In this document: in pieces, positions 1-64,000 of the stretch
How positions within the stretch are numbered: position 1 is the first letter of the stretch
How the letters are laid out: each line of letters begins with the position of its first letter
The notes under the pieces: generated by a model
The model's input: the letters and a program-made list of their open reading frames with translations, nothing else
Databases searched by the model: none
What the model was told of the DNA's origin: nothing
DNA from: Microscillaceae bacterium
GTDB lineage: Bacteria; Bacteroidota; Bacteroidia; Cytophagales; Microscillaceae
Direction: 5' to 3'
Assembly (NCBI GenBank): GCA_011390205.1
Contig: JAABSX010000011.1
Location: forward strand, 1 to 64,000
Length of the DNA stretch: 64,000 bases
Program-made: the position numbers and the translations under genes

Positions 1-1080
1 TTTAGAGCCATTCAGTTTTGTAAAGGCTGCGATGAAAACACAAAAAGCCTTGCAGAGATTTTTCCACTTGATTCTTTGCTCAGAGAAGCCCTCAAAAAGC
101 AAGAAATTATTACACCAGTGGAAATTGCTTTTTATGACACTATAAAAAAACAGTACAGTTTTCTACCTGACTCACTCAAGCCAGCAAGGTTTGATAAAAG
201 TAGATTCCAGTTTGATTTTGCAGGTAGAGAACAAGCAAGGTTTTATTTTCCTCACTATAGCTATGCCTTAATTTACCAGTTGATTGCCCCTATCATAGCT
301 TCATTAGGGCTGATTACACTTTCATTGCTTACTTTTGGAATTTCTCTTCGCATTATCTCGAGGCAAAGAAAACTCTCTCATCTCAAAAATGACTTTATCA
401 ATAATGTAAGCCACGAGTTTAAAACGCCCATTGCTACCATTGCCTTTGCCGTTGCCAATGTAGAGAATGAAAAAGTGATTCACTCTCCCGAAAAAATAAA
501 ACAGTTTACGAAGGTTATCAAAGACGAAAACAAACGCCTCAACACGCAGGTTGAGAAAGTACTACAGGCTGCCATCACCGACGAAAAAGCCCTCGAACTC
601 AAAAAAGAAACCATCAATCTGCACCAACTCATCAATGATTTGGCTGATGCCTATGATATGAAACTACCCGAAAATAGCCATATCCAAAGAAGACTCAATG
701 CAAGCCAAGCAAGTATTATGGGGGATTATTTTCACCTCTCCAATGCCCTCTCTAACCTCTTAGACAATGCCCTGAAATACTCTAAAGAAGATGAAGCTGC
801 ACAAATCAGTATTGGCACAGAAGATACACCGCATGGCATTGTCATCAGTATAATGGACAAGGGCATTGGCATCAAAAAAGAAAATCAAAAAATGATTTTT
901 GATAAATTTTATAGAGTTCCCAATGGAAATCTACACAATGTAAAAGGCTTTGGCTTGGGGCTGAGCTATGTCAAAGAAATCATTGATAAACATAGTGGCA
1001 CAATTAGCCTACAAAGCAAATGGCAGCAAGGCAGTACTTTTACTGTATTTTTACCGATTCAAACTACTCTTGAAGTATGA
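1..1080 (+). CDS. Sensor histidine kinase, 5' end outside window
   Basis: The reading frame is open from base 1, so the gene begins before the window; a TTG at 76 is only an internal codon. What is visible is the end of an extracytoplasmic region, one membrane segment near 285-360, then a HisKA helix with the H-box NNVSHEFKTP. An HATPase domain follows with N box (NLLDNALKYS), G1 (DKGIGI), F box (FDKFYRV) and G2 (GFGLGLSY). All kinase motifs look intact. By family, it autophosphorylates on the H-box His and passes phosphate to a response regulator. Its stop overlaps the regulator's start by four bases (ATGA), so the two form a cognate pair. The stimulus is unknown because most of the sensor region is missing. 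Confidence 0.93.
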   Translation, partial: FRAIQFCKGCDENTKSLAEIFPLDSLLREALKKQEIITPVEIAFYDTIKKQYSFLPDSLKPARFDKSRFQFDFAGREQARFYFPHYSYALIYQLIAPIIASLGLITLSLLTFGISLRIISRQRKLSHLKNDFINNVSHEFKTPIATIAFAVANVENEKVIHSPEKIKQFTKVIKDENKRLNTQVEKVLQAAITDEKALELKKETINLHQLINDLADAYDMKLPENSHIQRRLNASQASIMGDYFHLSNALSNLLDNALKYSKEDEAAQISIGTEDTPHGIVISIMDKGIGIKKENQKMIFDKFYRVPNGNLHNVKGFGLGLSYVKEIIDKHSGTISLQSKWQQGSTFTVFLPIQTTLEV

Positions 1081-1769
1081 AAAAAATATTAATTGCAGAA
1101 GATGACACAGGCTTTGGGCTGATGCTCAGAGCATTTTTAGAAATCAACAATTTTGAGGTAACACTCTGTGAAGATGGGCTACTTGCCCTCAAAGCATTAG
1201 AAACTACTTCTTTTGATTTGTGTATCTTAGATATTATGATGCCGCACCTTGATGGATTTAGCGTAGCCGAAGCCATTAATCAGCATAAAATAAACACACC
1301 TTTTGTGTTTTTGAGTGCCAAAGCCCTCAAAGAAGACCAAATCAAAGGCTATCAACTAGGGGCATCAGACTACCTCGTCAAGCCTTTTGACCCTGAAATA
1401 CTGCTCTACAAAATGGAAATACTATTGAAAAATGATGCACAGGCAAGCAAAGATAATGACCTATTTACCCTCGGAAACTTTGATTTTTTGTATTCGCAAA
1501 GAATACTAAAGCTCAGAGAAAAACAAGAAAAACTCAGCCCCAAAGAAGCTGATTTGCTCCTTTTGCTTTGCAAAAAACAAGGGCAAGTGCTCACTCACGA
1601 AGAAGCCCTCACCAAAATCTGGAAAAACAATGACTATTTTAGCAAGCAAAGCATGAATGTCTATATCACCAAACTCCGCAAATACCTCAGCCAAGATAAG
1701 GGATATGACATTCAGATAGAAAATATACACAGTAGCGGGTTTATCCTAAAAGTTATCAAAAAGACATAG
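1077..1769 (+). CDS. OmpR/PhoB-family response regulator
   Basis: This 230-residue two-domain regulator has a receiver with the acidic pair E8/D9-D10, phosphoacceptor D52 (in CILDIMMP), S80 and K102 (in LVKPF), all in standard positions. The C-terminal third is a winged-helix domain of the OmpR type (SPKEADLLLLL, then SMNVYITKLRKYL). It is the partner of the preceding kinase by ATGA overlap and should act as a phosphorylation-dependent transcription factor. Target genes cannot be read from the sequence. It converges with the TPR gene, with only about 30 bases between the two stops. Confidence 0.95.
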   Translation: MKKILIAEDDTGFGLMLRAFLEINNFEVTLCEDGLLALKALETTSFDLCILDIMMPHLDGFSVAEAINQHKINTPFVFLSAKALKEDQIKGYQLGASDYLVKPFDPEILLYKMEILLKNDAQASKDNDLFTLGNFDFLYSQRILKLREKQEKLSPKEADLLLLLCKKQGQVLTHEEALTKIWKNNDYFSKQSMNVYITKLRKYLSQDKGYDIQIENIHSSGFILKVIKKT

Positions 1770-1801
1770 CTCATTTTGGCGTTTTTAGCTCAAACAAAGC
1801 T

Positions 1802-3037
1802 CTAGTACTTTTTGTATTTTTTAAGATACTCTTTGGCTTCTTTGTGTTTGCTATCCTTATTTTTGCTGTATTTTTTAAGGAGGGTATAATATTTTTTGGC
1901 TTCTGCATAGTTTTTTAGACTGTGTGCGTAGAGGGCTTTTTGCTGAAGTGCAGCGTGGTAGTATCCTGAGTCAAGGTCTTCGGTCTGCTCTGCAAACTCA
2001 ATGGTTTTTTGGTAATATATTTGGGCTTTTTCTTTGTTTTGGTATTTGAGCTGCTGTACAAATGCCATATAATAAGCAGCATATCGCCCGCTAATGCCTT
2101 CATAGCCTGTCATTTGGGTATTTATTTTTTCTAGAATACGCTGCGAGACGCGCTCCAGGTCTGCTACTCTGCCAAGTGTATAGAGAATACTGGCATAGTA
2201 TCTATGAAAATAGGCATTATCGGGGAAGGTCTGGTGCAGATACTCTGCAATAGGGAGAGCCTCTTGTGGTTTGTTTTCATCTGACCTGTAGATACGCATC
2301 AAAAAATACTGTGCCTCTGTGCGGGTATAAAAAGCATTTTGGCTCACATTTTTGAGCTGCTCTAGCCCAAGAGCCTGATCGCCCTTTCTAAAAAAAAGCA
2401 GGATGGGCTTCAGCATAGGATAGTTTTCTGGAATCCAGATAGAATAATAATTATAAAGAGCATCTCCAAGGAGTAGTTCGGGGCTAAGCTCTTCGGTTTC
2501 TTTTCCTTTCCGTAAAAATTTAAGGGAACTTTTGCCTGCGAAGGCAGCCCTTGCCCAGTGTTTTCGTTCGGCGTGTAATCTACTTTTAAAGGCATAAGAA
2601 GCTGCCAAAAAGAAAGCGGCTTCGGCATTTTCAGAATCGTCTTGATAGATTTTACGCGCCTTGTCTATGCTCGTATCCATATACCTGATAAAGGTTTCAT
2701 CGTGGGTTTCTATCCTCGAGTCAGGCATCATTTTCCACCACTCATTGAGCCCAAGTAAGAAGTAAGGCAGTGGATGCTCAGGGTATTTTTCTTTAAACCA
2801 ATTAAACTGACCTGCGGCACGGTCAAATTTAAAATTATACATATCATTCACTGCTGCGGTAGCTTCCATCTGCACAAGGGCATTGTCAAGGAGGTTTTTT
2901 TCATCTCCCTCCTCATAGATTGTTTCTTCATTAATAATCTCTTGTGCAGATATATGGTAGCCAATAGAAATTAAAATAAAGACACAAAAAATACTTTTGT
3001 GAGATTTAATTAAGGAATAAAATAAATAAATAAGCAT
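1802..3037 (-). CDS. Tetratricopeptide-repeat protein, secreted or periplasmic
   Basis: I use the ATG at 3037, which gives a basic and hydrophobic leader ending near HISAQ, a plausible signal peptide. A longer frame to 3100 would run into the start of the divergent hpt gene. The mature protein of about 380 residues consists of degenerate TPR-like helical pairs (for example the segments around NAEAAFFLAASYAF and NYAEAKKYYTLLKKY) and ends in a very basic lysine-rich tail. There is no catalytic motif. TPR folds are protein-protein scaffolds; the partner is unknown. The gene stands alone on this strand, divergent from hpt. Confidence 0.75.
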   Translation of the reverse strand: MLIYLFYSLIKSHKSIFCVFILISIGYHISAQEIINEETIYEEGDEKNLLDNALVQMEATAAVNDMYNFKFDRAAGQFNWFKEKYPEHPLPYFLLGLNEWWKMMPDSRIETHDETFIRYMDTSIDKARKIYQDDSENAEAAFFLAASYAFKSRLHAERKHWARAAFAGKSSLKFLRKGKETEELSPELLLGDALYNYYSIWIPENYPMLKPILLFFRKGDQALGLEQLKNVSQNAFYTRTEAQYFLMRIYRSDENKPQEALPIAEYLHQTFPDNAYFHRYYASILYTLGRVADLERVSQRILEKINTQMTGYEGISGRYAAYYMAFVQQLKYQNKEKAQIYYQKTIEFAEQTEDLDSGYYHAALQQKALYAHSLKNYAEAKKYYTLLKKYSKNKDSKHKEAKEYLKKYKKY

Positions 3038-3093
3038 ACAATCAAAATTATGTCTAAATTTGCTATGTTTTTTCAATACGATTATTAAAGGTT

Positions 3094-3633
3094 TTGTCAA
3101 ATACCATTATCCATACACAAAGGTTTGAGTTATATCTTTCCCAATCTCAAATAGAAGAAAAGGTTTCTCAGCTTGGCGCAAGCCTCACCACACAATACTC
3201 AAAAAAGTGCCCCGTGCTTTTAGTCATCCTAAATGGTGCCTTTCGGTTTGCAGCAGACCTTATCAAGGTATTGGACTTTCCGTTAGAAGTAGAGTTTATA
3301 CGTATTTCTTCGTATAAAGGCACACAAAGTTCTGGACAAATGAAAGAGATTATAGGTCAACACTTAGATTTAAGCGAGCGTTCCGTTCTCATTATCGAAG
3401 ATATTGTGGATACTGGGCAGACATACCGCTTTTTGCAAGAAAAATTAAAAACAGCCTCCGTACAATCTATAGAGTTGGTAAGCCTTTTATTCAAACCTGC
3501 ACGCTACCTTTTAGAACAGACTCCAGACTATGTTGGTTTTCAGATACCTGATGAGTTTGTGGTAGGTTATGGGCTAGATTATAATCAGCTGGGCAGAGAG
3601 CTGAATGATATTTATTATCTAAAACAAAAATAA
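3094..3633 (+). CDS. hpt: Hypoxanthine phosphoribosyltransferase
   Basis: This enzyme converts hypoxanthine (and probably guanine) plus PRPP to the nucleotide in purine salvage. The PRPP-binding loop LIIEDIVDTGQT lies at residues 99-110, the flexible-loop motif SSYKGT near 72-77 and the purine-pocket segment PDEFVVGYGLDYN near 152-164. The length of 179 residues is normal. The start appears to be TTG at 3094: no ATG lies near the N-terminus, and an in-frame stop at 3055 limits extension. The two adenylate kinase genes and obg follow on the same strand, giving a purine-salvage neighbourhood. Confidence 0.92.
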   Translation: MSNTIIHTQRFELYLSQSQIEEKVSQLGASLTTQYSKKCPVLLVILNGAFRFAADLIKVLDFPLEVEFIRISSYKGTQSSGQMKEIIGQHLDLSERSVLIIEDIVDTGQTYRFLQEKLKTASVQSIELVSLLFKPARYLLEQTPDYVGFQIPDEFVVGYGLDYNQLGRELNDIYYLKQK

Positions 3634-3702
3634 AATCTATATTTTAAGTAAAATTAAATACAGAGCTTGGTTATATTATATTTTTTTGATAAATTCTAAC
3701 TT

Positions 3703-4278
3703 ATGTTAAATGTTATATTATTCGGGCCACCAGGAGCGGGCAAAGGTACTCAAAGTAAAAAACTGGAAGAGAAGTACAACCTGATACACATCTCTACTGG
3801 AGATTTGTTATTTAGAGAGGTATCAGCAGGGACAGTGCTCGGGCAACAAGCCAAAGAGTGTATGCTTGCAGGAAAACTAGTACCCAATGAGGTGGTCATC
3901 AGTATGATTGAGAATAAAATAAAATCTAACCAAGGAGCTGCTGGTTTTGTGTTTGATGGGTTTCCTCGCAATCAAAAACAAGCACAGACACTAGACCAGC
4001 TTCTTTCTGCTTATAGACTGAGCATCTCTATGGTGGTCTCGCTAGAAGTCGAAACAAATGAGCTTGTCAGAAGGGTATTACAGAGAGGTAGCGAAAAAGG
4101 ACGGTTTGACGATCAGAATGAGAGTATCATTAGGAGTAGGCTTGAGACCTATGAACAAGAGACCCTCCCTCTGGCTGCATATTATCAGAAGCAAGAAAAA
4201 TTTGTGAATATCTCTGGGCTTGGCTCTGTGGAGGGCATTTTCCAACAAATTTGTACAAAAATACAAGTTGTAAGCTAA
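3703..4278 (+). CDS. Adenylate kinase paralogue 1 (variant AMP site)
   Basis: This 191-residue short-lid adenylate kinase family protein is the first of two tandem copies. The P-loop GPPGAGKGT is at 8-16, and DGFPR and the lid segment GRFDDQNE with RSRLETY are present. After STGDLL, however, it has Phe37 where the next copy and the family have Arg (E. coli Arg36, an AMP phosphate ligand); an Arg follows one residue later. It is clearly more diverged than the second copy. It may be a kinase with altered substrate preference or low activity. A specialised role is inference; only the substitution and the tandem arrangement are seen. Confidence 0.85.
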   Translation: MLNVILFGPPGAGKGTQSKKLEEKYNLIHISTGDLLFREVSAGTVLGQQAKECMLAGKLVPNEVVISMIENKIKSNQGAAGFVFDGFPRNQKQAQTLDQLLSAYRLSISMVVSLEVETNELVRRVLQRGSEKGRFDDQNESIIRSRLETYEQETLPLAAYYQKQEKFVNISGLGSVEGIFQQICTKIQVVS

Positions 4279-4391
4279 AATAATTTGCAAACTACCAATT
4301 TGATGCTTTAATTTAGGTAATCTTTTATGATATATTAAAATATCAAATACACCATTTGATTAATTCTTAACTCCTCAAAACGCTATACTTT

Positions 4392-4964
4392 ATGAAAAAT
4401 ATCGTATTATTCGGCCCTCCTGGGGCAGGCAAGGGTACACAGAGTACTAATATTATTGAAAAATATGCACTCATACACCTTTCCACGGGTGACTTATTGC
4501 GTGCAGAAAAAGCGGCTGGCACTGAGCTAGGGTTAAAAGCCAAAGAATTTATGGAAAAAGGAGATTTAGTGCCTGATTCTGTAGTAATTGGTATGATTGA
4601 GAATAAGGTGAAAGCAAATCCTGATGCCAATGGTTTTGTCTTTGACGGGTTTCCTCGCACCATCGCTCAAGCCGAAGCCCTAGACCAAACCCTCCAAGAA
4701 AACGGACTGAGTATCTCAAAAATGATTGCACTTGAAGTAGATGATGACGAACTCATCAAAAGACTCCTCGAGCGTGGAAAGGTATCTAACCGACCCGATG
4801 ACCAAAATGAAGAAATCATTGCCAATAGAATCAAAGTATATAACGCTGAAACAGCACCCGTAGCTGATTTTTACAAAAAACAAGATAAATTTACCTCTGT
4901 CAAAGGTATAGGAAGCATAGATGACATCTTTGAATCACTGTGCAAAGTAATTGACCAATTATAA
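4392..4964 (+). CDS. adk: Adenylate kinase (canonical copy)
   Basis: It catalyses ATP + AMP to 2 ADP in the cytoplasm. The 190-residue short-lid form has the P-loop GPPGAGKGT at 8-16, the AMP-site STGDLLR with Arg37, DGFPRT, and the lid residues NRPDDQNE followed by NRIKVY. All catalytic arginines expected for the family are present, so this is the likely housekeeping enzyme. It follows the diverged paralogue by about 110 bases. A strong hairpin terminator at 4984-5030 ends transcription before obg. Confidence 0.95.
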   Translation: MKNIVLFGPPGAGKGTQSTNIIEKYALIHLSTGDLLRAEKAAGTELGLKAKEFMEKGDLVPDSVVIGMIENKVKANPDANGFVFDGFPRTIAQAEALDQTLQENGLSISKMIALEVDDDELIKRLLERGKVSNRPDDQNEEIIANRIKVYNAETAPVADFYKKQDKFTSVKGIGSIDDIFESLCKVIDQL

Positions 4965-4983
4965 AATATCCCCTACTCTTTAC

Positions 4984-5030
4984 AATACCTGCCAAAGCAC
5001 TCTTAGGGCCTTAGCAGGTATTCTTTTTTT
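4984..5030 (+). terminator. Intrinsic terminator after adk
   Basis: A perfect 9-bp stem (4984-4992 with 5014-5022) is followed directly by C and a run of seven T (5024-5030). It lies 20 bases after the adk stop, so obg probably has its own promoter or depends on readthrough. Confidence 0.85.
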
Positions 5031-5057
5031 AAATAATATTCCTCTTACAAACAAAAA

Positions 5058-6068
5058 ATGGCTTCCTCTAACTTTATTGACTACGTCAAAATTTACTTCC
5101 GCTCAGGCGCTGGCGGTGCTGGTGCTATACACTTTCGCCGTGAAAAATTCGTGCCTCTAGGAGGCCCAGACGGTGGTGATGGTGGCAGAGGTGGGCATAT
5201 CATCTTAAAAGGAAATGCACAACTCTGGACACTCCTCCACCTCAAATACCAAAAACATATCCACGCTGACAGTGGCAAACCGGGGAGCAAACAACGTTCC
5301 ACAGGTGCACAAGGTAAAGATATTTTCGTGGAAGTGCCCATAGGCACTGTAGCAAAAGATGCCGAAACAGGAGAAATTCTACAAGAAATCACCCAAGATG
5401 GGCAAGAAATTATCTTGGTAGAAGGAGGGCGAGGGGGGCTAGGCAACGAACACTTCAAAACAGCCACCAACCAAGCACCCTATTTTGCACAGCCAGGAGA
5501 AGACGCTAGAGAGGCTATCATCGTCTTAGAGCTTAAATTACTGGCAGATGTGGGGCTAGTGGGCTTCCCCAACGCAGGCAAATCTACACTATTATCTGTG
5601 CTCTCTGCTGCCAAACCTGAAATAGCTGATTATCCTTTTACGACACTTGTCCCTAACCTAGGGGTGGTCTCTTACAGAGATTACAGGTCTTTCGTGATGG
5701 CTGATATCCCTGGTATCATAGAAGGAGCTTCGCAAGGAAAAGGGCTAGGCATTCGGTTTTTGAGGCATATTGAGAGAAATTCTATCTTATTGTTTTTGGT
5801 CTCTGCCGAAAATAACAACTTGGCACAAGCTTATCAGACACTTCTGCACGAGCTCAAAGAGTATAACCCCGAATTACTAGACAAAAAGAGAATATTGGCC
5901 GTCAGTAAATCAGATATGCTCGATGACGAACTCAAGCAACTTACTGCCGAGGAGCTTCCCAAGGATATAGCTCATATTTTCATCTCTTCTGTGGCTCAGC
6001 AAGGGCTTACCGAGCTTAAAGACATGATTATGAAGGCACTAGAAGACAAAGAAGAACTAGATTCATAG
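5058..6068 (+). CDS. obg: GTPase Obg/CgtA
   Basis: Obg is a ribosome-associated GTPase involved in 50S maturation and stress control. Residues 1-158 are the glycine-rich Obg fold ([12 protein letters not shown] near 35-46). The G domain follows with G1 GFPNAGKS at 169-176, switch II DIPG at 216-219, a G4 of the form SKSD at 283-286 and G5 SSV near 310. The protein stops at 336 residues, so it lacks the C-terminal OCT extension seen in some Obg proteins. The ATG at 5058 matches the conserved N-terminus ([13 protein letters not shown]). Confidence 0.96.
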
Positions 6069-6356
6069 GAGTACACACAAGCAACAAGGCAAAAAAACTG
6101 AAATCTCAGTTTGTAAACACTGCTTCTCGGCTCGTCAGACATGGGCTGAGGAGTAGCTATTTGGTTATTGCTAAGTAAATGGACAACTGAGTATTATTCA
6201 ATATACTGATTTTCAACTGCTTACGATTAAATAATAATACAAACTATTTTAGTAAGTAAAGATTCTAATCTATTAATTTGGTGATATGCTAACTGCTGGT
6301 ATGTTAGTTTAATTACAGTATAATATATTAATAATTAGCACATTGACTTGTGTTTT

Positions 6357-7028
6357 TTATAGATAGATGAGCCCCACAGCCAGGTTTACCACAAAACCCA
6401 GCAAAGCACCTAACCAAACCTGTGCAGGAGAATGTGCTCCTAGGTGAAGGCGGGCACTCATCAAGGTGCCTAGCAGTATGATAGATATCAAGACAGGCGT
6501 AAAAGGAAATGTCATTGAAAATTTATAATAGAGCAAGCTTAGAACTGCCGTTACGCCTCCCATGCCTGTGCTGTGTGCACTAATCTTCCAGAAATAAGTA
6601 ATCAATGTTACTAAGATGATAGAAGCTGTCATTCCTGCGATAACTACAAATAACAATGAAAAATTTTGGGCGGTATTAGAAACAGCCAGTACATAGGTAA
6701 AGAGTGCATAAAAAAGAGAAATGACCATAAAAGGAAGAAGTCTATCCTCTCTGTTTTGCATCATAAAAGATTCAAACAAGCGAAGGTGATACAATATCAA
6801 AACAAGGCAGATAGGGATGATAAATGTGGATGATACCACTATTGTCATAAAATACACTTGCTTCTCACGGTCCACACCTAGGGCGGTGCTGCCCATAAGA
6901 AGCAGCCCGCCAAATGCCCAAGTAGGCAACAACAGCGGATGCAATAAGAATGAAGTAAACTGTGCCAGCCACCAGGGTAAGTTTTTCTTTTTTTGTGAAG
7001 TGGCTATAATTGGGTGATGGTTTTCCAA
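6357..7028 (-). CDS. PAP2-like integral membrane phosphatase family protein
   Basis: The 223-residue polytopic protein has about six membrane segments. The C-terminal part carries the PAP2-type pair HSTGMGG and, further on, SARLHLGAHSPAQVWLG, which resembles the SR-x5-GxHxxxQ motif of lipid phosphatases with Ala replacing part of the pattern. By family it may dephosphorylate lipid phosphates such as undecaprenyl or phosphatidylglycerol phosphate. The substrate is not identifiable. Translation seems to start at a TTG (7028) one base after the rpoN stop, suggesting coupling to rpoN. Confidence 0.7.
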   Translation of the reverse strand: MENHHPIIATSQKKKNLPWWLAQFTSFLLHPLLLPTWAFGGLLLMGSTALGVDREKQVYFMTIVVSSTFIIPICLVLILYHLRLFESFMMQNREDRLLPFMVISLFYALFTYVLAVSNTAQNFSLLFVVIAGMTASIILVTLITYFWKISAHSTGMGGVTAVLSLLYYKFSMTFPFTPVLISIILLGTLMSARLHLGAHSPAQVWLGALLGFVVNLAVGLIYL

Positions 7029-7029
7029 C

Positions 7030-8469
7030 TCAAAGTTCTTTACGCAGCCGGGCTACGGGGATACCAAGCTGCTCTCGGTATTTTGCCACTGTCCGCCTTG
7101 CAATTCTATAATTTTTAGCCTTGAGCATTTTTTCTAATTTATCATCAGAGAGTGGTTTTCTTTTGTCTTCATTCTCTACCATTTCTTTGAGTACGTGCTT
7201 TACTTCACGGCTGCTTACATCTTCGCCCGAATCCGTAGAGATGCCCTCTGAGAAGAAATATTTAAGTGGGAATATCCCAAACTCTGTCTGAATAGACTTG
7301 CTATTGGCTACCCTTGATATGGTAGAAATATCCATGCCAATTTTGTCGGCGATGTCTTTCAATATCATAGGTTTAAACTTACTTTCATCTCCTTCTAAAA
7401 AGAACTCATACTGATACTCTATGATGGCATTCATGGTGCGTAGCAGCGTTTGTTGGCGCTGTTTGATGGCATCAATAAACCATTTGGCAGCATCTAATTT
7501 TTGTTTTACGAAACTGATGGTTTCACGTGTTTGTTTGTCTTTTTTATCACTTTTGCTGTATGCATCTAACATATCTGCATAAGCAGGGCTGATTTTTAGC
7601 TCTGGGGCATTCCGAGAGTTTAGGGATAGCTCTAGCTTATTATTTGAGTTTTTGAGGATAAAATCAGGGATGATGTATTGATTTCGCCCGAAATCAGAGA
7701 TATAATCACCAGGTTTGGGATTGAGTTTGGTGATGATATGAATGACATCTCTGAGTTTTTCTTCATCTATGCCTAGCTTTTTCTGAAGTTTGTCATAATG
7801 TTTTTTGGTAAACTCTTCAAAGCCTGTTTCTAGGAGTTTTATGGCTATTTTGTTGTCAGGGTTATTGTCATCTCGGCGGCTTAGCTGCGTGATGAGGCAT
7901 TCTTTGAGGTTACGAGAAGCGATGCCAGGTGGGTCAAAGTTTTGGATTTTTGCAAGGATTTCTTCTACCTCTTCATTCTCTGTCATGATATTTCTAGAGA
8001 AGGCAAGGTCATTGACGATTGCTTCGGTAGAGCGGCGGATATATCCGTCATTGTCTATGCTTCCGATAAGTTGTTTGGCTATTTCTTTTTGCCTGTCATC
8101 TAAGCCCAAAAAGCCGAGCTGCGACAAGAGAGAATCCATGAGAGAGGCCGTCATAGGGAGGGGCATTTCTCTTTCATCTTCTTTGATATTGCCATCTCCT
8201 TGCATTTTGTAGCCGCTGATGTCTTCATCTTGGAGGTAGTCATCTATGCTGATGTCATCATCTATGTCATCTACGCCATCATCGTAGTCATCCTCTTCGG
8301 AGTTGGCTTCTTCTTTGTCTCTACCTTCATCGAGTGCAGGGTTAATTTCTAGCTCTTCTTCTATGCGGCTGTGTAGCTCTGCAGTAGGGATTTGGAGCAG
8401 TTTTATAAACTGAATTTGCTGTGGAGACAGCTTTTGTTGGAGAACCTGATTTAATCCTAATTTTTGCAT
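7030..8469 (-). CDS. rpoN: RNA polymerase sigma-54 factor RpoN
   Basis: Sigma-54 directs RNA polymerase to -24/-12 promoters and needs AAA+ activators. Region I is glutamine- and leucine-rich (LSPQQIQFIKLLQIP), followed by a very acidic linker at about 50-85, the core-binding domain, and the C-terminal RpoN box ARRTVAKYRE about 23 residues from the end. Length 479 is normal. The frame extends to a GTG at 8475, but the ATG at 8469 (MQKLGLN) is the more likely start. It is upstream of the PAP2-like gene on the same strand. Confidence 0.96.
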   Translation of the reverse strand: MQKLGLNQVLQQKLSPQQIQFIKLLQIPTAELHSRIEEELEINPALDEGRDKEEANSEEDDYDDGVDDIDDDISIDDYLQDEDISGYKMQGDGNIKEDEREMPLPMTASLMDSLLSQLGFLGLDDRQKEIAKQLIGSIDNDGYIRRSTEAIVNDLAFSRNIMTENEEVEEILAKIQNFDPPGIASRNLKECLITQLSRRDDNNPDNKIAIKLLETGFEEFTKKHYDKLQKKLGIDEEKLRDVIHIITKLNPKPGDYISDFGRNQYIIPDFILKNSNNKLELSLNSRNAPELKISPAYADMLDAYSKSDKKDKQTRETISFVKQKLDAAKWFIDAIKQRQQTLLRTMNAIIEYQYEFFLEGDESKFKPMILKDIADKIGMDISTISRVANSKSIQTEFGIFPLKYFFSEGISTDSGEDVSSREVKHVLKEMVENEDKRKPLSDDKLEKMLKAKNYRIARRTVAKYREQLGIPVARLRKEL

Positions 8470-8611
8470 ATTCACAAACGAGATTTACTTAACTCAAATC
8501 TATGTAATTTTTGAGAATATTCATAAAAAAAAATCAAGATGGTATAATTATTGACAATTTAAGCGGCTATTTATTTTTTATTTGGTGTCAATTTTTCTTG
8601 TTTTCTTTTTA

Positions 8612-11600
8612 TTATTTTGGCACAGCCATATTTTTTCTATATTCTTTTTTTTCATCTTTATTAGGTATTAAGTTTGGTATTTTCACAGTAAACATTGTTC
8701 CTACACCAAATTCAGAGCTTACTTCTATCTTTCCGTTCATCACGTCTAATGTTTCTCTGACTATATATAATCCTAAACCTGAGCCTTTATTTTGAGTATT
8801 GGCTTTATAAAACATTTCAAAAATATTATTTATATAAGCTGCTTCTATTCCTTGTCCGTTGTCTATTACCTGTATTACTGCCTCACTGGCAGCGGCCTCT
8901 ACATTAATTTCTAGCTTGGGCTTGTCTTGATAAGGGTTTGCATATTTAATAGCATTTGACACTAGGTTATTCAAGACTACCTCTAGCCTAAATACGTCTG
9001 TATAGAAGTCATGGGTTTGCTGTATGCTTGATTTTTTTTCGATATCTATGGTATGGTCTAGATATTCTACACTCTGAAAGACCTGCTGAATAAGCACTTT
9101 GAAGTCTATTTTTTCGAGTTTTAGCTCCGTTCTGGTATTTCGGGAGTAATCCACGATTTGTCTGATGAAGTGGTCTAACCTTCTGATACTCTTAATCATA
9201 AGCTCAAAATACTGTTTCCTAGTATCTTCATCGGGTTCATCTTGAATGATTTGTATAAGCCCAAGCATAGAAGTAAGGGGTGCTCTGAGGTCATGCGAGG
9301 CACTATATACAAATTTATCTAGCTCTTTATTAATCTTCAGGAGTGTTTCATTTTTGGCGAGTAGTTCTTCTTCGGCTTTTTTGAGTGCAGAGATGTCTCT
9401 AATAACACCATCAAAGAATGTGTCTCCGTTTTCGTCTATGTATCGGGTGCTGCTGATTAAAGACCAGAATGTGCTACCGTCTTTTCTTTTAAACTGTACT
9501 TCTTGGTTTTGATATGCACCTTCTACTTCTAAGACCTTGATAAGCTCCTCTCTAACTGTGGGGTTTAAATAATAAGTAATTGCTTTATTTTGCAATACTT
9601 CTTCTAGGTTATATCCAAACATATCAGCAAATGCTTGATTGGCATAGACTACATTGTTGTTATTGCTTCTGTAGATTCCTTCGCTGAGGTGTTGGTTAAT
9701 AGATAGCAATAATTTTTGGTTTTCTTGGAGGGCTTTTTCGGCTTGGTGCTGTTCGGTAATGTTGTTGAGAAAAATAGAAAGTCCTGTAATTTCATCATTT
9801 GCACGAATAGGAAAGATTTTGACCAAAAAATCGACTGTTTGTTTGTCGTATTGGTGGTGCTCTATGTACATCTGGCTCTCACCTGTTTGGAGTACTTTTT
9901 TGTATCTTTCTGCCCATGTCTTTTGGTCTTCTGGTGATAAGAAATCTAAGGCACTGTGACCTATCACTGGTTTTTTTTGATTGGTCAGGTCGTATATTTT
10001 CTCTGCTGTATAGTTCATATCTATGAGTATATATGCTCGGTTTACGAGCCAGATAGCACTGTCATTGTTGTCTAGTATAGCCCTTAGATTGGCATTGGTC
10101 TGTGCAAGCATGTCTGTCCTCTGTACGATTTCGGTCAGGTCTTTGGAGAAAATAGCTGCACCTGTTACTTCTCCCTGCTCATCAAAGATGGGATTAATAG
10201 AAAGCTCTTGAATAAGTGTGATGCCTTCATAATGTACTTTCTCTGTTTTCTTGACAGCCTCTCCTTTCCAAACTTTCTCTAGCATTGGCTCAAATATAGG
10301 CTTAAGTGCTATAGGCAGCTGGTCAAAAAAATTCTGCCCTACTTCTATTTCTGAGTCGTATATTTTCCGAGCTCTGTTTTTGGCGGCAGAGTTAATGACT
10401 AGGAGTTCCCCCTTTCTGTTGATAGAATAAATCACATCATCAGTACTTTCTATGACTGATTTTAATTGATTCGTATTTATAAACAGATTCTTGGTGCGGT
10501 CTATTACCTTGTCTTCTAGCTCCTGATTTTTGTCTTTTAATATTTTTTCCCTCTCACTTACTTGCTTTACATACTCTTGAATGAGTTTTTTCAACTCCAC
10601 AGCAAAGCCTACTGAAAGAATAAGCATCTGCCCCATATAGCCCCAATAAATGGCCTTTACTACAAAATAATTTACAGGAATAATGCGCCAAAAACTCAGC
10701 AATACAAAAAATACAATCCCCCAGAAAAACAAATAACTATAAAAAAAATAAGTCGCCCGCACTGGATGCTGGGCCTTCAGCTGATGGCTTATCCACAAAA
10801 TAATTATAAAAGAACATACCACCAATAAAGGAATGAGTAAAAAAATCTGCTCAGGATAGAACACATTGAAGCCTAAAGCAAATACACATAAAACAATGAA
10901 TGCCTTGATTATTTGGTCATAAAAAGGAAGATACTTAGAGGTATTCAAAAAAGAACGCAAAGAAAGCTGCGAGAAAATGGCAATGCACACCACCAAAGGA
11001 ACTTCAGGCCTAAAGTCTGTCAGTAAGTAAATCCCATGAAAATAGGTACTTGTAAAACCATCAAAAAAACCTGTAATCAGCCCAAAACACCCATGATAAG
11101 CCAAAAGAAAAATAAATGACCACTCTCGGGTATAAACAAAGAAAAGAAAGTGATATGCCAAAATCAAAGATACAATCCCATAAAATAAGCCTAAATAAAA
11201 ATATTGCTTTAATTGGCTGTTTAGATAGTCTTCTACAGGGTGAAGTGTTGTTTTGAGAGATAAATAATTGGTAGAATATAACCTCAACAACAATATGCTA
11301 CTTTCATTGGCTGAGACTTTAAATACAAAAGCAGGATTTAAGCCTCCAAGAGAGCGATGACTAGGTGCCAAAGAGGTACCACTTACCTGCTGTGATACAA
11401 GCCTTTGCTGTATATCTATCTGAAAAAAATCTGCCTCTAAGATATTGGGGTCTCTAGTACTTAAGACATAGCGTCTTTCGTCTTGGCTAGGGTTATGAAC
11501 CTTCAAAATAAGCCAATGTGCAGCTGACGATACCTGAAGAAAAGACAAGTCTAAGTCTTCTGTAAATTTTGGCAGGCTTCCTTGCTGATACTCTCGAAAC

Positions 11601-11761
11601 ATATCCTGCCAAACAAGATTCTTAGAATCATCTTTTGAGTAAAACCATTTGCTCTCTAAATCATACAAAGAAATATCAGGATGTAGCAACAAAGAATCTT
11701 GTGCAAAACCTTGTGTATAAAACCCCAAAAAAACAAAAAAAAGGAAAATGCCTCTTTTCAT
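8612..11761 (-). CDS. 7TMR-DISM sensor histidine kinase with three PAS domains
   Basis: This 1049-residue membrane kinase has, in order: a signal peptide (to about residue 20), an extracellular 7TMR-DISM extracellular-2-like domain (to about 180), seven transmembrane helices (about 185-400), a coiled coil (400-430) and three PAS domains. The PAS domains begin near SVIESTDDVIYSINRKG, AILDNNDSAIWLV and LSEGIYRSNNNNVVYANQAF. A HisKA domain (YSASHDLRAPLTS) and an HATPase (DNGQGIE, GSGLGLYIV) follow. All catalytic motifs are intact. The extracellular domain family is thought to bind carbohydrate-like ligands. No regulator gene is adjacent, so it is an orphan kinase. Confidence 0.94.
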   Translation of the reverse strand: MKRGIFLFFVFLGFYTQGFAQDSLLLHPDISLYDLESKWFYSKDDSKNLVWQDMFREYQQGSLPKFTEDLDLSFLQVSSAAHWLILKVHNPSQDERRYVLSTRDPNILEADFFQIDIQQRLVSQQVSGTSLAPSHRSLGGLNPAFVFKVSANESSILLLRLYSTNYLSLKTTLHPVEDYLNSQLKQYFYLGLFYGIVSLILAYHFLFFVYTREWSFIFLLAYHGCFGLITGFFDGFTSTYFHGIYLLTDFRPEVPLVVCIAIFSQLSLRSFLNTSKYLPFYDQIIKAFIVLCVFALGFNVFYPEQIFLLIPLLVVCSFIIILWISHQLKAQHPVRATYFFYSYLFFWGIVFFVLLSFWRIIPVNYFVVKAIYWGYMGQMLILSVGFAVELKKLIQEYVKQVSEREKILKDKNQELEDKVIDRTKNLFINTNQLKSVIESTDDVIYSINRKGELLVINSAAKNRARKIYDSEIEVGQNFFDQLPIALKPIFEPMLEKVWKGEAVKKTEKVHYEGITLIQELSINPIFDEQGEVTGAAIFSKDLTEIVQRTDMLAQTNANLRAILDNNDSAIWLVNRAYILIDMNYTAEKIYDLTNQKKPVIGHSALDFLSPEDQKTWAERYKKVLQTGESQMYIEHHQYDKQTVDFLVKIFPIRANDEITGLSIFLNNITEQHQAEKALQENQKLLLSINQHLSEGIYRSNNNNVVYANQAFADMFGYNLEEVLQNKAITYYLNPTVREELIKVLEVEGAYQNQEVQFKRKDGSTFWSLISSTRYIDENGDTFFDGVIRDISALKKAEEELLAKNETLLKINKELDKFVYSASHDLRAPLTSMLGLIQIIQDEPDEDTRKQYFELMIKSIRRLDHFIRQIVDYSRNTRTELKLEKIDFKVLIQQVFQSVEYLDHTIDIEKKSSIQQTHDFYTDVFRLEVVLNNLVSNAIKYANPYQDKPKLEINVEAAASEAVIQVIDNGQGIEAAYINNIFEMFYKANTQNKGSGLGLYIVRETLDVMNGKIEVSSEFGVGTMFTVKIPNLIPNKDEKKEYRKNMAVPK

Positions 11762-12124
11762 GGTTTATTACTTTTACTAAAAAATGGTGCCTGAGTGTAT
11801 TTTATACTTGCAGCAGTCTTTAACAAGGCCAGCAGCACCTCCTTATTTTTTCTACCTTGATGTTATCTTTTGATTAAAAAATATTCTCCAAACCAAATAA
11901 AACTAGGGTACTATAAGCCATGTGTATTTATAGGATATGGACACAAGAAAACTATATGGTCACTTTTTCTAGTACAATAATCGGTCTTTTTGTATTCTAA
12001 ATCTCCATATCATTTTATGGTTTCTTACATAAAACAAGATGACTGCAAATTTACTTCGTTTTTAGTAATTTAAGGCTATGATGTTCATCTGGTCACTTGC
12101 ATAGTCTGAAAAAGGTACATTTAT
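11762..12124. other. Non-coding spacer, 363 bp
   Basis: This AT-rich spacer lies between the PAS kinase start and the end of the potassium channel gene. Both flanking genes are on the minus strand. I see no gene, tRNA or clear hairpin terminator; it presumably contains the kinase promoter. Confidence 0.5.
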
Positions 12125-12955
12125 CTAGTGCGCTCTGTCATGCCTTGTTATCTCTTCTCCGCAATGAGGGCATACCATGTCTTGTTTATCTACTGTTTCT
12201 CCCCTTTGCTTAAATTCCTCTAGCCTACTCAGAAAAGCGGCACTAATGATGCCCGTAGGTAGTGCCACGATTCCTATACCTAGCAATGCTATGATGCCAC
12301 TCAGTAACTTACCTAGAGGAGTGACAGGATACACATCTCCATATCCTACTGTGGTAAGTGTAGCCACAGCCCACCACAGCGTAGCAGGGATATTTGGAAA
12401 TGCCTCGGGTTGCACAGTATTTTCTAAATAATACATTATCGTAGAAGAAAAAAACAGAAGTATGCCTGTAATAAAAATGGTAATATTTAACTCTTGTTTT
12501 GTCTCTTTGATTACCCTGCCTATGATGTTCAGTGCCATTGAATATCGAGTCAGTTTTAAAAGCCTAAGCAGACGCATAATTCTCAGAATACGCACAAAGC
12601 GTAAATCTAACACCAAAGGTAAGTAAAAAGGAAGTATTGCCAATAAATCTATTACTCCACCCCAAGAACTCACAAAATACCAGACCGAATGCCTTCTGGT
12701 CTTGGCAGGATACACCCAATCTGCTATCCAGATACGAAGCAAGTATTCTACCGTGAAAACTGCCACAGAAAACAACTCAAAATAATGAAAAAAATCAACA
12801 TATCTCTCCCTCACCGATGCATATGACTCTACTACTATCGCAATGGCATTCAGGCTGATGAGTGTGATGATAAATAACTCGAAAACTCTACTTGCCTTGC
12901 CAGCATGGTTTTTAGTATCAATGATAAGTGCAATATTTCTCTTAAGGGTCAGCAT
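12125..12955 (-). CDS. Voltage-gated-type potassium channel
   Basis: A six-helix Kv-type channel subunit. With the ATG at 12955 it is 276 residues; the longer frame to 13015 needs a TTG start. The S4 helix carries Arg at every third position (119, 122, 125, 128, 131), and the selectivity filter TVGYGD lies at 202-207 between S5 and S6. The short cytoplasmic tail ends with a CPHCGEE motif, a single zinc-knuckle-like half site (Cys 262 and 265) with His nearby. By family it is a tetrameric inner-membrane K+ channel opened by depolarisation. The tail might bind metal across subunits, which is inference. Confidence 0.92.
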   Translation of the reverse strand: MLTLKRNIALIIDTKNHAGKASRVFELFIITLISLNAIAIVVESYASVRERYVDFFHYFELFSVAVFTVEYLLRIWIADWVYPAKTRRHSVWYFVSSWGGVIDLLAILPFYLPLVLDLRFVRILRIMRLLRLLKLTRYSMALNIIGRVIKETKQELNITIFITGILLFFSSTIMYYLENTVQPEAFPNIPATLWWAVATLTTVGYGDVYPVTPLGKLLSGIIALLGIGIVALPTGIISAAFLSRLEEFKQRGETVDKQDMVCPHCGEEITRHDRAH

Positions 12956-13165
12956 TTGTTCTTTGATTTGATATTCGATACAAAATATTTTTTGTGAGGT
13001 GCAGCAGCCTGTCAAACCCCCCCTTTAAGTAAACCAATCATTATCTAGTAGTTTTGCTATGCTGTCTTGAGTGCCTAGTGATGATAATTCTCTACATCTA
13101 CGGCTTGCCTTGAGCTAAGATAGCACTCCCAGATTCAGATATTTTTCCAAAATGTGGAAACAAAG

Positions 13166-13201
13166 CCAAGTCTAGGTCTTTGCGTAAGAACCTAGACTTG
13201 G
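13166..13201 (-). terminator. Terminator after dienoyl-CoA isomerase gene
   Basis: A perfect 12-bp stem (13166-13177 with 13190-13201) with a 12-base loop starts nine bases after the gene's stop. Reading the minus strand, it is followed by a partly T-rich stretch (CTTTGTTTCC). Confidence 0.75.
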
Positions 13202-13209
13202 AATTATTT

Positions 13210-14031
13210 TTAATCTTTAAATTCAGGTTTTCTTTTTTGGATATTGGCTTGCATTGCCTCTAACAGGTCATGAGAGTAAATCATGGCAGCATTCCAAGTA
13301 GCCACATAATTTAGTCCATCTTCTATGGAGTGATTTCGGGTATAATTGAGCATTTCTTTAGTACCCCTGATGGTAAGGGGAGATTTCTCTGCAATCTGAT
13401 GTGCTATGCCCATGACCTCTTCCATCATTTGCGCACGTGTTTCGTAGCATTTATTCACTAAATGTACTTGTGCTGCCTCAGAGGCAGGCATGTTTCGGGC
13501 AGTAAATGCCAGCTCACGCGCTACTCCATCTGCGATAATCTTAGGCAAGCGCTGCAGTGTACCTACATCTGCTACCAGCCCTAGGTCTATTTCTTTTACA
13601 CAAAAGAAGGCATCTGCCGAGCAATACCGCATATCACAAGCAGAAATCATATCTATTCCTCCCCCTACACAAGCTCCATGAATGGCTGCAATAACAGGCT
13701 TTCGGCAGCGCTCTATTGCCGTAAAGCTTTCCTGCATTGCCAATACAGTCAGTCTAAAAGCCTCCCTAGCACGCCCTGGGTCTCCATTGCCACTCATCTG
13801 TGCTTGTGTCCCCGCAAACATGTTAAGGTCTATCCCTGCCGTAAAATTTTTACCCTCTCCACTCAATACCACTACCCTCACATTTTTATCTTGGTCAAGC
13901 ATCGGCATCACCTCACGCATCTCCACCCAAAACTCACTGGTCATGGCATTGGCTTTTGTGGGGTTGTTGAGGCGTAAGTTTGCCACAAAATCCTGTACAT
14001 CTACTAAGATTGTCTTAAATTCGTAATTCAT
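13210..14031 (-). CDS. Delta(3,5)-delta(2,4)-dienoyl-CoA isomerase-like crotonase
   Basis: This 273-residue crotonase-fold enzyme probably acts in beta-oxidation of unsaturated fatty acids. The oxyanion-hole regions are AGIDL (65-69) and GACVGGG (119-125). The three acidic residues D127, E147 and D155 fall at exactly the spacing (20 and 8 residues) of the catalytic Asp/Glu/Asp of mammalian ECH1. The segment VKEIDLGLVADVGTLQRLP is typical of that subfamily rather than of plain enoyl-CoA hydratase. I use the ATG at 14031; the upstream frame to 14208 is rich in unlikely residues and overlaps a probable promoter region. Confidence 0.88.
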   Translation of the reverse strand: MNYEFKTILVDVQDFVANLRLNNPTKANAMTSEFWVEMREVMPMLDQDKNVRVVVLSGEGKNFTAGIDLNMFAGTQAQMSGNGDPGRAREAFRLTVLAMQESFTAIERCRKPVIAAIHGACVGGGIDMISACDMRYCSADAFFCVKEIDLGLVADVGTLQRLPKIIADGVARELAFTARNMPASEAAQVHLVNKCYETRAQMMEEVMGIAHQIAEKSPLTIRGTKEMLNYTRNHSIEDGLNYVATWNAAMIYSHDLLEAMQANIQKRKPEFKD

Positions 14032-14251
14032 AATGTATGTTTTATTTAATTGTAAAATGAAATTGCCATCAAGCGATTTATTTAGTTTGGTGGTTTTTTT
14101 GATAAATCTTGTTTTTGATTTGATGTTATCCGTTTGTTCTAATTTGTAGTAGTGATTTAATCCATTTAGAACAGATTTCAAAACATAAATATACACACAA
14201 AATAACAAAACGAAACACTATCCGCACTTTGATGGTTTAAGAATTTAGTCT

Positions 14252-14986
14252 ATGAAAAAACAGTGGGTCATTGCAGATATACACGGGTGCGCCAAAAGCC
14301 TCCAAAATTTAGTAGAAGAACAAATTAGGCTTGAGCCCAAAGATGAGCTTTATCTTTTGGGTGATTATATTGATAGAGGTCCTGATAGCAAGGGAGTGAT
14401 AGACTATATCATGGATTTGCAGTCAAGGTCTCAGCAAATATTCCCGATTAAGGGCAATCACGAAGATGTATTGCTGCGCTGCTATGCCCACGAGCTTTCT
14501 AGGCCTCAGCCCTTGGGCTTATATGAGCTAAAAGACGGCTGGCTTTATTTTGGGGGCAAAGCTACACTTAAAAGTTTTGGTGTAAAAAACATCTTGGATA
14601 TTCCTCCAAAATACATCTCTTTTATGAACAGCCTGCCTTATTACCATATCTTGGAGCATTTTGTATTGAGTCATGCAGGTCTTAATTTTGACATAGAAGA
14701 TCCATTCTCTGACAAGCTGTCTATGCTTTGGGTAAAAGACTACAGCCCCAACAAAGCAAAAATTCAGAACCGCCGCCTAATCCATGGGCATGTGCCTTGT
14801 ACGCTCTCCAAGATGTTATCTAATATCTCACAAGCAGATGCATTTAGTCTTGACAATGGCTGTGTCTATGACAAAAATGGGAAGGGAAATCTCATAGCTC
14901 TTGAGCTCAATACACTCAACGTAAAAATCCAACCTAACCTAGATCAGACAATCTACAAGAAAATAGAAATACCTCTAGCCGCCTGA
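14252..14986 (+). CDS. Calcineurin-like metallophosphoesterase (PPP family)
   Basis: A 244-residue Ser/Thr-phosphatase-like protein. The metal-binding signature is complete at the N-terminus: DIHG at 9-12, GDYIDRG at 37-43 and GNHED at 68-72, with later His residues in LSHAGL and HGHVP. By family it hydrolyses phosphomonoesters or diesters such as phosphoproteins or Ap4A using two metal ions. The true substrate is unknown. It is a single gene converging with mnmD, with about 30 bases between the stops. Confidence 0.88.
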   Translation: MKKQWVIADIHGCAKSLQNLVEEQIRLEPKDELYLLGDYIDRGPDSKGVIDYIMDLQSRSQQIFPIKGNHEDVLLRCYAHELSRPQPLGLYELKDGWLYFGGKATLKSFGVKNILDIPPKYISFMNSLPYYHILEHFVLSHAGLNFDIEDPFSDKLSMLWVKDYSPNKAKIQNRRLIHGHVPCTLSKMLSNISQADAFSLDNGCVYDKNGKGNLIALELNTLNVKIQPNLDQTIYKKIEIPLAA

Positions 14987-15017
14987 GCTTTTTTTATGGG
15001 CAAGTAAGAGAGAGATT

Positions 15018-15695
15018 TCACAAGCCAACCAGCTTTGTGCCTCTGGTCATTTCTCTCTTCTTTGGGGGGCCAGGCAAAGCCTCTACACCAAGCCCAGCAG
15101 ATTTTAGATTTCTCTTTACATAGCCCTTGGCACAATAGGTCACTAGCACCCCACCTTTATTCATCAGACTTGTAATGTATTTGAGTGCTTCCTCCTCCCA
15201 CATTTCAGGATGTTTGCTAGGAGCGAATGCATCAAAATACACCAAGTCAAACAAACTGTCGGTAGTCCATTCAGCTATTTTTTGCTTGATTTTATGTAAA
15301 TGAAAGTTAGGCAAGATACTGACTTTTTTATCCCATTCAGCCTCGTGGATGGCCCTTAAATCTGCCTTTAAATCAGGGGTTTTTTCTAACTGCGGAAAAG
15401 ACATCGCCTCTATCAATGATATATCTACAGGCAAGGGTTCTATGCCATAGTAATGTATCTGAGCAGGGCTATCTTTCACTTCAGCCAGTGTAAGCAAGGC
15501 ATTTAGCCCTGTGCCAAAGCCTATCTCTAATAAGTGGATTTCTGTTTTTTGAGCAAGTAAATGCTTTAATCCAGCTTCTATAAACACATGCTTTGACTCT
15601 TGCCAAGCACCATGCCTAGAGTGATAAATTTCGTCAAACTCCTCACTAAAAAGTGTGCTAGAGCCATCTTCTGTTTGTTGTACTTTTAAAGACAT
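15018..15695 (-). CDS. mnmD: tRNA 5-methylaminomethyl-2-thiouridine methyltransferase MnmD
   Basis: This SAM-dependent methyltransferase makes the last step of mnm5(s2)U at the wobble position of tRNA. The SAM-binding motif LEIGFGTG is near 56-63, and YFDAFAPSKHPEMW follows at about 155-170, as in the DUF752 family. The protein is 225 residues, so it is the stand-alone methyltransferase without the FAD-dependent MnmC oxidase half found in E. coli. It lies downstream of asnS on the same strand, with a long hairpin between them. Confidence 0.93.
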   Translation of the reverse strand: MSLKVQQTEDGSSTLFSEEFDEIYHSRHGAWQESKHVFIEAGLKHLLAQKTEIHLLEIGFGTGLNALLTLAEVKDSPAQIHYYGIEPLPVDISLIEAMSFPQLEKTPDLKADLRAIHEAEWDKKVSILPNFHLHKIKQKIAEWTTDSLFDLVYFDAFAPSKHPEMWEEEALKYITSLMNKGGVLVTYCAKGYVKRNLKSAGLGVEALPGPPKKREMTRGTKLVGL

Positions 15696-15731
15696 ATTTT
15701 TGTATAAAACTCAGGATTGTGTGATTTTCAG

Positions 15732-15780
15732 AGAGAAAGTATCACTCTTAGGTATGTTGTAACAGAGTAACACTTTCTCT
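15732..15780 (-). terminator. Long hairpin between asnS and mnmD
   Basis: A 17-bp stem (15732-15748 with 15764-15780) contains two G-U wobbles and a 15-base loop. It lies 50 bases after the asnS stop. There is no good T run on either strand, so it may be a weak terminator or an mRNA stabiliser. Confidence 0.5.
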
Positions 15781-15829
15781 TTAGAATATAAAAGTTATTT
15801 TGCAGATGTTTGGGCAGCCCTCTCGAGTC

Positions 15830-17266
15830 TTAAAAATCTGCACTCAGTGGTGCACGAGGAAAAGGAATTACATCTCTGATATTGCTCAGACCCGTTACAA
15901 ACTGTACCAGTCTTTCAAACCCCAAACCAAATCCGCTGTGTGGAGCAGTCCCAAAACGGCGTGTATCCAGATACCACCAAAGCTCTTCTGTAAGCCCAAG
16001 TTCATCTGTTTTTTGTTTGAGTTTTTCTAGGTTTTCCTCTCTTTGTGAGCCTCCTATGATTTCTCCAATACCAGGAAACAAGACATCCATGGCACGTACT
16101 GTTTTACCATCGTCATTTTGCTTCATATAAAAAGCTTTGATTTCTTTGGGATAATCAGAGAGAATAACAGGCTTTTTAAAATGCTTTTCTACAAGAAAAC
16201 GCTCGTGCTCAGACTGTAGGTCTATGCCCCAAGCTACGGGATATTTGAATTTTTTCTTTTTATGCGGCTTAGAATCCAAGAGAATGTCTATGGCCTCTGT
16301 ATAGGTCAGCCTTTCGAAGTCATTTTCTACCACAAAACGTAGCTTTTCTAACAAACCCATCTCGCTTTGTTCTTCTTTTTTCTTTTGCTGCTCTTCTTTG
16401 GCAAATCGTTGGTCAAGGAAGCCTAAATCATCCTTACAGTTATCCAAAGCATATTTGATGAGGTATCTTAAAAAATTCTCTGCAAGGTCTTGGTTATCTT
16501 TAGCTTCATAAAATGCCATCTCGGGCTCTATCATCCAAAATTCAGACAAATGCCTTGATGTATTAGAATTTTCGGCCCTAAAAGTAGGTCCAAAAGTATA
16601 AACCAAGCCAAGCCCTAGAGCGCCTAATTCTGCTTCTAATTGCCCTGAAACTGTGAGGTTGGCCTCTCTTCCGAAGAAATCTTCTTTGTAATCAATGCGG
16701 TTATCGTCTGTCTTTGGTAGTTTGTTTAGATCTAAAGTAGTTACTCTGAAAGTTTCTCCTGCCCCTTCAGCGTCTGAAGCAGTGATGATAGGAGATTGCC
16801 AATAGTAAAAGCCCTGCTCATTAAAATACTGGTGGACAGCAAAGCCCAGCGCGTGTCTTACACGAAAAATAGCTCCAAAAGTAGCTGTGCGTGTACGTAA
16901 ATGTGCGTTTTCTCTCAAAAACTCCATAGAGTGTGCTTTTGCCTGCAAGGGGTACTTTTCAGGATCGGATTCACCCAAGATAATCAACCTCGTTGCCAAG
17001 ATTTCTCTATCTTGCTCACTTCCCTGAGAAGCCACCAATGTGCCACTCACTTTAATGCATGCACCTATCGATATTTTTTTAATTAAATCTTCTTGGATAT
17101 GTGCAGCATCCACGACTATCTGAATGTTTTTCTGACAAGAGCCATCATTGAGGTGTACGAAGGCTACATTTTTGCTACCACGTCTATTTCTAACCCATCC
17201 ACTTACCTCTACGGGCATCTCAAAATCTTGGAGAGCTAATATTTGTTTGATTTGTTGTTTTGGCAT
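15830..17266 (-). CDS. asnS: Asparaginyl-tRNA synthetase
   Basis: A class II aminoacyl-tRNA synthetase charging tRNA-Asn. The N-terminal OB-fold anticodon-binding domain begins with [23 protein letters not shown], and motif 2 surrounds [24 protein letters not shown]. The ATP-site segment [13 protein letters not shown] and motif 3 [15 protein letters not shown] lie at the C-terminus. With the ATG at 17266 it is 478 residues; a TTG two codons upstream is less likely. A terminator at 17300-17345 separates it from the ribosomal operon, so it probably has its own promoter. Confidence 0.97.
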
Positions 17267-17299
17267 TTTCAAAGATTTAGGAATACATATTACACAAAA

Positions 17300-17345
17300 A
17301 AAGGGAGTAACCTTGCCTCACACCGAAACAATGGTTAATCCCTTT
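17300..17345 (-). terminator. Terminator of the ribosomal protein operon
   Basis: A 13-bp stem with one mismatch (17300-17312 with 17333-17345) is followed on the minus strand by a run of seven T. It lies about 20 bases after rplQ and marks the end of the long rplC-rplQ transcription unit. Confidence 0.85.
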
Positions 17346-17365
17346 TGATGCTTTAAGCAGTTTTG

Positions 17366-17866
17366 TTATATCACGTCTTTTTCTCCAGATGCCTCATTGT
17401 TATTTTCGGCATTTGTCGTTTCAGTGTTTGCATTGCTATCGCTAGATTTAGAACGGCGGCGGCGGCCACGTCTTGTTTTGCCTGCGCTGCTGTCTTTCTG
17501 CATTGTGTCGTTAAAATCAACTAACTCCATCATACAAGTTTCAGCATTGTCACCTAATCTATTTCCTAAGCGAATAATACGCGTGTATCCTCCTGGACGT
17601 GTTGCTATTTTATCAGCTACAGTATCAAAAAGCTCCTTCACTGATTCTTTATTCTGTAGATATGAGAATACTGTGCGTCTTGAGTGCGTAGTATTGTCTT
17701 TTGACCTTGTCAGAATAGGCTCTACATACTTTCGCAGAGCTTTTGCCTTGGCTAGAGTAGTAGTGATTCGTTTATGTAATATCAGTGAGGATGCCATGTT
17801 TGATAGCATTGCCTTACGGTGGGTAGATGTTCTACCTAAGTGATTAAAAGATTTTCCGTGTCTCAT
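17366..17866 (-). CDS. rplQ: Ribosomal protein L17
   Basis: A large-subunit protein near the peptide exit tunnel. The conserved core [19 protein letters not shown] begins at residue 2 and the L17 fold runs to about residue 120. A further tail of roughly 45 residues is first arginine-rich ([11 protein letters not shown]) and then acidic and asparagine-rich, a low-complexity extension beyond the usual bacterial length. It is the last gene of the operon, following rpoA. Confidence 0.97.
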
Positions 17867-17899
17867 CTCGCTATAATTTTTCCCTCTTCCTAAAAATGA

Positions 17900-18892
17900 T
17901 TAATCTTCGTCTAGTTTATACTTCATTACATCCATTCCGAAAGTAAGATTTTTGTCTGAGACTAGCTGCTCGAGTTCAGTCAGTGATTTCTTACCAAAGT
18001 TACGGAATTTCATCATGTCAGCAATTTCTAGACTTACTAGGTCTCCTAGTGATCGTATGTCTGCTGACTTGAGGCAGTTGTATGCCCTTACAGACAAGTC
18101 TAGGTCATTGATAGGTGTTTTAAGTAATTTTCTCATATGTAAAAATTCCTCATCAACCTCTTCAATTTCCTCTTTCTTGTCAGTTTCAAGTGTAATATTT
18201 TTGTCTGAGAACAGCATAAAATGCTGAATCAGAATATTAGCAGCTCCTTTGAGTGCTTCTTCTGGATGTATAGAACCATCCGTCTCGATATCAATAAGGA
18301 GTTTTTCGTAATCGGTTCTTTGTTCCACACGAAAGTTTTCGATGTGGTACTGCACATTTTTGATGGGTGTAAAGATAGAATCAATAGGAATGAAGCCAGT
18401 CCACTGCTCTGCAGTTTTTTGATTTTCATCTGATGGCACATATCCTCTTCCTTTTTCTATCAGCAGCTCCATTTCCAAATCTACGGATTCATCCAGATTA
18501 CAAATTACCAACTCGGGGTTTAGTATTTCATAATGTGGTGTGTATTTGGCGATATCACCTGCGGTGAGTACATCTTGATTTTGTACTACTACCACTATTT
18601 TATTTTCGTTGGCATCACTAATTTTCTTAAACCTAACTTTTTTAAGATTTAGGATAATTTCGGATACATCTTGCAAAACCCCTTTAATAGTAGAGAACTC
18701 GTGCAATACCCCTGGCACACGCATACAAGTGATAGCATACCCTTCAAGGGAAGATAGCAGTATTCGGCGCATAGAATTACCGATGGTTACTCCATACCCT
18801 CTTTCGAGAGGTTTGAATTCAAATAGACCTCGGAAGTCGGTAGCTTTTTCCATTAAAACCTTTTCAGGCATTTGGAATGAAAGTAATGACAT
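17900..18892 (-). CDS. rpoA: RNA polymerase alpha subunit
   Basis: The alpha subunit nucleates RNA polymerase assembly (N-terminal domain) and contacts UP elements and activators (C-terminal domain). The segment [21 protein letters not shown] marks the N-terminal dimerisation domain. The C-terminal domain carries [18 protein letters not shown] and [12 protein letters not shown]. The ATG at 18892 gives 330 residues, the usual length; the longer frame to 18925 would need a TTG. It sits between rpsD and rplQ as in most bacteria. Confidence 0.98.
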
Positions 18893-18936
18893 ATTTTTTA
18901 GGATTTCGGTTAAAAACTCGGACAAATAGAACAGTA

Positions 18937-19542
18937 TTACTTAGAGTAAAGTTCTACGATTAATTGTTCTTGGATTTTCTCTGGTATCAGGTCTCTCTCA
19001 GGATAGACTATAAACTTACCAGACATTTCGCTAGTATCCCATTCTAACCAATTAAAACGACGAGCATTCGCAGCAGCTATACTGTCTGTAATAATAGGTA
19101 AGGATTTAGATTTTTCACGAACCGAAACCACATCTCCAGGTCTTAATTCATAAGACGGAACATTTACAATTTCACCATTCACCAGAATATGTTTATGTGA
19201 AACAAGCTGTCTAGCGGCACGGCGAGTAGGAGCTACCCCTAATCTAAAGACAGTGTTATCTAGGCGAGCCTCCAAGAACTTGAGTAGGTTTTCTCCTGTG
19301 ATACCCTCTTTTCTAGCGGCCTTGTCAAATAAATTAGCGAACTGCTTTTCTAACAAGCCATAAGTATATTTGGCCTTTTGCTTTTCGGCGAGCTGAACAG
19401 CATATTCAGATTGCTTTCTCTTTCGCCCTCTTCCGTGCTGCCCTGGCGGGTAATTTTTACGTTGTAGGGCTTTAGCTTGCCCAAAAATAGGGTCACTAAA
19501 CTTTCTTTCTATTTTGGCTCTTGAGCCTGTATATCTTGCCAT
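18937..19542 (-). CDS. rpsD: Ribosomal protein S4
   Basis: A 16S rRNA-binding assembly initiator of the small subunit. The 201 residues include the N-terminal [15 protein letters not shown] segment and a central S4 RNA-binding domain ([34 protein letters not shown]). It lacks the zinc-binding cysteines of some S4 proteins. It lies between rpsK and rpoA. S4 represses alpha-operon translation in E. coli; whether it does so here is not visible. Confidence 0.98.
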
Positions 19543-19571
19543 TTCTTAATTGTTCTTTTTCAAATCAATAA

Positions 19572-19961
19572 TTATACTCTTCTACGCTTAGGAGGGCGGC
19601 AGCCATTGTGTGGTAGTGGTGTAATATCTTTGATAGAAGTTACCTCAATTCCTACATTTTGAATGGTACGAATGGCCGATTCTCGCCCTGCTCCTGGCCC
19701 TTTGACAAACACTTCCACTTTGCGTAAGCCTAGGTCATAAGCCTCTTTAGCACAGTTGTTAGCTGCTACCTGTGCAGCATAGGGAGTATTTTTTTTAGAA
19801 CCCTTGAATCCCATCTTACCAGCTGAGGCCCAAGAAATCACCTGACCATTGGCATTGGTCATAGAGATGATGATGTTGTTAAAAGTAGCTTTGATGTGGG
19901 CTTGCCCTACAGCTTCTATTAAAACCTTCTTTTTTACTTTTTCTTTTCTTTTTTGACTCAT
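19572..19961 (-). CDS. rpsK: Ribosomal protein S11
   Basis: A platform protein of the 30S subunit. The 129 residues include [34 protein letters not shown] near the start, and the C-terminus ([11 protein letters not shown]) is the conserved basic tail. It is located between rpsM and rpsD in the alpha-operon order. Confidence 0.98.
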
Positions 19962-20009
19962 GATTTAATACAAATCTTCGTGATCAACCTCCCAATCGAG
20001 AGGAAAATT

Positions 20010-20387
20010 TTATTTAGTAGCTTTTTTCTTATTTGCAACGGTTTTACGCTTGCCTTTACGGGTGCGCGCATTGTTTTTGGTGTGTTGCCCACGTACTGGA
20101 AGACCCTTACGGTGTCTGATGCCTCTATAACATCCAATATCTTTCAATCGTTTGATGTTAAGTTGTACTTCTGACTTCAAAGCACCTTCTACTTTGATTT
20201 CTGCGCTAATAATGTTACGAATTTGGGTTGATTCATCATCATCCCAGTCCTGTACTTTTTTATTAACATCTACGCCCGCTTTTTGAAGAATCATCTTCGC
20301 ACGGCTTCGACCAATCCCATAAATATAGGTTAGTCCTATTTCACCCCTCTTACGATCGGGGATATCTACTCCTGCAATCCTTGCCAT
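20010..20387 (-). CDS. rpsM: Ribosomal protein S13
   Basis: The 30S head protein contacting the P-site tRNA and the 50S subunit. The 125 residues begin with the conserved [10 protein letters not shown] and include [10 protein letters not shown] and the basic tail [19 protein letters not shown] followed by a lysine-rich end. It follows rpmJ directly. Confidence 0.98.
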
Positions 20388-20392
20388 AATTA

Positions 20393-20509
20393 TTATCCTT
20401 GTCTTTGTTTGTATCTCGGATTCTTCTTATTAATCACGTACAGCTTACCCTTTCTACGGATAATTTTACAATCTGCACTTCGTTTCTTAATGGATGTTTT
20501 TACTTTCAT
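20393..20509 (-). CDS. rpmJ: Ribosomal protein L36, zinc-free form
   Basis: A 38-residue protein read on the minus strand from the ATG at 20509 to the TAA at 20393. It starts [20 protein letters not shown] and ends NPRYKQRQG. Only one cysteine remains, so the zinc ribbon of the C+ type is absent, as is usual in Bacteroidota. It sits between infA and rpsM, its normal place, five bases upstream of rpsM. Confidence 0.95.
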
Positions 20510-20548
20510 AATTTCCTATTCTTAGTGTTATTTGCTGCTCTTCAACTA

Positions 20549-20776
20549 TTATGATGATTGTTTATATCTGTACACGATTCTTCCTTTGGTAAGATCATAG
20601 GGCGACATTTCTAGCTTCACCTTATCGCCTGGAAGAATTTTAATATAATTCATACGCATTTTCCCAGAAATATGTGCGACGACTTGATGTCCGTTCTGCA
20701 ACTCTACTTTGAACATTGCGTTAGACAATGCTTCAGTAATGATACCATCTTGCTCAATAGAGGATTGCTTTGCCAT
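20549..20776 (-). CDS. infA: Translation initiation factor IF-1
   Basis: A 75-residue single OB-fold factor that binds the 30S A site during initiation. It shows the conserved [35 protein letters not shown] segment. It follows map by two bases and precedes rpmJ, the common order in this phylum. Confidence 0.97.
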
Positions 20777-20778
20777 AG

Positions 20779-21555
20779 TTATAATTTGTAGTTTTCTTCT
20801 ATATATTTAAAAGTTGTGAGTACATCACAGGTGCCATTATTGATAGCCACTGTGTGTTCGAAGTGTGCAGATGGCTTTCTATCACTCGTGCGTATCGTCC
20901 ACCCATCTGGCTCTTGAAGGACACTCTTCTTACCCAAGTTTACCATTGGCTCTATTGCTATTACCATTCCCTCTTTCAGTTTTGGCCCTTGTCCTCTTCT
21001 CCCAAAATTAGGAACTTCTGGAGACTCATGTAGAGACCTGCCCAACCCATGCCCTACCAGCTCTCTGATAACAGAAAAGCTATGTTCTTCTACAAAAGAC
21101 TGTATTGCGTGACTTATATCACCTATTCTGTTACCTAATACGGCTTTTTCTATTCCTTTGTAAAGAGAGTCTTTGGTTATCTTCAAAAGCTTCTTCACTT
21201 CCTCTGATACTTCGCCTACTGCATAAGTATAAGCACTGTCACTATGAAATCCTTTATAATATACTCCACAATCTACTGATATAATGTCTCCTTCTTGTAA
21301 GCGATACTCACTCGGAAATCCATGGACTACTTGCTCATTTACTGATATACATAATGAGCCTGGAAATGTTCCATTATATCCTTTGAATGAAGGTATTCCT
21401 CCGTTGTCACGTATAAACTCTTCCGCTCTCTTATCTAAATCAATCGTCTTTATACCAGGTGCAATCATCTTTGCAACCTCACCGTGTGCCCGTCCTAAGA
21501 TTTGAGCACTTTCACGCATTATCTCGATTTCTTCTTTAGTCTTATATACTATCAT
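20779..21555 (-). CDS. map: Methionine aminopeptidase, type I
   Basis: It removes the N-terminal Met from nascent proteins using a dinuclear metal site. Metal ligands are visible in [20 protein letters not shown] (two Asp), in the [15 protein letters not shown] region (His) and in AIEPMVN and FEHTVAI (Glu). With the ATG at 21555 it is 258 residues and its start overlaps the secY stop by four bases (ATGA), a strong argument against the TTG two codons upstream. Confidence 0.97.
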
Positions 21556-22883
21556 TGCCAAGTCTCCGCCACAGTTATGTCTTGTGCTTGCCCACGAACT
21601 TTACCTGACTTCATCAAACCTTCATAACGGCGCATCAATAAATAGCTATTGATTTGCTGTAGTGTATCCAATATCACGCCCACCATAATGAGCAACGATG
21701 TACCACCATAAAATTGAGCAAACTCTTCAGTAACACCCAATCTCACTGCGAAGGCTGGTATAATTGCAACGAGGGCAAGAAATATGGAACCTGGTAGCGT
21801 AATTCTATCTAGTATTCTAGCTATATAATCGGCAGTCTGTGGCCCTGGTTTCACACCAGGTATGAAACCGTTGTTCCTCTTAATATCATCTTTAATTCTA
21901 TTAGGGTCTATTTGTATTGCAGTGTAAAAGTATGTAAACAACACAATTAGAATTGCAAACAAAATGTTATACCCTACTGAGGTGTAGCTTGAAAAAGTAG
22001 TACCAATCCATAATCCAGCAGCCGAATCTCGAAAGCCAGGGATAGATGCTATCAAAGAAGGCAAAAACATCAGTGATTGGGCAAAAATGATGGGCATCAC
22101 TCCAGCAGCATTTACTTTAAGAGGAATATATTGTCTTTGCCCAGAATATGACTTATTACCTACTACCTGCTTTGCGTACTGAACGGGTATTTTTCGGGTG
22201 GCCTGAGTAAGCATTACTACGGCCATTACCACAAAATAAAGAATAGTAATCTCTATTATAAAAGGAAGCAAATTGTTGGTAGTAGCTTCTTTTACTAAAG
22301 ATTGTGGTAAGCGTGAAATAATACCAATCATAATGAGCATTGAAATACCATTTCCAATGCCTCGCTCTGTAATTCTCTCACCTAACCACATCGTAAACAT
22401 AGTGCCGGTAGTAAGAATGATGATGGATGATATGATGAAAAAATTATAATCAACCATTATTGCATCACGGTTAATAGTGGCATACAAATAACCACTGGAC
22501 TGGGCTATTGTAATACCTATAGTAAGGTAACGCGTAATTTGATTAATTTTCTTTCTTCCAGAATCTCCTTCTTTCTGCATCTTCTGAAAAGATGGCATCG
22601 CTACTGTAAGTAGTTGTACCACAATAGAAGCCGAGATGTAAGGCATTATACCTAGTGCAAAAATAGAAGCTTTACTGAAAGCTCCACCCAGTAGTAAATC
22701 AATGAAATTACCCATTCCACCAAGTACACTAGAAATATCTCCCAATCGGCTAGGGTCTATGCCTGGCAGTACCACAAAAGAACCTAGGCGAAACACAGCC
22801 AATAAAAGGACTGTGTATAATATGCGCCTACGAAGTTCTTCTATTGAGAAGATATTTTTTATAGTTGAGATAAATTTTTTCAT
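21552..22883 (-). CDS. secY: Preprotein translocase subunit SecY
   Basis: The channel subunit of the Sec translocon, with ten membrane helices over 443 residues. Recognisable segments are the plug and TM2 region (LLGGAFSKASIFALGIMPYISASI) and the GERITERGIGNGISM loop. The cytosolic loop with PVQYAKQVVG and YIPLKVNAAGVMPIIFAQS is also present. It is translationally coupled to map and follows rplO as in other spc operons. Confidence 0.98.
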   Translation of the reverse strand: MKKFISTIKNIFSIEELRRRILYTVLLLAVFRLGSFVVLPGIDPSRLGDISSVLGGMGNFIDLLLGGAFSKASIFALGIMPYISASIVVQLLTVAMPSFQKMQKEGDSGRKKINQITRYLTIGITIAQSSGYLYATINRDAIMVDYNFFIISSIIILTTGTMFTMWLGERITERGIGNGISMLIMIGIISRLPQSLVKEATTNNLLPFIIEITILYFVVMAVVMLTQATRKIPVQYAKQVVGNKSYSGQRQYIPLKVNAAGVMPIIFAQSLMFLPSLIASIPGFRDSAAGLWIGTTFSSYTSVGYNILFAILIVLFTYFYTAIQIDPNRIKDDIKRNNGFIPGVKPGPQTADYIARILDRITLPGSIFLALVAIIPAFAVRLGVTEEFAQFYGGTSLLIMVGVILDTLQQINSYLLMRRYEGLMKSGKVRGQAQDITVAETWQ

Positions 22884-22910
22884 TTTACTCCTTTGATTGA
22901 GTGAGTTTTT

Positions 22911-23357
22911 CTAAAGAACTACTGCTTTTCCACCAGCTTTTTCAATGGCTTCTATGGCAGACTTAGAGAAAGCATTTGCTTTTACCTCCTGAATAGAATT
23001 TAACTCTCCTCGTCCTAGTATTTTAATTAAATCATTTTTTGAAGCAAGCCCATTGTCTTGTAATAGTGCTATGTCTATCACAGTAGCTCCGGTTTTTTCG
23101 ATTAAGCTTTGTAAGTCATCTAAGTTGATAGCTTTGTACTCAACCTTGTTCGGGTTTGTGAAGCCAAACTTTGGTATCCTTCTTTGAAGAGGCATCTGCC
23201 CGCCTTCAAATCCGATTTTTTTGCTGTAGCCCGATCTAGACTTTGCGCCCTTGTGACCTCTTGTAGAAGTACCCCCATGCCCTGATCCTTGACCACGACC
23301 GATTCTCTTCTCTCTCTTTACGGCACCTTCAGCAGGCTTAAGTTGATGCAATTTCAT
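22911..23357 (-). CDS. rplO: Ribosomal protein L15
   Basis: A 50S protein of 148 residues with the typical glycine- and arginine-rich N-terminal extension (KREKRIGRGQGSGHGGTSTRGHKGAKSRSG split over residues 15-45) that penetrates 23S rRNA. A globular C-terminal domain follows. It lies between rpmD and secY. Confidence 0.97.
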   Translation of the reverse strand: MKLHQLKPAEGAVKREKRIGRGQGSGHGGTSTRGHKGAKSRSGYSKKIGFEGGQMPLQRRIPKFGFTNPNKVEYKAINLDDLQSLIEKTGATVIDIALLQDNGLASKNDLIKILGRGELNSIQEVKANAFSKSAIEAIEKAGGKAVVL

Positions 23358-23377
23358 GCTATTATTCTTTTAAATCT

Positions 23378-23557
23378 TTATAGATATTCTACCTCTACTA
23401 AGTGAGCTACTGCAGCCACCATCCCCTTTATTTGAGGTGTAGCGTTGTGCTCAACTACTTTATTAATTTTACCAAGCCCTAACGCAATGATTGTAGCTTT
23501 CTGCCTTTTTGGGCGATCTATCACACTACGAACTTGTTTAACTCTTATTTTTTCCAT
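23378..23557 (-). CDS. rpmD: Ribosomal protein L30
   Basis: A 59-residue 50S protein. The ATG at 23557 gives the conserved start MEKIRVKQVRSVIDRPKRQK, placing it seven bases after the rpsE stop; a longer frame to 23617 would overlap rpsE by more than 50 bases and is rejected. Confidence 0.96.
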   Translation of the reverse strand: MEKIRVKQVRSVIDRPKRQKATIIALGLGKINKVVEHNATPQIKGMVAAVAHLVEVEYL

Positions 23558-23564
23558 CTCAATG

Positions 23565-24080
23565 TTAACCGTTAAATACTTTTGATAAAGGAATATTGCG
23601 TTGCTTTGCAACTTCATGTGGTGCTCTCATCTTGAGGAGTGCATCAAATGTAGCCTTGACAACGTTGTGTGGATTTGATGAACCTTTGGATTTTGCGAGC
23701 ACATCTCGTACTCCAGCACTTTCCAATACTGCACGCATTGCTCCGCCCGCAATTACACCCGTACCTGGTGAGGCGGGTTTTAGCAGTACTAATCCTCCTC
23801 CAAATTTACCAATCATATCGTGGGGTATGGTCGTTCCAAGAATTGGCACTCTCACCAAACTCTTTTTTGCATCTTCTACTCCTTTTGTGATTGCATCTGT
23901 TACTTCATTGGCTTTTCCTAGGCCATAACCTACGACACCATTTCCATCACCTACGACTACAATGGCAGAGAAACTAAATCTTCTACCACCTTTTACCACT
24001 TTGGCCACACGATTAATGGCTACTACTTTTTCTTTGAGATCTGACTCACTTGCCTTTATCAATCCTTTACCTTTATTCAT
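23565..24080 (-). CDS. rpsE: Ribosomal protein S5
   Basis: A 30S protein in the decoding and mRNA-entry region. The 171 residues include the dsRNA-binding-like N domain ([28 protein letters not shown]) and the C-terminal domain with [20 protein letters not shown]. It is located between rplR and rpmD. Confidence 0.98.
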
Positions 24081-24092
24081 TTTATCAATGTA

Positions 24093-24452
24093 TTAAAATT
24101 TCAAACCGCCTTCACGTGCACCTTCTGCAAGTGCCTGTATTTTCCCATGGTAAAGATACCCGTTTCTGTCAAATACCACTGAATCAATTCCTTTGTCAGC
24201 TGCACTTTTTGCCAAAATTTTACCGACCTCTTTAGCTTTTTCTACATTAATAGACTTGATGCCCTCACCCAAACTAAGAGAAGAGGCACTTGCCAGGGTA
24301 ACCCCCGCTACATCATCTATGATTTGGGCATAAATAGATCTATTAGAGCGAAAAACGCTCAGACGAGGTCTATCGGAAGTTCCGCTCACTTTTCTACGGA
24401 TACTTTTCTTAATTTTAATGCGACGTGCTAATTTTTTATCTAATCTTCCCAT
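24093..24452 (-). CDS. rplR: Ribosomal protein L18
   Basis: The 5S rRNA-binding protein of the central protuberance. The 119 residues contain [20 protein letters not shown] and the C-terminal [24 protein letters not shown]. Spacing to rplF is ten bases. Confidence 0.97.
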
Positions 24453-24462
24453 AATTACTTAT

Positions 24463-25020
24463 CTATTTTTTAGCTGCTGTTTTTCCAGCCTTGCGACGAA
24501 TTACTTGACCTACCTCACGAATACCTTTACCTTTGTATGGCTCTACTTGTCTAAGAGACTTGATCTTAGCAACTATTTGGCCTACGAGTTGCTTGTCAGT
24601 GCCCTCAATGGATACTATTGGATTTTTCCCTTTCTCCATTACAGCAGTGGCAGTAACTTCTTGTGGAAGTGCAAAAAATATACTGTGGGAGTATCCCAAG
24701 TTTAGTTCTAATACATTTTTATCGCAAGCAGCTTTAAAACCTACTCCTACGATTTCTAATTTCTTAGCAAAACCATCTGTAACACCTACCACCATGTTAT
24801 TAATTAAAGCGCGAGTAAGACCATGAAGAGCCTTGTGTCTTTTCTGCTCAGTTGGTCGTTGGCAAACCAATGTTCCATCCTCGATTTTAATCTCAATATC
24901 ACTTTCTAATTGCTGAGTGAGTGTGCCTTTTGGTCCTTTGACAGTGACCAAATTTCTAGGACTCACTTCTATCTGTACTCCCTCAGGAATGCTTATTTCT
25001 TTCTTTCCGACTCGCGACAT
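24463..25020 (-). CDS. rplF: Ribosomal protein L6
   Basis: A 50S protein near the factor-binding centre, composed of two similar L6 domains. The 185 residues start MSRVGKKEISIPEGV and end with the conserved EPYKGKGIREVGQVIRRKAGK segment. It lies between rpsH and rplR. Confidence 0.98.
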   Translation of the reverse strand: MSRVGKKEISIPEGVQIEVSPRNLVTVKGPKGTLTQQLESDIEIKIEDGTLVCQRPTEQKRHKALHGLTRALINNMVVGVTDGFAKKLEIVGVGFKAACDKNVLELNLGYSHSIFFALPQEVTATAVMEKGKNPIVSIEGTDKQLVGQIVAKIKSLRQVEPYKGKGIREVGQVIRRKAGKTAAKK

Positions 25021-25038
25021 AATATTATTTAATCCTAA

Positions 25039-25437
25039 TTAATAAATGTAACACAACACTTCTCCTCCAATATTCAACTGCCGTGCTTCCTTGTCTGTCA
25101 ATACACCCTTAGAGGTAGATAATATTGCCACACCTAAACCATTAAGGACGCGGGGGAGTTTGTCAGAGCTTACATATTTACGAAGCCCTGGTCTGCTGAC
25201 TCGCTCTAAGTTAAGTATAGCAGACTGTTTGGTCTCTAGGCTGTACTTTAGTGCGATTTTAATAGTTCCTTGGATGGTACTATCGTCAAACTTGTAATTG
25301 AGTATGTATCCTTTTTCATATAATACTCTTGTAATCTCTTTTTTAAGATTAGAGGCTGGTACCTCAACAATGCGATGTTTCGCTTTGATGGCATTTCTAA
25401 TGCGGGTGAGGTAGTCAGCAATTGTATCGGTCATCAT
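25039..25437 (-). CDS. rpsH: Ribosomal protein S8
   Basis: A primary 16S rRNA-binding protein of 132 residues. It shows DTIADYLTRIRNAIKAKHRIVEVP at the start and the C-terminal GVAILSTSKGVLTDKEARQ region. Two adjacent ATG codons make the start uncertain by one residue. Confidence 0.97.
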   Translation of the reverse strand: MMTDTIADYLTRIRNAIKAKHRIVEVPASNLKKEITRVLYEKGYILNYKFDDSTIQGTIKIALKYSLETKQSAILNLERVSRPGLRKYVSSDKLPRVLNGLGVAILSTSKGVLTDKEARQLNIGGEVLCYIY

Positions 25438-25509
25438 AGTTTTGTTACCGTTTAGTATTGCTCAAAAAAATTGAACTGCAAATTTAGTACTTTATTTTAA
25501 ATAAAAAAA

Positions 25510-25779
25510 CTACCAGCTAGACTTGGTAATTCCAGGTATCTTCCCTTCGGAAGCCATTTCACGAAATACATTACGGCAAATTCCAAATTTACGCATATAA
25601 CCCTTTGGACGGCCTGTAATTTTACAACGATTGTGTAACCTTGTCCTAGAAGAATTTTTTGGTAATTTATCTAAAGCCTCCCAGTCGCCAGCTTCTTTTA
25701 GTGCTTTGCGTCTTTCAGCATATTTGGCTACTAGCTTTTCTCTCTTTACTTCTCTTGCGATGATTGATTTTCTTGCCAT
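25510..25779 (-). CDS. rpsN: Ribosomal protein S14, zinc-free long form
   Basis: An 89-residue S14 of the C-minus type: the two CxxC pairs of the short zinc-binding form are replaced and the protein keeps the longer N-terminal half. The conserved tail [27 protein letters not shown] is present. It lies between rplE and rpsH. Confidence 0.97.
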
Positions 25780-25798
25780 GTTGTTTATTCTTTATGTA

Positions 25799-26353
25799 TT
25801 AATTGCCTTTAGCTTTTGTAAATGGCATACCTAATAATTTGAGCAATTCATAAGCTTCCTCATCTTTCTGGGCAGTAGTAACAAAAGTAATATCCATGCC
25901 TGTGATTTTACTCACTTTTTCTATACTGATTTCAGGAAAAATAATTTGCTCTTTAATCCCGAGTGTATAATTTCCTCTTCCATCAAAGCCTTTATCACTT
26001 ACCCCCTTAAAATCACGCACACGAGGGAGGGCTATTGCGAAAAGTCTATCAATAAACTCATACATACGCTCTCCTCTGAGTGTTACTTTTGCACCGATGG
26101 GCATTCCTTCACGGAGCTTAAAATTTGCCACTGATTTCTTGGCTATAGTAGGTACAGCTTTTTGTCCAGTGATGGTGGTAAGCTCTTCTACACCTACATC
26201 CACTAGCTTTTTATCTGCTACCGCAGCACCAATGCCTTTATTAACGACTATTTTCTCTATCTTAGGCACTTGCATTAGAGACTTGTACTCAAATTTCTTC
26301 ATCAAGGCATCTTTGACCTCGTTGAGATATTTTTCTTTGATTCTAGGTATCAT
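25799..26353 (-). CDS. rplE: Ribosomal protein L5
   Basis: A 5S rRNA-associated protein that contacts the P-site tRNA. It includes [14 protein letters not shown] near the start and [30 protein letters not shown] in the C-terminal half. The ATG at 26353 gives 184 residues; a GTG two codons upstream (26359) is possible. It follows rplX by about 20 bases. Confidence 0.97.
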
Positions 26354-26375
26354 ACTCACAGTATTTCTTTAGTTA

Positions 26376-26717
26376 TTACGCTTTGAGCGAGGTATGCTCT
26401 TTAAAATATCTTTGTAACTTTCCTTTATCGTCTAGTTTACGCCCTGTACGGCGAGGCTTATCAGATTTGGGGTCTATCACCATTAAATTACTTAGGTGAA
26501 TAGAGCCTTCTTTTTCTATAATCTCTCCGTTAGGATTTGAGGCAGACGGCTTTTGGTGCTTTGTAACCATATTGACACCTCGCACAATAGCGCGCTGTTT
26601 TACCCTATCTATTTGTACTATCTCTCCACGCTCTTTCTTGTTGTTTCCAGCGATTACTTGCACTGTATCTCCAACTTTCAGGTGTAATTTGACGTGCATT
26701 TTTTTCTTCGTATCCAT
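26376..26717 (-). CDS. rplX: Ribosomal protein L24
   Basis: An assembly-initiator protein of the 50S subunit with a KOW motif (GDTVQVIAGNNKKERGEIVQIDR). The 113 residues include VNMVTKHQKPSASNPNGEI, typical of L24. It lies between rplN and rplE. Confidence 0.97.
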   Translation of the reverse strand: MDTKKKMHVKLHLKVGDTVQVIAGNNKKERGEIVQIDRVKQRAIVRGVNMVTKHQKPSASNPNGEIIEKEGSIHLSNLMVIDPKSDKPRRTGRKLDDKGKLQRYFKEHTSLKA

Positions 26718-26763
26718 ACTCTTTATTCGTTTTATTACTCTTGTATTATTGTAGGCTATTCCT

Positions 26764-27132
26764 TTATAATACCTCTGGTGCTAGAGAAACAATTTTCATG
26801 AATTTTTTCTCTCTGAGCTCACGGGCTACAGGCCCGAAGATTCTTGTGCCACGAGGCTCATCATTTCCGCCTAATAATACAGCGGCATTGTCTTCAAAAC
26901 GGATATAGGAGCCGTCTGATCGGCGTACAGCCTTTCGGGTACGCACTACTACAGCTTTTGAGACCGTTCCTTTTTTCATACTACTGGAAGAAAGGGCAGA
27001 CTTTACTGTCACCACAATCTTATCGCCTACTGTGGCATATTTTTTACCAGTTCCACCGAGTACACGAATACAGAGCACTTCTTTTGCCCCGCTGTTATCA
27101 GCTACACTTAACCGTGATTCTTGTTGTATCAT
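26764..27132 (-). CDS. rplN: Ribosomal protein L14
   Basis: A 122-residue 50S protein at the subunit interface. It starts [19 protein letters not shown] and contains [32 protein letters not shown]. All conserved L14 features are seen. It lies between rpsQ and rplX. Confidence 0.98.
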
Positions 27133-27144
27133 AATTCTAAAAAA

Positions 27145-27408
27145 TTACTTTGCTCGCTCAAGGATTTCTACTAATCGCCAACGCTTATTTTTACTTAGAG
27201 GTCGGCATTCCATGATTTTCACCAAATCACCAATTTTACATTGGTCTTCTTCATCATGAGCCGTGAACTTTTTACTTTTCGTAAAAAATTTACCGTAGAT
27301 AGGGTGCTTCAATCTGCGTTCTACTACTACGGTGATTGACTTATTCATTTTATCGCTGGTAACCTTACCAACTCTTTCTTTTCTCAGATTTCTTTCGGTC
27401 TGCTGCAT
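27145..27408 (-). CDS. rpsQ: Ribosomal protein S17
   Basis: A primary 16S rRNA-binding OB-fold protein of 87 residues, with [24 protein letters not shown] and the [27 protein letters not shown] core. It is 16 bases downstream of rpmC. Confidence 0.97.
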
Positions 27409-27424
27409 TTTTTCTATCAGTTAA

Positions 27425-27778
27425 TTATCGCAAAACCACTACATTCATTTCTTCGGCAAGCTGTGCAGTGAACTTTTTACTCGCTTTTATATTATTGTCT
27501 TTCTGTACCTGTGCAACCGCCTCCGAGAAGGTTTTGCTTGTAATCACGGGGGAAGCAGTAAGAATTTCCTTACACCTTTCACGCAATAAGGAATACTCCT
27601 TTTGTCTAAGCTCTGTATTGAGCTGTGCAATTAAACGACGTCCAGCCTTGATTTTGGTAGGACTTTCTAAGGGAGCTACAGTATTAGCAAAGACTAACCT
27701 TTGATGGGTTTCTTTCTCAGATTTAATTCGCTCTTTTAGCTCTTGGATACTAAGTTCTTTAATTTCAGGGTTTTTCAT
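27425..27778 (-). CDS. rpmC: Ribosomal protein L29 with long C-terminal extension
   Basis: Residues 1-64 are a recognisable L29 (MKNPEIKELSIQELKERIKS at the start, then SPTKIKAGRRLIAQLNTELR), a two-helix protein at the tunnel exit that docks signal recognition particle and trigger factor. The frame then continues for about 53 more residues of mixed, partly basic sequence, giving 117 residues where 60-75 is usual. There is no frameshift sign, and the spacing to rpsQ (16 bases) is normal. The function of the extension is unknown. Confidence 0.93.
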   Translation of the reverse strand: MKNPEIKELSIQELKERIKSEKETHQRLVFANTVAPLESPTKIKAGRRLIAQLNTELRQKEYSLLRERCKEILTASPVITSKTFSEAVAQVQKDNNIKASKKFTAQLAEEMNVVVLR

Positions 27779-27780
27779 GC

Positions 27781-28200
27781 TTACTCTACATAATCTCTAC
27801 GAATGACAAATTTGGTTTTGATAGGAAGCTTCTGAGCAGCAAGATACAGCGCTTGTTCGGCCACACGGCGTGGAACTCCGTCTAGTTCGAATAGAATTCT
27901 TCCTGGGCGTACAGGAGCTACCCAATATTCTGGTGCACCTTTACCTTTACCCATCCTGACTTCTGCAGGTTTTTTGGTAATCGGCTTGTCAGGAAATATA
28001 CGAATCCATATTTTCCCTTCTCTCTTCATAGTACGAGAAATGGTAATACGGCAAGCCTCTATTTGGCGGCTCGTAATTCTGCCCATCTCCTCGGCCTTAA
28101 TCCCAAAGGAACCGAAATCAATATTATGACCTCGTGTAGCTATTCCCTTAATCCGTCCTTTTTGGGTTTTACGATATTTAACTCGTTTTGGCTGTAACAT
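27781..28200 (-). CDS. rplP: Ribosomal protein L16
   Basis: A 50S protein at the A-site tRNA elbow. The 139 residues start [19 protein letters not shown] and contain the conserved [26 protein letters not shown]. The stop is two bases before rpmC, so the two genes are coupled. Confidence 0.98.
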
Positions 28201-28243
28201 ACTCTTTTACGTTTTTCTTGATTAACAAAAGACTTCCTCAGTA

Positions 28244-28996
28244 TTATTGACGGCGGCGGCGGCGACCTCCGCTATTACCTCCCTCACGACGACGACGCTG
28301 AGCTTGTCCTGATTTTTCATTATTTGAACTACTGCTGCTGCTGCTTGGCGTCTCTGGTGATAAATCTACTTTTCCGTAGATTTCTTTTTTAAATACCCAT
28401 ACTTTGACACCAATTTTCCCATATATGGTGTTTGCTTCTACGATAGCATAATCTATATCCGCACGGAGTGTATGTAGTGGGATTCTTCCTTCCTTATATT
28501 GTTCTGTTCGTGCCATTTCAGCACCACCAAGTCGCCCAGCAAGCTTTATTTTAATACCTTGTGCTCCTACCCTCATAGCAGAAGAGATGGCTTGTTTCAT
28601 AGCACGTCTGTAAGAAATACGCGCCTGAAGCTGTTGTGCTATCGTCTCACCTATCAGATAGGCATCTATCTCTGGTCTTTTGATTTCGAAGATATTGATT
28701 TGAACATCTTTCTTAGTGATATTCTTGAGCTCTTCTCTGATTTTATCAACCTCGGCCCCACCTTTGCCTATCACCACGCCTGGGCGTGCAGTATGAATAG
28801 TAAGTGTGATGCGCTTTAAGGTACGCTCTATGATTATTTTGGAGATACTTCCTTTGGGGATACGAGCCCGGATATACTTCCGAATCTTTTCGTCCTCAAT
28901 CAACTTATCCGAGAAATCTTTCCCGCCAAACCAATTTGATTCCCAACCCCTTATGATTCCCAGTCTAAATGAAACTGGATTTACTTTTTGTCCCAT
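28244..28996 (-). CDS. rpsC: Ribosomal protein S3
   Basis: The 30S protein at the mRNA entry tunnel, with a KH domain around [18 protein letters not shown] and the C-terminal domain [23 protein letters not shown]. Residues after about 217 form a low-complexity tail: a run of serines, then glycine and arginine repeats ending in RRRRRQ. The 250-residue total is longer than many S3 proteins because of this tail. Confidence 0.97.
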
Positions 28997-29035
28997 TGAA
29001 ATTTTATTTACTTATTTTCAATTCTTATCCAGATA

Positions 29036-29521
29036 TTACTTATCTACGATTTCGATTCCTTGCTCTGAACCAGAATCACTTTGAATTCTTGAATCTATTA
29101 CCAGCGTGATATGATTAGAACGCTTACGAATCCTGTGCCCTCTTCCTTGTGGTGCAGGGCGCAGTCTTTTAAGCATGCGTCCGCCATCTACAAAAACTTC
29201 TTTTATATAAAGATCGGCATCACCTATTTCTAGCTTATCATTTTTGATTTCCCAATTGGCAATAGCAGTTTTAAGTGCTTCTTCCATTTTTCTAGCACCT
29301 ACTTTTGGCTCAAACCTTAATACGTTTAATGCCTCAAATACACCTCTTCCTCTTACTAGGTCTGCTACTAAGCGCATTTTACGTGGTGGTGTAGGTATGT
29401 TTCGTAGAATAGACTTTGCCTCTCCTAGTTCACCAGCCATCGCCTCTTTTCTTTCTTTCTCAGCTTCTTTGCGGAGGCGAATTTGTACTGATTTTTTTAG
29501 TTTTTTTGTTTCCTGTTCCAT
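29036..29521 (-). CDS. rplV: Ribosomal protein L22 with N-terminal extension
   Basis: It lines the nascent-peptide exit tunnel. The L22 core starts around residue 33 (AKSILRNIPTPPRKMRLVADLVRG) and includes KRLRPAPQGRGHRIRKRSNHI. About 30 charged residues (KKLKKSVQIRLRKEAEKER and following) precede the core, and a short acidic tail follows, giving 161 residues. The ATG overlaps the last base of the rpsS stop, supporting this start. Confidence 0.96.
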   Translation of the reverse strand: MEQETKKLKKSVQIRLRKEAEKERKEAMAGELGEAKSILRNIPTPPRKMRLVADLVRGRGVFEALNVLRFEPKVGARKMEEALKTAIANWEIKNDKLEIGDADLYIKEVFVDGGRMLKRLRPAPQGRGHRIRKRSNHITLVIDSRIQSDSGSEQGIEIVDK

Positions 29522-29799
29522 TACTTCTTACGTTTATCTTTCTTAGCAACGTGACCGCGGAAGTTGCGAGTAGGAGCAAATTCTCCCAAGCGGTGTCCTA
29601 CCATATTTTCGGTGATTAGTACTGGGATAAATTTATTTCCGTTATGTACGGCGAATGTTTGTCCCACAAAATCAGGAGATATCATTGACCGGCGTGACCA
29701 AGTTTTGATGACTGCCTTCTTGCCTGATGTATTCATTGCATCGACCTTTTTTGCAAGGGTATGCTCTATATAGGGTCCTTTTTTTAGTGAACGTGCCAT
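29521..29799 (-). CDS. rpsS: Ribosomal protein S19
   Basis: A 30S head protein of 92 residues: [19 protein letters not shown] at the start, then [22 protein letters not shown] and [17 protein letters not shown]. It shares one base with rplB upstream and one with rplV downstream, indicating tight translational coupling. Confidence 0.98.
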
Positions 29800-30623
29800 T
29801 ATTTTTTCTTTTTAACTCGGATTAAACGGTCAGAATATTTGTTATTGCGGCGTGTTTTCTTGCCTTTTGAATACAGACCTTTGCGTGAGCGGGGATGCCC
29901 GCCTGATGCACGGCCTTCACCGCCACCCATCGGGTGATCTACAGGGTTCATTGCTACACCACGTGTGCGAGGTCTGCGACCCAGCCATCTTTTTCTACCT
30001 GCTTTGCCCACAGTTGTATTCATGTGGTCTGCGTTAGATACAGCACCTACTGTGGCCATACACGCCTGAAGTACGAGTCTAATCTCACCAGATGGGAGCT
30101 TGAGGCTTGCATATTTTCCTTCTCTACCTAATAATTGAGCATAAGCGCCAGCACTTCTTACTACCGCACCACCTTTGCTTGGTTTCAGTTCGATGTTGTG
30201 TATTACTGTACCTAGTGGAATATTCTTAAGGGGAAGTGCATTTCCGACTTCTGGGGCAACTTCATCGCCAGACACTACTGTCTGCCCTACTTTGATGCCC
30301 GCAGGGGCTAAAATATATCTTTTTTCGCCATCTTCATATTGAAGCAAAGCAATTCTGGCAGTACGTACTGGGTCATATTCAACGGAAAGTACTTCTGCAG
30401 GCATATCGAACTTATTGCGTTTAAAGTCAATAATACGATATTTTTGCTTGTGACCGCCTCCTCTGTGGCGCACTGTCATTTTTCCTTGACTGTTACGTCC
30501 ACCACTTTTCTTGAGAGTTACTGTAAGCGACTTTTCAGGCTTACTTTTTGTAATTTCTGCGAATGTGGGAGCCAATCTAAAACGCTGTCCAGGCGTTATG
30601 GGCTTTAATTTTTTTACCGCCAT
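29799..30623 (-). CDS. rplB: Ribosomal protein L2
   Basis: A 274-residue core 50S protein needed for subunit association and peptidyl transfer. It contains [21 protein letters not shown] and, near the C-terminus, the conserved [21 protein letters not shown] with the functionally important His. It lies between rplW and rpsS. Confidence 0.98.
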
Positions 30624-30699
30624 CTCCTTTTATCTTTTTTAATTGACAATTATTCTAGTTAGTTGGATACTAACTCGCAACTGTCAGCATTTTTAGTTA

Positions 30700-31011
30700 T
30701 TATATGTCACTGTAGAAGTCAATAAACTCATCTTTTGCTAGTGTAACTATTGCTTTCTTGTAAGATTTCGTTTTACCACTAATGACTCTACTTTTCGTAT
30801 ATCTTGTTTTTACTTTTCCTCTGTAATTCATTGTGTTTACGGCATCTACTTCAACGCCATACATTTCTTTTACAGCTTCTGCAATTTGGATTTTGTTTGC
30901 TTTCTTATCTACTAGAAAAGCGTATCTTTCTTTCTCACCTTTAATTTTCTCAGGCAGCGTTGCTACTTTCTCTGTAATGAGCGGCCTTTTTAGAATATCT
31001 GTCCTATCCAT
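30700..31011 (-). CDS. rplW: Ribosomal protein L23
   Basis: A tunnel-exit protein of 103 residues that helps dock trigger factor and SRP. It contains KRPLITEKVA, YAFLVDKKANKIQIAEAVKEMYGVEVDAVNTM and the loop region with KTRYTKSRV. It lies between rplD and rplB. Confidence 0.96.
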   Translation of the reverse strand: MDRTDILKRPLITEKVATLPEKIKGEKERYAFLVDKKANKIQIAEAVKEMYGVEVDAVNTMNYRGKVKTRYTKSRVISGKTKSYKKAIVTLAKDEFIDFYSDI

Positions 31012-31026
31012 GGTTCATTCAATTTT

Positions 31027-31653
31027 TTACTGTAATAAAGTCTCAATCGTACTCAGAGAGCTCTTTGTGATAATCAGCTGATCTGCATGTAGTATTTCAA
31101 AAGTACTTAACTCACTAGAAGGGAGTACCCTTGCTTTCTGCAAGTTTCTGCTTGATAGATACAGATTGCTGTCATTTTGGTTCGTAATGAGCAATGTTTT
31201 CTTAGTATTCAATGCAAAGCCCTCTAAGAAAGAAATATATTCTTTTGTGCGGGGTGTATCCAATACGAAATCATCTACGATGGTGATGCTTGCCTCACGT
31301 GCCTTGTAAGAAAGTGCGGACTTTCTTGCGAGTCTTTTAAGCTTTTTATTGAGCTTAAAGTGGTAATCACGCGGGCGTGGCCCAAATATGCGACCACCTC
31401 CTCTGAACACAGGAGACTTCAAACTACCAGCACGGGCTGTACCTGTACCTTTTTGTCTTTTAATCTTCCTAGTTGATCCTGCTATTTCTGCACGTTCTTT
31501 TGCCTTGTGTGTTCCTTGCCTTTGATTGGCTTGGTACTGCTTTACGTCCAAGTAAATGGCGTGGTCATTGGGCTCTATCCCAAAAATTGCTTCCGACAAG
31601 TTGATAGTTTCTCCTGTCTCTTTGCCTGTTTTATCAAAAATTTTGAATTCCAT
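31027..31653 (-). CDS. rplD: Ribosomal protein L4
   Basis: A 208-residue tunnel protein. The long loop is recognised by RQGTHKAKERAEIAGSTRKIKRQKGTGTARAGS and RGGGRIFGPRPRDYHFKLNKK. In E. coli L4 autoregulates the S10 operon; no leader element for this can be recognised here. Four bases separate it from rplC. Confidence 0.97.
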   Translation of the reverse strand: MEFKIFDKTGKETGETINLSEAIFGIEPNDHAIYLDVKQYQANQRQGTHKAKERAEIAGSTRKIKRQKGTGTARAGSLKSPVFRGGGRIFGPRPRDYHFKLNKKLKRLARKSALSYKAREASITIVDDFVLDTPRTKEYISFLEGFALNTKKTLLITNQNDSNLYLSSRNLQKARVLPSSELSTFEILHADQLIITKSSLSTIETLLQ

Positions 31654-31657
31654 GGTC

Positions 31658-32290
31658 TTACTTCTCTACAATCACAAATGAATTTTTTGCACCTGGTACT
31701 GATCCACTCAATACGATTAAATTTTGCTCTGGCATCACTCTCAAGACACGGAGGTTCTCGGTTCTTACCTTGTCATTGCCCATTCTTCCGGCCATGCGTA
31801 ATCCCTTAAATACTCGTGCAGGATATGAGGCTGCTCCTACTGAACCTGGTGCACGTAATCGGTTGTGCTGTCCGTGCGTAGCATCTCCTACCCCTCTGAA
31901 TCCGTGGCGTTTTACAACGCCTTGAAACCCTTTACCTTTAGATTTTCCTACTACATCTACGAAGTCACCCACAGAGAAGATATCTTCCACTCTGATTACA
32001 TCGCCTAGATTATATTTCCCTGATTCAAAACCTTTGAATTCAAGTATTTTATACTTAGGTGTAGTTTTTGCCTTTTCGAAGTGCCCAAGCATTTGAGAGG
32101 ATGTATTCTTCTCTTTCTTGTCTCCGAAAGCTATCTGGATGGCTTCGTATCCATCTTTTTCAGCGGTTTTGACCTGTGTAACGACACAGGGCCCAACTTG
32201 AAGTACAGTACAGGCGATTTGCTTTGCAATCTCACCCTCATTTTGGTACACACTGGTCATACCAACTTTTTTACCAATAATCCCTGACAT
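31658..32290 (-). CDS. rplC: Ribosomal protein L3
   Basis: The 210-residue 50S assembly initiator. It begins [15 protein letters not shown] and contains the conserved loop [35 protein letters not shown] near residues 120-160. It is the first gene of the operon in this window: rpsJ, which usually precedes it, is not present upstream, and the neighbour is the divergent typA. Confidence 0.98.
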
Positions 32291-32380
32291 TTTTGCCTAT
32301 ATTTTAAAATAAAACTACTTATAGACATTTTCGATAAGTAGTTGTAAATAAAAATCACGTGTATTTCTTGAAACGGAGTG

Positions 32381-32411
32381 CAAATTTAGGGATTAATAAT
32401 TAGACTACCAA
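32381..32411 (-). promoter_or_regulatory. Candidate promoter of the rplC operon
   Basis: On the minus strand a TTG (32411-32409) is followed after 20 bases by TAAATTTG (32388-32381), which fits the Bacteroidota pattern of TTG, 19-20 bases, TAnnTTTG. It lies about 90 bases upstream of rplC and would drive the whole ribosomal operon. No transcript data are available, so this is a sequence match only. Confidence 0.6.
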
Positions 32412-32530
32412 GTCAAAGTTTAAAATAGTTTTAATAATCCCCAAAGTATTTTTTTTAACATCTTAGAATATTTGTGCGCTTCTTGGTGTATCTTTTTGAG
32501 ATGTGTAAAGGAGTTTACGCTTTAATTCTT

Positions 32531-32538
32531 TACTTTTG
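32531..32538 (+). promoter_or_regulatory. Candidate -7 element for typA
   Basis: TACTTTTG matches the TAnnTTTG element and lies about 20 bases upstream of the typA ATG. No good TTG is present at the expected upstream distance, so the match is partial. Confidence 0.4.
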
Positions 32539-32559
32539 CACTTTAATTAATAAAAAGTA

Positions 32560-34365
32560 ATGCAAAATATCCGAAATATTGCCATCATTGCTCACGTTGA
32601 TCACGGCAAAACAACACTTGTGGACAAGATTATCCACTTTTCTAAACTGTTCAGAGAAAACCAAGAGTTTGATGACCTGATTCTTGATAACAATGATTTA
32701 GAGAGAGAAAGAGGTATTACGATTACCTCCAAAAATGTATCTGTACGCTACAAAGATGTTAAAATTAATATCATCGATACTCCTGGTCACGCCGACTTCG
32801 GAGGAGAGGTAGAGCGTGTTCTGAAAATGGCAGATGGTGTCCTACTGCTCGTAGATGCTTTTGAAGGACCTATGCCCCAGACCCGCTTCGTACTTAGCAA
32901 AGCACTGAATCTAGGGCTAAAACCTATAGTAGTAGTCAATAAAGTAGATAAACCGAATTGCCGCCCTGATGAGGCACATGAGGCTGTTTTTGATCTTATG
33001 TTTAGTCTGGATGCCACTGAACATCAGTTGGATTTCGTAACTGTGTACGGCTCTGCCAAAAACGGTTGGATGTCTGAAGATTGGAACAAACCAACTGACA
33101 GTATTGAGCCTTTAATAAAATCTATTGTAGAGAATATCCCTCCTGCTCCTAGCACGGACGGTGAGCCTCAAATGCAGATTACATCCTTAGACTATTCTTC
33201 TTTTGTGGGGCGTATCGCCATCGGCAGGGTAAAACGTGGTGTATTCAAAGAAAATACTGATATGGCTCTCTGTAAGGCTGATGGCTCTGTGAAAAAAGTT
33301 CGAATCAAAGAGTTAAATGTCTTTGAAGGCTTGGGAAAAAACAAGGTCAGTGAGGTTCATTCAGGTGAGATTTGTGCTGTTACGGGTATTGATGATTTTG
33401 ATATAGGTGATACGCTGAGTGATTTAAATAACCCAGACCCACTGCCACGTATCTCAGTAGATGAGCCTACTATGAGCATGCTTTTTACGATTAATAACTC
33501 TCCCTTCTTCGGAAAAGAGGGTAAATTCGTAACATCTAGGCACTTACGTGACCGCTTGTTTAAGGAAATTGAAAAAAACTTAGCACTCAAAGTAGAACCT
33601 ACCAGCAGTGAAGATAAATTTTTGGTGTATGGCCGTGGTATTCTACACCTTTCTGTATTGATTGAAACCATGCGCAGAGAGGGGTATGAATTTCAAGTAG
33701 GTCAGCCCCAAGTACTTTTCAAAGAGATTGATGGGCAAAAGCATGAGCCTTTTGAAACGCTTGTGGTGGATGTGCCAGGAGAAGTATCTGGTAAAATTAT
33801 AGAACTTGTTACGCAGAGAAAAGGCGACCTTCTGGTCATGGAAACTAAAGGAGAGTGGCAACACTTAGAATTTAGCATCCCTGCACGAGGGTTAATTGGA
33901 TTGAGAAATCTAGCACTGACTGCCACAGCAGGTGAAGCAGTGATGAACCACCGTTTTGAGCAGTATAGACCTTTCAAGGGGGATATCACGACTCGTGGAA
34001 ACGGCTCACTTATCTCTATGGACACAGGAATGTGCACAGGATATGCCATAGATAAACTACAAGATAGAGGTCGCTTTTTTGTGGATCCAGGAGAAGATTT
34101 ATATACAGGGCAGGTAATCGGTGAGCATAGTCGAGATACTGACTTGGTGGTGAATGTGCAGAAAGGCAAGAAACTGACCAACATGCGTGCCTCTGGCTCG
34201 GATACCAATATGAAGATTGCTCCTAAAATTCAGTTTTCACTGGAAGAAACCTTGGAATATATTAAGAAAGACGAATACGTAGAAATTACGCCTAAGTCTA
34301 TCAGAATGCGTAAAATAGTGCTGGATGAAAACGAACGCAAGCGTTATAAAAGCGCAGGAGAGTAG
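32560..34365 (+). CDS. typA: Translational GTPase TypA/BipA
   Basis: A 601-residue ribosome-binding GTPase that assists 50S assembly and stress adaptation. G1 AHVDHGKTT is at 11-19, the switch I threonine region is [11 protein letters not shown]3 is [12 protein letters not shown] and G4 is NKVDK. EF-G-like domains III and V follow, and the BipA-specific C-terminal domain ends with the [16 protein letters not shown] segment. It is divergent from the ribosomal operon and has a strong terminator downstream. Confidence 0.97.
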
Positions 34366-34400
34366 TTCTAAAAACACGGTTTTTTAGCTTTTGTTACCAA

Positions 34401-34445
34401 AACTTAACTTTATCACTTCTTTGTGTATAAAGTTAAGTTTTTTTA
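34401..34445 (+). terminator. Terminator after typA (probably bidirectional)
   Basis: A perfect 13-bp stem (34401-34413 with 34427-34439) is followed by about six T. The minus strand also reads T-rich after the stem, so it may serve the convergent FabH-like gene ending at 34492. Confidence 0.85.
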
Positions 34446-34491
34446 TGCCTATTATTTATTCCGAACACTTAAAAAAATAAGCAGTACTGTC

Positions 34492-35439
34492 TTAGCACAC
34501 TATCAACACGGCTCCATAAGAGTAGCCACCCCCAAATACAGTAACTGCCAGTAAATCTCCTTTTTTAAATTTATCTTGATTTTCATACAGTGCTATACAG
34601 CAGCCTGCACAGCCCGTATTGCCCAAATACTGAATGTTAGAAAGGGCTTTGTCTTCGGATAAACCTAAACTCTGTGCCACATTTTTGGTAATGCGTAGAT
34701 TGGCTTGGTGTGGCACAAAATAACTCAAATTATCTAAGGTATATCCGTTTCTTTCTAAAATGTCTAGGGTAACCTTGCCCATATACAAACAAGCATTTTG
34801 AAATACATCTCTTCCGTTTTGCATCATAAAACCTTCATGGGCAGGGCGTAAAAACACTCCTTCTGATGCCTTGCCAATATTGCCAGCTCCTCCTGTAATG
34901 ATGTCTTTGACCTCCCAGTCGCTTTCACTCAATCTTTCTTGGCTTATCCACAAGGCACAAGCTCCATCTCCCCAAAGATGTCCTCCTACCTTGTCTGTTT
35001 CGTCGCTGTAGGCCGTGTTATGGTCAGCCAAAACGATGATGGCACGCTTGGCTTTTCCCATTGCAAAATAACCTTGTACAATCTCTATGGCATTGGCAAA
35101 AGAAGAACAGGCTGATGAAATGGACAGCACAGGAATGTCACTGACCCCCAGAAAATTTTGGGCAGCATGGGCTAAAGTATGTATGGTATCATAAGGTGTA
35201 TAAGTGCCTCCTATTATCAAATCTATGGACTCACTCGGGAAGGGAGCAGTCTTAAGTCCATTTTCTAATGCCTTGATAGTCAGTATATTTGTATTTTCGT
35301 CTTCGCTTGCTTTTCTACGTTCTCGGATGCCTGTGCGGTTAAGTAACCACTCCTCACTCAATCCGACGAGTTTCTCAAAGTGTGCATTGTCAATGATATT
35401 TTCGGGGATATAGGCAGAGATTTGATTGATGTACATCAT
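34492..35439 (-). CDS. FabH-like 3-oxoacyl-ACP synthase III
   Basis: A thiolase-fold condensing enzyme of 315 residues. The catalytic triad is complete: Cys111 in SISSACSSF, His244 in PHQANLRI and Asn274 in YLGNTGCAG. In the family it primes fatty acid synthesis from acyl-CoA and malonyl-ACP, or carries out related single condensations. It is more diverged than a typical housekeeping FabH (for example GGHLWGDGACALW in place of the usual FGDGAGA), so a specialised role is possible. It is a single gene divergent from a lipoprotein. Confidence 0.85.
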   Translation of the reverse strand: MMYINQISAYIPENIIDNAHFEKLVGLSEEWLLNRTGIRERRKASEDENTNILTIKALENGLKTAPFPSESIDLIIGGTYTPYDTIHTLAHAAQNFLGVSDIPVLSISSACSSFANAIEIVQGYFAMGKAKRAIIVLADHNTAYSDETDKVGGHLWGDGACALWISQERLSESDWEVKDIITGGAGNIGKASEGVFLRPAHEGFMMQNGRDVFQNACLYMGKVTLDILERNGYTLDNLSYFVPHQANLRITKNVAQSLGLSEDKALSNIQYLGNTGCAGCCIALYENQDKFKKGDLLAVTVFGGGYSYGAVLIVC

Positions 35440-35586
35440 GTGTTTGATTTTTTTGATGGCAAAATTAAGGCTATTCTATTGATTTTGGAACAAGCTGAAA
35501 TGAAAAGCAGGCTGTTAAATAAATACTAAATAGTTTGTCAGAATGATATTTTAGAAAAATTATCATGCAATTTTGCACAAAAAAAT

Positions 35587-36393
35587 ATGAAAAACATTTT
35601 CTTTCTTTGGCTAATAGGTCTTAGCACCTTTCTTTCCTCTTGTAAGCACAATTCTGAAAAAAATCAAGAAAAAAACAACTATACACTCAGCGATTCCTCT
35701 CAAACCTCCAAGAAAAGTCTTGGTAAGTCTGAGCAAATCATCCAAAATGCCATCCAAAAACACGGAGGTGAGCAGTATAAAACCCTACAAATCAGTTTTG
35801 ATTTTAGGGAGAAAAGCTATGTATTAAGACATCAAGAAAATGGTGTATTTAGCTATGAACGTATTTTTAAAGATTCCACAGGGAATGTACATGATGTACT
35901 TGATAATCAAGGATTTAGCAGGAAAATAAATGCTCAACTTACACAATTAACAGAAGAAAAAAGTCAGGCTTACCAAGGCTCTGTCAATTCTGTGATGTAT
36001 TTTACGCTTTTGCCTTATGGACTTGATGCAGATGCCGTACAGAGCCGATACATTGGCATAGATACCCTCAACGGAGAGGTTTATGAGCAAGTAGAGGTAA
36101 CTTTTAGGCAAGAAGGAGGCGGAGAAGATTTTCAAGATGTGTATCTTTATTGGTTTCATCAGCAAGATTTCACCTTAGATTATTTTGCCTACAGCTATGA
36201 AGTGAATGAAGGAGGAATCAGGTTTAGAGAAGCTCGCAAGCGACAGACTGTAGGCGGAGTCATATTACAAAATTATGACAATTATGAGGTAGAAAAAGGC
36301 ACTCCCCTTCTCCAAATTGGAAAACTCTGGGAAGCAGACAAACTCAAAAAACTCTCTGAAATCAAGAATGAAAATATCAAAATGCTAAATTAG
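35587..36393 (+). CDS. Lipoprotein, DUF6503-like
   Basis: A 268-residue protein with a lipoprotein signal peptide and lipobox LSSC (Cys19), followed by a Lys/Asn/Ser-rich linker. The globular part begins AIQKHGGEQYKTLQISFDFREK and resembles a family common in Bacteroidota that I know as DUF6503 and that is sometimes mis-annotated as an aldolase. It probably forms a beta-rich lipid-binding-like domain at the outer membrane. There are no catalytic residues I can name. The family match is from memory and should be treated as tentative. Confidence 0.7.
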   Translation: MKNIFFLWLIGLSTFLSSCKHNSEKNQEKNNYTLSDSSQTSKKSLGKSEQIIQNAIQKHGGEQYKTLQISFDFREKSYVLRHQENGVFSYERIFKDSTGNVHDVLDNQGFSRKINAQLTQLTEEKSQAYQGSVNSVMYFTLLPYGLDADAVQSRYIGIDTLNGEVYEQVEVTFRQEGGGEDFQDVYLYWFHQQDFTLDYFAYSYEVNEGGIRFREARKRQTVGGVILQNYDNYEVEKGTPLLQIGKLWEADKLKKLSEIKNENIKMLN

Positions 36394-36495
36394 GTTATCG
36401 ATAATACATCTTTTAAACAAAAAAATTGAATGCCTTTCTTTCAAACTATGGCTAGGTTAGTTTGCCAAGTTCAAAGATTTTTAGAAATAAAGGCT

Positions 36496-36503
36496 TATTT
36501 TTG
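36496..36503 (+). promoter_or_regulatory. Candidate -7 element for trmD
   Basis: TATTTTTG matches TAnnTTTG 34 bases upstream of the chosen trmD ATG. A matching TTG at the expected distance is not seen. Confidence 0.35.
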
Positions 36504-36536
36504 TTCAGAAAAGTAAATTTATCTAAAACAAGCCTT

Positions 36537-37211
36537 ATGCGCATAGACATCATCACTTGTGTCCCTAAACTCTTAGAAAGCCCTTTTGCACATTCTATCA
36601 CACAGCGAGCCCAAGAAAAAGGCTTGGTAGAAGTACATATCCACGATTTGAGAGAATACACCGAAGATAAACACCGAGCTGTAGATGATTATGCCTTCGG
36701 GGGTGGCGCAGGTATGGTAATGATGATAGAGCCTATAGCACGTTGCATAGAAGCACTCAAGGGCGAACGCAAATATGATGAAATCATTTATTTTACGCCC
36801 GACGGCGCTCGCCTTGACCAAAAAATGACCAACACACTCTCTCTCCAAAAAAACCTACTCATGCTCTGCGGACATTACAAAGGGGTAGATGAGCGCATCA
36901 GGGAGTATTTTATTACCAAAGAAATCAGCATTGGAGATTATGTACTTTCTGGTGGAGAACTCGCTGCTGCTGTGCTTTCTGATGCCATTATTCGTCTTAT
37001 CCCTGGAGTACTTTCTGACGAAACCTCTGCTCTCACAGATTCTTTTCAAGATAATCTACTTGCGCCTCCTGTCTATACAAGGCCCGCAGAATGGCAAGGA
37101 ATGGAAGTGCCTGAAGTCCTACTCTCTGGCAATCATAAAAAAATAGACGAATGGAGAGAGACAGAAGCCCTCAAACGTACCAAGGAAAGAAGACCTGACT
37201 TGCTGGAATGA
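36537..37211 (+). CDS. trmD: tRNA (guanine-N1)-methyltransferase TrmD
   Basis: It methylates G37 of tRNAs reading CNN codons, which prevents frameshifting. I choose the ATG at 36537 ([17 protein letters not shown]); the longer frame from 36462 lacks family similarity. The trefoil-knot SAM site is shown by [15 protein letters not shown] and [15 protein letters not shown]; the C-terminal part includes [24 protein letters not shown]. The length of 224 residues is normal. Here it stands without rpsP, rimM or rplS. Confidence 0.96.
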
Positions 37212-37410
37212 GTGAATGGGTGAGGGATATAATTCAAACATAAATTTTAATCATAATGCACAGATTTTTTCAACGACATTTTTAAAAACCAGTATTTTTT
37301 TACCAAGTTTAGTTTTCATAGTAGATTAAGGTTACAATAGTAATCTATAATGCTCACCAACATTAGTAACACAGAATAAACCTTAAAATAACCTCATTCA
37401 GCACCTAGCA

Positions 37411-37750
37411 ATGCTTGAACAACTAAAAGATATTTATGCTGAGTTAGGGTTACACTTACATATGTACTTATAATAAAAAAAGCTCTGATGTATGGTGCAA
37501 CTAGATGGATGAATGTTAATACAAATCCTGTGATACAAGTCACAGATAGAAACAAAAACTACAACTTTTTTTGGTTTACGTTTTACCACGTGGCTCACTT
37601 GCTTCTTCATAAGGAAAAAAATATCTTTCTTGAAGATATATCAGATATTAAACCAGATGACAAAAAAGAAAAAGAGGCTGATGGTTTTACTGTTCGCAGC
37701 CTTTTGTCTGAGAAGTGTCAGAATGAAATCCAGACACTTGCTTATATAAA
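37411..37750 (+). pseudogene. Decayed ImmA/IrrE-family metallopeptidase
   Basis: A fragment from 37411 reads MLEQLKDIYAELGLHLH and then hits stops. In a different frame, from 37488, the sequence continues MYGATRWMNVN, then FWFTFYHVAHLLLHKEKNIFLEDI and KEKEADGFTV. These match successive parts of the IrrE-type domain found in HigA-like antitoxins (GATRW, FHExGHILLH, EEEAD). At least one frameshift, internal stops and loss of the N-terminal DNA-binding part mark it as a pseudogene. The HExxH motif has become HVAH, consistent with an in-frame loss of the Glu codon. No toxin gene is adjacent. Confidence 0.65.
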
Positions 37751-37753
37751 ACT

Positions 37754-37790
37754 AAAAAAAGCACAGACCAGCCGTCTGTACTTTTTTTGT
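37754..37790. terminator. Hairpin flanked by A and T runs
   Basis: An A run, an approximately 8-bp stem with one mismatch around a 5-base loop (37761-37781), and a run of seven T form a terminator readable in both directions. It sits at the end of the peptidase remnant, before the GAF/PAS gene. Confidence 0.6.
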
Positions 37791-37953
37791 GCAAAAAAGG
37801 CATTCCTGCCTAAATAAAACCTATCTTTAAAAAAACTGCATTGTATTTGAAAGGTAATCTTTAAATTTGTAGAAAAGACAGATAGCCACTTGTAGTGAAA
37901 CTTCAACCCATGGCTTCTGAATTGAATGCTTTTTGAGGAAAAATAAGGTTTGT

Positions 37954-40023
37954 ATGACAAATATATCTCTTTTACGTCGCTTAATTGCTTGGTATGCTTT
38001 ACTTTTTTTGGCTTTAGGCTTGGGGGTGAGTGGCATTTACTACCAGCTCTATCACCTAAGACAGACCACACGCCAAAAAGTAACACAATACCAGTCTGTG
38101 CAAAGTACAGCATTGAACCTAGACTCAGAGTTGAGTTATGCTGCTTACCTAGGCTACAATTATCTGCTGCTAGAGCACGAATATATCTCGGCAAGGGCAA
38201 GAGGAGTCTGGGAGAATCGCCTAGAAATGTACACAGACTCACTCAGCAGACTGGCTATGGGCATCAAAGATAAAGAAACACAACGAAAAGTAGTGCAGGT
38301 CAGGCGTGATTTGGTACTGCTGCAAGAGCAATGGGAAAGTTTTTTTAAGGGAAGATTTGCATCCCCCAAAAGTGAAAATATACGGCTCAGTGAACTAGAC
38401 AAAGATTTTGACCTCAGACTCAATAAAATCAGACTAGACCTCCTCAATATCTCTGGAAGCCAAGAAACAAACTTGAAATTTGCCCTACAAGCAGTAGAAA
38501 GGAGTGCCCAACGCTCACGTGATATGAGTCTAATAGCCATTGCAGTGGCGTTTTTTGTGGGTATAATGATTACTTACATTCTACTCAAACAAGTGCTAAA
38601 AGAACAAAAACGCATGGAGGCATATGTCAAAGAACTCTTAGACGGAGAGCTACCAGCGCCTTTGCCAGAAACTTACAAAGAGACGGATTCTCTCCGAAAA
38701 TACCTCATCGAGCTCCGAAACAGCTTTGTCAGACTCAGAGACTTGGCAGAGCAGGTCGGCAAAGGTGAATTTGATACGCACATTCGTGTCTTTGCAGACA
38801 AAGGCTTGCTAGGAAAATCTCTAGCAGAGATGGGGGAGAGTTTACAGCTCATCGCTACCGAAAACCGCCGCCGAAACTGGTTCAATGAAGGTTATGCACA
38901 GTTTTCTGAAATACTCAGAAATAGCCAGCACGAAGACAAAGATTTTTATGAGGCAGTTCTTAGCTATCTTGTGGGCTACTTGGATATTCAACAAGGAGGA
39001 ATTTTTGTGCTGGATGAATCCTCAGAAGAAGAGCCCAAGCTTATCTTGAAATCTGCTTATGCCTTTGGCAGGAGTAAATACCCCGATAAATCTTTTAGAT
39101 ATGGAGAAGGACTGGTAGGCGAAACTTGGAGAGAGGGAACACTCAGAATACTGACAGAAATACCTGAAAAATACGCAGAAATTACCTCAGGATTAGGAAA
39201 ATCAAAGCCCAAATGTATCTTGCTTGCTCCACTGATTACCAATGAAGAGCTGGTAGGGGTGCTTGAGCTAGCTGCTTTTCAGCCATTTGAAACTTACCAA
39301 ATAGACTTTATCAACAGAGTGGCCGAAAGCATTTCTGCTACCATTGCCAGACTAAAAGTAGATGCTGAGACTAAAGAACTCCTCAATGAGTTTAGGCTGA
39401 TGGCAGAGAAAATGACCGCACAAGAAGAAGAAAACCGCCAAAATATGGAGGTACTTATCGATACTCAGACACAGCTCGAGCAGAAAGCACAAGAAATGCA
39501 AGCCCAACTCAAAGCCCTCGATAATTCTTTCATCAGAATGGAACTCAACAAACAAGGGCAGTTTACAAAAGTCAATGAACTTATCTCAAAAATAGCTGGC
39601 TACTCCGAGGATGAGCTCCTGGGCAAGCATTTTAGTATCTTGTTAGGGAGCAAAGGCATGGATGAAAATGCAGAAAGAGAGTGGATTAGTGTCTTGGGTG
39701 GGCAATATGTACAAGGCGAATTTAAAAGATATACCAAATCAGGACAGAGATTTTGGATTTATGAAGTGATTTACCCTATTTTTAACAAAGACGGAATCAT
39801 TGAGGTCATCAATATAGTAGGATATGACATCACCAAGCAAAAAGAACAAGAACTGAAAATCAAAGAACAACTCAGCGAACTACAAATGAGCCGCCGAGAT
39901 GTAGTCAATAGAATCCGAGAAGTAGAGGGAAAAGCCCGCAACCGAATGGAAAAAATGAAACTTGATTTCTTGGAGCAGTTGCAAGAAAAAGAAAGAATTA
40001 TCTTAGAACTAAAATCCGATTAG
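37954..40023 (+). CDS. Membrane HAMP-GAF-PAS signalling protein without kinase domain
   Basis: I use the ATG at 37954 (a TTG at 37933 is less likely), giving 689 residues. Order: TM1 (about 10-30), a helical periplasmic domain like those of chemoreceptors (35-185), TM2 (about 195-215) and a HAMP-like linker to about 300. A GAF domain (about 315-455), a coiled coil (460-520), a PAS domain (about 520-640, with GYSEDELLGKHFSILLG) and a final coiled coil follow. No HisKA, HATPase, GGDEF or methyl-accepting domain follows the PAS. It may signal through a partner; none is adjacent. Confidence 0.88.
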   Translation: MTNISLLRRLIAWYALLFLALGLGVSGIYYQLYHLRQTTRQKVTQYQSVQSTALNLDSELSYAAYLGYNYLLLEHEYISARARGVWENRLEMYTDSLSRLAMGIKDKETQRKVVQVRRDLVLLQEQWESFFKGRFASPKSENIRLSELDKDFDLRLNKIRLDLLNISGSQETNLKFALQAVERSAQRSRDMSLIAIAVAFFVGIMITYILLKQVLKEQKRMEAYVKELLDGELPAPLPETYKETDSLRKYLIELRNSFVRLRDLAEQVGKGEFDTHIRVFADKGLLGKSLAEMGESLQLIATENRRRNWFNEGYAQFSEILRNSQHEDKDFYEAVLSYLVGYLDIQQGGIFVLDESSEEEPKLILKSAYAFGRSKYPDKSFRYGEGLVGETWREGTLRILTEIPEKYAEITSGLGKSKPKCILLAPLITNEELVGVLELAAFQPFETYQIDFINRVAESISATIARLKVDAETKELLNEFRLMAEKMTAQEEENRQNMEVLIDTQTQLEQKAQEMQAQLKALDNSFIRMELNKQGQFTKVNELISKIAGYSEDELLGKHFSILLGSKGMDENAEREWISVLGGQYVQGEFKRYTKSGQRFWIYEVIYPIFNKDGIIEVINIVGYDITKQKEQELKIKEQLSELQMSRRDVVNRIREVEGKARNRMEKMKLDFLEQLQEKERIILELKSD

Positions 40024-40338
40024 CCACACAGTAAAGCCTAAAAACAAGCCCTGTATAAAGAATCTTGCCCCATATTACTTTATTTGAGTATCTGAGCAGA
40101 ATTTATTTTGATATATAAAAGACATGTACTAACTTCGCACTGCGAATTAGCAATTTCAGCTCCTTCTGAATCCCCCAGATTAGAAATAAAGCAAGGGTAG
40201 GTAGTCGAGCGATTTGTGCTGGTTCGCTTTTTTTGTTTCTTAGCTCTCCTTGTTTCATCTCCCATTCTTTCATTTAGTTTTGAGAATATCTGTATCTTTG
40301 CCCATATTTAATTTTTCACGATTATTACTTTTTGAGAT
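40024..40338. other. Non-coding spacer, 315 bp, with candidate -7 element
   Basis: I see no gene here; a 61-codon minus-strand frame has no family features. TATCTTTG at 40293-40300 matches the TAnnTTTG element 39 bases upstream of the transaldolase gene, without a good TTG partner. Confidence 0.4.
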
Positions 40339-40995
40339 ATGAAGTTTTTTATTGATACAGCAGACCTAGATGAAATCAAAGAAGCCAATGATTTTGGCGT
40401 GCTAGATGGCGTTACTACCAATCCCTCCTTGATGGCTAAATCAGGAATCAGTGGCAAAGACAACATTATGAAGCATTACTTTAAAATCTGCGAAATGGTA
40501 GATGGAGATGTAAGTGCCGAAGTTATCGCTACTGACCTAGCAGGGATGATTAGAGAAGGCGAAGAACTAGCCGAAATTCACCCCAACATCGTCGTAAAAA
40601 TCCCTATGATTAAAGACGGTGTAAAAGCCCTCAAATACTTCTCAGAGCAAGGCATCAAGACCAACTGCACGCTGGTATTCTCGGCAGGCCAAGCCCTGCT
40701 GGCAGCCAAAGCTGGAGCTACTTATGTATCTCCTTTCATCGGTAGGCTAGATGATGTAGGCTCTGATGGCTTGCAACTCATTGCTCAGATTGTGCAGATT
40801 TACCAAAACTACGGCTTCGAAACAGAGGTCTTGGCCGCCTCCGTAAGGCACACGATGCACCTACTGCATTGTGCCGAAATAGGTGCAAATGTAGTTACCT
40901 GCCCACTCAATGTCATCATGGACTTGCTCAAACACCCACTTACTGACATTGGGCTTGAGAAATTTCTCAGTGATTTCAAAAAAAGCAATGCCTAA
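40339..40995 (+). CDS. Transaldolase, small TalC/FSA type
   Basis: A 218-residue TIM-barrel aldolase of the small transaldolase subfamily. The N-terminus [20 protein letters not shown] and DGVTTNPSL are diagnostic. The Schiff-base lysine is Lys87 in VVKIPM. By family it moves a dihydroxyacetone unit between sugar phosphates in the non-oxidative pentose phosphate pathway, or splits fructose 6-phosphate; the sequence alone does not settle which. It is a single gene with a hairpin downstream. Confidence 0.93.
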
Positions 40996-41629
40996 TCTAT
41001 CTATTTTTTACTAAATAGACAGACTAGCACTCAATCAGATGGTTGCACAGCCCTAGTTCAGAATAAGCTATGCAACCGTCTTTGTTTGGCTTGTGTTGGT
41101 ATCATTGATTACTGACGGCAGACTTACCCACCATCCGTTGGTGTTTGAGAAATAGTGCCGCAACTTGATGTTTGTTTATCTCCAATAAAGCCATTCCGAC
41201 ACCACCTGCATAAAAAGTGATAAAGAATATGATAAGAATTATCAATCTAATTTACAATTGTCGTAGAATCCCAGTCGGTCATATGGAAATCTAAAGGTGT
41301 ATCAAGAAACTAACGCAATAAAGCAGATGCCCACGGTATAATAAAATGACAGGGACTGTTTCGTCAGGTCATAGCACCTTACCCACAGCAGCAGTTGTTT
41401 TGAGCAAAACACTCAAGATGCTCAGCCTTGCAATCGAGAGGGCCTCCATGATACCAGACACTCCATAAAATCTCAAAAATAAACTGCCCTCCCCTACTTC
41501 ACTAAAACCTTGATTAACAATAGCTTACAAATAAAATATTATAATTTATGACCCATATCTTTCTAAGAACATCATCTTAAGTAATATTTTTTATATATTT
41601 AGGCAAAAAACTGAATACGATAAACAAAT
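40996..41629. other. Long non-coding spacer, 634 bp
   Basis: Apart from the hairpin at its start, I see no convincing gene. A minus-strand frame at 41102-41245 (47 codons, TTG start, one hydrophobic segment followed by a polar tail) could encode a small membrane peptide but has no support. Base composition here is less AT-rich than in most spacers, consistent with a decayed gene. Confidence 0.45.
41038..41088 (+). terminator. Hairpin after transaldolase gene
   Basis: An approximately 14-bp stem (41038-41051 with 41067-41080, one mismatch and one wobble) is followed by TTTGTTT. It lies about 40 bases after the stop. Confidence 0.65.
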
Positions 41630-42703
41630 ATGACTATGCCCGAAACCTTAGATATTTTAATACAACCTGTTGCCCAATCACGCATTGAAGAAGTAGATTT
41701 TCAAAACTTAGTGTTTGGGCGTACTTTCTCCGACCACATGTTCATCGCCGAATATGACCAAGGTCAGTGGCAAGATTTAAGAATCGTGCCTTATGGCAAA
41801 ATAGGGCTAGACCCTGCCCTGATGGCATTGCATTACGGGCAATCTATCTTTGAGGGGATGAAAGCCTTTCGCACTGATGAAGGAAAAACAGTACTCTTTC
41901 GCCCCGAAAAAAACTGGGCAAGGATGAATAAATCTGCTCGAAGAATGTGCATGCCCGAACTGCCCGAGGAGGTCTTTATGGGAGGAATCAAACAATTGAT
42001 ACAGATGGACCAAGCTTGGATTCCTACACAAGAAGGCTCTAGCTTATACATCCGTCCGTTTATGTTTGCAAGTGATGAATACATCGGGATGCGTCCTTCC
42101 GAAAAATATTTATTTGTCGTGTTTACTTGCCCTGTAGCAGCTTATTATGCCAATCCTGTGCGTGTCAAGATTGAAAGTCATTTTGTGAGAGCAGCCGAAG
42201 GAGGCATCGGCGCAGCAAAAACTGCTGGTAACTATGCAGCCTCGATGTATCCCGCACAGCTTGCCCAAAAAGCAGGCTATGATCAGCTCGTCTGGACAGA
42301 TGCCAAAACGCACGAATTTGTAGAAGAATCTGGCACTATGAACCTAGGCTTTGTAATCAATGGGAATTTTATAACCCCACCCACAGGAGATACCATCCTA
42401 GACGGAATCACCAGAATGAGTGTGCTACAGCTTGCCAAAGATTTTGGACTCGGAGTAGAAGAACGCAGAGTATCTGTCAAAGAAATCATACAGGCACACC
42501 AAAACGGACATTTAGAAGAGGCCTTCGGTATCGGTACTGCAGCCACTATCTCACCAGTGCAGTGCATAGGCTATGAAGGGCAAGACTACGAACTTGCTCC
42601 ACTGACTGAACAAAGCTTTGGGATGAGGGCAAAAAAATACCTGACTGACCTGTGCAAAGGAAGGGTAAAAGACAATCATAAATGGATGACAGAAGTAGCC
42701 TAG
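41630..42703 (+). CDS. ilvE: Branched-chain amino acid aminotransferase
   Basis: A PLP fold-type IV transaminase of 357 residues, acting on Leu, Ile and Val and their 2-oxo acids. The PLP lysine is Lys197 in AAKTAGNYAAS, and the cofactor-binding region EESGTMNLGFVINGNFITPPTGDTILDGITR follows. The GTAATISPV segment near the C-terminus is also typical of the eukaryote-like group II BCATs. Other ilv or leu genes are not nearby. A strong terminator follows. Confidence 0.94.
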   Translation: MTMPETLDILIQPVAQSRIEEVDFQNLVFGRTFSDHMFIAEYDQGQWQDLRIVPYGKIGLDPALMALHYGQSIFEGMKAFRTDEGKTVLFRPEKNWARMNKSARRMCMPELPEEVFMGGIKQLIQMDQAWIPTQEGSSLYIRPFMFASDEYIGMRPSEKYLFVVFTCPVAAYYANPVRVKIESHFVRAAEGGIGAAKTAGNYAASMYPAQLAQKAGYDQLVWTDAKTHEFVEESGTMNLGFVINGNFITPPTGDTILDGITRMSVLQLAKDFGLGVEERRVSVKEIIQAHQNGHLEEAFGIGTAATISPVQCIGYEGQDYELAPLTEQSFGMRAKKYLTDLCKGRVKDNHKWMTEVA

Positions 42704-42744
42704 AAAATCTCTCTGCTTTCTATCTTCACCTTTCAATAAAACAA

Positions 42745-42787
42745 AAGACACGCTGCTCCTCCAAAAAAGTAGCGTGTCTTCTTTTTA
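42745..42787 (+). terminator. Terminator after ilvE
   Basis: A perfect 10-bp stem (42745-42754 with 42771-42780) is followed by C and five T. It lies between ilvE and the J-domain-like gene and argues against the longer start of the latter. Confidence 0.85.
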
Positions 42788-42828
42788 TACGTTGCACCTA
42801 TTTTTACAAACATTCACTACCCCAAAAT

Positions 42829-43875
42829 ATGCCTGACAAGAATACAGCGCTCATACCCCAATTTCAGCAAAAACAACACAAGAAATTAAGCAAAGAAGAA
42901 ACTTATTTTAATGAAAGGGTACATCAGATTAAAGAACTCAAAGAATATATCCAAAAAGCTAAAGACATCACCGATGAGTTTGACAGACTCAATCAGACAG
43001 AACTTATGCCCATCTTCCATAAAATCACCAAGCAAAAAATTAAGTTTATTCAGATTTTAGATAAAAATTACTCGTCCGATTTTTTCCGAAAAAAAGAGAA
43101 AGAAAAAATAGCTTGCCTTATCTTAGATGAGATAGACCAACTACCAGATTTAGCCCCTGATTTAGAGTCTATCAAACAGAAATATGCAGACCTTGGCTAC
43201 CTGACAAACACAGCAAAGCCACCCAATACAGAAGATACACCCACACAAACTGCCAATGATGATGCGCACGATGATTTTTTGTTTGATGACTTTTTTGATG
43301 CCCTCTCACAAGAAAAAAATGACCACCACACAAGAAAAATAAATAAGTCATCAGAAAAACAAGTGAAAAAATCAGAAAATGAAAAACAACTCAACAAGAC
43401 CATACGAACACTCTACACCGAACTCATCAAAGTGCTGCACCCCGACCGTGAAAGTGATGAAGAAATAAAACTAGCAAAAACCGAAATCATGAAAAATGTG
43501 ACGGAGGCATACAAAAAAAGAGATTATTTTGGACTCATGCAGTTACAAATAGCATATCTACAAGGACTGGGAGGCAAAAATCTACAAGAAACACCCAAAG
43601 AAACCCTCCAGCAATACAATAAAATCTTGCTCAACCAAAAAAAAGCACTCGAAACAGAATGGAACAGACTAAGCAGCCCCCGCTCTGCTTTAGGTACGCT
43701 CATAGGGGAGGCCGTCAAAAATAAAAGTTATTTGTACTATAAAATTAATATGGAAAAATCACAAATGAAAAAACACATCCAGCAGCTAAAACACAATAAT
43801 TTACTCTTTGAGCAAGATAAAAGATACATCACTCAGTATTTAGAAAGCATAGACTTAGATGATTTTGAGGATTAA
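42829..43875 (+). CDS. J-domain-like protein
   Basis: With the ATG at 42829 the protein has 348 residues; the frame extends upstream to 42682 but that part overlaps ilvE and its terminator. The N-terminal 125 residues are charged and helical, then comes an acidic linker (about 130-165). A J-like helical pair follows with an HPD motif at 204-206 (LYTELIKVLHPDRESDEE), then AKTEIMKNVTEAYKKRDYFGLMQLQ. The C-terminal third is again coiled. HPD in J-domains stimulates Hsp70 ATPase. The unusual internal position suggests a DnaK co-chaperone of unknown client; this is inference. Confidence 0.75.
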   Translation: MPDKNTALIPQFQQKQHKKLSKEETYFNERVHQIKELKEYIQKAKDITDEFDRLNQTELMPIFHKITKQKIKFIQILDKNYSSDFFRKKEKEKIACLILDEIDQLPDLAPDLESIKQKYADLGYLTNTAKPPNTEDTPTQTANDDAHDDFLFDDFFDALSQEKNDHHTRKINKSSEKQVKKSENEKQLNKTIRTLYTELIKVLHPDRESDEEIKLAKTEIMKNVTEAYKKRDYFGLMQLQIAYLQGLGGKNLQETPKETLQQYNKILLNQKKALETEWNRLSSPRSALGTLIGEAVKNKSYLYYKINMEKSQMKKHIQQLKHNNLLFEQDKRYITQYLESIDLDDFED

Positions 43876-43893
43876 AAACGCTCCACTATAAGT

Positions 43894-43932
43894 CATAAAA
43901 AATGGGCTGCCAGTCTAACCTTCCGACAGCCC
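43894..43932 (-). terminator. Terminator after the Asp-anticodon tRNA-like gene
   Basis: On the minus strand a 6-bp GC-rich stem (43927-43932 with 43904-43909) is followed by a run of six T. It lies just after the tRNA fold at 43935-44007 and suggests that the tRNA region is, or was, a transcription unit. Confidence 0.6.
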
Positions 43933-43934
43933 GA

Positions 43935-44007
43935 TACTAACAACAGGAGTTGAACCTGCGTCCCTCTGCGTGACGGGCAGAAGCTCTACCAACTGAGCTA
44001 TGTTAGT
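43935..44007 (-). tRNA. tRNA-Asp(GTC)-like, non-canonical (C33)
   Basis: The minus strand folds into a full cloverleaf: 7-bp acceptor (ACTAACA with TGTTAGT), D stem GCTC/GAGC, anticodon stem TCTGC/GCAGA, variable GGGAC, T stem with loop TTCAACT, and discriminator A. The anticodon loop is CCGTCAC, giving anticodon GTC (Asp), but base 33 is C where U is nearly universal. A73 and an A1-U72 pair are also unlike usual tRNA-Asp. CCA is not encoded. It may be a diverged, non-standard or decaying tRNA. Confidence 0.6.
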
Positions 44008-44066
44008 GGTGCTGCCAATGCAGCGATTGATTTTTCAGGGCATCTACCCCCACTTTTTACATTGTC

Positions 44067-44156
44067 GCCTTTGCTCTGCCACTGAGCTATGCCCCGATAA
44101 ATTAGAATGAAAGTACATAAAGTCGGGGCACATGGAATCGAACCACGGCACCAGGC
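44067..44156 (-). other. tRNA halves in reversed (permuted) order
   Basis: Reading the minus strand, first comes a 3' half (44156-44123): GCCTG, GTGC, T arm CGTGG-TTCGATT-CCATG and acceptor strand TGCCCCG plus A. After a 26-base spacer comes a 5' half (44096-44067): acceptor strand CGGGGCA, TA, D arm GCTC-AGTGGCA-GAGC, A, AAGGC. The acceptor strands pair over all 7 bp and GCCT pairs with AGGC, so together they make an almost complete tRNA, but in permuted order. No anticodon loop can be read. Alternatives are two tandem, partly deleted copies of one tRNA. Both are inference. Confidence 0.5.
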
Positions 44157-44571
44157 AATTGGTAGTTTGTAGATTATCAAGAAAAACCGTTAAGTCTTAC
44201 ACTACGGAACGAAACACTGAGGCTTATCTCTGGAAAGTTTTGTTACATCAAATCCCAGAAGTTTATTTGACAATAAATCAAAAGCTGAGGCTATTTCCGT
44301 GAGTACAAAATTAAGTAAAAATATCATATAATTTTAGTCGAGTCATCACTCAAAATATATAAAGTAGATTACATTATCCATTTACTTGTGTTTGTGATAA
44401 AAAATAAGTATCTTCATAATGGATTTAGAGAAGAAGTAACAGTATAATTTTGTTTTAGAAAAGTTAAGCATTGATTTTATCAAAACAAATTTACCCATTC
44501 AAATCGTTTTGTGTATTGTGTTTTTCTATGTCACTTATCACCACCGTTTGAATATTAAGAGAAAGACAATT
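44157..44571. other. Non-coding spacer upstream of the tRNA-like region and the protease gene
   Basis: No gene is recognised. The stretch 44157-44330 is unusual in base content compared with the AT-rich part after 44330 and could hold the leader of the minus-strand tRNA-like unit. TAATTTTG at 44445-44452 matches the -7 element for the plus-strand protease gene, without a clear TTG. Confidence 0.4.
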
Positions 44572-45813
44572 ATGAAGAAAATATTCATTCCTTTGCTACT
44601 TGCTTGTGGGCTTCTTTCTCTTAGCCTGCCTGCCTCCGCACAGTTAGACTTTATAGGCTTTCACTTTAAGTCTGATAAAAGAAAAAAGGTCAGTTTTGAC
44701 TTTGAGTTGCACAATAATTTAATGGTAATTCAGATAGCTGTCAATCATTTAGATACACTCAACTTTGTGGTAGATACAGGAGTAGGCTATACACTTATTA
44801 CTGACCCTGAAGTGATGAAGCAGCTCAATTTGATTTGCTACAGACAGATACGAGTAGCAGGTGCAGGAGTAGGCGAAGAGCTACACGGCTGCATCACCAA
44901 TGTAAAATCCATTGGTTTTGGTGGGATAGAATCTGTCAATCATAACCTAGTGGTGCTAGAGCGGGATGTGCTGCATTTGTCTAGGTATGCAGGCACAAAG
45001 ATTCACGGACTGATAGGCTATGATTTATTTAGCCGTTTTGTAGTAAAAATAGATTATACCAGAAAAAGAATTACCTTCTATGACCCGCAGCACTTCCGAT
45101 ACCAAGGGCGGGGTGAGCGTTTTCCTTTAAGCATCGAAGAGATGAAACCCTACATACAGGCAGAGGCAGTCCTCTCCGCTGGCAATACTCCCCTGAAGCT
45201 TGTCATAGACACAGGAGCAGGACACTCTCTCTCACTTGAACAGGGAGCACACCCTAATATTCAGATTCCGAGCAATCACATCTCGTCTAGCCTAGGTATG
45301 ACACTCAGTGGCATGGTGCAGGGAGCCATAGGGCGGGTTCAAGAGTTTAGGATTGGCTCTTATGAGATGCAAAAAGTAATTACTTCTTTTCCTGATTCTT
45401 CTTCTATGAGGCACATCAAAGGCATTCATAACAGGCAAGGAAACCTAGGCCTTGGTGTGCTCAGAAGATTTTTATTGATTTTGAATTACCCACACCAAGA
45501 GCTCATCTTGAAGCCCAACAAGCACTTCAAAGAACCTTTTGAATTTAATACCAGTGGCATAGACCTCATAGCCGATACGCCAGATTATAAAATTATCAAG
45601 ATAGGTGCAGTCAGAGAAAACTCCCCCGCCGACGAGGTAGATGTCAGAGCCGGAGATGAAGTCATTTCTATTGATAATTATGTCTGCAGTCAGTTAAGCC
45701 TAAATGAGGCATATAAAATACTCAATAAAAAAGAAGGTCGCAAAACACTCTTGCTGATTAGGAGAAAGGGCTATTTACTAATGAGAGAAATTAAACTTAG
45801 GCAACCTATCTAG
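44572..45813 (+). CDS. Retropepsin-like aspartic protease with C-terminal PDZ domain
   Basis: The ATG at 44572 gives a 413-residue protein with a clear signal peptide (about 24 residues, ending ASAQ). Two aspartic protease half-domains follow, with VVDTGVG (Asp68) and VIDTGAG (Asp213), so both catalytic Asp are present in one chain. A PDZ domain at about 330-413 (ENSPADEVDVRAGDEVISID) closes the protein. This architecture is common in Bacteroidota and is expected in the periplasm or at the surface; substrates are unknown. It is convergent with rpmB, with a shared hairpin. Confidence 0.9.
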   Translation: MKKIFIPLLLACGLLSLSLPASAQLDFIGFHFKSDKRKKVSFDFELHNNLMVIQIAVNHLDTLNFVVDTGVGYTLITDPEVMKQLNLICYRQIRVAGAGVGEELHGCITNVKSIGFGGIESVNHNLVVLERDVLHLSRYAGTKIHGLIGYDLFSRFVVKIDYTRKRITFYDPQHFRYQGRGERFPLSIEEMKPYIQAEAVLSAGNTPLKLVIDTGAGHSLSLEQGAHPNIQIPSNHISSSLGMTLSGMVQGAIGRVQEFRIGSYEMQKVITSFPDSSSMRHIKGIHNRQGNLGLGVLRRFLLILNYPHQELILKPNKHFKEPFEFNTSGIDLIADTPDYKIIKIGAVRENSPADEVDVRAGDEVISIDNYVCSQLSLNEAYKILNKKEGRKTLLLIRRKGYLLMREIKLRQPI

Positions 45814-45820
45814 AGGCACT

Positions 45821-45850
45821 AAAGCCCAATAAAACGAATTATTGGGCTTT
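45821..45850. terminator. Shared hairpin terminator between protease gene and rpmB
   Basis: A perfect 11-bp stem (45821-45831 with 45840-45850), beginning with AAA and ending with TTT, lies between two convergent genes. T runs are short on both sides. Confidence 0.65.
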
Positions 45851-45889
45851 GGGATTTTGGCCAACCAGCCAGTGTCTTCTATCAAAGGT

Positions 45890-46138
45890 TTAGAGCTTTA
45901 CGTGGCTCAAACGACCCGCAGCTTTTGCTTCTTTGATGACGATTTCAATACCTTTTTTATTAATGGTACGAAGTGCTTGACTTGATACTTTTAATGTAAC
46001 CCACTCACCCGAACTTGGCAAGAAGAAACGCTTCTTGTGTAAGTTAGGATAAAACTTACGACGGGTTTTATTATTTGCGTGAGAAACATTGTTTCCTGAT
46101 TGGGTGCTTTTTCCAGTAATTTCACAAACTCTTGCCAT
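45890..46138 (-). CDS. rpmB: Ribosomal protein L28
   Basis: An 82-residue 50S protein: [29 protein letters not shown] at the start and the [13 protein letters not shown] segment near the end. There are no CxxC pairs, so it is the zinc-free form. The usual partner rpmG (L33) does not follow it here. Confidence 0.96.
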
Positions 46139-46283
46139 GATGCTATGATTTTTTTATGACGAAATCGAAAATAGTGTGCAAATATAGTAAATCTTTTGAT
46201 TTTATCTAAGCCTTGGCTCAAAAAGATAAGGAACTGCTCCAAAACTCAGCAACTAAACCTCCATCATCTTGTCTTCCATTGCA

Positions 46284-46739
46284 TCAAGATTGTACTTCGG
46301 GGCTAATAAGCCATTCCATTGCCTTTTCTATCTCTTTAAAATGCCTGCTAAGCATGGTGCTTTTTCCGAGTTTCTGCTCTTGTGCTTTATAAATAGATTG
46401 TAAGGATATTTTAGAAGATAACTCAGCATAGAATCTATCGGAGAGAACCACCGCAGTACGTGTAGATTTTGCGAAGGGAAGCCTGTCTATTGCCAAGAGA
46501 GACCAAGTCTCTTTAAACCACTTCACACCATCAGGTGGAAGCACTTTTAAATCACGCTCATCATTGAGCCATTTGGTGATTTTGTACTCCTCAGCAGCAT
46601 CTAGTGCATTGAGCCATAGTTCTTGTAAAATCCCTAAAGGCGGTGCACCAGTAGCACGGATGACAAGTATATTTTCATTTTCTAGCAATTCTAAGGTATA
46701 GCATCGGTTTTCAAAAAGTGGTTTTGGAGTTTCTTTCAT
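46284..46739 (-). CDS. Conserved hypothetical protein, STAS/SpoIIAA-like fold possible
   Basis: With the ATG at 46739 (MKETPKPLFENRCY) it has 151 residues; upstream ATGs at 46751 and 46799 would add a hydrophobic stretch. Features are an N-terminal beta pair (TLELLENENILVIRATG), then helices with WLNALDAAEEYKITKWLND and RTAVVLSDRFYAELSSKIS, and a C-terminal helix. This layout resembles small SpoIIAA-like or PAS-regulator-associated proteins of Cytophagales. I do not recognise the family securely and give no function. Confidence 0.65.
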   Translation of the reverse strand: MKETPKPLFENRCYTLELLENENILVIRATGAPPLGILQELWLNALDAAEEYKITKWLNDERDLKVLPPDGVKWFKETWSLLAIDRLPFAKSTRTAVVLSDRFYAELSSKISLQSIYKAQEQKLGKSTMLSRHFKEIEKAMEWLISPEVQS

Positions 46740-46867
46740 GGTAAATATCATATTTTTTACCTTAAAATTAATAAAAAAAGCAGACAACAGCAGTATCACA
46801 AGGCTAAAAAATCAAATTGCTTGGCATACTTTTCCTGTATTTCCTTTTCCTCTGATCGAAATTGGGC

Positions 46868-48061
46868 TCAGTCTATCAGCACATCTTGATAGACTTTGGC
46901 ATATTGCTCTATGCCTTGGCTCAAGCTAAAATATGATTCGGCTGCTTTTTGAAGTACCTCTGGCGAAATCTGTGTCAGTGTTTTTAGTTTTTTGACAGAT
47001 TTTCTGAGTGTATCCTCCGAAAAATCAGGCAGCAGCAAACCTAAGTCATATCTTTCAAAGAGGTAGGGGTGGTCACCTACACCGTCATTGGTGATGACAG
47101 GGATGCCCATGGCCAGTATTTCACCCATTTTAGTAGCGGAAGAGGCTTTTTTGGAAAACAAGGGTTTGATAAAAAAAATAGATACTTCAGATGCTAAGAG
47201 CATTTTGGGTACTTCTGCTCTTTCGGCAGGGCCAATATCAATTTGTGAGATTGGCACACCTTGTTTTTGGGCCTCTACTTGAATGATTTCGGGCTTGTCT
47301 GTGGTGATGAAGCACATTTTTGCATTGGGCTTTTCATCTAAGACCTTTCTAAAAAAAGCCAGCATTTCGGGCAGCATATACCAAGTGCCTACCGAGCCGA
47401 GGTAAGAGAGTGTGTAGGTCTTTTCGGCTTTAGCAGCATATTTTTGTGGGTCAAACAGGTCTAAATCTACACAACAAGGGATTACTTGGATGGGAGCAAG
47501 CTTGGGCAAGCCCCAAGTTTTGATTTCATCTTTGGCATGGTGTGTCAGGCTGATGGTATGGTCTGCCTCTTGCAAAAACTGTTTTTCTTGTTTTTTAAAA
47601 AATTGATAGACTCGCGCAAACACAGGATTTTTTAGATTCCAAAGCCCTCCATCTACCCGCTCATCTGCCCAAAAACCCCGCATATCAAAGATAAATTTTA
47701 CACCAAACTTTCGTTTCATTTTCTTACCTATCAGTGCTGCGATGTAGCTGCGGCAGTGTATGATGTCAAAGTTATTTTGCTGGTGAAGTCGGAAGGCTTT
47801 TTTTTGAAGTTGGTAAATGTCTTTGAGGGTAGAGAGTACGGGGGGCTTTTTGGTATAAAACACATACTCCCAGTTGATTTGGTGTTTTTCTGTGATTTGG
47901 GCAATGAGTGCATGCCTTTTTATAAAATTTTCCTTTTTTTCTGTGCTCAGTATCGTGATTTGCTGCCCCTTCTGGCTTAGCCCAATGAGGTAGGGCAGCA
48001 CTTGTGATTGCCCGAGGGGGTCGGTCATTCCGTCATAAGAGATATATAAAATTTGTGGCAT
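46868..48061 (-). CDS. Glycosyltransferase, GT4 family
   Basis: A 397-residue GT-B enzyme. The N-terminal domain begins MPQILYISYDGMTDPLGQSQ and contains IIHCRSYIAALIG and FDMRGFWADERVDGG. The C-terminal nucleotide-sugar domain has the S-YLGSVGTWY loop, then SSATKMGEILAMGIPVITNDGVGDH, in which Glu is the sugar-nucleotide contact of GT4 enzymes. It probably adds a sugar during polysaccharide or glycolipid synthesis. The substrate is unknown and no polysaccharide cluster surrounds it. Confidence 0.9.
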   Translation of the reverse strand: MPQILYISYDGMTDPLGQSQVLPYLIGLSQKGQQITILSTEKKENFIKRHALIAQITEKHQINWEYVFYTKKPPVLSTLKDIYQLQKKAFRLHQQNNFDIIHCRSYIAALIGKKMKRKFGVKFIFDMRGFWADERVDGGLWNLKNPVFARVYQFFKKQEKQFLQEADHTISLTHHAKDEIKTWGLPKLAPIQVIPCCVDLDLFDPQKYAAKAEKTYTLSYLGSVGTWYMLPEMLAFFRKVLDEKPNAKMCFITTDKPEIIQVEAQKQGVPISQIDIGPAERAEVPKMLLASEVSIFFIKPLFSKKASSATKMGEILAMGIPVITNDGVGDHPYLFERYDLGLLLPDFSEDTLRKSVKKLKTLTQISPEVLQKAAESYFSLSQGIEQYAKVYQDVLID

Positions 48062-48144
48062 AAAAGTTACTTGATTCTAGAGATAAGATAGACAGTGTAT
48101 TGGGTGATGTATGTATCTATTTTTGGGTATGATTAAATCAGAAA

Positions 48145-49251
48145 TCAATCTAAGGAGGGCAATTTCAACTTAAAAGTAGTGCCTTTCCCCAGTATTGTAT
48201 CATAATCTATACTTCCTTGTAGCCTTTGTGTGAGCACTTTGATGATAGACAGCCCTAGGCCTGTAGAAGTCTCACCTCCTGTGGGTTTGGCAGATAGTTT
48301 TTGAAATTTTTTAAACATCTTTTTTTGATCTTCGGGGCTGATGCCAGGTCCTTGGTCTTTTACAGAGATGATGACTTGATTTTTATGCTGCTCGAGATTG
48401 ATGAAGACCTTTTTATCTTTTGGCGAAAATTTGAGTGCATTAGAGATAAGATTATCTAAAATACGGGTGAGGTGTTCGCTGTCTGTTTTGAGTGTAATGG
48501 GTGTATCTTGCTCAAAAGATATTTGGATGTTTTTTTTGTCAGCAATGCTTTGCTGGTGCATGCTGATGGTCTCTTTGATAAAGTCAGATAACTCAATCTC
48601 TTTGATGTAAAGTGGCTCACAATCAGCCTCATAGGCATTGATAGTGAGGATGTCTTCTATAAGTTTTTGTCCGCTTTCTACAGCCTTTTCTATCATTTCT
48701 ACTTGTTCCTTTTGCTCCTGATTAAGTGTGCCTACAAGGGGGAGAAGCTGCACAAGCCCTTGCACTCTATTGAGGGGGGCTTTGAGGTCATGGGCCACAA
48801 TGCTCATGAGGTAGTTTTGTGTTTCTGTCAGTTCTCTGAGGTCTGTTTTTTGTTTTTCGAGGGCTTTTTGTGAATGAAATAATTTGAGGTTAGACTTGAC
48901 CCTTGCCTCTACAAGAGCAGCGCTCCATGGCTCAATGATAAAATCTGTAACTCCCTTTGAGAGGGCATGGGCCACAGTATCTGAGGTAGCATCTGAGGGC
49001 AGGCAGAGCAGCACGGGCACAGAATCGGAGATATTTTCTTTCCTTTTTAGTGTGTGAAGGTATTCTAAATAATTGGGTAATTGCCCATCCAATATCAAAA
49101 GACAGAGCAAGCTACTCAATTTGATTTGTTCGGGAGACAATTCTAGGGCATTGTATCTCTCTACTTGATAATCTTGTGCGAAGGTATCAATAGATTCGGC
49201 GATGGCATCAAGAGCGTTCTTGTGTGCATCTAGCAATAAAATATGATTCAT
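48145..49251 (-). CDS. Receiver-like domain fused to histidine kinase
   Basis: A 368-residue soluble protein. Residues 1-120 form a receiver fold with Asp near 55 (LLILDGQLPN), but the acidic pocket is reduced (LLLDAHKNA instead of a DD or ED pair) and the conserved Lys is replaced (FIIEPWS). After a coiled coil, HisKA has SIVAHDLKAPLNRVQG and the HATPase has NLISNALKFS, KDQGPGIS and STGLGLSII. The kinase looks intact; the receiver may be a pseudo-receiver. No output regulator is adjacent. Confidence 0.9.
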   Translation of the reverse strand: MNHILLLDAHKNALDAIAESIDTFAQDYQVERYNALELSPEQIKLSSLLCLLILDGQLPNYLEYLHTLKRKENISDSVPVLLCLPSDATSDTVAHALSKGVTDFIIEPWSAALVEARVKSNLKLFHSQKALEKQKTDLRELTETQNYLMSIVAHDLKAPLNRVQGLVQLLPLVGTLNQEQKEQVEMIEKAVESGQKLIEDILTINAYEADCEPLYIKEIELSDFIKETISMHQQSIADKKNIQISFEQDTPITLKTDSEHLTRILDNLISNALKFSPKDKKVFINLEQHKNQVIISVKDQGPGISPEDQKKMFKKFQKLSAKPTGGETSTGLGLSIIKVLTQRLQGSIDYDTILGKGTTFKLKLPSLD

Positions 49252-49346
49252 ACCCTTTAATATCAGTTTAAGATTATAAAATTACATTTTTCGGAATATA
49301 TAGTTTCAGGAAAAAGCAAAATATGTTTTGTTTACTTCTCAGGTTT

Positions 49347-50279
49347 CTAAGGCTCTAGGTCTTTTTCCTTGTCTTTCTTTCCAAATACGGATATCTGAAA
49401 GTATTTTTTAGGATTCTCACGTAGGTCTATAAAAAGCTTGTCTGCATTCTCTGAGACCTTGTTGATGTTATTGTAAAGAGAGTCATTATTTGCCAAAGCA
49501 CCAAGTGTTCCTTCTCCATCATTTACTTTTTGTAAGATTTGGTGAAGGTTTGCCATAGAGGCATTGAGCTCTTTGGTGGCTTTTTCTAGCTCTAGCCTAT
49601 TAAATTTGCGTGTGAGTGAGTCCATGTTGCTCGCAATAGGGTGAAACTGTCTTTCTAAATTTATCAGCGATGCCGAAAGCTGCCGCATATTTTTCAGTGT
49701 CTGGTTAATATCATCTTTTGCAAGTGTATTTTTGAGGCTTCCCGAGATTTCATTGAAGTTTTTGAGCATCTCACTCATATCTCCCCTTGATTGGGCAAGG
49801 GCTTGCACGACTTTATTGACGCTGCCCATGATAGAGTCTGCTTGTGCAATGAGCGGGTCAGCTTTTTGGCTCAGCTCCGAAATAAGTCCTTCATTCTTTT
49901 TGGCTTTGAGGGTATCTCCATTTTCTAAGATACGCTTGATTTTACCTACTTCTAAGTCTATCATTTTCCCGCCCAGTAATCCATTGTCAGTAAGTATAGC
50001 CACAGATTGCTCTCCGAGCTGTAAGTCGTTCCGAATCTCTAGGGTAAGCACCAGCTTGTTGTTTTGCTCCTGCAAAATCTCAATGGCGGCCACTCTGCCT
50101 ACATTGAATCCATTAAGCTGTATGGGGTTAGAGATAGTAAGCCCCTCCACACTGTCATAGACCACAAAGTAAGTATTGGTGCTAGATAAGAAATCCGAGC
50201 CTTTTAAAAAATTAAACCCTGTATAGAGCATCACACTAGAGACTAATGCAAGCAAACCTATCTTAAATTCTTTAGACAT
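49347..50279 (-). CDS. MCE-domain lipid transport protein, MlaD-like
   Basis: A 310-residue protein with one N-terminal membrane anchor (IGLLALVSSVMLYTGFNFL), an MCE domain at about 37-115 (VYDSVEGLTISNPIQLNGFNVGRV, later DNGLLGGKMIDLEVG) and a long helical tail. MCE proteins form hexameric rings that carry phospholipids between the inner and outer membranes with an MlaFE-type ABC transporter, which is not encoded next to it here. The amidase gene lies upstream on the same strand, as in several Bacteroidota. Confidence 0.93.
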   Translation of the reverse strand: MSKEFKIGLLALVSSVMLYTGFNFLKGSDFLSSTNTYFVVYDSVEGLTISNPIQLNGFNVGRVAAIEILQEQNNKLVLTLEIRNDLQLGEQSVAILTDNGLLGGKMIDLEVGKIKRILENGDTLKAKKNEGLISELSQKADPLIAQADSIMGSVNKVVQALAQSRGDMSEMLKNFNEISGSLKNTLAKDDINQTLKNMRQLSASLINLERQFHPIASNMDSLTRKFNRLELEKATKELNASMANLHQILQKVNDGEGTLGALANNDSLYNNINKVSENADKLFIDLRENPKKYFQISVFGKKDKEKDLEP

Positions 50280-50571
50280 ATTGTTATTGGCTAATGGTAA
50301 AGTATATGGTGTTTTTTAGTTAAGTACTTAAACCTATTTGGTTTGTATTATTTTTTGTATGATGTATTGTAGTTAGCACATTTACTTGTAAGTTTTTAAT
50401 TGTGTGCTTTTCACAATTCTCATACGAAGGTAATTCGAGATTGATTTTCTAATTACAAAATATCATAAGACCATGATTTGTTTGAATGCTGTCAGTTTGG
50501 ATAATTCTTTCAATTCTCAAACGCACTAAATGAATAATCGTGTATTTCAAAGGCTCACTATCATCTGCCCG

Positions 50572-51393
50572 TCAGTGAAGTTCTTCTTTATATGCTTTGA
50601 TGGCACGATAAATCGCCGATGCCAAATATACTTGATTTTGTGTATTTCGTAAATACTTTTCCTCTTCTGGATTAGATAAAAACCCTAGCTCTATCAATAA
50701 ACTGGGCATTGTCGTCTTTGCCAACACCACAAAGCCCGCTTGTTTTACACCCCTAGATGTCCTGTTTGCTTTGTTTCTAAGCTGATAATCTATCTTATGC
50801 GCCAAGTTGAGGCTATTGCCAAGGTGCGTCTCTTGTCGGAGAGAGAGTAAAATGTAAGATTGCGGCGAGTTCGGGTCAAAGCCCTCATAATATGCCTGAT
50901 AATCTGCTTCTTTGAGGATAGAGGCATTTTCACGTTTTGCTACTTCTAAATTTTCTTCACTTTTGTGCAGCCCCATGACATATACTTCAGTACCTTTGAT
51001 AGATTGTCGGTAAGTTGCACTTCCTCCCACAGAGTTACAGTGAATAGAGATAAACAAGTCTGCACGGTTTTCATTGGCTATCTCTGCACGTCTGCGGAGG
51101 GTTACGAATTTATCACTTAATCGGGTATAAATAATTTTAGTATTGGGGATATTGGCTTTGATGATTCTGCCCAATGTCAGGCTGACTTCCAGGGCGATGT
51201 CTTTCTCGTGTGTCTGTACGCCTAGCGTGCCTGGGTCTTTTCCTCCGTGCCCTGGGTCTATCACGATGATGAACTCCTTATTAGACTCTGGAAGGGGTGA
51301 AAAGACTACAAAACTACATAAGCCAAGCAGTAAAAGTATGGCAACACTAAATAAGTGTGAAAAAAAGTTAAAAAAAGGCTTCTTAAAATACAC
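50572..51393 (-). CDS. N-acetylmuramoyl-L-alanine amidase
   Basis: A 273-residue Amidase_3 protein. The N-terminal hydrophobic segment (about 12-32) is a signal anchor. Zinc ligands are recognisable in VIDPGHGGKDPG (His49) and in the region of the FISIHCNS motif; the catalytic Glu is in LLIELGFLSNPEEE. It cleaves stem peptides from peptidoglycan during daughter-cell separation. The start is probably GTG at 51393, and the divergent LptD-like gene begins 52 bases away. Confidence 0.93.
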   Translation of the reverse strand: MYFKKPFFNFFSHLFSVAILLLLGLCSFVVFSPLPESNKEFIIVIDPGHGGKDPGTLGVQTHEKDIALEVSLTLGRIIKANIPNTKIIYTRLSDKFVTLRRRAEIANENRADLFISIHCNSVGGSATYRQSIKGTEVYVMGLHKSEENLEVAKRENASILKEADYQAYYEGFDPNSPQSYILLSLRQETHLGNSLNLAHKIDYQLRNKANRTSRGVKQAGFVVLAKTTMPSLLIELGFLSNPEEEKYLRNTQNQVYLASAIYRAIKAYKEELH

Positions 51394-51445
51394 AATCTTT
51401 TGGGTTGGGTGAATATTTACTACTTTTACACAAAATTAGAAGTTT

Positions 51446-54211
51446 TTGTGCAAGATTTTAAGTTTTACAAATTATTTTAATCTTATCAACATCATAAAGT
51501 ACATATCTCACCAAAGAAGCCCTCTGCATTGGCTACTGTTATTTCTTTTCTTTTGCTGTCTGCCTTCACTGGTAGAGGCGCAGGAAAGTACACTGACAGA
51601 TAGCACCCAAGCCAAAGCTACTGACAGCTTGGAGATAAAAAACGAGGGCATAGAAACGACCATTGCTTACACTGCCGAAGACTCAATCGTTTCTAACCTT
51701 ATCAATAACACAGTCTATCTCTACGGCAAGGCTACAGTTACTTATGGAGAGATTTCACTCAATGCAGAGCAGATAGAAATTAACCAAAACACCAAAGTAG
51801 TGGTGGCTCGAGGGATGGCCGATTCCACAGGTAAATACAGGGGAAACCCCGTATTTACGCAGGGCTCAGAAAGCTATGAAGCAGACTCAATGCGTTATAA
51901 TTTTGAAACCAAGAAGGGTGTAGTCATTGGCATCGTTACACAGCAAGGGGAAGGATACATACAAAGCGACAAGGCAAAACGCTTAGAAGATGGGATAATG
52001 TTTGCCTCAGGAAACCGCTACACTACCTGTAACCTGAAGCATCCTCACTGGTATATCAATACCAATAAAATTAAAATGATACCTGGCAAGCAGGTCGTCA
52101 GCGGGCCTTTTAATTTGGTACTTTCTGACGTGCCTACACCCTTGGGCTTTGCCTTCGGGATTTTTCCTTTTGTAGATAAACAAAAGTCAGGAATTATTTT
52201 TCCCACTTATGGAGAATCTGCAGACAGGGGGTTTTTTCTGAGAAATGGAGGTTATTACTGGTATATCAATGAATATGTAACCCTGGATGTACGAGGGGAG
52301 ATTTACACCAATGGCTCTTATGGGCTAGAAGTAGCAGTGCCCTACCGCAAGCGATACCGCTACAGTGGCAGCAGCTCTGTGAGATACAGCAAGCGATTTC
52401 AAGGAGAAGGAGATGAGAAAGCTGATTTTACAGATTTTTGGATTAGGTGGAGTCATGTGCCAGTGCCAAGAGGCAAAAGCTCTTTCTCGGCATCTGTTAA
52501 TTTTGGTACTTCTCGCTTTAACCAAAGAAATTCATTTAACCCTCAAGACCAGCTCTCAAATAACTTTAGCTCTAATATCTCTTACAATACTTCATTTAAA
52601 GTAGGAGATACCCCCGTAACGCTTGGGCTTGCTGCACGCCAAGACCAAAACAGCCGCACCAACGTAATGAATGTTACGCTGCCTTCTCTCAACCTGACCG
52701 TAAACCGAATCTATCCATTCAAGAAAAAAGGAGAAACTGCCCGCAATTTTATACAAAAACTCAATTTTAACTATAGCTTCACTGCCTTGGCAAAATTTAC
52801 CAACCAGCCCCTCAACTACAACTCATTCCCCTTTACGCTCGGCAACCGCCCCTTAGGCAGCAACGGCGAGCCTATCCCTAGTGATTCTTTGCAGCTTGAT
52901 TTTAATTTTGCAAACCTGTCAGAGATTGCCAAAAATGCCCGTATAGGAGGCATACACACCATCCCGATTAGCACCAGTATCAAGTTCTTAAAGGCTTTTA
53001 GCTTCAACCCTAGCTTTACTTACACAGAGGCTTGGTATCCTAAGCAGCTAGATTACACCTATAACCCCGCTGACACCACTGTGCGTGTAGATACCCTTGC
53101 TGGCTTCCGAAGGGTCTATTCTTACTCCACAGGAGCAAGCCTTACCACACGTATCTATGGGATATTTAACCTCAATGTAAATAAAAAAGACCGTTATTTT
53201 CAATCTATCAGGCACACCATAGTCCCTACTATTGGCTTTAGCTACCAGCCCGAACTGGCTGGAGAGGCACAAGGTGTCTATGAGACCGTGCAAGTAGATG
53301 GAGAAGGCAACACTGCATTGCTATCACGGTATGCTGGTTTTGAGCCAGGGGCACCCGCCAATGTAGGTGCATCTGGAGTACTGACCTTTAATGTGCAGAA
53401 TATTTTTGAGGCAAAGGTAAGACCTCGGAAGGATACCGTAGATGAGAAAAAAATCACACTGCTAGACAACCTCTCTTTTGGTGGAAGTTATAACTTGGTC
53501 AGAGATTCACTCAAACTTTCTAATATCTCAATCGCAGCACGTACCAAACTCCTAAACCTCATAGATTTTAATTTTACGGGCTCACTTGACCCCTATGTGT
53601 ACCGTATCTTAGAAGCAGATGAAGACGGCAACATAACCCGCCAAGCACGTGTCAATAAATATACTTGGCAAGAAGGCAGAGGCATCGGGCAGCTCAGTAA
53701 CTTTAATGTGTCTATGGGTTTTAGCCTCACACCACAGACTTTTAAAAATGGTGTAGAGAAAAAAGCCCAAGCCACCAAAGATGATTCACAAAAAACCATC
53801 GGCAGAAACATCACCGAGGGCGAATCTATGGAGCTACAAAGAATCGCTAATAACCCTGATGAATATATTGATTTTGACATCCCTTGGTCTTTAAATATTA
53901 ACTATAACCTGAGCTACAACAAGACGGGCTTTTTGGAGAGCCGAGTAAGCCAAAAGCTCAACCTCAGAGGAGATGTAAGCCTTAGCGAAACTTGGAAGAT
54001 AGGCTTCCAGACGGGCTATGATTTTGACCTAAAGCAGGTCAGTTTTACCAATATAGACATCTCCAAAGACTTGCATTGCTGGGATATGCGTATCAACTGG
54101 AATCCCTTCGGGCAGTTTAAATCTTATTCTTTTGACCTCCGTGTAAAGTCTAGTATCTTGCAAGATTTGAAAATATCTCGCCGCCGTAGCTTCTATGACC
54201 GCAATTTTTAA
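51446..54211 (+). CDS. LptD-like outer membrane LPS assembly protein
   Basis: A 921-residue outer membrane protein. A signal peptide precedes VEAQ; then comes an OstA/LptA-like beta-jellyroll (YLYGKATVTYGEISLNAEQIEI, 90-200) and a large C-terminal barrel ending in an aromatic pattern. By family it forms the LPS translocon at the outer membrane with LptE. The start seems to be TTG at 51446, preceded in frame by a stop, since no ATG occurs before the signal peptide. It is divergent from the amidase, an arrangement common in the phylum. Confidence 0.9.
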   Translation: MCKILSFTNYFNLINIIKYISHQRSPLHWLLLFLFFCCLPSLVEAQESTLTDSTQAKATDSLEIKNEGIETTIAYTAEDSIVSNLINNTVYLYGKATVTYGEISLNAEQIEINQNTKVVVARGMADSTGKYRGNPVFTQGSESYEADSMRYNFETKKGVVIGIVTQQGEGYIQSDKAKRLEDGIMFASGNRYTTCNLKHPHWYINTNKIKMIPGKQVVSGPFNLVLSDVPTPLGFAFGIFPFVDKQKSGIIFPTYGESADRGFFLRNGGYYWYINEYVTLDVRGEIYTNGSYGLEVAVPYRKRYRYSGSSSVRYSKRFQGEGDEKADFTDFWIRWSHVPVPRGKSSFSASVNFGTSRFNQRNSFNPQDQLSNNFSSNISYNTSFKVGDTPVTLGLAARQDQNSRTNVMNVTLPSLNLTVNRIYPFKKKGETARNFIQKLNFNYSFTALAKFTNQPLNYNSFPFTLGNRPLGSNGEPIPSDSLQLDFNFANLSEIAKNARIGGIHTIPISTSIKFLKAFSFNPSFTYTEAWYPKQLDYTYNPADTTVRVDTLAGFRRVYSYSTGASLTTRIYGIFNLNVNKKDRYFQSIRHTIVPTIGFSYQPELAGEAQGVYETVQVDGEGNTALLSRYAGFEPGAPANVGASGVLTFNVQNIFEAKVRPRKDTVDEKKITLLDNLSFGGSYNLVRDSLKLSNISIAARTKLLNLIDFNFTGSLDPYVYRILEADEDGNITRQARVNKYTWQEGRGIGQLSNFNVSMGFSLTPQTFKNGVEKKAQATKDDSQKTIGRNITEGESMELQRIANNPDEYIDFDIPWSLNINYNLSYNKTGFLESRVSQKLNLRGDVSLSETWKIGFQTGYDFDLKQVSFTNIDISKDLHCWDMRINWNPFGQFKSYSFDLRVKSSILQDLKISRRRSFYDRNF

Positions 54212-54496
54212 CCCAAATCCCAAGAAATCTGTGTGAATCTCTCTTGATAATGCCCACAACAAACGGGCGTGCCAAGATAAAACCTACTTTCTGCACCTTT
54301 CTTTTGGAAATAAATAATTTATCTCAAAAATCCACAAGGTTTCGCGCCTAATGCGTTTCTCTTTCTTCGCCTGGTATTTTCTACAAAGATTCAAAAACCC
54401 ATCAAACACCTTTAAGTGTGGCATCTTTGGCATAAATCAAAGAATATCTGGTGAAGAGTGCGGAAGAATATAAAATACGCTCTATGTGTTTTAAAA
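54212..54496. other. Non-coding spacer after lptD
   Basis: About 285 bp without a supported gene. No repeat or tRNA is seen before the terminator hairpin at 54498-54540. Confidence 0.4.
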
Positions 54497-54497
54497 C

Positions 54498-54540
54498 GAA
54501 AAAAGCCTTCACACTCAAATTAAATTTGAGTGTGAAGGCT
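54498..54540 (-). terminator. Terminator of the Ser-Pro-Arg tRNA unit
   Basis: A perfect 17-bp stem (54504-54520 with 54524-54540) with a 3-base loop is followed on the minus strand by six T. It lies directly after tRNA-Arg. Confidence 0.9.
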
Positions 54541-54551
54541 TTCACGATGTG

Positions 54552-54625
54552 TGATTCCAGATGGGCTCGAACCATCAACCTACTGCTTAGAAGGCAGTTG
54601 CTCTATCCAATTGAGCTATGGAACC
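54552..54625 (-). tRNA. tRNA-Arg(TCT)
   Basis: Full cloverleaf on the minus strand: acceptor GGTTCCA with TGGAATC (one wobble), D arm GCTCAATTGGATAGAGC, anticodon stem ACTGC/GCAGT around loop CTTCTAA (anticodon TCT), T loop TTCGAGC, discriminator A. CCA is not encoded. It is third in a three-tRNA unit. Confidence 0.96.
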
Positions 54626-54662
54626 GTCAATAAACAAAAAAAAGTGCCTTTTGCACTTTTTG

Positions 54663-54737
54663 TCGGGGTGGCAGGATTCGAACCTGCGACCTCCACGTCC
54701 CAAACGTGGCGCGATAACCGAGCTACGCTACACCCCG
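54663..54737 (-). tRNA. tRNA-Pro(TGG)
   Basis: Cloverleaf on the minus strand: acceptor CGGGGTG with CACCCCG, anticodon stem CCACG/CGTGG around TTTGGGA (anticodon TGG), T loop TTCGAAT, discriminator A. It is the middle gene of the unit; CCA is not encoded. Confidence 0.97.
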
Positions 54738-54754
54738 AATCAACTATTAAACTG

Positions 54755-54841
54755 TGGAGAGTGGGGGATTCGAACCCCCGGAGCCAGTTACGGCTCGCAT
54801 GTTTAGCAAACATGTGGTTTCAGCCACTCACCCAACTCTCC
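54755..54841 (-). tRNA. tRNA-Ser(GCT)
   Basis: Cloverleaf on the minus strand with the long variable arm of class II tRNAs: acceptor GGAGAGT with ACTCTCC, anticodon stem CATGT/ACATG around TTGCTAA (anticodon GCT), variable stem GAGCC/GGCTC, T loop TTCGAAT. It is the first gene of the unit. Confidence 0.97.
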
Positions 54842-54862
54842 GTTGTTTATAACTTAGGAGTG

Positions 54863-54893
54863 CAAAATAATGAATAATCTATCAGATTGACAA
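54863..54893 (-). promoter_or_regulatory. Candidate promoter of the tRNA unit
   Basis: On the minus strand TTTG (TTG at 54893-54891), 20 bases, and TTATTTTG (54870-54863) match the Bacteroidota promoter with one mismatch, about 22 bases upstream of tRNA-Ser. Confidence 0.45.
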
Positions 54894-54921
54894 ATTTTTG
54901 GGGAAATATTTCTGATTTTTT

Positions 54922-54952
54922 TTTGACTTACCTGTAAATAAGCCTAAATTTG
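54922..54952 (+). promoter_or_regulatory. Candidate promoter of batB-batC
   Basis: TTTG ending at 54925, 19 bases, and TAAATTTG at 54945-54952 fit the Bacteroidota consensus in both elements and spacing. The predicted start of transcription is about 18 bases before the batB ATG. Confidence 0.7.
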
Positions 54953-54975
54953 AGAAGTGTATTGAATAATATAGT

Positions 54976-55950
54976 ATGTATTGGGATTGGTTTTATAGAT
55001 TTGGCTACTCAGAATTGCTTTGGGTCTTCTTGGGTATGTTGGCTTATACGCTTTATTTATTGCGTGTGCTTCGGCTTGCTTATCAGCTCCAAAATCAAAA
55101 ACGTTGGGTCTTGCTCAAAACCCCTCTGAGGATTTTATATTTTACTTTGTTGATGATAGCCCTTTTAGGGCCTACTTTCGGCACGAGCAAGAAGTATGTC
55201 CAAGCTGTGGGAAAAGATATTTATATCTTACTAGACCTTTCTAACTCTATGTATGCAAGAGATGTATCCCCGTCTCGCTTTGAAAAAGCCCGATTTGAGC
55301 TTAAAAATTTACTACAAGATTTAAAAGCAGACCGTGTAGGCATCATTGGTTTTGCTGAAGAAGCATTCTTAGAATGTCCCCTCACCTATGATTATGGTGC
55401 GTTGCGGCTTTTTTTACAAGGCTTGTCCCCTGGTTTGATAGGGCAAGGCAGCACCGATTTTGGCCCAGCACTTCGGATGGCACTCAAACGTTTTGAAGAT
55501 TCGGAAGAAAAAACACAAAACTATAAATCTAAACTTGTGCTGCTGGTCAGTGACGGAGAAGACTTTGGAGACGATTATTTTTCTACGCTGTCATCTTTTC
55601 AGGCAAGGGGAATCCCTGTGTATGCCCTTGGTATAGGCACAAATGAGGGTGCAAGAATACCTTACAAAAATAATTTTATATACAATACCAAAGGCAAGGC
55701 AGTCGTTTCTAGGCTTCGCTCCACAGGTCTAAAACAAATAGCACAAGATACAAAAGGGCAGTATTTTGCCATCTCTAAATCTCAAAATGAAGCCCCTCAG
55801 CTTTTACAGGCCATCAAAGAAGTACAAGGGCAGAAAATAGACCAGAGAGCCATCAATGTAGCTGACAACAAGTACATTTATTTTTTGTGGGTGGCTCTGG
55901 GACTAATGATGTTTGATTTTATGTTTAAATTAAAAGTATTGACACTATGA
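54976..55950 (+). CDS. batB: BatB-like von Willebrand factor A membrane protein
   Basis: A 324-residue protein with membrane helices near 15-33, 53-69 and 303-320 that enclose a periplasmic or cytoplasmic VWA domain. The MIDAS motif is DLSNS at 87-91, with GSTD and SDGED further on, so metal binding is likely. Bat proteins are linked to aerotolerance and envelope stress in Bacteroidota. It overlaps batC by four bases. The usual moxR, DUF58 and batA genes are absent upstream, where tRNAs are found instead. Confidence 0.92.
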   Translation: MYWDWFYRFGYSELLWVFLGMLAYTLYLLRVLRLAYQLQNQKRWVLLKTPLRILYFTLLMIALLGPTFGTSKKYVQAVGKDIYILLDLSNSMYARDVSPSRFEKARFELKNLLQDLKADRVGIIGFAEEAFLECPLTYDYGALRLFLQGLSPGLIGQGSTDFGPALRMALKRFEDSEEKTQNYKSKLVLLVSDGEDFGDDYFSTLSSFQARGIPVYALGIGTNEGARIPYKNNFIYNTKGKAVVSRLRSTGLKQIAQDTKGQYFAISKSQNEAPQLLQAIKEVQGQKIDQRAINVADNKYIYFLWVALGLMMFDFMFKLKVLTL

Positions 55951-56687
55951 AATACTTCTGGATGATTTGGCTGGCAATTAATCCTATTACTTATATCAAT
56001 GAAGTCAATATCTTGCAGATAGAGGCAAAAAAAGCCTATGCTCTTCAAAATTATTACAAATCTATCAGATATTATGACAAGCTAATTAATGAACTACAAG
56101 TAGAGCACAAAGGTGTGTTTATGAACCTTGCCCATGCCTATTTTCAACTTAAAGATGCAGACAAAGCGGCTTACTATTACCAAAAAGTAACAGAAGTCGG
56201 GCAAGATACACTACAATCACAAGCCTTTAATCAGCTAGGATACATCGCTATGCTAGACCAAAACTATGCAGATGCTAGGCTTTATTTTCAGAAAGCTCTC
56301 CTCAAAAACGCTCAAAATACACAAGCCCAGTATAATCTAGAACTCCTCGTCAAAAAAATAAAAAACGGAAGTCTAAAAATGGCTCCCCAAGACAAAAAAG
56401 ATACAAAAACACAGAATGACCAGCAAAACCCTGAGCAGCAAAGCAAAGCCTCTCCTGACATCTCAGCAAAAACACCCGAAAATAGCCAGCAAACCATGGA
56501 TGCCCAGAAAACAACACAGGACAGAGAAGGACTATTGCCCAAAAAATTAGAAGAAATCAAACTCAATAGAGAAAAAGCAGAGGCAATCTTAGAGGCTCTC
56601 CGAAATCAAGAAATACAATACATCCAGCAACTCTCTAGGCAGAAGTCTAACAAAGACCATCCAACAAAACAACTCCCCCGCTGGTGA
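55947..56687 (+). CDS. batC: BatC-like TPR protein
   Basis: A 246-residue protein with a short hydrophobic leader and two or three TPR units (residues about 25-125, for example VFMNLAHAYFQLKDADKAAYYYQKV and FNQLGYIAMLDQNYADARLYFQKAL). A Lys/Gln/Asp-rich linker and a charged C-terminal helix follow. It is coupled to batB by ATGA overlap and probably scaffolds Bat proteins at the membrane. Confidence 0.88.
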   Translation: MKYFWMIWLAINPITYINEVNILQIEAKKAYALQNYYKSIRYYDKLINELQVEHKGVFMNLAHAYFQLKDADKAAYYYQKVTEVGQDTLQSQAFNQLGYIAMLDQNYADARLYFQKALLKNAQNTQAQYNLELLVKKIKNGSLKMAPQDKKDTKTQNDQQNPEQQSKASPDISAKTPENSQQTMDAQKTTQDREGLLPKKLEEIKLNREKAEAILEALRNQEIQYIQQLSRQKSNKDHPTKQLPRW

Positions 56688-56779
56688 AGCTAAACTGAGT
56701 AATGTCATTTTTTTTTTCTAATCTTTTGGCTAACTTTAAGTTCATCTATTCAAAATAACCTTTAATATAATAGCTTAAA

Positions 56780-57958
56780 ATGAAAGAAGTATATGTAATA
56801 TCCGCCGTGCGTACACCTATCGGTAGTTTTATGGGTAGTTTGTCAGACTTCTCAGCTACGCAGCTTGGTGCTTTTGCCATCAAAGGGGCGCTAGAAAAAG
56901 CAGGACTAGACCCTGCAGAAGTGCAAGAAGTATTTATGGGAAATGTAGTCTCAGCTGGCTTAGGGCAAGCTCCCGCGCGTCAAGCAGCCATTTATGCAGG
57001 GCTGAGTAACTCTGTGCCTTGCACTACTGTCAATAAAGTATGTGCCTCAGGTATGAAAGCCATCATGTTTGCCTCACAGTCTATTATGCTCGGACACCAA
57101 GATGTCATCGTAGCAGGAGGCATGGAGAGTATGACCAACATCCCCCATTATTTAATGAAATCTAGGTTTGGCTACAAATACGGAGACAGTACCCTCAAAG
57201 ACGGGCTCGCCACAGACGGGCTGGTAGATGCTTATGACAATATCGCCATGGGCGTGTGTGCAGACGCTACTGCCGAAAAATACAATTTTAGCCGTGAAAT
57301 GCAAGATGAATTTGCGATTGCCTCTTATAAAAAAGCCGCCGCCGCTACTGAATCTGGTGCATTCAAAGAAGAAATCGTGCCTGTAGAAATCCCACAGCGA
57401 AAAGGAAACCCTATCTTGATGACCGAAGATGAGGAATACAAAAACGTACACTTTGATAAAATCCCTTTGCTCCGCCCTGCTTTCCAAAAAACAGGTACAG
57501 TTACTGCTGCCAATGCTTCTACCATCAATGATGGTGCTTCTGCACTTGTCTTGATGAGCAAAGAAAAGGCCGAAGCACTAGGACTCAAACCAATTGCGAA
57601 GATTATCAGCTTTGCTGATGCAGCCCACGAACCTTTTTGGTTTACGACTGCACCCACCATCGCAGCACCCAAAGCCCTCAAACTGGCAGGCCTGAGCAAG
57701 GAAGACATCGATTTATTTGAGGTAAATGAAGCTTTCTCTGCCGTAACCATGGCTTTTTATACAGAAATGGGCATAGACCCTAGCCAAGTAAACGTACACG
57801 GCGGTGCTGTCTCACTAGGACACCCGCTAGGCTGTTCAGGGGCACGCATCAGCACTACTCTCATCAATGCCCTGCACCAAAAAGACAAAACAATGGGCAT
57901 GGCTGCCATCTGTAATGGTGGTGGAGGCGCATCTGCTTTGATTGTAGAGCGTATGTAA
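56780..57958 (+). CDS. Acetyl-CoA acetyltransferase (thiolase)
   Basis: A 392-residue thiolase that condenses or cleaves acetoacetyl-CoA. The catalytic Cys88 is in NKVCASGMKA, and VNEAFSAV, GGAVSLGHPLGCSGAR (His) and CNGGGGASA (second Cys) are all present. It may act in fatty acid degradation or supply of acetoacetyl-CoA for isoprenoids or PHB; the context does not decide. It is monocistronic with a terminator. Confidence 0.96.
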   Translation: MKEVYVISAVRTPIGSFMGSLSDFSATQLGAFAIKGALEKAGLDPAEVQEVFMGNVVSAGLGQAPARQAAIYAGLSNSVPCTTVNKVCASGMKAIMFASQSIMLGHQDVIVAGGMESMTNIPHYLMKSRFGYKYGDSTLKDGLATDGLVDAYDNIAMGVCADATAEKYNFSREMQDEFAIASYKKAAAATESGAFKEEIVPVEIPQRKGNPILMTEDEEYKNVHFDKIPLLRPAFQKTGTVTAANASTINDGASALVLMSKEKAEALGLKPIAKIISFADAAHEPFWFTTAPTIAAPKALKLAGLSKEDIDLFEVNEAFSAVTMAFYTEMGIDPSQVNVHGGAVSLGHPLGCSGARISTTLINALHQKDKTMGMAAICNGGGGASALIVERM

Positions 57959-57984
57959 AATCAAAATGTATATTCTCAAGCAAA

Positions 57985-58022
57985 CCCTCCTGAATAATTA
58001 CAATTTAGGAGGGCTTTATTTT
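57985..58022 (+). terminator. Terminator after thiolase gene
   Basis: A 7-bp GC-rich stem (57985-57991 with 58007-58013) is followed by CTTTATTTTTG. It lies between convergent genes. Confidence 0.75.
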
Positions 58023-58031
58023 TGTAATTTG

Positions 58032-59009
58032 CTACCTAAGCTGCTTCCAAGTTCCTTTTAAATAGTTGTATTTGAGTGTGCTAGGAAGGGATTTCCAGAA
58101 ATACTTATTGACCTCCACCGCAAAAGATGGCTGCATATAGCAATTAATCACACAGCCCTCACAAGCAGGGTAACGCCCCTCTAGGGCTACTAGCTGCTGC
58201 ACTTTGGGAGATTGGTAAAGATCATACAAATTATTTTCTATCGGGATGGCATCTATCCCTAGATGATAACAAGGCAAGACCAGTTCATTCTCAGGAGAAA
58301 TCACCAGAGTAGTGCTGGCAGCACGGCAGACAGGCTTGTCTATGTGATTTCCTCCATCTTTTCTAAGGGCAATGAAGCCTTCATTGAGGTAAATATTTTT
58401 TTTGTGCCCCCAGTGCAGCAGTGTCTTAAGTGCCACCTCGGATAGCCCTGTGCCTGTCTTTACATCATTGTAATCAAATACAGGGTTCAGAATCAAAATC
58501 AATCCGTTGGGCTGTGTGATTTCTCTATAGACTTGCCCTATTTCGTGGCAATTCTCCTCAAAGACTGTAAATAAAATATCGGGTCTTTCGCCCAGTGATT
58601 TGGCTATTTGGATAGATTCGATCACAAAGTCAAAGCATTTTACACCCCTGCTTTTATCGTGTGCCTCTCTATGAGGGGAGTCTAGCGAAAAGTGCAGCAT
58701 GTCTATTTTCCCTTTGAGTTTTTGGGCATATTTGGGGTAAAGGAGGGCATTGGTGGTGAGTGTAGTGATAAAACCCATTTGTTTTGCAAGGGCCAAAAAA
58801 TCAGGCATCTGACGATGCAGCAGCGGCTCACCTCCCGTAAAGTCAATGACTTTGACTCCCAAGCGTTTTAAATCTGTCAAATTTTTACTGACCTGCTCAA
58901 GACCTACATAAGGCGAAGGCCTCTCCCAAATATCACAAAACCCACACTTGGCATTACAACGGTAAGTAACGTAGTAATTACAAAGTACGGGTTTTTTATA
59001 AATGCGCAT
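58032..59009 (-). CDS. Radical SAM protein with SPASM-like C-terminus
   Basis: A 325-residue radical SAM enzyme. The 4Fe-4S motif CxxxCxxC is at Cys18, 22 and 25 (RCNAKCGFC), and GGEPLL of the SAM pocket follows at about 60. The C-terminal third has further Cys in PVCRAAS, LPCYHLG and CEGCVINCYMQ, suggesting an auxiliary cluster as in SPASM proteins. The substrate is unknown. The desaturase gene lies about 60 bases upstream on the same strand, so they may be cotranscribed. Confidence 0.88.
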   Translation of the reverse strand: MRIYKKPVLCNYYVTYRCNAKCGFCDIWERPSPYVGLEQVSKNLTDLKRLGVKVIDFTGGEPLLHRQMPDFLALAKQMGFITTLTTNALLYPKYAQKLKGKIDMLHFSLDSPHREAHDKSRGVKCFDFVIESIQIAKSLGERPDILFTVFEENCHEIGQVYREITQPNGLILILNPVFDYNDVKTGTGLSEVALKTLLHWGHKKNIYLNEGFIALRKDGGNHIDKPVCRAASTTLVISPENELVLPCYHLGIDAIPIENNLYDLYQSPKVQQLVALEGRYPACEGCVINCYMQPSFAVEVNKYFWKSLPSTLKYNYLKGTWKQLR

Positions 59010-59070
59010 AACTTTTAATTTTTAAGAAAATCTAAAACTTATGCAAATAAAGCCTTAATTATCTATGCTA

Positions 59071-60174
59071 TCAAGCATAAGTTTGCTCTTTTTCTTGCTC
59101 TACTGGTCTGCCTAGCTTTTTCAAAAACTTAACATGAGATACCATGGCAGCTGGGAAAGAAGAAGAATAATAAGGATGATTAAACTCTTTGGCAGTCTGT
59201 GCCACTATAGGAGCTATCGCAGGGTAATGGGCACTGCAGATGTTTGGGAATAAATGATGCTCTACCTGCTGATTAAGCCCCCCTGTCAAAAATGCTGCTA
59301 CAGGGCTGTATGTAGCGAAGTTTGCTGTGGTATATAGCTGATGCACCGCCCAAGAGTTTTCCATTTTACCCTCTTCATCAGGCAAGAAAAAATGAGCCTC
59401 TTCTACTACGTGTGCCAGCATAAAAATAACGGCCAAGAAAAATCCACCTACCGCATGCATGAGCAAAAAACCCAATATCGTAGCTACCCAACTATGCTCT
59501 ATGAGCACTAAAGGCAAAATCAAGAAGATAGTGTAATTGATGAATTTATAAAGAAATAAATAAAAATATTCTTTTTTGGGGTGAGTCTTGCCTGAATAAT
59601 TCCCAACAGTATTGGCAAAAAACTTCTTGTAATCTTTGATAAATACCCAAGAGAATGTAGTCAGACAGTATAAAAAGAAGGCATAAATATGCTGATAACG
59701 GTGTATAGACCAGAGAGGTGCTTCACCAGAGATGCGCATAATCGGGATGGGTGCAATGTCTTCATCATGTCCGTCTATGTTGGTGTAGGTATGATGTGCT
59801 TGGTTGTGCATACGCTTCCACATGTAAGCACTTGCCCCATTGAAGTTAAAAGTGTGTGAAAGCAAATCATTTACCCACTTGTGCTTAGAATAAGCCTGGT
59901 GAATGGCATCATGCCCAATATTGACCGTAACCATTGCCATAGAAAAACCAATCACGGCCCACAGTGCATAGTTGATGCCCACACTAAACCCCCCAAGAAC
60001 GAGGAGCAAGTAAGAACCTATCCAGAGTGTAAGATGGAAGATACTTTTGAGAACCATAGCGGTGTTTGCGTGCTTAGAAAGATTGTTTTGCTTAAAGTAT
60101 TGATTTACCCGCTGGTTTAGGGTGAGCACAAAGTCTTTTTGGTGTTGGGTAGCAAATTTTGGAGATTTTTTCAT
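59071..60174 (-). CDS. Fatty acid desaturase, membrane-bound
   Basis: A 367-residue membrane di-iron desaturase of the linoleoyl-CoA (delta-6-like) group. The three histidine boxes are HDAIH at 88-92, HNQAHH at 123-128 and QQVEHH near 315. In the last, Gln replaces the first His, which is typical of front-end desaturases. There is no cytochrome b5 domain. By family it introduces a double bond in a membrane acyl chain. Confidence 0.93.
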   Translation of the reverse strand: MKKSPKFATQHQKDFVLTLNQRVNQYFKQNNLSKHANTAMVLKSIFHLTLWIGSYLLLVLGGFSVGINYALWAVIGFSMAMVTVNIGHDAIHQAYSKHKWVNDLLSHTFNFNGASAYMWKRMHNQAHHTYTNIDGHDEDIAPIPIMRISGEAPLWSIHRYQHIYAFFLYCLTTFSWVFIKDYKKFFANTVGNYSGKTHPKKEYFYLFLYKFINYTIFLILPLVLIEHSWVATILGFLLMHAVGGFFLAVIFMLAHVVEEAHFFLPDEEGKMENSWAVHQLYTTANFATYSPVAAFLTGGLNQQVEHHLFPNICSAHYPAIAPIVAQTAKEFNHPYYSSSFPAAMVSHVKFLKKLGRPVEQEKEQTYA

Positions 60175-60598
60175 ATGAAATAAACGTAACGAAACGGAAA
60201 TTAATTTAAGATAATGATAATACTTGATTTTCTCTATCTGACAGTAAAACTAAGTTATTTATGTTTAATTGTTAGAATGATGTAACAAAATAGCGATTTT
60301 TTTTTGAAAAAAACCTACTACAAATCCTGAGTATTTAATTTTTTGCTTTAAAAACTAAAATCAGAATATTTGAGCGTGTTATCTTTTAAGTTTTAATGCC
60401 ATTATACAACCTGATATAGGCAAAGGTTTTATCTACTCACATATTTTTATCTAAAAAACAGATAAACATTCAAAAAAGCACAAATACTTTCTGGATAGTC
60501 TTAAAGTAGAAAAACCCTAAAAAAAAATAGATTTTTGTAATAAATACAAACAAACTAAGTATGCCTATCAAATCAAAACCCTTAAAATTTAAAAAATC
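60175..60598. other. Non-coding spacer, 424 bp
   Basis: This divergent intergenic region between the desaturase and VWA genes is very AT-rich. A small hairpin (60446-60452 with 60460-60466, 7-base loop) is the only structure seen. The promoters of both genes are expected here, but no clean TTG/TAnnTTTG pair stands out. Confidence 0.45.
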
Positions 60599-62257
60599 AT
60601 GAAAAATTTAAAAATCTTACTTTATGCACTTGTAAGTATGTCTTTCCTCTATGCCTGCTCTGGGGCAGGAGAGCAAGCAGAGTCCACAGATGCCGACCAT
60701 ACAGAATACGCCACATCTGAAGAAGCCCTAGTAGAATCAGCAGAAGAGTCTATGATGGCTAGAGAGCAAAAATCATCCTCTAAAGATGTAGAAGCTACTC
60801 CTAATATACCAAGTGATGGTGATAGCACTAGCACTGCCAATACCGAAGAGTACGAAGAAATCAAAGAAAACCCATTCGTAGCAGCACAGCAAAATCCTGT
60901 TACTACTTTCTCTATTGATGTGGATAATGCAGCCTACAGCAATGTTCGCCGATTTATCCAAAATAGCCAAATGCCCCCCCCCAATGCGGTAAGAATAGAA
61001 GAAATGGTCAATTATTTTAGCTATGACTACCCCAACCCTACTAGCAAACACCCCTTCTCTATCACTACCGAAGTAGCAGAATGCCCTTGGAACACCAATC
61101 ATCAACTTGTACACATAGGTCTGCAAGGCAAAAAACTCAATTACAAAGACCTCAATCCTTGTAACCTAGTATTTTTGATAGATGCCTCTGGCTCAATGGG
61201 TGAGCCAAATAAACTTCCACTACTCAAAAAATCTCTTGCCATGCTCCTAGACCAACTCGGAGATAAAGACCGCATCGCCATCGTGGCTTATGCAGGTGCG
61301 GCTGGGCTTGTGCTGCCCTCTACCCCTGCCAAGCAAAAAAGTAAAATCTTGAATGCCCTGAATGACTTAGAATCTGGAGGCTCTACAGCAGGTGGTGAAG
61401 GCATAGAATTGGCCTATAAAATTGCCAAACAAAACCTCATCAAAGGAGGAAATAATCGTGTCATCCTTGCTACTGATGGTGATTTTAATGTAGGTACTTC
61501 TGGTGATAATGAACTTATTAAACTGATAGAGGAAAAACGGAAAGATGATATTTACCTCACTATCTGTGGCTTTGGGATGGGCAATTACAAAGACGGAAAA
61601 ATGGAAAAAATCAGCAATGCTGGCAATGGCAACTATTTTTATATCGATAATATCAAAGAATCTAAGAAAGTATTTGTAACGGAGATGCGAGCCAACCTAT
61701 TTACCATCGCCAAAGATGTGAAAATCCAGATAGAATTTAACCCCCAAAAAGTAAAAGGCTACCGACTGTTGGGCTATGAAAACCGCCGCCTTAATAATGA
61801 AGATTTTGAAGATGATAGCAAAGATGCAGGCGAACTCGGGGCAGGACACAGCGTAACGGCTATTTACGAAATCATCCCTGTAGGCTCCAATTCGGCTCAA
61901 GCACTGAGCAATACAGACGAATTTAACTTTCAGGGGGCAGAAAAAAACAAAACCAGCTTCGGCAGCAACGAACTGATGAATGTACGCCTCCGCTACAAGC
62001 CCATCGGCTCAGAAGTCAGTGTATTGTTAGAGCAAAAACTGACTGACAATGCACAAAAATTTACAGCAAGTAGTGCTGATTTTCGCTTCTCGGCTGCCGT
62101 AACAGGCTTCGGACTTTTGCTGAGAAACTCTCAGTACAAAGGCAAAGCGAGTTATGCACAAATCAAAGAAATAGCAAAGGGTGCTCTGGGCAAAGACTCC
62201 GAAGGATACCGTGCAGAATTTGTACGCCTTGTGGAGCAGGCCGCTTTGCTGAAATAA
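60599..62257 (+). CDS. VWA-domain lipoprotein, YfbK-like
   Basis: A 552-residue protein with a lipoprotein signal peptide and lipobox LYAC (Cys20), and an acidic Ser/Glu-rich linker. The von Willebrand N-terminal region is shown by TFSIDVDNAAYSNVRRFIQNS, typical of the YfbK family. The VWA domain has an intact MIDAS DASGSMG near residue 195, and a YfbK-type C-terminal domain follows. Role unknown; expected at the periplasmic face of a membrane. The terminator follows directly. Confidence 0.9.
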   Translation: MKNLKILLYALVSMSFLYACSGAGEQAESTDADHTEYATSEEALVESAEESMMAREQKSSSKDVEATPNIPSDGDSTSTANTEEYEEIKENPFVAAQQNPVTTFSIDVDNAAYSNVRRFIQNSQMPPPNAVRIEEMVNYFSYDYPNPTSKHPFSITTEVAECPWNTNHQLVHIGLQGKKLNYKDLNPCNLVFLIDASGSMGEPNKLPLLKKSLAMLLDQLGDKDRIAIVAYAGAAGLVLPSTPAKQKSKILNALNDLESGGSTAGGEGIELAYKIAKQNLIKGGNNRVILATDGDFNVGTSGDNELIKLIEEKRKDDIYLTICGFGMGNYKDGKMEKISNAGNGNYFYIDNIKESKKVFVTEMRANLFTIAKDVKIQIEFNPQKVKGYRLLGYENRRLNNEDFEDDSKDAGELGAGHSVTAIYEIIPVGSNSAQALSNTDEFNFQGAEKNKTSFGSNELMNVRLRYKPIGSEVSVLLEQKLTDNAQKFTASSADFRFSAAVTGFGLLLRNSQYKGKASYAQIKEIAKGALGKDSEGYRAEFVRLVEQAALLK

Positions 62258-62281
62258 GCCCACAAAAAAACCTCAAAAAAG

Positions 62282-62323
62282 GGAAGACACCTCTCCACAA
62301 GGAAGAGTGTCTTCCTTTTTTTT
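62282..62323 (+). terminator. Terminator after VWA lipoprotein gene
   Basis: A perfect 9-bp stem (62282-62290 with 62307-62315) extended by flanking A and T runs is followed by eight T. Confidence 0.9.
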
Positions 62324-62515
62324 ATGATTAGAGGGATAGTTGATTTGAGTGCTGAGGTGGTGTTTTGGGGTGGGCGGTCTTTCGGTTGTTGATATGTCCG
62401 TTTACTGGGGATTTATGACTTAAAGATTATGAGTTTTGCATCTATTAAGTTCGCAGGGTTATTCGGGTTTTTTACTTTGATGCCCGTGTAAAGTTAGCAT
62501 GTTCAATACGCAAAA

Positions 62516-62566
62516 ATTTCCACTCCGTAGCGATGGCTTGCAAGCGTTTGGCTACGGAGTGGAAAT
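62516..62566. repeat. Perfect 16-bp inverted repeat
   Basis: Arms 62516-62531 and 62551-62566 are perfect complements around a 19-base loop that itself contains the palindrome GCTTGCAAGC. No T run follows on either strand with good spacing, so it resembles a dispersed palindromic element rather than a terminator. Confidence 0.6.
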
Positions 62567-62653
62567 ACTTTTTTAAGAATATGTAAAAACTTTACAGCAC
62601 AGGAACTTAGTGTAGTGTTGCAAAAGTTTTTCAATAATTCTCATTTTTGAGAA

Positions 62654-62731
62654 ACTGTAGCCCGAAACTCCATTTTCGGGTGTACACCCCAGTAAAGCCA
62701 CACTACCCGAACCAAAGGTTCAGGCTACAGT
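62654..62731. repeat. Nested inverted repeats, REP-like
   Basis: Outer arms ACTGTAGCC (62654-62662) and GGCTACAGT (62723-62731) enclose a CCCGAAA/TTTTCGGG hairpin and a GAACC/GGTTC hairpin. The layout looks like a small palindromic or MITE-type element; whether it recurs elsewhere cannot be seen. Confidence 0.5.
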
Positions 62732-62757
62732 ATCAGTAAATTTATGAAACACTGTAC

Positions 62758-62970
62758 TTAGGCTTTGAAGGTGTTTTTGGCTGTACCTTTTTTGCCCACT
62801 CCCAAGCCCTTCAAAATGTCTTCCATCAAGCACCATTTGGTGAAAGAGGATTGTAGCAAGTTCGCACCCACAAAGGCGGTAAACAAAAACCAGTAAGGGC
62901 TGACCCAGTAGCCCAGAGCTACACTTAATAAGATGAATGTGCCTGCAATGGCACGGATAATTCTTTCCAT
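62758..62970 (-). CDS. DUF2892 (YgaP-type) small membrane protein
   Basis: A 70-residue protein with two hydrophobic helices (AIAGTFILLSVALGYWV and YWFLFTAFVGANLLQSSF) followed by TKWCLMEDILKGLGV. This matches the YgaP transmembrane domain family, in which the Cys lies after the second helix. Such proteins often accompany rhodanese or thiosulfate genes; none is seen here. The function is unknown. Confidence 0.85.
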   Translation of the reverse strand: MERIIRAIAGTFILLSVALGYWVSPYWFLFTAFVGANLLQSSFTKWCLMEDILKGLGVGKKGTAKNTFKA

Positions 62971-62983
62971 AAGATAAATTTGT

Positions 62984-63150
62984 TAGTCTCCAGCAGCCCC
63001 CCAGCTCCCGAAGGGGGAGTTTTTAAGTCCATCTTCGGAGAGTTTAGGGGGATTTTGGAGGAGTTAAAGGGATTTTTAGTTAATTTTATTTTTATGATAA
63101 ATAAGCAAGCCCTCAAAAGCCTAGCTCCCTCCTCAAGGGGAGGAAGATAA
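62984..63150. repeat. GC-rich low-complexity spacer with hairpins
   Basis: The sequence holds C-rich then G-rich blocks, with a CTCCC/GGGAG hairpin at 63005-63019 and a second one near 63128-63146. Its composition differs strongly from the surrounding DNA and resembles the C/G-block interspersed repeats I know from several Bacteroidota genomes. Confidence 0.45.
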
Positions 63151-63179
63151 AGGCTTCCTCTGAGTGTTAGGTAGAGCTT

Positions 63180-63488
63180 CTAAACTATTTTCTCTACATT
63201 GAGCTGAAAAGCGTGTACAGGATTCGCAGAAGGCTTTTCTGTATTAAATTTTGCGATGGCTTTGAGAAGTGCTTCGGCTTGCTCTTCTACCACAAAAGCA
63301 AAACTTAATTTGGAAAAAACGCCCGACCTCTTGTGTGCAAACCAGCTTTGGAGTGCTTGAGAATTGCCTTTTTCGCTTCGGAAGCCTGTCATTTCTAATT
63401 CACTATAGACAGGGATTTCTAGGTTTTTGAAGACCTTCCCCAAATCGGGGTGATAGTCTTCTATGCTCAGGATGGCTACAAGTTTCAT
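63180..63488 (-). CDS. Small PII-like/ferredoxin-fold protein beside an RND pump
   Basis: A 102-residue protein: MKLVAILSIEDYHPDLGKVFKNLEIPVYS, then a helix and LSFAFVVEEQAEALLKAIAKFN, a beta-alpha-beta-beta-alpha-beta order like PII or DUF3240 proteins. It directly follows the RND transporter gene on the same strand (17 bases), so it is probably cotranscribed and may regulate or assist the pump. The fold assignment is inference. Confidence 0.7.
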   Translation of the reverse strand: MKLVAILSIEDYHPDLGKVFKNLEIPVYSELEMTGFRSEKGNSQALQSWFAHKRSGVFSKLSFAFVVEEQAEALLKAIAKFNTEKPSANPVHAFQLNVEKIV

Positions 63489-63505
63489 AATTTTATTTTT
63501 TTAAG

Positions 63506-64000
63506 TTAAATACTTGGTGTTTCTTCTTCTTTCTGCTCAGTGATTGCTGATTCAATGGCTTGTACTTCTATGTTGGCTTCCTCTTCTTCTTTTGGATGCT
63601 TGCCTTTTTCAGTCATATAATAAATCAAAGGCACAATCATCAGCGTCAGGGCCGTAGAGGCAATAGAACCTCCCATCAATGAGATGGCCAAGCCTTGAAA
63701 AATGGGGTCAAATAAAATCACAAATGCCCCGATGACCACCGTGCCGGCTGTAAGCAAGATAGGCGTAGTACGGACAGCCCCAGCTTGGATGACTGCTTCT
63801 TTTAAAGGAATACCTTCTTCTAATTGCAGATTGATAAAGTCAATCAAAAGCACGGAGTTACGCACCATAATCCCAGCTAGGGCAATCATCCCAATCATAG
63901 AAGTAGCCGTAAAGAATGCACCCATCATCCAGTGCCCTACCAAGATACCCACCAACGAAAGCGGAATGGCCACCATCATCACCATTGGTACTTTAAAATC
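63506..64000 (-). CDS. RND efflux transporter, C-terminal part
   Basis: The frame runs off the right edge, so only the last 164 residues are seen. They match the last transmembrane block of AcrB/CusA-type pumps: [43 protein letters not shown], then [56 protein letters not shown] Glu-rich cytosolic tail ends the protein. By family it is an inner-membrane proton-driven exporter of drugs or metals. Confidence 0.93.

What the first reader, a model, noticed from the sequence alone, without database searches (positions are those of the whole stretch)
44067..44156. tRNA halves in permuted order: 3' half upstream of 5' half
On the minus strand a T arm plus acceptor 3' strand (44156-44123) comes first. 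After 26 bases comes a 5' acceptor strand plus D arm (44096-44067). The two acceptor strands are perfect 7-bp complements, the discriminator is A, and four bases of an anticodon stem also pair (AGGC with GCCT). Permuted tRNA genes are known in some algae, and permuted tmRNA genes are known in some bacteria. This element is not tmRNA, because it has a full tRNA D stem. A bacterial permuted tRNA would be new. The plain alternative is two decayed tandem copies. The sequence shows the pairing; function is inference.
Basis: partly seen in the sequence, partly recalled or inferred. Interest (0 to 1): 0.72.

Follow-up and report, generated by a model that had tools for sequence, protein, structure and literature searches.

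The report
RNA carrying codon and matching tRNA
The two swapped tRNA halves are real: they belong to a previously unrecognised 400-letter RNA gene of Cytophagales bacteria that folds a rearranged tRNA-like domain, displays a three-letter 'codon' beside it, and carries further down a complete tRNA whose anticodon almost always pairs with that codon.

Summary
It is not decay. The same permuted cloverleaf recurs in 13 of 15 genomes of the window's family and in three more families of the order. On 25 distinct sequences 98.4% of pair cells are intact, and all seven acceptor pairs show two-sided changes.

It is also not a permuted tRNA that matures to a normal tRNA: no consistent anticodon loop can be rebuilt. 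The halves are one domain of a free-standing RNA of about 400 nt: promoter-like box, covarying leader helix, permuted tRNA-like domain, a triplet 0-3 nt after its anticodon stem, extended arm, complete second tRNA, terminator with conserved loop.

The triplet is the exact reverse complement of the second tRNA's anticodon at that place in 30 of 31 cases. A 14-base window holds the match in 24 of 24 non-redundant cases (shuffled mean 6.0; 0 of 20,000). Four of four later elements agree. Twelve triplets occur, all ending in C or G.

Nearest in design are YrlA Y RNAs, permuted tmRNA and T-box specifier loops; membership tests fail for each. Best reading: the RNA docks its own tRNA by a T-box-like contact in cis. 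Cellular function is unproven.

The parts
44306..44313 (-). promoter-like box TAATTTTG (Bacteroidetes TAnnTTTG type)
   Evidence: read directly; similar boxes just upstream of the leader helix in many relatives, seen by eye; consensus match only
44295..44300 (-). leader helix P1, 5' strand ACGGAA
   Evidence: pairs with 44204-44209; 77 of 78 cells paired in 13 distinct pairs, shuffled mean 43.9; also in the MFE fold
44204..44209 (-). leader helix P1, 3' strand TTCCGT
44181..44188 (-). extended-arm helix P2, leader strand GGTTTTTC (pairs with 44029-44036)
   Evidence: best leader/downstream helix beats shuffled partners in 26 elements, 0 of 5000
44169..44174 (-). possible inner P2 strand ATCTAC (pairs with GTAGAT 44042-44047)
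   Evidence: read directly; not tested on its own
44153..44156 (-). anticodon-stem 3' strand GCCT of permuted tRNA-like domain
   Evidence: 93% of cells paired, 3 of 4 pairs change on both sides
44131..44147 (-). T arm CGTGG-TTCGATT-CCATG
   Evidence: 100% paired, 4 of 5 pairs covary
44123..44130 (-). acceptor 3' strand TGCCCCG and discriminator A
   Evidence: 7 of 7 pairs covary
44097..44122 (-). linker between 3' half and 5' half (about 18-209 nt in relatives), starts with C
   Evidence: C after discriminator 39/39; lengths
44090..44096 (-). acceptor 5' strand CGGGGCA
44073..44089 (-). TA plus D arm GCTCAGTGGCAGAGC, near-invariant in all relatives
44067..44070 (-). anticodon-stem 5' strand AGGC
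44064..44066 (-). specifier-like triplet GAC, complementary to anticodon GTC of the downstream tRNA
44029..44036 (-). extended-arm helix P2, downstream strand GAAAAATC
43935..44007 (-). complete tRNA (tRNA2), called tRNA-Asp(GTC), C33, weak A1-U72 end
   Evidence: ARAGORN, Rfam tRNA 66 bits
43972..43974 (-). anticodon GTC of tRNA2
43904..43932 (-). terminator hairpin GGGCTGTCGG-AAGGTTAGA-CTGGCAGCCC with conserved AGGYTAG-type loop
   Evidence: read directly; same loop in relatives; in the MFE fold
43897..43902 (-). T run of terminator

Best explanation
The halves are the permuted tRNA-like domain of a free-standing, trans-acting non-coding RNA of about 400 nt. Shown by comparison: leader helix, permuted cloverleaf, triplet beside its anticodon stem, extended arm P2, complete second tRNA, terminator. 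Also shown: the triplet is kept as the Watson-Crick complement of the second tRNA's anticodon while both change together. Inferred: as the RNA is made, the second tRNA docks back in cis, anticodon on triplet, much as a tRNA docks on a T-box specifier. It then lies beside the permuted domain, giving a particle that shows two tRNA-shaped bodies. [quoted passage not shown] The docked tRNA serves as structure, not as a decoding tRNA with a fixed amino acid.
For: Covariation of the permuted cloverleaf and of leader helix P1. Triplet/anticodon complement inside a 14-base window in 31 of 31 elements with a three-base anticodon call (shuffled mean 8.5) and in 24 of 24 non-redundant ones (mean 6.0), 0 of 20,000 shuffles; 30 of the 31 lie 0-3 nt after the stem. 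Four elements found later also fit: GGG/CCC, ATC/GAT twice, CTG/CAG. All pairs are Watson-Crick and the third base is C or G in 24 of 24, although the sequences are AT-rich and G34 would also decode U-ending codons: this favours physical pairing over decoding. The base 3' of the triplet is A in 19 of 24. T-boxes likewise use three Watson-Crick pairs, a purine 3' of the specifier and a side-bulge site (PMC7583486). The P2 test puts the triplet in a loop between two helices. Scaffold and anticodon do not agree on an amino acid: class II bodies with GAA or GAT, class I bodies with Leu or Ser anticodons. Flanking genes differ and each copy has its own terminator, so it is a free-standing gene.
Against: No expression data at all. 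Three base pairs alone are weak. The second tRNA is canonical enough that RNase P might cut it free, which would end cis docking. Many elements have an in-frame stop two codons after the triplet (14 of 24), as a translated mini-ORF would. The second copy in this genome (C37, L040) has TTC where ATC is expected, and one Bernardetia-like copy (L055 second) shows no match. The window's own tRNA2 has C33. The single-sequence fold is not unusually stable (z -1.35) and does not recover the whole cloverleaf.
Confidence: 0.48

Rival explanations
1. tmRNA-like RNA: after RNase P and tRNA 3' processing remove the linker, the permuted domain acts as a two-piece tRNA-like domain on stalled ribosomes; the triplet becomes the resume codon of a very short tag (NNN NNN stop), read by the tRNA encoded in the same transcript.
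For: Same gene order as permuted two-piece tmRNA (acceptor piece, spacer, coding piece; permuted tmRNA as in PMC3978253). C after the discriminator in 39/39 as expected of genuine tRNA 3' ends, and in-frame stop at codon 3 in 14/24 versus 1 and 0 in the other frames. Weak similarity to Rfam tmRNA_permuted, 18.7 bits.
Against: The stop signal may only be a conserved T-N-A: T 21/24, A 20/24, middle base A or G in 14. Window, L010, L017, L040 and L061 elements have no early stop. No conserved aminoacylation identity: G3:U70 in 14 of 39 rows only. A single SmpB and a normal tmRNA are present with or without the element. Triplets always C/G-ending. Spacing to the stem varies by 0-3 nt.
Confidence: 0.2
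2. The RNA is mainly a carrier transcript: the second tRNA is cut out and used, and the permuted domain with its triplet controls its folding, processing or release (a built-in chaperone or brake).
For: The second tRNA keeps a good cloverleaf (66 bits in the window) and always accompanies the element. The triplet would mask its anticodon until release.
Against: Scaffold and anticodon disagree in several elements; 8-nt anticodon loops in the Bernardetia-like group; no consistent C after its discriminator (22 of 39); the host already has a normal tRNA-Asp(GTC).
Confidence: 0.14
3. A Y RNA (YrlA) relative: the permuted tRNA-like domain is an effector module, and the leader binds a Ro-like or other ring protein.
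For: Same T arm - acceptor - D arm order; weak YrlA similarity, 18.5 bits in the window and 28.9 in the second copy. True Y RNA-like arrays occur in the same genomes.
Against: Below the YrlA cut-off of 69. The YrlA match to L040 lacks the basal stem. Ten genomes with the element have no TROVE/Ro match, and Ro-bearing G007 and G010 have no element. Y RNAs carry no second tRNA.
Confidence: 0.08
4. A true permuted tRNA gene, as in red algae: the transcript is circularised and recut into a linear tRNA.
For: Permuted order, covarying acceptor, linker excisable by RNase P and 3' processing.
Against: No join point gives a conserved U33/R37 anticodon loop (best 7 of 27). The triplet is complementary to another tRNA. 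The arm continues past the break into helix P2. The tRNA set of the genome does not obviously need it.
Confidence: 0.03
5. Two decayed tandem tRNA genes whose outer halves were lost.
For: Tandem identical tRNAs do match the model weakly (up to 69 bits).
Against: Conserved with compensatory changes across many genera; no intact linear pair at any such locus; scores separate clearly (75 or more versus 69 or less).
Confidence: 0.01

Closest known systems
YrlA bacterial Y RNA (RF02553)
   Same: tRNA-like domain in the order T arm, acceptor, D arm, with the RNA ends leaving on the anticodon side
   Different: No second tRNA, no codon-like triplet; needs Ro/Rsr and a Y stem. The window scores 18.5 bits against 69, and many host genomes lack Ro.
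Permuted two-piece tmRNA (RF04321)
   Same: 3' acceptor piece upstream of 5' piece with excisable spacer; short open frame in many copies
   Different: Full D stem, variable acceptor with no conserved G3:U70, no long tag, an ordinary tmRNA present elsewhere, second tRNA. 18.7 bits against 47.
T-box riboswitch (stem I specifier)
   Same: Triplet in a loop of an extended arm, three Watson-Crick pairs to a tRNA anticodon, A 3' of the triplet
   Different: The tRNA is encoded in the same transcript; no T-box/antiterminator match, no regulated downstream gene; a permuted tRNA-like domain in place of the apical stem I loops.
Circularly permuted tRNA genes of algae and Thermofilum
   Same: 3' half upstream of 5' half, covarying acceptor
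   Different: Those mature to an ordinary tRNA through splicing; here no anticodon can be rebuilt.

Membership tests
circularly permuted tRNA gene | 3' half upstream of 5' half with pairing acceptor | tested here: met
circularly permuted tRNA gene | a proper anticodon loop when the ends are joined | tested here: not met
   U33 plus R37 in at most 7 of 27 for any join
circularly permuted tRNA gene | bulge-helix-bulge splice motif and circular intermediate | not tested
   no motif search run; circular reads not available
YrlA Y RNA | T arm, acceptor, D arm order | tested here: met
   (model line compared)
YrlA Y RNA | score over Rfam cut-off, with basal Y stem | tested here: not met
   18.5 versus 69 in the window; basal stem mismatched in L040
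YrlA Y RNA | linked to or co-occurring with Ro/Rsr | tested here: not met
   ten element-bearing genomes without a TROVE match
tmRNA (incl. permuted) | Rfam score and conserved alanine identity G3:U70 | tested here: not met
   18.7 versus 47; G3:U70 in 14 of 39 rows
tmRNA (incl. permuted) | tag reading frame ending in stop | tested here: inconclusive
   14 of 24 stop at codon 3, but possibly only a T-N-A motif; absent in the window
tmRNA (incl. permuted) | aminoacylation and ribosome binding | not testable with these tools
   needs experiment
T-box riboswitch | specifier triplet, three Watson-Crick pairs with tRNA anticodon, purine 3' | tested here: met
   definition from PMC7583486
T-box riboswitch | T-box/antiterminator and control of a downstream gene | tested here: not met
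   no T-box hit up to E 10; own terminator, varied neighbours
decayed tandem tRNAs | loss of pairing and of conservation | tested here: not met

The most novel reading that the evidence does not exclude
A new class of RNA that builds, in one molecule, two side-by-side tRNAs held by their own codon-anticodon duplex (one permuted, one linear). It would be a natural mimic of a tRNA pair as on the ribosome, or a tmRNA-like RNA that brings its own decoding tRNA, with the codon free to drift as long as its tRNA follows.
Probability: 0.5. Interest if true: 0.93.

Novelty: categorically new. Interest (0 to 1): 0.85.

Why it matters
I found no described RNA that encodes a codon-like triplet together with the tRNA that reads it and keeps the two matched by coevolution; Rfam and an open-access literature search show nothing like it. 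It links three separate ideas (tRNA mimicry in Y RNAs, permuted tmRNA, T-box recognition) and would show codon-anticodon pairing used as an internal structural contact. It is conserved through most of a bacterial family, so it probably does something the cell needs. The question is open to direct test in cultivable Cytophagales.

Tried and rejected
(1) Decayed tandem tRNAs: rejected by covariation. Tandem identical tRNAs do trip the model and were screened out by looking for intact flanking tRNAs. (2) A spliced or permuted-intron tRNA: I first read the arrays on contig C73 as tRNAs split by small introns. They turned out to be Y RNA-like genes beside the Ro gene. (3) Rebuilding an anticodon from the halves: no. 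(4) A second SmpB, or loss of ordinary tmRNA, in element-bearing genomes: neither. (5) Phage origin: no hit in viral contigs. (6) A conserved neighbouring gene: none, apart from synteny between close relatives. (7) The in-frame stop as proof of translation: weakened, because T and A are conserved with a free middle base. (8) Literature searches for permuted or split tRNA in Bacteroidetes gave no description of this RNA. Two key YrlA papers were not held.

Full report
What was checked. ARAGORN and Rfam see only ordinary tRNAs in the window, one of them at 44007-43935 just downstream, called tRNA-Asp(GTC). The genome also has a normal tmRNA elsewhere and a normal tRNA-Asp.

It is conserved. A 231-base query found the same arrangement in relatives. 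Nine sequences gave 100% of 180 cells paired in the permuted cloverleaf, with 11 of 20 pairs changed on both sides. A larger set of 25 distinct sequences gave 98.4% of 500 cells, all seven acceptor pairs covarying, and shifted controls at or below 51%. The D arm TAGCTCAGTGGnAGAGC is almost invariant. A covariance model finds it in most genomes of the window's family. Two further family members, G004 and G011, carry copies with long linkers; only G007 and G010 of fifteen lack it. In the order it also occurs in families f2, f22 and f4. No true copy appeared outside the window's own genome in 395 genomes each drawn from the class and the phylum; the weak class hits are tandem tRNAs. Named records include Microscilla, Bernardetia, Flexibacter and Microscillaceae assemblies, plus one labelled Aureispira. 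Viral contigs gave none.

It is a complete RNA gene. In every copy with enough sequence the permuted domain is followed, 44-89 nt after the triplet, by a full tRNA (tRNA2) and then by a terminator hairpin with a conserved loop of the type AAGGTTAGA. Upstream lies a leader closed by helix P1 (window ACGGAA with TTCCGT; 77 of 78 cells paired in 13 distinct versions, shuffled mean 43.9), preceded by a box of the Bacteroidetes promoter type (window TAATTTTG 44313-44306; seen by eye). Neighbouring genes differ between loci. In the window the RNA would run from about 44300 to about 43897, between two genes on the other strand.

The central finding. Right after the anticodon-stem strand of the permuted domain comes a triplet that is the reverse complement of tRNA2's anticodon. 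In the window it is GAC and GTC. In a 14-base window the match is present in 31 of 31 elements with a clean three-base anticodon call, against 8.5 expected by shuffling. Of 24 non-redundant elements 24 match (6.0 expected), with no shuffle of 20,000 as good. Thirty of the 31 lie 0-3 nt beyond the four-pair stem. Triplets seen: GAC, GGC, CTC, CTG, AGG, TTG, ATG, GTC, TTC, AGC, ATC, and GGG in a later copy. Four elements examined only afterwards all obey the rule (in L139 the anticodon was read by eye). Exceptions: the second copy in this genome (L040) has TTC where ATC is expected, and one Bernardetia-like copy (L055 second) does not match. A sub-group with an eight-base anticodon loop is ambiguous (TGG/CCA or GGA/TCC).

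How the triplet is held. The leader just before the permuted domain pairs with the segment after the triplet (helix P2). The best helices in 26 elements sum to 486 against 383 +/- 14.5 for shuffled partners, 0 of 5000. The triplet therefore sits in a side loop between the anticodon stem and P2. The triplet ends in C or G in 24 of 24, and the next base is A in 19 of 24. A review of T-boxes describes the same three traits for the specifier: three Watson-Crick pairs, a purine just 3', a side bulge (PMC7583486).

Docking or decoding. Against ordinary decoding: no U-ending triplet despite G34 anticodons and AT-rich sequences; tRNA2 bodies do not agree with their anticodons about an amino acid; no conserved charging identity in the permuted domain. 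For decoding: an in-frame stop at the third codon in 14 of 24, against 1 and 0 in the other frames. But T at +6 and A at +8 are conserved with a freer middle base, so this may be a structural motif, and the window itself lacks the stop. The C after the discriminator in 39 of 39 hints that the permuted acceptor may be processed like a tRNA end. I therefore favour cis docking (0.48) over a tmRNA-like role (0.2) and keep both open. Promoter, transcription, processing and partner are all inference.

What it is not. No join of the halves gives a conserved anticodon loop. Rfam scores are far below cut-off for YrlA (18.5 against 69) and permuted tmRNA (18.7 against 47), and T-box does not appear up to E 10. 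Y RNA-like arrays do exist in these genomes, next to the Ro gene (G000 contig C73, YrlA 40.0 and 36.7 bits, themselves below the curated cut-off). They show the same permuted tRNA-like order, so that order alone has a bacterial precedent. But the element also lives in genomes without Ro. Permuted tRNA genes proper are reported from algae and one archaeon, and permuted tmRNA from bacteria (PMC3978253; PMC10085705). [quoted passage not shown]

Limits. Computation only. Covariation was counted on MAFFT alignments without a phylogenetic test. P1 and P2 pairing partners were chosen by best score in each sequence; the shuffles correct for this in P2, only partly in P1. Several genomes are draft assemblies, so absence of Ro or of the element is not certain in each. 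The open-access library lacks many papers, so an earlier description cannot be excluded.

Noticed in passing
L018 (genome contig C73, about 18.5-19.4 kb) and C73:16929-17669: Array of Y RNA (YrlA-like) genes with permuted tRNA-like domains beside a TROVE/Ro gene in the window's own genome; Rfam YrlA 40.0 and 36.7 bits, under the curated cut-off. A similar array with Ro is on L114.
   Followed up: partly
L018:499-557 (minus): Last member of that array is a tRNA-like body (loop TTGGTAA) whose 5' acceptor strand seems replaced by the Y-RNA motif.
   Followed up: no
L119 / L047 (G001 contig C202): Linear tRNA bodies with inserts in the anticodon arm and a TTACTTCT motif, possibly divergent Y-like RNAs.
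   Followed up: no
L040 (genome contig C37:25647-25741 and following tRNA): Second copy of the element in the window's genome, with a class II tRNA2 (GAT) but TTC at the expected triplet position.
   Followed up: partly
L059, L055, L056, L057, L060, L012: Bernardetia-like genomes carry two or three tandem copies about 500 nt apart with different triplet/tRNA pairs; one group has eight-base anticodon loops.
   Followed up: partly
tRNA2 of most elements: Weak first acceptor pair (A-U, U-A, G-U, U-U or C-A instead of G-C) in most second tRNAs, reminiscent of initiator tRNA.
   Followed up: no
L079 and L081: The record labelled Aureispira has an upstream neighbour gene much like that of a Cytophagales MAG, so its taxonomic label or binning may be wrong.
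   Followed up: no
leaders of all elements: Repeated YTTAG / GTAAG motifs flank helix P1 (after its 5' strand, before and after its 3' strand); role unknown.
   Followed up: no
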